Made by a program: the position numbers and the translations under genes
Source of the DNA: a virus
Length of the DNA: 24,791 nt
Strand: one strand, 5' to 3'
Virus record (IMG/VR): IMGVR_UViG_3300000553_000320
Location: 1-24,791 of that record
Notes under the pieces: generated by a model
What the model saw: only the letters and a program-made list of their open reading frames with translations
What the model was told of the DNA's origin: nothing
Database searches by the model: none
Shown: positions 1 through 24,791 of the stretch, piece after piece
How the letters are laid out: the number at the start of each line of letters is the position of its first letter
How positions within the stretch are numbered: the first letter of the stretch is position 1

Positions 1-848
1 CCAGTTAAACTTGGAAGTATACCGCTGCCTATTGAACTCAGCGCACTAAATGCACCACCAGATAGTGTATTCAATGCACTACTAACACCACCAGTAATAG
101 AACTAAGTGCACTGCTTAAGCCACCAGTGAGACCACCTAAAGCACCAGTGGCAGCACCCAGTGCGCCGCCTAGTGCTCCAGTTATCCCACTCAATCCAAG
201 TGCGCCAGTTAATCCGCCCAATGCACCATTGATTGCTGCGCCAAGTCCGCCCAATAAACCACCGCCAGCAAGAGCAGCAATCATTCCTAAACCAGCACCA
301 GCGCACCCTGCACCACTGCCAACTCCAGCACCTTTTGCGTTTGCTGGAAGCGCCGCTGAAGGACCGCCGCCTTTAACATTACTAGGAACTTGTCCGCTTG
401 CAAGCGCAGCATCTGCGGCACGGCGCGATGGGTTTGAACTAAGCTGTGACATGCTGCTGCTAATAGCATTAGGATCACCTGTTTGTGCTGCTGCTACCGA
501 ATCACTTAAGCAACGACTGCCAGAACCATAATTATAACTTAAATCAACATATGCTGCTTGTTGTTCTGGAGTTAAATTACTCCATGCTGGTTCACCGATA
601 CGATTTGCAATTCCAGGCGCATATGTATCAACAATCTGTTGTTGCATAAGAGCCTGACCGTCTGTTTGAGTTATTGATTGGCCAGGCTGAACAGGACTAC
701 CATCAGCATTATAATGGTTGCCATATCCAATTGCATAGCCAGTGAAAACGCCTTGGCTGTTATAGTCAGGATAAGCAGTTGATTTAAAACCTTCATTTGA
801 AGCAATAAAACTTGAAGTAAGATTAGGGTCTTTAAGTGCACTTGCCAT
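1..848 (-). CDS. GH24 (T4-type) lysozyme with Gly-rich C-terminal tail, partial
   Basis: Open frame from ATG at 848 that runs off the window edge, so the C-terminus is missing (282 codons visible). Residues about 10-150 look like a T4-type lysozyme that cleaves peptidoglycan: Glu19 is followed nine residues later by Asp28, as in T4 lysozyme (Glu11/Asp20), then the AIGYG motif at 39-43. The usual catalytic-site Thr before IGYG is Ala39, with Thr36 nearby. From about residue 160 the chain becomes Gly/Ala/Ser rich, and from about 188 it is a long GGL/GAL pattern (GGGLLGGLG, GALGGLTG). It starts 3 bases after the stop of the 412-aa protein, which follows a PAAR gene. That context suggests a virion or baseplate lysozyme rather than an endolysin, but this is inference. 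The Shine-Dalgarno sequence is weak (GAG about 9 nt upstream). Confidence 0.85.
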   Translation of the reverse strand, partial: MASALKDPNLTSSFIASNEGFKSTAYPDYNSQGVFTGYAIGYGNHYNADGSPVQPGQSITQTDGQALMQQQIVDTYAPGIANRIGEPAWSNLTPEQQAAYVDLSYNYGSGSRCLSDSVAAAQTGDPNAISSSMSQLSSNPSRRAADAALASGQVPSNVKGGGPSAALPANAKGAGVGSGAGCAGAGLGMIAALAGGGLLGGLGAAINGALGGLTGALGLSGITGALGGALGAATGALGGLTGGLSSALSSITGGVSSALNTLSGGAFSALSSIGSGILPSLT

Positions 849-851
849 AGG

Positions 852-2090
852 TTAACTCACATTTGTTGGTTTAAAAGTAGGAGGCACCCAAGTTATGTCT
901 CCAGGCTTATAGGTATCTGCTACAACATTAAGCATGCCAGGAACTGCAATGGGTGCGCCTGTTGCTACAACTTTTCGTAAGTTTTGTGGTTGTGGGCGCA
1001 ATCTTGATTCTTGGTTATTTCCAAGATTTACACCGCTATGATCTTTTAAATCTTCGGTTGGACTAGTTTGAGAATAATATTCTCTAGCAGAATCTAAACT
1101 ATCAGTAACTCGTGGAAGATTTATATTAGCTAACTTTGCATATCTATCCGCGCTAGTGGTTGATACTAACGAACCAATTGCACCGTTATATGCTGCCCTA
1201 TCACCAGTCCTGACTAAGTTTTCAATGTCTCTAGCACGATGCAAACTATTTCTCACATAACCAACATCGGTCCCAAAAGCAGATTGATTTCTATCAAAGT
1301 CATGAACGGTGTAATCGCTGCCAGCACTATTAAACTTTGTTCCTAATGAATAATTGGAAAGAACAGCAGTGCTGTTTCCGTGTTTGGTGTAAATGCTAGC
1401 TGGTAAATTTACTAATATTCCAGTTACACCATCACGAATTGGCGGATGGTAACTGTTTACTACGCTAGTGTTTGGAATTAAACCAGTGTTTACCCAGTTA
1501 AACAAATGACTGTTGATATTGAGTATACCCGCATTAACATTTGGTTCTTCAAATGCAGTTCCTGGTCCGCCAAATGGTGAATTTTTTGCATAAACTGGTT
1601 TAGTGTTAAAGTATTGTAAGTTGCTAACATTTGCCAACCCATTGGCATTAAGATATAATTGGGTATCACTTGTAATTAATTCAACCGTGCCTACATATGT
1701 ATTTGGTCCTGCGACTGTATTTGCGATCCATATACTATCGCCATAATTTACTTGAGTAGTAAAATTAGTTGAGTTGCCAGTTACAATTTGAGAAGCTGTA
1801 TTGGCAGTAATATTTCCAGTTGTATAATATGTATAAACAATTGCATTTGCAATAAACGGGGCATAATGCAATGATTGATTTGTGATGTTAAGATTTGCGT
1901 TAGTAGTAAGATATAAGCTAGTATTGTTAGAAATATATGATACATACCCAACAAACACATTGCTTATGTTTGCAATGGCAGAGCCAGCTTTAAATTGCGT
2001 AGTAAATGTAGTACCAATGCCAGTGACGGTGTTCGATGTTGTCGTAGTAGTAATATTTCCAGTACCGATTGTAATATTACCTAATGGCAT
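852..2090 (-). CDS. beta-rich virion protein, probably baseplate-associated
   Basis: Protein of 412 aa, Asn/Thr/Ser-rich and lacking membrane segments. The ATG at 2090 is preferred over an upstream in-frame TTG at 2105, and it lies inside the last codons of the PAAR gene (14-nt overlap). The N-terminal part holds two copies of a beta-type repeat, roughly residues 5-80 and 90-165. Each has a TGNIT start, a VTG..T.FTTQ motif, a hydrophobic GYV or GTV strand and a TSLYL or TQLYL strand. Similar T-G-T-x-F-T-T repeats occur in tail and baseplate proteins of many phages. The middle and C-terminal parts (Pro-rich, ending in PTFKPTNVS) are not recognised. Lying between PAAR and lysozyme, it is most likely a spike or baseplate component. 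The exact role is unknown. Confidence 0.75.
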   Translation of the reverse strand: MPLGNITIGTGNITTTTTSNTVTGIGTTFTTQFKAGSAIANISNVFVGYVSYISNNTSLYLTTNANLNITNQSLHYAPFIANAIVYTYYTTGNITANTASQIVTGNSTNFTTQVNYGDSIWIANTVAGPNTYVGTVELITSDTQLYLNANGLANVSNLQYFNTKPVYAKNSPFGGPGTAFEEPNVNAGILNINSHLFNWVNTGLIPNTSVVNSYHPPIRDGVTGILVNLPASIYTKHGNSTAVLSNYSLGTKFNSAGSDYTVHDFDRNQSAFGTDVGYVRNSLHRARDIENLVRTGDRAAYNGAIGSLVSTTSADRYAKLANINLPRVTDSLDSAREYYSQTSPTEDLKDHSGVNLGNNQESRLRPQPQNLRKVVATGAPIAVPGMLNVVADTYKPGDITWVPPTFKPTNVS

Positions 2091-2622
2091 TTTGTACCTG
2101 CCCAACTACATTATTAACTGCACCACCAACAACGCTGTTGACTAAGCCGCCTACGCCATTGTTAACAACATTACTAACTGCGCCAACAATACTAGATACG
2201 CCGCCGAGACCACTAGCAATGCTTCCTAATGAACCTAACCCACCTGCTAGACCGCCAAGACTGCCAAGACCGCCAAGCAATCCACCACCAATACTGCCTA
2301 CCAAACCACCAAGCAATCCGCCACCAATTCCGCCAGCGCCGCCAGCAGCTACTAAAACATCTGCTTCAAATGGGATCATAGAGTGGTGACACATATCAAG
2401 ACTTCCTAAGAAACCTTGTGGTCTACCACCTACCAGTACGCTTGGACTACCAATAATTATTGGATTTGGTGGGTGGGGGTGTCTAGGATCAAATCCAGGG
2501 TGACCTGTTACCATATCACCTAAACGACTTGCTGGTCTTCCATTTATGAGAACAGTTAATTCTCCCATAAATGCAACACCAGCGCCAGTATTCATACTAC
2601 CAATTTTTGCTGGAATAGACAT
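2077..2622 (-). CDS. PAAR-domain spike protein with Gly-rich C-terminus
   Basis: Protein of 181 aa. Residues 1-90 have the PAAR-like pattern: MSIPAKIG, VLINGRPASRLGD, a His/Pro-rich loop GFDPRHPHPPNP, SVLVGGRP and a late Cys-His-His (MCHHS). PAAR proteins form the sharp metal-binding tip of contractile tail spikes (T4 gp5.4). Residues 92-165 are Gly/Leu rich, with a 12-residue repeat (IGGGLLGGLVGS, then IGGGLLGGLGSL), followed by a Val/Asn-rich end. A strong AAGGAG lies 6 nt before the ATG. The gene overlaps the downstream virion gene and is two genes away from a lysozyme, forming a puncturing cassette. The Gly-rich tail is not part of the basic PAAR fold and resembles the tail of the lysozyme. 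Confidence 0.88.
   Translation of the reverse strand: MSIPAKIGSMNTGAGVAFMGELTVLINGRPASRLGDMVTGHPGFDPRHPHPPNPIIIGSPSVLVGGRPQGFLGSLDMCHHSMIPFEADVLVAAGGAGGIGGGLLGGLVGSIGGGLLGGLGSLGGLAGGLGSLGSIASGLGGVSSIVGAVSNVVNNGVGGLVNSVVGGAVNNVVGQVQNAIR
2270..2329. repeat. tandem 36-bp-period repeat encoding Gly/Leu 12-mers
   Basis: Near-identical 24-base copies lie at 2270-2293 and 2306-2329, spaced 36 bases apart, with only a few silent or near-silent changes. They encode successive 12-residue units (GGGLLGGL core) of the PAAR protein tail. Codon-level identity indicates fairly recent duplication or slippage. Confidence 0.7.
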
Positions 2623-2631
2623 CGACTCTCC

Positions 2632-2934
2632 TTAGATAGAAGTAGCCAATGTCAATCCTGTTGTTTTAGCAAGGTACTGATTGGCTATATCTTTGTCAGT
2701 AGGACCATATAAAGCTACTGCACTCTTATTTAACACTGGAGAATCGGCAGGTGAAATACTAAACACCGCAGGTGCTAACCCAAACCCACCTTGCGGTGTA
2801 GCAATCATTACTAGCGGTTTAGTAAGTTTATATGTAGTTTCGGTTTCTTCTGCGACACGAGTGATGATTTCTTCACCTGCAAATGTCTTAAAAGTCATAA
2901 CGGTAGTTGAGTCAGTTGTTTTCTGTAATAACAC
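2632..2934 (-). CDS. small Sm/LSm-like protein
   Basis: Protein of 100 aa. It starts at a GTG (2934) with AGGA 8 nt upstream, overlapping the end of glutaredoxin by 23 nt. A later ATG at 2898 lacks a clear ribosome site. The pattern MTFKTFAGEEIITRV, then YKLTKPLVM, then a Gly-rich turn (GGFGLAP) and a final strand before SVALYG-like residues resembles the five-strand Sm-like fold common in T4-like phages (functions largely unknown; some could bind RNA). The gene connects the nucleotide metabolism operon to the PAAR cassette. Assignment is by strand pattern only. Confidence 0.6.
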   Translation of the reverse strand: MLLQKTTDSTTVMTFKTFAGEEIITRVAEETETTYKLTKPLVMIATPQGGFGLAPAVFSISPADSPVLNKSAVALYGPTDKDIANQYLAKTTGLTLATSI

Positions 2935-3172
2935 GCTTTTTTTCCTGTAATTCGTTGATAGATAGTTTACTTAGACCACTATAACCGCCTTCTACTAAAA
3001 GTTTTTCGTTATAGTAAATTTGTGGCACGGTCTTATGACCTTCGGCAACAAGCCAATCACGAACACCCTCATCATTGATATCGACTTCGGTGTAATCTTC
3101 GCTCCAACTTTTAAGTAGGTGCTTTGCGCCATCGCAATATGGGCAATTATCTTTTGTATATAATGTAATCAT
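2912..3172 (-). CDS. glutaredoxin
   Basis: Protein of 86 aa with the dithiol active site CPYC at residues 10-13, the cis-Pro motif TVPQIY and the GGYSGL glutathione-binding-type turn. Phage glutaredoxins (T4 NrdC) reduce the C-terminal cysteines of ribonucleotide reductase. That fits its place just after nrdB and the second endonuclease. The ATG at 3172 is preceded by AAGGA, which lies in the last codons of the upstream endonuclease gene (stop 4 bases before the ATG). Complete and normal length. Confidence 0.93.
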   Translation of the reverse strand: MITLYTKDNCPYCDGAKHLLKSWSEDYTEVDINDEGVRDWLVAEGHKTVPQIYYNEKLLVEGGYSGLSKLSINELQEKKRVITENN

Positions 3173-3175
3173 TGA

Positions 3176-4300
3176 TTATTCCTTTTCTATTACTTCTATT
3201 TTCCAATCTTTATTTTTACCTCTTTTGCTTGGAGGCCAATTATCTTGTATATTTTTTTGAAATGTTGCAAAACTTAAATTGTTGTCTATGCAAAACTGTT
3301 TCAACTCTCCACCATATAACATGTATATATTATCATTATTTGTTAGTTTATAACAATTACTTAGATAGTGATTTTTACCCGTTGGCATTGTTCTGTTTTC
3401 TTTAATTTTTTGTATTGTTTCTGGGCTATGATGTTTGCCATACATTGGATTATTACTGCCAGTAGTAAGTTCTCTAAACTTTGCACGAGTTTCTTCACTG
3501 TGCTTTTTAGGTCCATAACCACCCCGTTCTTTTTGTAATTGCGAACGCTTTAATCGCTGCAATTCTGCTCCTTCCTTACCATATATTTCTTCGTAAGTCT
3601 TTCCTCGGTGGCTCGGTGGTCTTGCTTCTAAACATATGTTGGTTAAGATACCATAAGGTTCATATCCTTTGCGACCATACCGCAATATTAAATCTTCTTC
3701 CATTTTATAAGCAAAATTTTCATCAATAATATCTTCTGCAAGATATTCAATTTGTGGTTCTAATCCTGCTTTTCTAATAGCATCAATCTTATTTTCTTTA
3801 TGAATATTGTCACTTCTTGACATATCCCAAAGATGCGTTTGTGCTCGCTTACCAGTTCCCTTGCCAATATAAAATGGCATATTATTTCTTGGGTCTATAA
3901 GTGCATATACATAATACATAATATCTAATTCCTGCTCATTGTATTTAGCAAGAGATAGAGAATATATATTATTTGTAGTATATTTTTGTGTATTATTTTT
4001 TAATTTGGCAAATACATTTAATTTTCTTTTATCGGCAAATGGAGTAATATCTATCAAGTTTCCATCATTGTCCTGCCATACACTATGCAATATTGCTTGA
4101 TATCCCCACGCACTTTCCAAGAAATAATATCCAAGTATTTTTTCTCCCCCATGACTAAGAATATAATTTTTTACATTTGTATGGCATATATTTTCTTCGC
4201 AACTTGCATCAGGATTGACTGGAATATTTCCTAACCAATCACAACCAATACTGCGAGCAAAATCAGCAACTGAAGTTGCTGATGGTATAAACCAAATCAA
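3176..4300 (-). CDS. GIY-YIG nuclease fused to an N-terminal Cys/His/Asp domain
   Basis: Protein of 374 aa. The start is a TTG at 4300 overlapping the nrdB stop, with AAGGG about 8 nt upstream inside nrdB. Residues 1-100 form a domain with conserved-looking ICHTN (Cys39), GG...GYY, LHSVW (His72) and NLIDITP (Asp84). The Cys-His-Asp order recalls papain-like enzymes, but no function is known to me. From 128, YYVYALID and FYIGKG give the GIY-YIG nuclease core, with Glu201/Glu202 as candidate metal ligand. NUMOD3-type motifs follow (HSEETRAKF, NPMYGKHHSPETIQKI), then a C-terminal module with FCIDNNL. It is probably a mobile homing-type endonuclease that inserted after nrdB. The next Met in frame is 128, so without the TTG start only the nuclease would be made. 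Confidence 0.85.
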   Translation of the reverse strand: MIWFIPSATSVADFARSIGCDWLGNIPVNPDASCEENICHTNVKNYILSHGGEKILGYYFLESAWGYQAILHSVWQDNDGNLIDITPFADKRKLNVFAKLKNNTQKYTTNNIYSLSLAKYNEQELDIMYYVYALIDPRNNMPFYIGKGTGKRAQTHLWDMSRSDNIHKENKIDAIRKAGLEPQIEYLAEDIIDENFAYKMEEDLILRYGRKGYEPYGILTNICLEARPPSHRGKTYEEIYGKEGAELQRLKRSQLQKERGGYGPKKHSEETRAKFRELTTGSNNPMYGKHHSPETIQKIKENRTMPTGKNHYLSNCYKLTNNDNIYMLYGGELKQFCIDNNLSFATFQKNIQDNWPPSKRGKNKDWKIEVIEKE

Positions 4301-5412
4301 AGACTAAATCCCTTAAATGTATCGTTGGATACATCCTGTTTGGTTCCGCCAATGATATACGAACTTATCTGCGTTTGCTGGGGGGCCACTTGAACTTCTG
4401 CACCAGCAATCCATTTCTGTGTCCAAGGCAGTGGGTTATTCTTAGTAGGATATGGTTGACCGAGACCAACTGCTTGCATACGCTTATTAGCAATAAACTC
4501 AACATATTCAGCAAGTAGTTGATAGTTTAGACCAATCATAGAGCCATCTTTAAACAGGTATTGCGCCCATGCCTTTTCTTGATTGACTGCATCATCAAAT
4601 AGTTTGATAGCCGCATCACGACATTCCGTTTCAATCTTGGCATAATCAGGATCATCTTTAGGTAGCAGTTTTAGTAAGGTTTGTGTGCCAGCAAGATGCA
4701 GATTTTCATCACGAGCAATCAACTTGATAATTTTGGCATTGCCTTCCATTTTCTTCAATTCAGCAAATGCCCAACTGCAAGCAAATGAAACATAAAAGCG
4801 AACACCTTCAAGAATGTTCACACTCATAAGTGCAAGCCAAAGTGCTTTTTTATGTTCATAATTAAACCCGCCCCAATCAGGTGGATCGAAGTCATCTAGG
4901 GTTCTTTGGTTATTCATCGTAATAAGTTTATCATAAAGCGCAGTGATATCACCAGCACAATCAACAATTTCTTGAATGTCCATCATTTCATCAAATACTT
5001 TTGATGGATTAGCATATACATTGCGAATGATATGAGTATATGAACGAGAGTGAATAGTTTCACTGAATGTCCAAGTAGTGATCCATGTTTCTAACTCTGG
5101 TAGTGAACAGATTGGACCAAATGCCACTGCTGGCGCACGACCTTGAACCGAATCAAGTAAGATTTGACGCTTTAAGTTGCTTGTAAAGATATGCTGCTCA
5201 TTTTGGGACAAGTCTTTAAAATCTTTGGCATCACGAAGAATATCTATTTCTTGTGGTAACCAAAAGAAAGATAATTGCTTTTCGGTAAGTTTTTCAAACT
5301 GGCGGTATTTGATAGTATCGTAACGCTGAATACTTACACCGCCATGTGGGTCTAGGAAAGCCAGCGACTTTGTGTGGTCACTCTTATCATTTGCATCAAA
5401 TACTGTACTCAT
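4297..5412 (-). CDS. nrdB: ribonucleotide reductase class Ia, beta subunit
   Basis: Protein of 371 aa, full length compared with E. coli NrdB (about 375). It forms the di-iron/tyrosyl radical subunit that delivers the radical to NrdA. The iron ligands are present: Asp87 (LLDSVQGR), Glu118 and His121 around ETIHSRSYTH, Glu202 (ILEGVRF), and Glu236 with His239 (ARDENLHL). The radical tyrosine is Tyr125. The C-terminus (NDTFKGFSL), which docks to NrdA, is intact. The ATG at 5412 has GAGG 7 nt upstream; an in-frame TTG at 5424 is ignored. The gene has its own likely sigma70-type promoter (5433-5461), and its stop overlaps the start of the GIY-YIG fusion gene. Confidence 0.97.
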   Translation of the reverse strand: MSTVFDANDKSDHTKSLAFLDPHGGVSIQRYDTIKYRQFEKLTEKQLSFFWLPQEIDILRDAKDFKDLSQNEQHIFTSNLKRQILLDSVQGRAPAVAFGPICSLPELETWITTWTFSETIHSRSYTHIIRNVYANPSKVFDEMMDIQEIVDCAGDITALYDKLITMNNQRTLDDFDPPDWGGFNYEHKKALWLALMSVNILEGVRFYVSFACSWAFAELKKMEGNAKIIKLIARDENLHLAGTQTLLKLLPKDDPDYAKIETECRDAAIKLFDDAVNQEKAWAQYLFKDGSMIGLNYQLLAEYVEFIANKRMQAVGLGQPYPTKNNPLPWTQKWIAGAEVQVAPQQTQISSYIIGGTKQDVSNDTFKGFSL

Positions 5413-5432
5413 TGTTAACCTCAATTTTAACT

Positions 5433-5461
5433 ATTATGTCATATTTTGTTATTAATATCAA
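5433..5461 (-). promoter_or_regulatory. sigma70-type promoter for nrdB
   Basis: Minus-strand TTGATA (5461-5456), 17-nt spacer, CATAAT (5438-5433), each 5/6 to consensus. Predicted start is near 5426, giving a 14-nt leader with the GAGG site. The -35 lies in the end of the radical SAM gene, so nrdB could be transcribed without the interrupted upstream genes. Confidence 0.5.
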
Positions 5462-6689
5462 TTTCAAATTCTTGTAACCAAGGAAAAATTTGTCGCCAAT
5501 CTGTTCCACGGCGACGATCTTTTTCATTTAAGTATGTGAATAATTTACTTATTTCTTTTTGATTTTGAACACTTTTCTTTACAGAATTTGCAATTCCACG
5601 CATACACATTATAGAATTTTTTTCTTCTTCATTATTAGATGGCATTAGAGATATAATATTTTCAAAATCATCCATAAAAAAATCAGGTCCAAAGATGCCA
5701 GGTTTCATATAAATTGGAGTTGGTCCAACTTCTCCAAGATACTGTGCTACTTTACCAATTGATTTCCAATACACAAGTTTTTCAATAAGTTGTGGCATTG
5801 TTTTTATTGTTAGTGAACTTATTGTCTGATGTATTTTTAAAGAAATCCATTTTTGTTTCAATAGATATTCAAAATTACTTTCCCATAAATTTAAATTTAA
5901 TCCATATCTAACATATTCTTGTTCTTTACCCCAACAATCAATACTACATATAACTCCAAGTGATTTAATTTTTCTCTTTTTAATTAGATTTTTTGTTTTT
6001 TCAACAAATTCTTTTAACTTTTCATTCGGTATGTTTAAATTTGTAGTAATTGAGATACTAAGATTTATGTTTGGTTTTTTTTCAAAAAAATCTAATAGAA
6101 TATCTAATTCTTTTTGAAGTAATGGCTCACCACCTAAAATATGTAATTCACTTAATACATGAGAATTTTTATTAAGCCATGTCCAAAAATATGGAACTAA
6201 AGTTTTATATTTCTTTTCCCTAGATATTAAATCAATTCCATTACTATTAAAGTTACCAAATTCTTTATTTTCTTTAGCAATGAACGAACTTAAATTTGGT
6301 CCGCAATATAAGCAACCCATGTTACATGTATTGTTAAAATATACTTCAAGAATAGTAGGAGATACGGTTGTTGAATTAATGTTTTCTTTTAATTCTGGTG
6401 GAATTGCATGTGGCAATGTTAAATGTAAATTTCTATCGCTGAACCCACCAGAATTTTCTATATTTTTGCAATAACCACAACTAGAATCAGGCCATTTTCC
6501 ATTTAACATTGCTTCTCTATCAGCAATTTTAATTTCTGTATTATGAAAATTTTCAAAATTTTCTGGAGTTAATGTGCTTTCACTCGTTCTAAAACAAGAA
6601 CGAGTGATACCGCTATTCAAAAAAAGTGTGCTCCAATTCCATTTTAATGCACATGCAGTTGCAGTTTTTATAGGAAAATTGCTTTCCAT
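5439..6689 (-). CDS. radical SAM protein (twitch/SPASM-like family)
   Basis: Protein of 416 aa. The ATG at 6689 shares bases with the nrdA-b stop (TAATG), so translation is probably coupled; an upstream in-frame TTG at 6701 is less likely. The [4Fe-4S]/SAM motif CxxxCxxC is Cys122-Cys126-Cys129 (CNMGCLYC), and the SAM-binding GGEP is at about 186. Extra cysteines near the N-terminus (Cys32, Cys71-x-x-Cys74) and one near the C-terminus (CMRG) could hold a second cluster. Such proteins modify peptides or small molecules by radical chemistry; the substrate here is unknown. The gene is visibly richer in A/T codons (AAA, TTT, ATT) than nrdA and nrdB, and it separates them, which suggests later insertion. 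It is not an obvious NrdG-type activase, because the neighbouring reductase is class Ia. Confidence 0.85.
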   Translation of the reverse strand: MESNFPIKTATACALKWNWSTLFLNSGITRSCFRTSESTLTPENFENFHNTEIKIADREAMLNGKWPDSSCGYCKNIENSGGFSDRNLHLTLPHAIPPELKENINSTTVSPTILEVYFNNTCNMGCLYCGPNLSSFIAKENKEFGNFNSNGIDLISREKKYKTLVPYFWTWLNKNSHVLSELHILGGEPLLQKELDILLDFFEKKPNINLSISITTNLNIPNEKLKEFVEKTKNLIKKRKIKSLGVICSIDCWGKEQEYVRYGLNLNLWESNFEYLLKQKWISLKIHQTISSLTIKTMPQLIEKLVYWKSIGKVAQYLGEVGPTPIYMKPGIFGPDFFMDDFENIISLMPSNNEEEKNSIMCMRGIANSVKKSVQNQKEISKLFTYLNEKDRRRGTDWRQIFPWLQEFEIDINNKI

Positions 6690-7738
6690 TAAATCGTGCA
6701 ACTTTCACAAGCGTCTTGATCTTCAAGAAGTTGTAAGTTTTTGACTTCAAAGTCTTGCTTTTGTTCAACAAACTTGCTGACATCAACTTCACCTTGACCA
6801 TCATATGTATTGAAATAATAAAGAGTCTTAATACCATACTTGTAGCAAAGTAGTAGGTGACCAATCATAACACTCATTGGAATCTTTTCATCCGCATAGA
6901 ATGTTGGATTATAACTTGTGTTAGTAGAGATACTTTGGTCAATATACTTCTGCAGCACAGCAACTAATTTCAAATAACCTTCTGGTGATTTTTGATCCCA
7001 CAGTAGTTCATACTTGTTCTTTAATTTGCGGAACTCTGGCACAACTTGCTTTAATACACCATGCTTGCTCTGCTTGACACTAATAAGACTGCGTGGTGGT
7101 TCAATACCATTTGTAGCATTGGCAACCTGTGCACTAGTTTCTGCTGGCATAAGTGCCATCAGAGTAGAATTACGAATACCATGTTCACGAAGACTTGCAC
7201 GAAGCGATGCCCAATCCATGCGCTCCACATGAGGCACAAGTTCATCAACTTCACGCTTATATGTGTCAATAGGCAGAACACCATAACCATACTTGGTTTC
7301 ATTGCTCTTTGGTGCAGCACCACGCTCAATAGCAAGTTGATTGCTTGCACGAATAAGATAGTAAGACCATGCTTCTGCATACTCGTCAACGAGTGCCAAC
7401 GCACGAGGATCGCTATAACTCATATCATTCTTTGCAAGGAAATATGCGAAGTTAATGATACCAACGCCAAGTGGACGACGGTTCATTGTGCTTAACTGTG
7501 CTGCAATAACAGGATAGTTTTGGTAGTCAAGTAGCGCATCAAGACCACGAACAGCAAGGTCGCACATCTTTTCAAAATCTTTTGGTTCCTTAACATTGCC
7601 CCAATTAATTGCACTAAGTGTGCATAAACTTATTGCAGCACCATCATAATCTTCAACATCTGCATCAAGATACACATACTCATCAGTTTCTATCTCGTTT
7701 TCATCTACTATTTCATATAACCAATCGTTATTTTTCAT
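6689..7738 (-). CDS. nrdA: ribonucleotide reductase alpha subunit, C-terminal piece (NrdA-b)
   Basis: Protein of 349 aa matching the C-terminal part of E. coli NrdA from just before Cys462. Cys39 in SLCTLSAINWG corresponds to redox Cys462, Tyr307-Tyr308 (TLYYFNT) to the radical-transfer pair Tyr730/731, and Cys344/Cys347 (ACESCTI) to the C-terminal shuttle cysteines, here CxxC instead of CxxxxC. The first 36 residues are acidic and hydrophilic (WLYEIVDENEIETDEYVYLD) with no counterpart in E. coli NrdA. The ATG at 7738 has AAGGA 8 nt upstream, inside the last codons of the endonuclease gene, so it has its own ribosome site. It must pair with NrdA-a to form a working alpha subunit. All visible catalytic residues are kept, so it is a gene in pieces and not a pseudogene. 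Confidence 0.93.
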   Translation of the reverse strand: MKNNDWLYEIVDENEIETDEYVYLDADVEDYDGAAISLCTLSAINWGNVKEPKDFEKMCDLAVRGLDALLDYQNYPVIAAQLSTMNRRPLGVGIINFAYFLAKNDMSYSDPRALALVDEYAEAWSYYLIRASNQLAIERGAAPKSNETKYGYGVLPIDTYKREVDELVPHVERMDWASLRASLREHGIRNSTLMALMPAETSAQVANATNGIEPPRSLISVKQSKHGVLKQVVPEFRKLKNKYELLWDQKSPEGYLKLVAVLQKYIDQSISTNTSYNPTFYADEKIPMSVMIGHLLLCYKYGIKTLYYFNTYDGQGEVDVSKFVEQKQDFEVKNLQLLEDQDACESCTI

Positions 7739-8486
7739 TTTGTTTCCTTAATTTGTTCAATTTATAGATAGATAATCCAGTGTATTCGGATGCTTCTCTC
7801 ATTGACCCGTAATATATTCCATCAACGGTAATAGATTTAGCATATCCATTTTTTTCACCATAGTTTGCCTTGGCAGAATGTCCTTTACTTTTCCACTCAG
7901 TATATTCGTAATCAATATTGCGAGTGTTTGTTAATTTCTTACACCAATAATTTTTATGAATCTGTCTTTTCCCTCTAGCAACCGCACTCATTGTAGAAGG
8001 GTTTAAATTATTTTCTTTACAGAACTCTAACATATTTTCAATTTCAAAGATATTTCCATTTGGGTCTTTGACCAACCATTTATCAATTTTTAATTTGTGT
8101 CTATTATTCTTCCATAAAGATTTTCCTTTATGTGGCGATGGTTTGCCTTTTCTTGCCGCCGATATTCTTTCATAGTATATTTTAGCAAGTTCTGGATTAT
8201 CGTGATGACTCCAACCCATGCCAGAATAATTATTTAAATTATAATATTCAGAAGAGTTGGCTGCATCAATATCGCAAAGAAGCAGTTGTTCTTTTTCCAA
8301 TGCCTCTTTTCGTGACAATTCAATAGTCAATATTTTTCTTTCAAAGTTTTCTGGATTGTTGTTATATATTTCATTAAAGTAATTGCTTGAACTAACATAC
8401 CCGTCAGTCAATTCACCATAGTGCGAACCAATGTATTTCTTGTTATCACTTTTAGAAATCCACATATATATAAATCCATATTTCAT
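7728..8486 (-). CDS. GIY-YIG homing endonuclease splitting nrdA
   Basis: Protein of 252 aa. The GIY-YIG core is at residues 4-20 (GFIY, KKYIG), the Tyr/Asn-rich second element at 30-41, and the likely metal-ligand Glu66 is in LEKEQLLL. After residue 90 come DNA-binding modules: an RISAARKGKPSPHKGKS motif (NUMOD3-like), an IENMLEFCKENNL module, and a C-terminal NUMOD1-like helix motif (GSMREASEYTGLS). It lies between the two halves of nrdA and overlaps the downstream half by 11 nt. There is no spare sequence for a group I intron around it. GIY-YIG enzymes of this kind cut an uninterrupted allele and spread by repair; the likely target is intact nrdA (inference). Its start has GGGAG in a hairpin loop. 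Confidence 0.92.
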   Translation of the reverse strand: MKYGFIYMWISKSDNKKYIGSHYGELTDGYVSSSNYFNEIYNNNPENFERKILTIELSRKEALEKEQLLLCDIDAANSSEYYNLNNYSGMGWSHHDNPELAKIYYERISAARKGKPSPHKGKSLWKNNRHKLKIDKWLVKDPNGNIFEIENMLEFCKENNLNPSTMSAVARGKRQIHKNYWCKKLTNTRNIDYEYTEWKSKGHSAKANYGEKNGYAKSITVDGIYYGSMREASEYTGLSIYKLNKLRKQNEK

Positions 8487-8513
8487 AATATATCTCCCGA
8501 TATATTATTTATC
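8485..8513 (-). promoter_or_regulatory. ribosome-site hairpin with embedded late-promoter box (endonuclease switch)
   Basis: A perfect 10-bp inverted repeat (8485-8494 with 8499-8508; core TAATATATC/GATATATTA) has loop GGGA, part of the endonuclease's Shine-Dalgarno sequence. The stem covers the nrdA-a stop and part of the endonuclease ATG. GATAAATA (8513-8506), 7/8 to the T4 late consensus TATAAATA, would start RNA near 8500, removing the 5' arm and freeing the ribosome site. Read-through nrd RNA would keep the hairpin. Confidence 0.6.
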
Positions 8514-9998
8514 ACTCTTTGCACTTTTACTGCCATTAAATCTTTCTTTATTAAGATATAATAGGTTTTTGGATTCTTTTTTATATTTCAAGAACTCTTG
8601 ATATTTTTCTTTTGGAACACGAATTTTTTTTCTGGAAGCACCATCAAAGATATGATTCAATGGCTTTGTAGGCAGCGCAATTTCAGCGCACAGATTGCTT
8701 TGCTTGATTACAGCCTTGCTTTCAATAAACGCACCATGAGTATTAGCATGATCAACATTCATAAGATAGATGCGACCTGTGTTCTTGCGCTCTTCCATGA
8801 ACTGTGAAAATAGGTCAATAGCTTTGTAGGTCTTCTTACGAATCTTTGGATTCTTTTCTGCTTTTTCATACAGTTCTTTGAACTTGTCTTGATCAGCAAA
8901 GAACGCATCATACAAACCTGGCACATCACTTGGCGAGAAGCAAGTAATATCACCGCCTTGAAGAAGACGCTCATACATAAGTTTGTTAAACTGAACGCCA
9001 TAATCCATCTGGCGAATACGATTATCTTCTGTTCCCTTATTGTTTTTGAGAACCAGCAAATCTTCTACTTCATAATGCCATAGTGGGTAATAAAGAGTTG
9101 CAGCACCATTGCGAACACCGCCTTGTGAGCAACTACGAACTGCTGCTTGGAACATCTTATAGAATGGAATTAAGCCTGTGTGAGAAGCATCGCCACGACG
9201 AATAGGCGAACCGATAGCACGAATAGAACCCGCCCCAATGCCAATGCCAGCCTTTTGTGAGACATACTTAACAATGGCACTGCTTGTTGCATTAATGCTG
9301 TCTAAACTATCGCCAGTTTCAATCAACACACAAGATGAGAACTGGCGCTGCGGAGTGCGAAGACCAGCCATGATAGGAGTTGGAAGAGAAATGTCATGCT
9401 TTGAGATAGCATCATAATAATCACGAACATACTTCAAGCGAGTATCCTGTGGATACTTGGCAAATAGGGTTGCAGCAATAAGCGCATAGGCAACCTGTGG
9501 CGTTTCCATAATTTGTCCAGTTACACGGTTCTGAACCAAATACTTTCCGCGAAGTTGTTCCATAGCAACATAAGAAAGTGTACAATCACGCTCGTGATCT
9601 ATAAATTTATTAATGGTTGCCCATTCTTCTTCAGTATAATCTGTTAGTAAATTAGCATCATAGAAACCACTTTCTACATTCTTCTTTATAATATCAATCA
9701 ATGGTAGAGGAAAATAATTGTTATATACTTCTTTACGAAGGTGATAATTTACAAGACGACCTGCAACATACTGATAATTAGGTGCTTCTTCACTAATAAG
9801 ATCAGCAGCAGCCTTGATCATTGTTTCTTGAATTTCAGAAGTCTTAATATTATTGTAAAATTGTATTTGACTTCGTAGTTCTAATTCACTGGCACTTACG
9901 CCATTGATGTTTTCGGTTGCCCAAAATACTACTTTATGTAATTTTTCAATATTTAATGGTTCTTTGCGACCATCACGCTTTGTAACATTGATTGCCAT
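8505..9998 (-). CDS. nrdA: ribonucleotide reductase alpha subunit, N-terminal piece (NrdA-a)
   Basis: Protein of 497 aa. The ATG at 9998 follows AAAGAGAA; an in-frame TTG at 10013 is unlikely. An ATP-cone allosteric domain spans residues 1-90, followed by the alpha/beta barrel. Cys223 (FSSCVLIE) corresponds to E. coli Cys225, and Asn435, Cys437 and Glu439 (SNLCAEIALPTKPL) to the catalytic Asn437/Cys439/Glu441. Similarity to NrdA stops at NHI (about 450). The last 47 residues are basic and charged (KKIRVPKEKYQEFL, then KSAKSDK) and are absent from E. coli NrdA. The rest of the enzyme is encoded 770 bases further on, behind a GIY-YIG gene. This is the arrangement described for nrdA of Aeromonas phage Aeh1, where a different homing endonuclease splits the gene and the two chains still form an active enzyme. 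Confidence 0.94.
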   Translation of the reverse strand: MAINVTKRDGRKEPLNIEKLHKVVFWATENINGVSASELELRSQIQFYNNIKTSEIQETMIKAAADLISEEAPNYQYVAGRLVNYHLRKEVYNNYFPLPLIDIIKKNVESGFYDANLLTDYTEEEWATINKFIDHERDCTLSYVAMEQLRGKYLVQNRVTGQIMETPQVAYALIAATLFAKYPQDTRLKYVRDYYDAISKHDISLPTPIMAGLRTPQRQFSSCVLIETGDSLDSINATSSAIVKYVSQKAGIGIGAGSIRAIGSPIRRGDASHTGLIPFYKMFQAAVRSCSQGGVRNGAATLYYPLWHYEVEDLLVLKNNKGTEDNRIRQMDYGVQFNKLMYERLLQGGDITCFSPSDVPGLYDAFFADQDKFKELYEKAEKNPKIRKKTYKAIDLFSQFMEERKNTGRIYLMNVDHANTHGAFIESKAVIKQSNLCAEIALPTKPLNHIFDGASRKKIRVPKEKYQEFLKYKKESKNLLYLNKERFNGSKSAKSDK

Positions 9999-10009
9999 TC
10001 TATTCTCTT

Positions 10010-10489
10010 TCAAACTGGTAAATTTTTGTAATTAGCACGATTAATCAATTCTGCTGATGGACTGATCGTGAGGTTATTTACAACCTCGCCCAAGCTGTAA
10101 TTAAGCGTATATAATCCGCCTTCGCATCTGACTAAATTAAGGTATTCATGTTTTTCTCTATCTCTATAAACTTCAATAGCCATTGTATCACGAAACGGAT
10201 AAGAAGTATAATATAAAGTGTAGTACATACCCAATGCACGGGCTAAATCGCAGTAATTACCTTCACTAATAAGTGTCCAAGGATCGGGCCAGTTACGACA
10301 ATCATCGTATTCAAGATAATTTGTAATGATTGGGCATTTAACCCAATCACGCGCTACAGTTTGCAAATGATTGTTTGCAATACTGCGACGATATGTTCGC
10401 CATTCTAAAATTTTATTATCAGATTTACCAGAGAACCAATTATAACATTTCAAGGTATCTAATTGCATAGTTGATGAGGCCAGTTCCAT
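10010..10489 (-). CDS. conserved phage protein of unknown function next to tail fibre
   Basis: Protein of 159 aa (152 from the inner ATG at 10468). Both starts lie inside the end of the tail fibre gene and neither has a clear ribosome site, so the true start is uncertain. The central motif CPIITNYLEYDDC, then NWPDPWTLISEGNYCDLARALG, resembles a protein family common in T4-like aquatic phages, which I know only as hypothetical. It has several Cys and aromatic residues and lacks signal peptide or membrane segments. Overlap with the fibre gene suggests a fibre-linked role such as an assembly factor, which is inference only. Confidence 0.65.
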   Translation of the reverse strand: MELASSTMQLDTLKCYNWFSGKSDNKILEWRTYRRSIANNHLQTVARDWVKCPIITNYLEYDDCRNWPDPWTLISEGNYCDLARALGMYYTLYYTSYPFRDTMAIEVYRDREKHEYLNLVRCEGGLYTLNYSLGEVVNNLTISPSAELINRANYKNLPV

Positions 10490-13400
10490 TTGAGTCTGAA
10501 GTGTAAGTTAAATCGGTTCCGTCAAAACCAAGTGTAACTCCTGTATCAGCATTTTGAGTTCCATCATCTTCTATACTATAAATTCCAGTCGGTGTCAATG
10601 TTAATTTTAACATACCAGTTCTAACTTGGCTTCCACTGTTTCTGTATATAGTATAATCTACTAGCATACCAACAACTTGAGAAGCAACACTATAAAAATT
10701 TGTTCCTAATCTTGAAGTAGTGCTTGCTGCAAGAACCAATGATTGCCCCATAAGATGATGTTCAGTTCCAAGTCGAAGACCAACAGTATAATTCCATTCT
10801 ACAGAATTAACAGTTTCAGTAACACGATTACTATCTGTTCTGTCAAAGCTATCACCAACGGATGCACAACCAATAGCAGTAGCTGAGTCAAAATATATAA
10901 CTGGTACTACTGGACTGCTAGCGCCATTCAAGCTATCGCCAACATCTTTGTAATAATTTGCAAAGCTAACAAAGTTAGTGGCATTTGTTATATAAGCACC
11001 ATATGAATAAATTTGATCCATTACACTGTTGCTAAGAGTAACGCCTTTTGCGCTGCTACCAACTAGATAAACGCCGTTATATAAGTTATTAAATGTACAG
11101 CTATCCATTAATGCATTGCTTGCACTTTGTGTAGCAGGTACATATAATCCAACATTAAATCCAGTAATTAAACAATCTACCAAATTAACATCGCTTGGAA
11201 ATGTCAAACTTCTTCCTAGTATCTTTACGGCGGAAGTTATATTTCCAGATATAGTATCAGTTAGTGCAGTAACAGATGAAATTGGTCCTTGCAGACGAAC
11301 ATTGTTCAATGTCACGCGACTTGCACTATCTATGACTATACCATCATTAAGACTTTTTAGCGTTAGATCACTGATAGTAATATCATTTGGCAACCCTGCA
11401 CCATTTAATCCAATAAGATTCTGAATCTGTTGTTTATTATCTGCAGTATACATAACCCAAGTAATATATGGATAAATGTATGGATTTGCAGTTTGTGTAA
11501 TTTGTGTATTAAATGTTCCTTCGCCTTCAATTCTAGCATTGCTAGGAACATTTATACTACCACTTACGATATAATTTCCCGCAGGAAAATATAATCTCTT
11601 TTTTGCAGGATAGCTAGATGTGCGGCAATAAATTTCATAAAGTGCACGGTTAATAGCTTCTGTGTCATCAGTTACGCCATCGCCTCTTGCGCCAAAATCT
11701 TTTACACTAACAAAATCATCAAGTTTATCTTGTAACTTACGAATAGTACTGCTATTTCCAAAGGTATAACTTTGGCTAGTCCAAGCAATGCCATTTACAC
11801 TGTTTGATATTTGACCAGCAGCACCCACTGCAATAAACTGTCCAGCATTATATAATAGCGCATCGGTTGTATAGTTTAGGTATTGAACAACATTTCTCCA
11901 ATAAACATATTGATTGCTTGCATGGTATAGATAACCATATTGTCCGCCTAAAACACTATAAGAAGCATTTGTTGCTGCATCATTTAAGTTGGGTGCTAAT
12001 AAGTTTGAACCATAATAAACACTAGTGGGAGTCCAAGTTACAGAATCTTGACTTGCTAAATATGTTAACCCAACATCCCCCACTGCAAAGAAATAAGTTC
12101 CAGTGTATATAATGTCTAAAAAGTTACTATTTGTATATGTAGTAGTAGTACTCCAAGTGGTGCCATTTGTACTTGTAGCAACAATACCATTATCACCCAC
12201 AACAGTGTATAGACTAGTAGGACTACCTGCGCCAGGAGCAGTAAAGGTTTGATAAATTACTGCATTTAAATCACTAAGTGTTACAGGTGAACCACTTGGG
12301 TTTGTAGCTGAATTGTTTATAGCGATTGACCAAGCGGTTCCATTTGCACTATAAATTCCCTTGCCGCCTACGCCAACTGCAATTGCCCTATAAGTACCAC
12401 CGCCTAAATTTGCAACAGTAATATTACGAAGATCAGTGCTGAGACCACTTGACTGTGCAGTCCAAGTTGTTAGATTTGGACTGGTAATAACTATACCACC
12501 AGCACCAACGGCTATCCACGAAGAACTAGGTATTCTGTTAATACCGTATAAATTGCTTGTTGTTCCACTTGTTCTGCTAGCAAATGTAGAAAACGCAACA
12601 ATCGTTACCGCAGTTCCTGTTGCAGTTACAGGATTGCTCAATACTAAAGTACTAGTTCCTGCACCACTTACCACTGTAGTATTTGCTGGAATACCCGCAC
12701 CAACAATATATTGTCCATTGGCAATAGTAAGATTTCCAACCGAAGTTATTGATGAACTGTTAGCCGTTGTAGTAGCAGTGGTCGAAATTGTTGTGTTTGT
12801 TAAGATTACGCCGCCATTGCCAACGGTTACCCAAGAAGTTGTTCCATCATAATAAGTTGTATTAAGAGAAGTTGCAACGCCACTCGAAAGAGTTGTCCAT
12901 GTAATAGCATCTGCACTTACATAGATGCCGCCACTACCAGTTAATGCCATAAATGCATTGCTTGAATAATATATATTGGTAAAATTTTCAATGTTGCTTG
13001 CAATACTAGAAATATAGTTTAGCACACCATATGAATTTTTATAAACATCGCCCCAACTTGTTAGTGCGTATGCACTAGTTCCATCAGTAGCTACGCCAAC
13101 AAATGAATCTACTAGCGATCTATTCCAAGTTACAGCGTCACTGCTATAATAAACTTTGTTGTTTGCAGCCGTAGCAATATAAGAACTGCCGCCGCTTGTT
13201 GTCAAATATCTTATGCCTAGCAAATCAAAACTACTGATACTCTTATTTGTCCAGCTTACGGCATCTGTGCTATAAACGACTGTGCCAGATTTACCAACTG
13301 CTACATACTTTCCATTAGCATAAGTTATTGCGTTGAGCGGCACAGATACTCCACTTGTGTGTGATTGCCAAGTGATGCCATTAACACTAGTAAAAACACC

Positions 13401-14093
13401 ACCTAACAATGTAACAAGAACAAATATTCCATTACCAAATGTAACATCGTTAATTGATGTGTAGGTAATTGCCCCACCAGTTGCTAGTAGTGTCCAAAAA
13501 GTTGTATTGGTTGGAAGAATACCAGCAGTAGTAGTAGCGATGCAAAGATATGAATTGCCGCTATAACTTACAACTGTTCCGCTTGTATATGATACTGATG
13601 CACTATAGGTTTGTGTTCCCTGATTCCAAACTGTACCATTACTACTATAAAGCACTGTGCCATTTGCGCCAACGGCCACAAAATAACCAAGCCCATATGC
13701 AATGCCCAATAAATCACTGGTTGTTCCGCTATCGGTGTTGCTCCAATTAGTTGCATCTGTACTAGTTAAAATGTGACCAGAAGTACCAACTGCAACATAT
13801 ATTGTTCCATTCCATGCAATGGCATTATACTGTGCTTTGGCATTTCCTGTTTGTGGATTATAACCAGCGTCATTATTCCTAAAGGTGTAGCTGTTGGCTA
13901 AATTTAAAATATCGCTGTATTCAGTAAGAATTTCTGTATTGCCAGTTTCTGGTGCACCATCGACAAGTTGACCATTGCCGATAAAAAGACGACGCTGATC
14001 AACGCTGTAACCAAGTTCGGCCTTAGCGAGTTGTGGTAAATTTTCTAGTAGACCGCTACGATGGGATATACGGGAAATTTGAACGATTGCCAT
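10440..14093 (-). CDS. large tail fibre/tailspike: propeller plus pectate-lyase-like helix
   Basis: Protein of 1217 aa, the largest in the window. Residues 1-70 (MAIVQISRISHRSG, AELGYSVDQRRLFIGNG) match the N-terminal domain of major tropism determinant-type tail proteins, probably the attachment end. Residues about 80-780 repeat a YVAVGxxGxVLYSxDxxxW pattern many times, as in multi-blade beta-propellers (BNR/WD-like). A carbohydrate-binding-module-like insert (about 165-207, with YSGNSYLCIA and FWTLL) and a Gly/Thr-rich sandwich around 440-500 interrupt it. VKDFGARGDGVTDDTEAI at about 790 opens a right-handed beta-helix of the pectate-lyase/tailspike type to about 1130, followed by a beta-rich end probably used for trimerisation. 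It likely binds, and possibly cuts, host surface polysaccharide; catalytic residues cannot be assigned. GAGAG lies 9 nt before the ATG. Confidence 0.88.
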   Translation of the reverse strand: MAIVQISRISHRSGLLENLPQLAKAELGYSVDQRRLFIGNGQLVDGAPETGNTEILTEYSDILNLANSYTFRNNDAGYNPQTGNAKAQYNAIAWNGTIYVAVGTSGHILTSTDATNWSNTDSGTTSDLLGIAYGLGYFVAVGANGTVLYSSNGTVWNQGTQTYSASVSYTSGTVVSYSGNSYLCIATTTAGILPTNTTFWTLLATGGAITYTSINDVTFGNGIFVLVTLLGGVFTSVNGITWQSHTSGVSVPLNAITYANGKYVAVGKSGTVVYSTDAVSWTNKSISSFDLLGIRYLTTSGGSSYIATAANNKVYYSSDAVTWNRSLVDSFVGVATDGTSAYALTSWGDVYKNSYGVLNYISSIASNIENFTNIYYSSNAFMALTGSGGIYVSADAITWTTLSSGVATSLNTTYYDGTTSWVTVGNGGVILTNTTISTTATTTANSSSITSVGNLTIANGQYIVGAGIPANTTVVSGAGTSTLVLSNPVTATGTAVTIVAFSTFASRTSGTTSNLYGINRIPSSSWIAVGAGGIVITSPNLTTWTAQSSGLSTDLRNITVANLGGGTYRAIAVGVGGKGIYSANGTAWSIAINNSATNPSGSPVTLSDLNAVIYQTFTAPGAGSPTSLYTVVGDNGIVATSTNGTTWSTTTTYTNSNFLDIIYTGTYFFAVGDVGLTYLASQDSVTWTPTSVYYGSNLLAPNLNDAATNASYSVLGGQYGYLYHASNQYVYWRNVVQYLNYTTDALLYNAGQFIAVGAAGQISNSVNGIAWTSQSYTFGNSSTIRKLQDKLDDFVSVKDFGARGDGVTDDTEAINRALYEIYCRTSSYPAKKRLYFPAGNYIVSGSINVPSNARIEGEGTFNTQITQTANPYIYPYITWVMYTADNKQQIQNLIGLNGAGLPNDITISDLTLKSLNDGIVIDSASRVTLNNVRLQGPISSVTALTDTISGNITSAVKILGRSLTFPSDVNLVDCLITGFNVGLYVPATQSASNALMDSCTFNNLYNGVYLVGSSAKGVTLSNSVMDQIYSYGAYITNATNFVSFANYYKDVGDSLNGASSPVVPVIYFDSATAIGCASVGDSFDRTDSNRVTETVNSVEWNYTVGLRLGTEHHLMGQSLVLAASTTSRLGTNFYSVASQVVGMLVDYTIYRNSGSQVRTGMLKLTLTPTGIYSIEDDGTQNADTGVTLGFDGTDLTYTSDSNGTGLINYAIRYLEML

Positions 14094-14097
14094 ATGG

Positions 14098-14123
14098 AAT
14101 ATCTCTCTTTAGAGATATTTATG
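14098..14123 (-). promoter_or_regulatory. ribosome-site hairpin with embedded late-promoter box (tail fibre switch)
   Basis: A perfect 9-bp stem (14098-14106 with 14111-14119; AATATCTCT/AGAGATATT) has loop AAAG in the RNA. The Shine-Dalgarno GAGAG lies in the loop edge and 3' arm. CATAAATA (14123-14116), 7/8 to the T4 late consensus, overlaps the 5' arm. A start about 6 nt downstream (near 14110) falls at the loop, so late RNA cannot form the stem while read-through RNA can. Confidence 0.6.
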
Positions 14124-14168
14124 TATAAATGGCAATGCTATTTGCAATAAAAAAACAATGGGAAAAAA

Positions 14169-14864
14169 TTATTCAGAGTAAAATTTTGTAACTCTGTCCC
14201 ACCATACTTGAGTCCAGTGTTCAAAATCATCGCCTTTGATAATCCATCGCTGTGGCTCACAATCTTTGCTGCACATAAGGATAACAATCTGTGATATATC
14301 TGTGCCAAACAACTCGTTGTGTGCAGCAGCATACGCAGCGCCTTGAATGAAATAGTCATGAATCCATTCAGTTTTCTTGGGTTTATTGGTTTGTTTGTAA
14401 TCTACGATAGATGGTTTACCATTATAAACGCCAACAAGATCAGTAGTGCCAGCATAAAGTTGCGGGTAATATAGCGCAGTTTCCATGCCCCAATATTCTT
14501 GCATCTGACCTTTCATATAATTCTCGATAATAGTAGTTGCCATCTTAGCAGCATCGGCATGAACTAAATTACTGCCTGTTTTTAATTCTCCAGTTTCAAG
14601 CCAATTTTCTAACTGCTTGTGCATTGAAGTGCCGCGACCAGCAGCTTCTGTTGTAATAGCTTGTGCTTTTACAACACCTACACGCTTTTTCCACTCGTAT
14701 AATGATTTCTTTTTTTCTTCACTCTTTGTTTTATCAAGGATCGTAGTTACACTAGCAACAACATCGCCTTCTGGCGTTTGATATCTACGACCTTCAACAG
14801 TTTCTTTTCGTGTGATTTGTTTATAATCATACAGCGGATTGTGCGTTACATATGGATTTGTCAT
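14169..14864 (-). CDS. PD-(D/E)XK nuclease of the Cas4/RecB-like exonuclease type
   Basis: Protein of 231 aa. The core motifs are in the expected order: His82 (GRGTSMHKQLE), Glu129, Asp142 (AGTTDLVG), Asp155-x-Lys157 (SIVDYKQ) and a QxxxY helix at Gln174 (FIQGAAYAA). These residues bind metal and DNA in RecB/Cas4-type nucleases, which act in recombination and DNA processing. There is no visible four-Cys cluster of the Cas4 Fe-S type, so a plain RecB-like exonuclease is more likely. It has no Shine-Dalgarno sequence; instead a TTGACA/TATATT promoter ends 6 nt before the ATG, predicting a leaderless message. It follows virion-type genes but probably belongs to the early DNA metabolism class. 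Confidence 0.85.
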   Translation of the reverse strand: MTNPYVTHNPLYDYKQITRKETVEGRRYQTPEGDVVASVTTILDKTKSEEKKKSLYEWKKRVGVVKAQAITTEAAGRGTSMHKQLENWLETGELKTGSNLVHADAAKMATTIIENYMKGQMQEYWGMETALYYPQLYAGTTDLVGVYNGKPSIVDYKQTNKPKKTEWIHDYFIQGAAYAAAHNELFGTDISQIVILMCSKDCEPQRWIIKGDDFEHWTQVWWDRVTKFYSE

Positions 14865-14870
14865 ATTATT

Positions 14871-14898
14871 AATATATCACAAAATTGCCAGATGTCAA
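14871..14898 (-). promoter_or_regulatory. sigma70-type promoter giving a leaderless nuclease mRNA
   Basis: TTGACA (14898-14893), 16-nt spacer, TATATT (14876-14871), then exactly 6 nt to the ATG at 14864. The predicted start is the A of the ATG. No ribosome site is present. Confidence 0.6.
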
Positions 14899-14907
14899 GT
14901 GGTTTTT

Positions 14908-15246
14908 TTACCAGCTAATCTGCCAAGATATATGCGTTCCATCTAAACTTAAACGACTTACTGTATAACCAAGAGCAGAAAAATTGTTTATAACAGCGTT
15001 CATTTGAGCAGCACATAACAAATTACTATTAGTAGTTTGCCAAGTGCTGTAATAATTTGGATCAAGAGTCATTGGAGTACCAGCAATATTTGCGCCACTT
15101 ACCATCGTATATGTATTGCCTTTAATCTGAACAGATGTTTGGTTATTGTCAACAGCATTAATAATATTAATATTAATTAACGCAAGTTCAGTTTCAACAA
15201 TTACGCTATCAACACTTGCAATTCTGGCATTTGTGGCATTAAACAT
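14908..15246 (-). CDS. small protein of unknown function
   Basis: Protein of 112 aa starting at ATG 15246 with CGGAG 7 nt upstream. An AATAAATA box (15269-15262) overlaps the stop of the preceding gene and could serve as a late promoter. The sequence is Asn/Thr/Ile rich without membrane segments: an N-terminal helix-like part (VETELALININIINAV), QIKGNTYTMV, and a C-terminal end TVSRLSLDGTHISWQISW. Composition resembles small virion proteins. I do not recognise the family. Confidence 0.6.
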   Translation of the reverse strand: MFNATNARIASVDSVIVETELALININIINAVDNNQTSVQIKGNTYTMVSGANIAGTPMTLDPNYYSTWQTTNSNLLCAAQMNAVINNFSALGYTVSRLSLDGTHISWQISW

Positions 15247-15260
15247 TTGTGGCTCCGTTA

Positions 15261-16064
15261 TTATTTATTGGATTTTTTATTCTTTTTAACCTTGAATGTT
15301 TTACCACCAACAGTAAATTCGCTGTGTCCTGCTTCACGAGCAGCAGCAAGAGCACCAGTAAATTGGTTACCTTCGCTTATACTTAATTCAACATCGGTTG
15401 CTTGAGAGCCAGCTTTATATAGTTTTTCTATATCGCCAACATTGCGTAGCAATTTAAATGCAAGGTTATCAACACCAAATTCACCATCTTTTTCAAGACC
15501 ACTTTGGCGCATCGTTTTAATTTTTTTCTTTAATCTATTAATTGTTTCGCTATCGCCGCTGTCTATTGCTTGGTCAATTTCATTATGAAGATATTCATAC
15601 TTGTCTTCAATATTAGAAGTGTCAGGCGTTGCTGTAATTTTCTTTGGAAATTTTACCCAATTATCATCATATACGCTATATATGCCATTGGAGATATGCT
15701 TCTCGTCACTGTTTTGTACATATACTTCGACGGAATGACCAAATATAGATATATCATGCTGGTCATTAAACGCACTTTTCTTAGCAAGAAACATTTCTTT
15801 AAGGTCTACTTCGCATGGACCATTAATATCTGCAATTAAATGCAAATCTATGTCGCTCATTGAAGTGTAATTGAATGAAGCATTGCTGCCGCTAACAGTA
15901 ATATCAGTTAATTTAATATCTGCAATGTTAATAAAAGCTAAGAACTCTTTAGCAATTTTAAAAAGAGCAAGACGAACTTGCGGCTTCAAGCGATTATTAT
16001 CCCACAGTTGTGGATTAAGTTTATCATGAAAATGTGTAAGCTGGTCTATATCATCAACGCGCAT
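15261..16064 (-). CDS. nucleotidyltransferase-fold protein
   Basis: Protein of 267 aa. Gly59-Ser60 (TVSGSNASF) followed by Asp71-x-Asp73 (MSDIDLHLI) is the signature of the polymerase-beta-type nucleotidyltransferase fold. Glu113 in HSVEVYVQN is a possible third carboxylate. Such enzymes add nucleotides to RNA, protein or small molecules; the target here is unknown. A Lys-rich helix (INRLKKKIKTMRQ) follows, and the end carries GALAAAREAGHSEFTVGGKTFKVKK, a short Ala/Gly helix plus strand found at the ends of several phage proteins. The ATG at 16064 has no ribosome site and begins 11 nt after the preceding stop. All three acidic positions are present, so it may be active. Confidence 0.7.
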   Translation of the reverse strand: MRVDDIDQLTHFHDKLNPQLWDNNRLKPQVRLALFKIAKEFLAFINIADIKLTDITVSGSNASFNYTSMSDIDLHLIADINGPCEVDLKEMFLAKKSAFNDQHDISIFGHSVEVYVQNSDEKHISNGIYSVYDDNWVKFPKKITATPDTSNIEDKYEYLHNEIDQAIDSGDSETINRLKKKIKTMRQSGLEKDGEFGVDNLAFKLLRNVGDIEKLYKAGSQATDVELSISEGNQFTGALAAAREAGHSEFTVGGKTFKVKKNKKSNK

Positions 16065-16074
16065 TAAGTATTTA

Positions 16075-16416
16075 TTAGAACTTAGCTGCGTTACTTGCCA
16101 TCTGATCTACGGTTTTTTCTTCCGCATTATTATCATCTAGCGACTCATCGTCGGCAGGAGATTTTTTACCTAGCGTAATGCTATCTTGATTTGCATCGCC
16201 AATCATATCTTTTAAGCCAGTGTTTTCTTCATCTGCCATCATATCTTGTAAAATATCAAAGTTAAATTGATATCCAGCATTGTTCATTAGACGAGCAATA
16301 TTTGCCATCGGAATTTTTTCGCCTGGCTTTGTTTTACTTTCCAGATATTGTAAAATTGTCATGAGAAATGCTTCCTCACCTTTTACAAAATCTGGAGCAA
16401 CTTCAAAAAGTTTCAT
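16075..16416 (-). CDS. small acidic protein of unknown function
   Basis: Protein of 113 aa. I prefer ATG 16416, which follows the stop of the 312-aa gene by one base (TAATATG) and has AGAG upstream. The frame stays open further upstream to 16500, but that extension lies entirely inside the previous gene. The N-terminal half is helical (MKLFEVAPDFVKGEEAFLMTIL, IPMANIARLMNNAG), and the C-terminal half is acidic (PADDESLDDNNAEE). I recall similar small proteins in T4-like aquatic phages, all without known function. Probably co-expressed with the 312-aa protein. Confidence 0.6.
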   Translation of the reverse strand: MKLFEVAPDFVKGEEAFLMTILQYLESKTKPGEKIPMANIARLMNNAGYQFNFDILQDMMADEENTGLKDMIGDANQDSITLGKKSPADDESLDDNNAEEKTVDQMASNAAKF

Positions 16417-16417
16417 A

Positions 16418-17356
16418 TTATGCTCTGCGACCACGGCCCATTTCAGCGCCAACTCCACCAGCCGCAGCATCTGCTGCATCAAGTTCGCTGGCATTATCAC
16501 GAGGCGGCGTTATTGCTTCGTCTCCGCCTACTGGAGCATTCATATCTGGCGCTGGTTCTCCGCCCATATCGCTGCCCATATCATCGCCACCGCCCATATC
16601 CATAGGTTGACCGCCGCCAACTGCACGGCTAGCGTTGTCAAGAGCATCACGAGCACTATTTGCTGCGTCTAGCAGAGTAGAAAGAGTTGTCTTAGTTGCT
16701 TCGCTGAACTGGTTAGCTTGGTCCATGCCAATCTGATCCTTCATTGCGCTAACAAGTGCTGGAAGTTTTTCGTTCTGCATATCGCTGATTTTTTCAACGA
16801 TGTCTTGTACGCTATCTGCAAGGTCACGAGCAGCCATGGTAACACGGGCTTGTTCAATCTCACCCTCGGTAAGTGCAGGTGGAAGAGTATAGCTTTCATT
16901 CTTTGCCATCTTAGTAGCAGTAGCATACATTACTTCATCACCACGAGGTCCATAACGCTTGCTAAATTCATCTTTGCGCTTTTCGAGTGCACCCTTGTAG
17001 TGCTCACGCTTTTTTAATTCAGTTGGTGTCAATTCGCGTTCGTTAAGATTTATCGCACAAAAACGATCAATTCTGCGCATTGCTTCACTAAGACGAGTGC
17101 GTTTTGTTGTCATTTCATTCTTCCAAGTTTCTAAAATTTTTCCAACCATTACAGCTTCCATATATTGTGGATTTCGCTCTGCATGATGAGCTTGGCTAGT
17201 GCTTTTAATCTTTCTGATTTTGCTACCAATAGTTTGCAACATTTGTGATGCATCGTTTTCGGTGATAGTATTTAAGTTTAACTGCCAACGATAAACCTTA
17301 TTCAACTGTTGATTCAACTCAGTGGCTGAAACACTTCCAAATTCTTTAACAAACAT
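16418..17356 (-). CDS. helical protein with acidic Gly/Met-rich tail, unknown
   Basis: Protein of 312 aa with AAGGA 8 nt before the ATG. Residues 1-150 are charged and helical (LNKVYRWQLNLNTITENDASQML, many Lys/Arg). Residues about 165-245 form long amphipathic helices (LADSVQDIVEKISDM, LPALVSAMKDQIGMDQANQF). The last 65 residues are Gly/Asp/Met-rich and disordered (GGGDDMGSDMGG), ending GRGRRA. The helix-plus-disordered-acidic layout would suit a scaffold, core or virion-internal protein, but I cannot name a family. An AATAAATA box just upstream suggests late expression. Confidence 0.65.
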   Translation of the reverse strand: MFVKEFGSVSATELNQQLNKVYRWQLNLNTITENDASQMLQTIGSKIRKIKSTSQAHHAERNPQYMEAVMVGKILETWKNEMTTKRTRLSEAMRRIDRFCAINLNERELTPTELKKREHYKGALEKRKDEFSKRYGPRGDEVMYATATKMAKNESYTLPPALTEGEIEQARVTMAARDLADSVQDIVEKISDMQNEKLPALVSAMKDQIGMDQANQFSEATKTTLSTLLDAANSARDALDNASRAVGGGQPMDMGGGDDMGSDMGGEPAPDMNAPVGGDEAITPPRDNASELDAADAAAGGVGAEMGRGRRA

Positions 17357-17379
17357 AGTAATGTCCTTACATTTAATAG

Positions 17380-17387
17380 TATTTATT
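17380..17387 (-). promoter_or_regulatory. possible T4-like late promoter box
   Basis: AATAAATA, 7/8 to TATAAATA, overlaps the stop of the 145-aa gene and lies 23 nt before the ATG at 17356, leaving room for a leader with AAGGA. Confidence 0.35.
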
Positions 17388-17820
17388 GCAGTGAGACAGT
17401 TTTCTCTAATTCGTGTAACTGTTGATCTAACAATTCTAATTCAGTTTCAACATTAACAAGCCTATCTGCATATATTTGGTTATCTGGATTAGCTTTATAT
17501 CTTATAGAATACATTTGCTTATCGCCAAGATAAATGTCTAACTGTTTATCAATTACTGTCGCTCGTTGAATATCACGATAATATCGCTTACTTGCCAATG
17601 CCGCAAGCAATATAGCTACTCGTCGTTGACGCAATTTGGCAATAATTGATTTGCCTTTTGTTACTTGCCACAAGTTATCTACAAGTTTTACATTGATACC
17701 ATTGACAAGGTATCCGTTCCCCACGGATTTTACAATCACTGCTCCTTTTTGGGATAGGTGACTGTATTCTTCCGTGACGAATTGTTTGATTTTGTTAAGA
17801 GTTGCGGTTTCATCTATCAT
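17383..17820 (-). CDS. protein of unknown function, promoter-proximal
   Basis: Protein of 145 aa. It has a basic middle (AKLRQRRVAILLAALASKRYYRD) and a C-terminal Leu/Glu helix likely to coil (VETELELLDQQLHELEKTV). No membrane segment and no recognised domain. No Shine-Dalgarno precedes the ATG at 17820; a TTGACA/TATTAT promoter ends 6 nt upstream, so the message is probably leaderless and early. Confidence 0.6.
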   Translation of the reverse strand: MIDETATLNKIKQFVTEEYSHLSQKGAVIVKSVGNGYLVNGINVKLVDNLWQVTKGKSIIAKLRQRRVAILLAALASKRYYRDIQRATVIDKQLDIYLGDKQMYSIRYKANPDNQIYADRLVNVETELELLDQQLHELEKTVSLQ

Positions 17821-17826
17821 AATATT

Positions 17827-17856
17827 ATAATAGCATAACGCTGTCTCTTATGTCAA
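17827..17856 (-). promoter_or_regulatory. sigma70-type promoter giving a leaderless mRNA
   Basis: TTGACA (17856-17851), 18-nt spacer, TATTAT (17832-17827), then 6 nt to the ATG at 17820. A TATAAT in another register lies 3 nt from the ATG with a 21-nt spacer and is less likely. Confidence 0.55.
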
Positions 17857-18129
17857 TTAAGTATGTGATTTTGCAACATATAATATAAGTCCCAAAAGTG
17901 CCGTTAATAGTGAGCCAATAATGCCAATTCCTAAGCCAACGAGTTTTTTATAAGCCAAAGTTTCTTTTTCGATTAACATAGATTTAATTTCGCTGACTAT
18001 GGATTCGACCTTTGCAAGTCTTGCTTCCATAGTGTTCATTTTATTATCCATTTGTTCATAACGCTCTGCACAGATATCAACATGCGCTTCTAAACTGGTT
18101 CGCTCTATTTCATATGGTTTATTTGCCAT
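17857..18129 (-). CDS. coiled-coil protein with C-terminal membrane anchor
   Basis: Protein of 90 aa. The ATG at 18129 has GGAG 5 nt upstream; the ATG at 18144 lacks one. Residues 10-60 form a heptad helix (MDNKMNTMEARLAKVESIVSE), and residues about 66-84 are a single membrane span (LVGLGIGIIGSLLTALLGLI), followed by a short basic tail. The coiled coil plus C-terminal anchor resembles XhlA-type phage haemolysins and other small lysis-associated proteins. A lysis role is only a suggestion, because no endolysin is adjacent. Confidence 0.65.
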   Translation of the reverse strand: MANKPYEIERTSLEAHVDICAERYEQMDNKMNTMEARLAKVESIVSEIKSMLIEKETLAYKKLVGLGIGIIGSLLTALLGLILYVAKSHT

Positions 18130-18153
18130 AACAACTCCATGCATTGCAAATAA

Positions 18154-18161
18154 TATTTATT
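18154..18161 (-). promoter_or_regulatory. possible T4-like late promoter box
   Basis: AATAAATA (7/8 to consensus) lies in the gap before the membrane-anchored coiled-coil gene, 24 nt before its ATG, with the GGAG site in the predicted leader. Confidence 0.35.
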
Positions 18162-18168
18162 ATGACAC

Positions 18169-18534
18169 TTATAATAATAAAAACACTATATTTTGATTAT
18201 CGCCATTTGTAACAGTATAATGATCAAGGTTTTTGGCAGTTTCTTCTAATCCAGTAATCATTGGTATAAGGTCAATATTGCTTTCTAACTCAGTTATATC
18301 ACCATCAAAATTATCTATATTGAAATCAAACATCCATATTTCTTCATGGCCACTATATTTTTTACCAAACCCTAAACCATCTGTATTACGAAAAAATTTT
18401 CTAGGATAAGATTGAATAGTAGGAATAGATTTTATATTAATTGCTTGCATAAGAGTGTGCCAATTTTTAAGTTGGTCTGCGGCATGATAGTCACCATTTC
18501 TGGTAATATCAAATAGTGTCATACATCTAATCAT
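18169..18534 (-). CDS. protein of unknown function after terminator
   Basis: Protein of 121 aa from ATG 18534 (or 117 from the ATG at 18522). Neither start has a ribosome site. It begins MTLFDITRNGDYHAADQLKNWH after the first four residues, has an aromatic/Gly middle (FGKKYSGHEEIWMFDF) and an acidic C-terminal half. No membrane segment or known motif. It lies just behind a strong terminator and so needs its own promoter; TATAAG 7 nt upstream of the ATG is the candidate. Confidence 0.6.
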   Translation of the reverse strand: MIRCMTLFDITRNGDYHAADQLKNWHTLMQAINIKSIPTIQSYPRKFFRNTDGLGFGKKYSGHEEIWMFDFNIDNFDGDITELESNIDLIPMITGLEETAKNLDHYTVTNGDNQNIVFLLL

Positions 18535-18541
18535 GTTTTTA

Positions 18542-18547
18542 CTTATA
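18542..18547 (-). promoter_or_regulatory. possible -10 box for the 121-aa gene
   Basis: TATAAG (5/6 to consensus) ends 7 nt before the ATG and directly follows a terminator. No good -35 is seen at 16-18 nt. Confidence 0.3.
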
Positions 18548-18560
18548 GTAGAGTAATTTA

Positions 18561-18590
18561 GACAAAGAAAAAGGGCGGTTACCCGCCCTT
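18561..18590 (-). terminator. intrinsic terminator after the 126-aa gene
   Basis: On the minus strand AAGGGCGG, loop GTAA (a GNRA-type tetraloop), CCGCCCTT form a perfect 8-bp GC-rich stem (18571-18590), followed by TTTCTTTGTC. It is the only strong rho-independent terminator I see in this AT-rich window, 27 nt after the stop of the 126-aa gene. Confidence 0.9.
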
Positions 18591-18598
18591 GAACTTGT

Positions 18599-18621
18599 TT
18601 AATATATCTGTGATATATTAA
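18599..18621 (-). other. AU hairpin over the stop codon of the 126-aa gene
   Basis: A perfect 10-bp stem with loop ACA (minus strand) shares the nine-base arms TAATATATC/GATATATTA with the hairpin at 8485-8508, and again overlaps a stop codon. It may protect or process the 3' end of an abundant mRNA; this is unproven. Confidence 0.55.
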
Positions 18622-18998
18622 GTATAGCTTAGCTTGAAACCACGAGCTGCGATCATAGTGCCAGTAACATCAACGCTGTTGTTACCAACAGTTGTTCCTG
18701 CGCTACGAATGATGCCTTGAATGTCGGTTGCACTGAAGTGTGAAGCACCTTCAAGAAGTAGACTGATGTTACCACCGCTACCATTCTCAATCTGATAAGC
18801 AAGAACAGTGACATTTGACTCAAGAGTGTTTAGGATTGCAGGAACTGCATAATTAACACCCACTTCACCACGAAGGTCAACTGCACTACCGCCACTTGCT
18901 GCAACATAACCTGCAACTGCAAGAGGGGTCTTACCGATAAAACTAATCATGCTACCAGCAGGACCAGCATTACCACTTATACGATAAAAATCTGCCAT
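18618..18998 (-). CDS. small, probably abundant virion protein
   Basis: Protein of 126 aa, Gly/Ala/Ser/Val rich, without charged clusters (MADFYRISGNAGPAGS, ... GFKLSYT), beta-type throughout. The unit is complete and separate: a perfect TATAAATA box (19044-19037), a GGAG site 7 nt before the ATG, the gene, an AU hairpin and a strong terminator. This layout fits a highly expressed late structural protein such as a decoration or tail protein. I do not recognise the family. Confidence 0.7.
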   Translation of the reverse strand: MADFYRISGNAGPAGSMISFIGKTPLAVAGYVAASGGSAVDLRGEVGVNYAVPAILNTLESNVTVLAYQIENGSGGNISLLLEGASHFSATDIQGIIRSAGTTVGNNSVDVTGTMIAARGFKLSYT

Positions 18999-19036
18999 TT
19001 TAATTCTCCAAAATATTGCGTCTATTACGCTACTAT

Positions 19037-19044
19037 TATTTATA
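19037..19044 (-). promoter_or_regulatory. T4-type late promoter (exact TATAAATA)
   Basis: This exact match to the T4 late consensus lies 38 nt before the ATG of the 126-aa gene in a non-coding gap. The predicted start near 19031 gives a 32-nt leader with GGAG. Confidence 0.65.
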
Positions 19045-19056
19045 CATAATTATGAT

Positions 19057-20199
19057 TTATGGGGTATTACTCTTCTGCGGCATTATACCCTGTCTAGCCA
19101 GTGATTTAGCTACTGCTTCTCTTTTATTTGGATCAGCTAGTGTATTTGCCAATGTTTGAGCAATATTTGGACTATCTGGATCAAGACCAATATACTTTAG
19201 TAGTTGACTGTTACGATTTGATAGTCTACTACCAGTCCCAGATTCACTACCAGCGCCAGAATCTAAACTTTTTCCTGGATTATCATTTGACCATTTACGA
19301 TTCTTGTACCAAGTTTCAGCGGCATCATTTGCCAATTTATCAATTAGTTCGGGGTCAACTGATATTAGACTAGTTGATGAATCAAAAGAAACCGCAGCTT
19401 CACTGATAATATTACTAGGATTTCTGTATACACTGCTGTTTAATCTTTTAGTAATTTCAGCATAACGAGGATCACTTGGTTTAATTGTTTCGCCACCAAC
19501 AGTTATAGGCTGTGGAGTTTTAACTTTTAAATCTTCTGGTGATTTAGCAGCCGCCGCCGCTTTTATCTGGTCAGGATTCATGCTGCCAGTTGCTGGTTCT
19601 TTTGTTTTTGAGAAATAACGGCGAGTAAGTTCTTGCGCAACTTTATCATTTGCAAATTTACCACTGCCGCCAGTTCTAGGAGAAACTTCTGCCCACTTAG
19701 CGCCTTCCCAACGATATTTTGTTACACCGCCACCTGCTGCACGAGATTTTCCAATCTCTACTTCAGCACCTCGTGGTATAGTTTGTTGTTTTTGTTCTCC
19801 GCCAGCAGCGGCACCTGCTGCAGAACTGCCAGCACTGGTATCTTTATTAGCGCCAGCAGCACCTGCGGGTTGTTCTCCACCAGTAGCGCCAGCACCGCCT
19901 AAGAAATATTCTTTAAATCGCTCAATATCGGTGTCAGTAATAAAGCCAGCGCCCATTTTCTTAAGATTGGCATAAACTGCGTCTTCAATGCCTTTGGCAA
20001 GTTGCATTGGGTCTTTAGATATGCCTTGACCAACTCGCGGGTCTTTTTGATTTCGCAAAGCAACGGTTTTAGAATATTCAGAAATAGCATAGTTAATGAA
20101 CTTCTTCATTGACTCTGCAGTAGCTTTAAACTCAGGACTGCCTACTTGTGGCGGTTCGCCTGGCTTTGTTAATTCTGTCAAAAACTCAACGGCTCTCAT
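19057..20199 (-). CDS. protein of unknown function with Gly/Ala linker
   Basis: Protein of 380 aa. The ATG at 20199 lies inside the last codons of the 82-aa gene (14-nt overlap). Residues 1-100 are helical (MRAVEFLTELTKPGE, then LAKGIEDAVYANLKKMGAGF). Residues 101-140 are a Gly/Ala/Ser low-complexity linker (GGAGATGGEQPAGAAG). A short SH3-like strand pattern follows (IPRGAEVEIGKS, VTKYRWEGAKWAEVSP). Residues 185-380 are polar and helix-rich, ending in PQKSNTP. The layout suggests a multidomain virion or assembly protein, but no family is recognised. Confidence 0.65.
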   Translation of the reverse strand: MRAVEFLTELTKPGEPPQVGSPEFKATAESMKKFINYAISEYSKTVALRNQKDPRVGQGISKDPMQLAKGIEDAVYANLKKMGAGFITDTDIERFKEYFLGGAGATGGEQPAGAAGANKDTSAGSSAAGAAAGGEQKQQTIPRGAEVEIGKSRAAGGGVTKYRWEGAKWAEVSPRTGGSGKFANDKVAQELTRRYFSKTKEPATGSMNPDQIKAAAAAKSPEDLKVKTPQPITVGGETIKPSDPRYAEITKRLNSSVYRNPSNIISEAAVSFDSSTSLISVDPELIDKLANDAAETWYKNRKWSNDNPGKSLDSGAGSESGTGSRLSNRNSQLLKYIGLDPDSPNIAQTLANTLADPNKREAVAKSLARQGIMPQKSNTP

Positions 20200-20434
20200 T
20201 TATCTTCCTAAGACCTCGAATAAATTTAGCAGGGTCTTGTCCACGAATACTATTAATTAATCTGCGTTCAAGTTCATCTGCTTCTGGAGTATCATAATTT
20301 TCTCGTATTTGCGTAATTAAATTTATTGCACTGTTAATAATATGGTTTGCACGACTCTCCAACACTAAACCAGAATTTTTATTAATGGTCAGTGAACTTA
20401 ATTCGTCTAATATTGAGCGGGTTTGTTTACGCAA
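20186..20434 (-). CDS. small helical phage protein, TTG start
   Basis: Protein of 82 aa with a TTG start (20434) preceded by GGAG at 9 nt; no in-frame ATG is available and a stop lies two codons upstream. The pattern RSILDELSSL, ESRANHIINSAINL, ADELERRLINSIRGQDPAKF, RGLRKI matches a short hypothetical protein I recall from T4-like aquatic phages. It is fully helical, and its function is unknown. Its end overlaps the 380-aa gene, so the two are probably translationally coupled. Confidence 0.7.
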   Translation of the reverse strand: MRKQTRSILDELSSLTINKNSGLVLESRANHIINSAINLITQIRENYDTPEADELERRLINSIRGQDPAKFIRGLRKINESR

Positions 20435-20513
20435 ATCTTAATACTCCACGAATATTTATTGAATAGTTGCTTTAAAAAATAATAAAGGATAACATATAAT
20501 AATACATAATAGT
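20435..20513. promoter_or_regulatory. divergent intergenic region
   Basis: This 79-base AT-rich gap separates the minus-strand 82-aa gene from the only plus-strand gene. On the minus strand an AATAAATA box (20460-20453) faces the 82-aa gene. On the plus strand TATAAT lies 13 nt before the ATG at 20514, with a weak TTAAAA 17 nt before it. It must hold promoters in both directions. Confidence 0.4.
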
Positions 20514-21398
20514 ATGTCTGAACAATTTAAAATAACCCTTGCCAACCCCAATGATTTTTCTGACACGCATGAACTGTTGTTTAATTTAGATGATACTCCT
20601 ATTGTTGAAAAATGGAAACAAAAGATAAACTTAGTAAACAAGCTAAACATACCAGTAGATGATCCTACTAGATTCTATGGAATGAATAGTGCCGAAGAAG
20701 ATGCAAAGATTTCCATTGGTTTAATCAATAGAAATATTGAAACAATTAATTCATTTAAACCGCTGATAGACAGGGCAATGACATCTATTAGCGACACTGA
20801 TACTCTTAATCTATTGCATCATGTATTTGAAGAATATCATGGATTACTTAATGAACAAAACAGTGAGTTTTGGTTATCAGCGCCGCCAGAAGTACGCAAA
20901 GCCTTGTGTGATTTAAACATTAATGTTCATAGAGTTGAAAATGTTCGTGATAACAATGTCAGTAGATTTGTTGCAACATATTTTGCATTACCAAAAAGAA
21001 GCAAATTAGATATCGGTGATTACAGTAATTTAAAATGGCATATAAAATTTGGCGAGTTGTTTTTAAATTATGTAGAGGTAGGAAAAACGCTAGAAGATTT
21101 ATGGCGCGATAACGATCAATATATTCATCCAGATGCATTTAAACCATGGATACATTACAGTGCTGATTTTACTGTTAGACTACATGACAATGCGCATAAT
21201 GCAGAATTTAAATATGATGAATGTTGGAAATATTTTAAAAAGAATGCTGAATTTTTTAAAAAATTAGGATATTCATATAAAGATATACGATTAAATCCTG
21301 GATTTATTAAACTTGGAAAATTAATATACAAAGATGAAAAAGATATTTTAGATAAAATACAAACACATCAATTTTTATCTAATGTTAGATTTTTATAA
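20514..21398 (+). CDS. only plus-strand gene; conserved phage protein of unknown function
   Basis: Protein of 294 aa from ATG 20514, without a nearby ribosome site (AAGGA is about 30 nt away). It is acidic to neutral, helix-rich and has many aromatic residues. It carries EEYHGLLNEQN (about residue 108), a central WHIKFGELFLNYVEVGKTLEDLW, and a C-terminal KDIRLNPGFIKLGKL. I recall similar hypothetical proteins in T4-like aquatic phages. It is transcribed against all its neighbours and overlaps the end of the oxygenase-like gene by 31 nt tail to tail. No catalytic motif is visible. Confidence 0.7.
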   Translation: MSEQFKITLANPNDFSDTHELLFNLDDTPIVEKWKQKINLVNKLNIPVDDPTRFYGMNSAEEDAKISIGLINRNIETINSFKPLIDRAMTSISDTDTLNLLHHVFEEYHGLLNEQNSEFWLSAPPEVRKALCDLNINVHRVENVRDNNVSRFVATYFALPKRSKLDIGDYSNLKWHIKFGELFLNYVEVGKTLEDLWRDNDQYIHPDAFKPWIHYSADFTVRLHDNAHNAEFKYDECWKYFKKNAEFFKKLGYSYKDIRLNPGFIKLGKLIYKDEKDILDKIQTHQFLSNVRFL

Positions 21399-22141
21399 AG
21401 ACCTTTATAATATAAATTGTTTAGCAATAAATCAACTTTGTCTATTTTTTCCAAACGAGTTTTAACAACATCTGTTAATTTTTCTCGCAATTCAATCAAC
21501 TTTTCTGCAGTATCAAAAACTAGTTCTTGATCAGCATTAGTAAGATTAAGATGTAATCTGTCTTTTTTACCACTATTAAACGCATTATGAACGGTGTTGG
21601 TGTGCAGCTTGTACAATTTAGTATAACTTGGCATAGTGACAAAACTATCATCGACATAAAAAAAACATTCTGGAACTTGCGTAACTATTGGCAAATGCCA
21701 TCTAGCACTGCCAAAGTCAGTATGAAAATCCAATGATGAACTTGGTTTCATCAAAGAACTATTAATAATTCCAAATTTAATATTTGAAAGTTTTTCTATT
21801 TTGTCTAAAACTTCTATGATATATGGAAATTTTTCGGTTAGTAATGTAGTATAATATATAAAATCTTTTGGTTTTACTAATCTAAAATTTTCTATTAAAT
21901 TGTTCCAGTTAATATCAGCAAACCCATCTAACGCATCAACAGACAAACTTGTTACTGTTGTTTTGTTTGGGTTAATTTGTTTTTCTATAGGCAAAGATGT
22001 GTCATGCGTTCTTAGCCAAATTCTATTACTTCCTGTTAAATTAAAACATTCAAAATGATGTTTAACTACTTGGCTTCTAAATTTATTAAAATCAATGTCA
22101 ATATGACTTAAATCAACAAAATCTTCTAATTCTTTAAACAT
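21368..22141 (-). CDS. 2OG-Fe(II) oxygenase-like (aspartyl/asparaginyl hydroxylase type)
   Basis: Protein of 257 aa. His140-x-Asp142 (SLDFHTDFGSARWHLPIVT), distal His185 (NTVHNAFN) and Arg195 (KDRLHLNL) have the order and spacing of the Fe(II) and 2-oxoglutarate ligands in the Asp/Asn beta-hydroxylase branch, including the RWHLPI strand. Such enzymes hydroxylate proteins or small molecules; phage members are common, but their substrates are mostly unknown. There is no Shine-Dalgarno before the ATG. The C-terminal 60 residues are a charged helix. Its end overlaps the plus-strand gene. Confidence 0.7.
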   Translation of the reverse strand: MFKELEDFVDLSHIDIDFNKFRSQVVKHHFECFNLTGSNRIWLRTHDTSLPIEKQINPNKTTVTSLSVDALDGFADINWNNLIENFRLVKPKDFIYYTTLLTEKFPYIIEVLDKIEKLSNIKFGIINSSLMKPSSSLDFHTDFGSARWHLPIVTQVPECFFYVDDSFVTMPSYTKLYKLHTNTVHNAFNSGKKDRLHLNLTNADQELVFDTAEKLIELREKLTDVVKTRLEKIDKVDLLLNNLYYKGLYKNLTLDKN

Positions 22142-22159
22142 AACATATTTATGTTGTCA

Positions 22160-23563
22160 TTATTTTGAAGATTTAATATTAGCTAACATACTTTTTAATC
22201 TGCTGCTATCGACTGTTGCCGTGACTTTACTAGATTCAGTATCAATGTTGCCAGCCGCTCTTACGACACTGCCAGTTTTAAGACCGTCGAAGATAGTATT
22301 TGATGGTTTCTTGAACTGAGATGTTTGGCTATCATCATCTGGAAGATCGCGAATACGCAAACTATCAATATCAAATTCAAGTTCAACCTTTTGTCCAACG
22401 CCACTGCTGCTACGAGTTTTCATAATTTGAAGTTGATATTTGCCGTGCTCACGCATACTGCGTGTTGTAAAAATGCCGAATAGATTGTCTGCAGTATTGA
22501 TTTTTGAAATACCGCCACTAATATGACTGTGGTCAAACTCTACTTCTTCAACACTTGCACGATTTAACTGCGATGCTGTAACCAATAAGATTTGCATTTC
22601 TTTGGCAAAATTACGAATTTCCTCACTTACATACTTGTCCTTGACAAACAAATCACTTGGGCTAACCTTTGCACTAACAGGCATTAGCAAATCAAGATAA
22701 TCAATCATAACAAAATCTACACGACGACCGCTGCGGATTTGCAGTTCTTTAATATAAGCACGAACATCGTTGATATTGCTTTGCGCTGGCAAATATTTGA
22801 TTTGTAACTTACCACTCTTTTTACCCATCATGATAACCTTCATATCTACATTGTCAATATCTCTGAAGATATCTTTACTTGGAATATTAGTAATCATACT
22901 ATCAATACGCATAGAGGTTAGTTCTTCACTCAATTCTAGCGTAATATAAACGCCATTGAGACCAAGTTGCATCCAGTTAACTGCAATGTTTTGCATAAAC
23001 AGTGACTTACCGCTACCGCTACCACCAGCAAATATATTCAACTCGCCCTTATTAAACCCACCAAATAGTTTCTGGTCAAGTGCGTTCCATCCTGTAGAAA
23101 CCTGCCCATTGTTATCTTTAATTCTCATCAAACGGGCTTTAGGATCAGCAAAGTAGTCTGTGCCAAGGTCTTTAGTCAAGCTAATTTGCACTGCATCCTT
23201 AATAAGTTTCTCAACAGGATCAAAATCGCCTTTCTCAAGCAAGTCAGCAGCGGCAAGAATTGCTCGTTCAAGTTCTTTTTGTCTAGTAAATCCCTCGAAC
23301 TCATCTAAAAACCAAGAGGTATGGTCATCTGTCATTCCAGAAATTGGTTGAAATGTATTATTGGTGGCAGCATTAATTTGCTCATGCAACGGCATAATAG
23401 TATGCTTTTCACAGTGTTCCTTAATGAACTCTGCTGCACTTTTTAAACTACGATCAAAGTTATTTGGATTAAAAATATTTTGAACGCGCACATAACTTTG
23501 CGAATCGCTCAGCATCATTTCAATGAATAGCTTTTGGATTTGTGCGTCGTATGTTTTTGCCAT
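22160..23563 (-). CDS. replicative DNA helicase, DnaB family (T4 gp41-like)
   Basis: Protein of 467 aa, a typical length. Residues 1-130 form the helical N-terminal domain that contacts primase, and 150-420 the RecA-like motor. Walker A is GGSGSGKS (180-187), catalytic Glu210 follows in TLELSEE, Walker B is VMIDYL with Asp288, motif H3/Q is TASQLNR (about 328), and the arginine finger region is KTRSSSG. It unwinds DNA at the fork as a hexamer. The gene lies one gene downstream of the primase, as befits a primosome. It has no ribosome site; a promoter ends 6 nt before the ATG at 23563, so it may be expressed early as a leaderless message. Confidence 0.96.
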   Translation of the reverse strand: MAKTYDAQIQKLFIEMMLSDSQSYVRVQNIFNPNNFDRSLKSAAEFIKEHCEKHTIMPLHEQINAATNNTFQPISGMTDDHTSWFLDEFEGFTRQKELERAILAAADLLEKGDFDPVEKLIKDAVQISLTKDLGTDYFADPKARLMRIKDNNGQVSTGWNALDQKLFGGFNKGELNIFAGGSGSGKSLFMQNIAVNWMQLGLNGVYITLELSEELTSMRIDSMITNIPSKDIFRDIDNVDMKVIMMGKKSGKLQIKYLPAQSNINDVRAYIKELQIRSGRRVDFVMIDYLDLLMPVSAKVSPSDLFVKDKYVSEEIRNFAKEMQILLVTASQLNRASVEEVEFDHSHISGGISKINTADNLFGIFTTRSMREHGKYQLQIMKTRSSSGVGQKVELEFDIDSLRIRDLPDDDSQTSQFKKPSNTIFDGLKTGSVVRAAGNIDTESSKVTATVDSSRLKSMLANIKSSK

Positions 23564-23569
23564 ATGTGT

Positions 23570-23598
23570 ATTATATCTTTATTCTTGGTTGTTGTCAC
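23570..23598 (-). promoter_or_regulatory. sigma70-type promoter giving a leaderless helicase mRNA
   Basis: GTGACA (23598-23593), 17-nt spacer, perfect TATAAT (23575-23570), then 6 nt to the ATG. The -35 lies in the end of the upstream gene. Confidence 0.6.
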
Positions 23599-24250
23599 TA
23601 TTTTTAGTTAAGTCGATAAGCCATTTGTTTTTGCTTGCCCAGCAATCGTAAGTACTTTCAAATAAAGTATTATCAAACTCAACTTGGGAAATATTATTAA
23701 CCAATGTTTTACATTTATTTTTATCAAAAATATCAACTATATCTATTCTGTTTATTCCTAGTTTTTTCCATTCATTTAGTGCATGTAGTCTACTTTTTTG
23801 TATTGCCAACAATGCGGTTTCTTCGTTTGGATATTTTATTTTTGCAAATTTAGGATTTCCAGAATTGCATTTCAACCATTCAATTATACTCGAATAATCT
23901 TGATTTATTCTTTTTTTAACAAACGCCGCCGTGGTAACTTCACAAAACAGACTATCATCTATATAATAAAATTTACATTTTGGAAAACGATTAATTATTT
24001 CGTTATTGCAGAAATGCGAGTTGCCAGTATCATATTCATAAGATGATATATTTTCTTCAAAACTATTATTAAAAAAAAGAGAATGAAAATATCGTTTAGA
24101 AATACTTTCTATACCTTGTTCAAGGGCACCGTTATCATCAATAATTCTGCTTTCTGTTGGCAACTTATATCGCTGCTGCAAAATAAGAAAAGTAAGAAAA
24201 TCGCCACATGCACCACCATTGAATACTATGCATATTTTAGGTTTAAACAT
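23579..24250 (-). CDS. protein of unknown function between primase and helicase
   Basis: Protein of 223 aa. The ATG at 24250 overlaps the primase stop (TAATG); a GTG at 24259 is less likely. The start KICIVFNGGACGDFLTFLI is a hydrophobic strand, Gly-rich turn and helix, somewhat like the phosphate-binding start of sulfotransferase or kinase-like P-loop proteins, but it lacks a GKS/GKT. The later part has LHALNEWKKLGINRIDIVDIFD and ends in Asp/Asn-rich residues. A/T-rich codon use suggests an accessory gene inserted into the primosome pair. Function unknown. Confidence 0.65.
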   Translation of the reverse strand: MFKPKICIVFNGGACGDFLTFLILQQRYKLPTESRIIDDNGALEQGIESISKRYFHSLFFNNSFEENISSYEYDTGNSHFCNNEIINRFPKCKFYYIDDSLFCEVTTAAFVKKRINQDYSSIIEWLKCNSGNPKFAKIKYPNEETALLAIQKSRLHALNEWKKLGINRIDIVDIFDKNKCKTLVNNISQVEFDNTLFESTYDCWASKNKWLIDLTKNSDNNQE

Positions 24251-24791
24251 TAAAACCACTTTCGTGAATGTAACTGTATTTTTAATTTATTATTCTGCAC
24301 ACTGTTTAAAATACTACGCATAGTAAACAACTGCCCATACTTAGCAACAGCATCTGATACATCTTTAATTCCCGCTTCCCAATCAGGAAATGCTACTCCC
24401 CAACCATATTTTAGTGCAGCATCTACCATTGCCCCACCAGCTTTATCACGATCAGGCACGACAATGATATCACGGTCAAGTGTCTCAATAACTTGAGCCT
24501 GTCCATCATTGATTTCATTGCTACAAATAGCAAGTGCACCAATAGCAACTGCATCAAGCAATCCTTCAACGACGATGCAAAACTGTGCATCCTTGTGTTG
24601 CCGATCATAGCCCCATATCAAATTACTTGGATAGTTAGAAAAATATTTGACTTTCTTTTTACCATCTTCAAACAGCCGCCCACTAAATCCCATAGGTTTG
24701 TTTTTCCAAGTAAATGGAACAAGCACACGGTTTCTTAGTAAAGGGTCGTCTGTCCAGTAAAAATCAGATAACTTATCGCCAAAACCTCTAG
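24250..24791 (-). CDS. DNA primase, C-terminal part (T4 gp61-like Toprim), partial
   Basis: The frame is open to the window edge, so the N-terminus is missing (179 aa visible). The Toprim motifs are clear: FCIVVEGLLDAVAIGALA with the catalytic Glu, and IVVPDRDKAGG with the Asp-x-Asp, followed by a Gly/Trp-rich region (YGWGVAFPDW) and KDVSDAVAKYG. Toprim primases make RNA primers and work with the helicase encoded two genes on. The end resembles phage DnaG/gp61-type primases, and no zinc motif is visible in this part. Confidence 0.9.
   Translation of the reverse strand, partial: RGFGDKLSDFYWTDDPLLRNRVLVPFTWKNKPMGFSGRLFEDGKKKVKYFSNYPSNLIWGYDRQHKDAQFCIVVEGLLDAVAIGALAICSNEINDGQAQVIETLDRDIIVVPDRDKAGGAMVDAALKYGWGVAFPDWEAGIKDVSDAVAKYGQLFTMRSILNSVQNNKLKIQLHSRKWF

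Follow-up and report, generated by a model that had tools for sequence, protein, structure and literature searches.

A probable leaderless start programme on two promoter types in uncultured aquatic T4-like jumbo phages

How is a gene expressed when its promoter ends only 6 nt before the ATG and no Shine-Dalgarno (SD) sequence precedes the start codon? This question is raised by three genes in a 24.8-kb virus fragment from IMG/VR, which as a whole is called the window here. No match to the window was found among cultured phages by megablast, and Rfam and tRNA scans of it gave no matches. By their helicases, the jumbo phages PA5oct, Atu_ph07, Phosso and SCTP-2 are the nearest cultured kin (39-52% identity); the window helicase is 52% identical to that of PA5oct and 47-48% identical to those of Phosso and Atu_ph07. 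We retrieved 80 viral contigs with relatives. Of the relatives named below, G007 is a contig of 338 kb, and G003, G005 and G009 are partial contigs. When genome contigs were searched with bS21 and the helicase for host identification, no relatives were found.

Reading the proteins by eye, we also observed that the large subunit of ribonucleotide reductase is apparently split in the window (6689-10013, minus strand) into ORFs 8505-10013 and 6689-7738. The ORF between the two halves (7728-8486) resembles a GIY-YIG homing endonuclease, and no intron was found in this region by Rfam.

Three sigma70-type promoters in the window

The three genes and their promoter boxes are the following:

23593..23598, minus strand: helicase -35 box GTGACA, 17 nt from the -10 box
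23570..23575, minus strand: helicase -10 box TATAAT, followed by ACACAT (6 nt) and the ATG at 23563
22160..23563, minus strand: DnaB-like replicative helicase (phrog_19, E 2.9e-66; Pfam DnaB_C), predicted leaderless
14893..14898, minus strand: nuclease -35 box TTGACA, 16 nt from the -10 box
14871..14876, minus strand: nuclease -10 box TATATT, followed by AATAAT (6 nt) and the ATG at 14864
14169..14864, minus strand: exonuclease-family protein (phrog_298, E 6.6e-50), predicted leaderless
17851..17856, minus strand: -35 box TTGACA of the 145-aa gene, 18 nt from the -10 box
17827..17832, minus strand: -10 box TATTAT of the 145-aa gene, followed by AATATT (6 nt) and the ATG at 17820
17383..17820, minus strand: 145-aa protein matching no known family, predicted leaderless

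The initial annotation had described these sites as TTGACA or GTGACA, a spacer of 16-18 nt, a TATxxT box and 6 nt to the ATG, and this description is exact at all three genes. The lack of an SD sequence before their ATGs, which it had also claimed, was borne out for each of them. With at most one mismatch in the -35 box, the window holds three such patterns, compared with a mean of 0.26 in dinucleotide shuffles, and three or more were reached in only 1 of 1000 shuffles. When offsets were counted from promoter-like boxes in the window, ATGs opening ORFs of at least 50 aa were found three times at offset 6 and almost never at any other offset.

A fourth member had been suggested, namely the 121-aa gene at 18534, with a weaker version of the boxes:

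18532..18547, minus strand: start of the 121-aa gene with TATAAG at 7 nt; not accepted as a member

We rejected this gene because a -35 box is absent from all seven distinct upstream sequences and the conserved -10-like hexamer of the orthologs (TACTAT, TACAAT or GATAAT) sits 10 nt from the ATG, directly after a repeat resembling an intrinsic terminator. The proposed class of four genes thus holds for the helicase, the nuclease and the 145-aa gene. In the window, the repeat upstream of the 121-aa gene (18548-18600, minus strand) consists of a G+C-rich inverted repeat and a subsequent T run, and it is conserved in orthologs.

Spacing to the ATG in relatives and controls

The offset was quantified without a gene caller. 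From every TTGACA/TATAAT-like pair (at most two mismatches in all), ATGs opening ORFs of at least 60 aa were counted at each offset. In the window pooled with G003-G006, 18 such ATGs lay at offset 6 and one across all other offsets from 0 to 15; it should be noted that these collections consist of fragments and that sites shared by orthologs in close relatives should not be taken as independent of one another. In G007, 14 ATGs were found at offset 6, compared with a mean of 0.6 per other offset (P 7e-15). Further counts at offset 6 were 5 in G009, 10 in G018 and 8 in G016, the last two including the fact that these contigs were picked for carrying at least one site. Leadered genes formed a second hump, near 18-33 nt from sigma70-type promoters. 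Hence the motif, which the initial annotation had expected at other genes, is indeed enriched in relatives. No peak was seen in the controls: the count at offset 6 was 0 in PA5oct, T4, CBB (half of the genome) and S-PM2 and 1 in Syn9, which rules out these five phages as carriers of the early arrangement.

The same preference was observed in IMG/VR at large. Among the matches listed at each distance from a perfect promoter, 84 of 135 ATGs at 6 nt and 18 of 118 at 10 nt opened ORFs of 60 aa or more (P 1e-14). The start codon itself is restricted as well. At 5-7 nt from the -10 box we counted 18 ATG and one GTG or TTG in the pooled set, 17 and one in G007, and, more weakly, nine and two in G009. 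Such a near-absence of GTG and TTG is what a mechanism recognizing a 5'-terminal AUG needs.

We also compared orthologous upstream sequences. The primase keeps the 6-nt spacing in all 17 distinct ones; it is common to seven genomes at 26-91% protein identity, and the spacers differ freely between distant genomes. Most of the 41 distinct upstream sequences of the helicase retain TTGAC or GTGACA together with TATAAT while the spacer diverges, and in 35 of them the distance between the best-scoring promoter and the ATG is 5-8 nt, with exactly 6 nt in 22. The 145-aa gene has 6 nt in all three distinct upstream sequences of close orthologs and also in G003, G005 and G007 (identity down to 47%). For the nuclease, 10 of 24 distinct upstream sequences have 6 nt, three score best at 3 nt, and in the remaining 11 the promoter lies within the upstream neighbouring gene, with a TTG 35 nt further on. 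In L245, L247 and L251 the nuclease begins several codons further in, and the boxes are shifted with the ATG, still at 6 nt.

Some orthologs have left the arrangement. The helicase genes of L044, L046, L047 and L049 have lost it and carry a leader of about 15 nt with an SD-like AAGGAG instead. The nuclease orthologs with the TTG at 35 nt apparently represent a switch between a leaderless and a leadered start, as judged from their sequences. Orthologs that have switched between the two kinds of start offer a natural experiment. In L223, L228, L231, L236, L238, L240, L241, L249, L250 and L253, a promoter of the type TTGACA-N17-TATACT is seen inside the gene preceding the nuclease, and the apparent TTG start, 35 nt past this promoter, overlaps that gene.

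Two repeated promoter families were observed in other contigs. A run of small genes at 69-82 kb of G018 (L616, L617) includes several with their own, nearly identical leaderless promoter ending in TATAATACACACATG. At 73-83 kb of G020, a repeated promoter-like family ends in TATAGTGTATG, with the ATG only 2 nt past the -10-like box.

Late boxes and the probable position of the RNA start

A second set of close boxes was found at late genes. Many structural genes of the window are preceded by ATAAATA boxes, and two genes have the box 4 nt before the ATG:

16069..16075, minus strand: late box ATAAATA of the 267-aa gene, 4 nt from its ATG; predicted leaderless late start
15261..16064, minus strand: 267-aa protein (phrog_36119, unknown function) among structural genes, predicted leaderless late start
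22146..22152, minus strand: late box ATAAATA of the 257-aa gene, 4 nt from its ATG (22141); predicted leaderless late start
17380..17386, minus strand: for contrast, ATAAATA 23 nt before the ATG of a 312-aa structural gene, with an SD-like AAGGA in the leader

No SD sequence precedes the 267-aa gene (16064) or the 257-aa gene (22141), the latter encoding a hydroxylase-like protein (Asp_Arg_Hydrox). The box of the 267-aa gene, which reads CTAAATA in most orthologs, and its 4-nt spacing are kept in five distinct ortholog upstream sequences; the G009 ortholog has CTATAAATACCAG-ATG.

In relatives, the distance from the late box to the ATG was bimodal. In G007, G009, G018 and G016 it was either 4-5 nt (12, 6, 13 and 8 genes, respectively), with SD-like triplets almost never present, or at least 15 nt, mostly with an SD sequence; offsets 9-13 were empty in these four contigs. 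Before late genes (terminase, virion proteins), a TATAAATA-like box stands without a -35 box, as in T4-type late promoters. A late sigma factor of the gp55 family is encoded in G007 (E 6.1e-23), and gp55-like sigma factors are also encoded in PA5oct, Atu_ph07, Phosso, SCTP-2 and CBB. None was found in the partial contigs G003, G005 and G009.

The two spacings differ by about the amount that the promoters themselves dictate. The sigma70 -10 hexamer occupies positions -12 to -7 and leaves 6 nt before +1, and the T4 late box TATAAATA occupies -13 to -6 and leaves 5 nt. A distance of 6 nt from a sigma70 box and one of 5 nt from a late box would therefore both make the A of the ATG position +1. A review of T4 places the late box upstream of the start by roughly one turn of the helix (PMC2988020). 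The proposal of the initial annotation that RNA starts at the ATG of the SD-less genes is strongly supported by comparative sequence, that is, by the peak and the conserved spacing.

We therefore considered exactly where RNA would begin. The choice of the start by RNA polymerase is flexible by 1-3 nt, and the spacing does vary, from 5 to 8 nt among helicase orthologs and between 4 and 5 nt for late boxes, so that very short leaders of 1-4 nt might be made in place of truly leaderless RNAs. Leaders of 1-3 nt would look almost identical to leaderless RNAs. We regard this alternative as unlikely, since the mode at sigma70 boxes is exactly 6 nt and pyrimidines are enriched at -1, the base that precedes the ATG. 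In G007 a pyrimidine is found there at 22 of 29 close starts versus 36 of 89 SD starts (P 0.001); the bias was also seen in G009 (P 0.013). When pooled, the small contigs fell short of significance (P 0.06), and SCTP-2 showed no such bias. A start of RNA at the A(+1) of the ATG thus remains the reading suggested by these data.

We next ask which genes use such starts. In G007, ATGs at offset 6 belong to genes for primase, a clamp loader, dNMP kinase, a UvsW-like helicase, exonuclease, UV endonuclease, a DnaJ-like protein, Clp ATPase and polynucleotide kinase. The sigma70-type leaderless set is dominated by genes for replication, repair and nucleotide metabolism or other metabolism, in line with the initial annotation, according to which leaderlessness is specific to an early class and structural genes are SD-led. 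This restriction to one class is nevertheless very unlikely. In relatives, close late boxes stand before genes for terminase, virion proteins, an endolysin-like protein and others, and the window adds the genes at 16064 and 22141. Being leaderless does not single out the early class, because T4-type late promoters also carry a leaderless set. SD leaders are retained by many genes of both classes, early and late. The supposed clean contrast with structural genes fails at 16064 and 22141. The terms early and late are themselves assigned from gene function and promoter type and denote a presumed timing.

Genome compaction alone could also bring boxes near the ATG through promoter-length gaps, with no leaderless translation involved. 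Indeed, the gaps before the nuclease (43 nt) and the 145-aa gene (36 nt) are just long enough for a promoter, and the helicase promoter reaches into the end of the gene before it. Compaction, however, should result in a spread of short distances, whereas spikes at 6 and at 4-5 nt were observed with hardly anything up to about 15 nt, and it does not predict the near-exclusive use of ATG; we consider it highly improbable. That the RNAs start further upstream at ordinary leadered promoters, the -10-like boxes being fortuitous in AT-rich sequences where TATNNT is common or serving downstream genes, is scarcely credible in view of the sharp peak at a single offset, missing in T4, PA5oct, CBB and S-PM2, the complete -35/-10 pairs, the spacing conserved in orthologs and the starts without SD.

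Taken together, these phages, an uncultured clade of T4-like jumbo phages from aquatic habitats, very probably run a leaderless programme on two promoter types beside SD initiation. The three sites of the window would be sigma70-type promoters with the start nucleotide on the A of the ATG. An early or host-type set would follow the pattern TTGACA-N16-18-TAnnnT-N6-ATG, and a late set the pattern ATAAATA-N4-5-ATG, presumably read with the gp55-like sigma factor. Each set would stand beside SD-led genes served by the same kinds of promoter. By analogy with known work on bacteria, the leaderless mRNAs would be translated by ribosomes that bind the 5'-terminal AUG.

Missed starts and comparison with known systems

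Leaderless starts can be missed by annotation, as suggested by the primase of Salicola phage SCTP-2 (MF360958, gene 154). The start deposited for this gene, at 160281, appears to be too late by 32 codons. It leaves out a conserved CPCC motif, which is regained as part of the conserved N-terminus when the gene is read from the leaderless ATG at 160185. Gene finders that take SD sites into account when choosing a start codon will overlook leaderless starts.

More speculatively, leaderless starts might be a hard-wired timing device, the phage shifting ribosomes between 5'-AUG and SD modes, perhaps via its own bS21. Ribosomes would then use such an AUG only where it opens its own transcript, and it would stay silent in polycistronic read-through RNA, for example that of the nuclease inside the late structural cluster. 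We consider this idea unlikely.

To our knowledge, leaderless mRNAs have been described in phages mostly as isolated cases. In lambda, the host RNA polymerase begins the cI mRNA, made from PRM, at its AUG. This case concerns a single lysogeny gene of a temperate phage, whereas a genome-wide class is seen here. With deep conservation at core replication genes and two promoter systems, leaderless starts look like a standing genome-wide strategy in these phages. In the open-access literature, we found no report of such starts in this phage group.

In bacteria, 'TA-led' leaderless genes have a -10-like TANNNT about 12 nt before the start codon and no SD sequence (Zheng et al. 2011, PMC3160421), and in S. 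meliloti all leaderless transcription start sites begin with AUG (PMC3616915). The position of TANNNT, the lack of SD sequences and the AUG starts are shared with these alphaproteobacterial and TA-led cases. These, however, are cellular genes, while those described here belong to phages and have full -35 boxes, and a second leaderless set stands on a phage late promoter.

Large lake phages encoding bS21, for which Bacteroidetes hosts are predicted, were described in a study that discusses bS21 together with SD sequences and leaves promoters unmentioned (PMC9723584). The phages studied here resemble them in coming from lakes, in having very large genomes and in carrying bS21. This protein, which is tied to SD-based initiation, is encoded in G003, G007, G009, PA5oct, SCTP-2 and Phosso.

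Among the nearest cultured kin, PA5oct has no early peak and just two late sites at 5 nt, and Phosso has three early sites. Of PA5oct, Atu_ph07, Phosso and SCTP-2, only SCTP-2 shows both sets, weakly, with three early sites and seven late sites at 5 nt. The late promoters resemble the gp55-dependent TATAAATA promoters of T4 (PMC2988020) in having ATAAATA without a -35 box, and a gp55-family sigma factor is present in G007. In T4, however, the first 11 nt after a late box never contain an ATG that opens an ORF, whereas each large genome studied here has 8-13 such ATGs at 4-5 nt.
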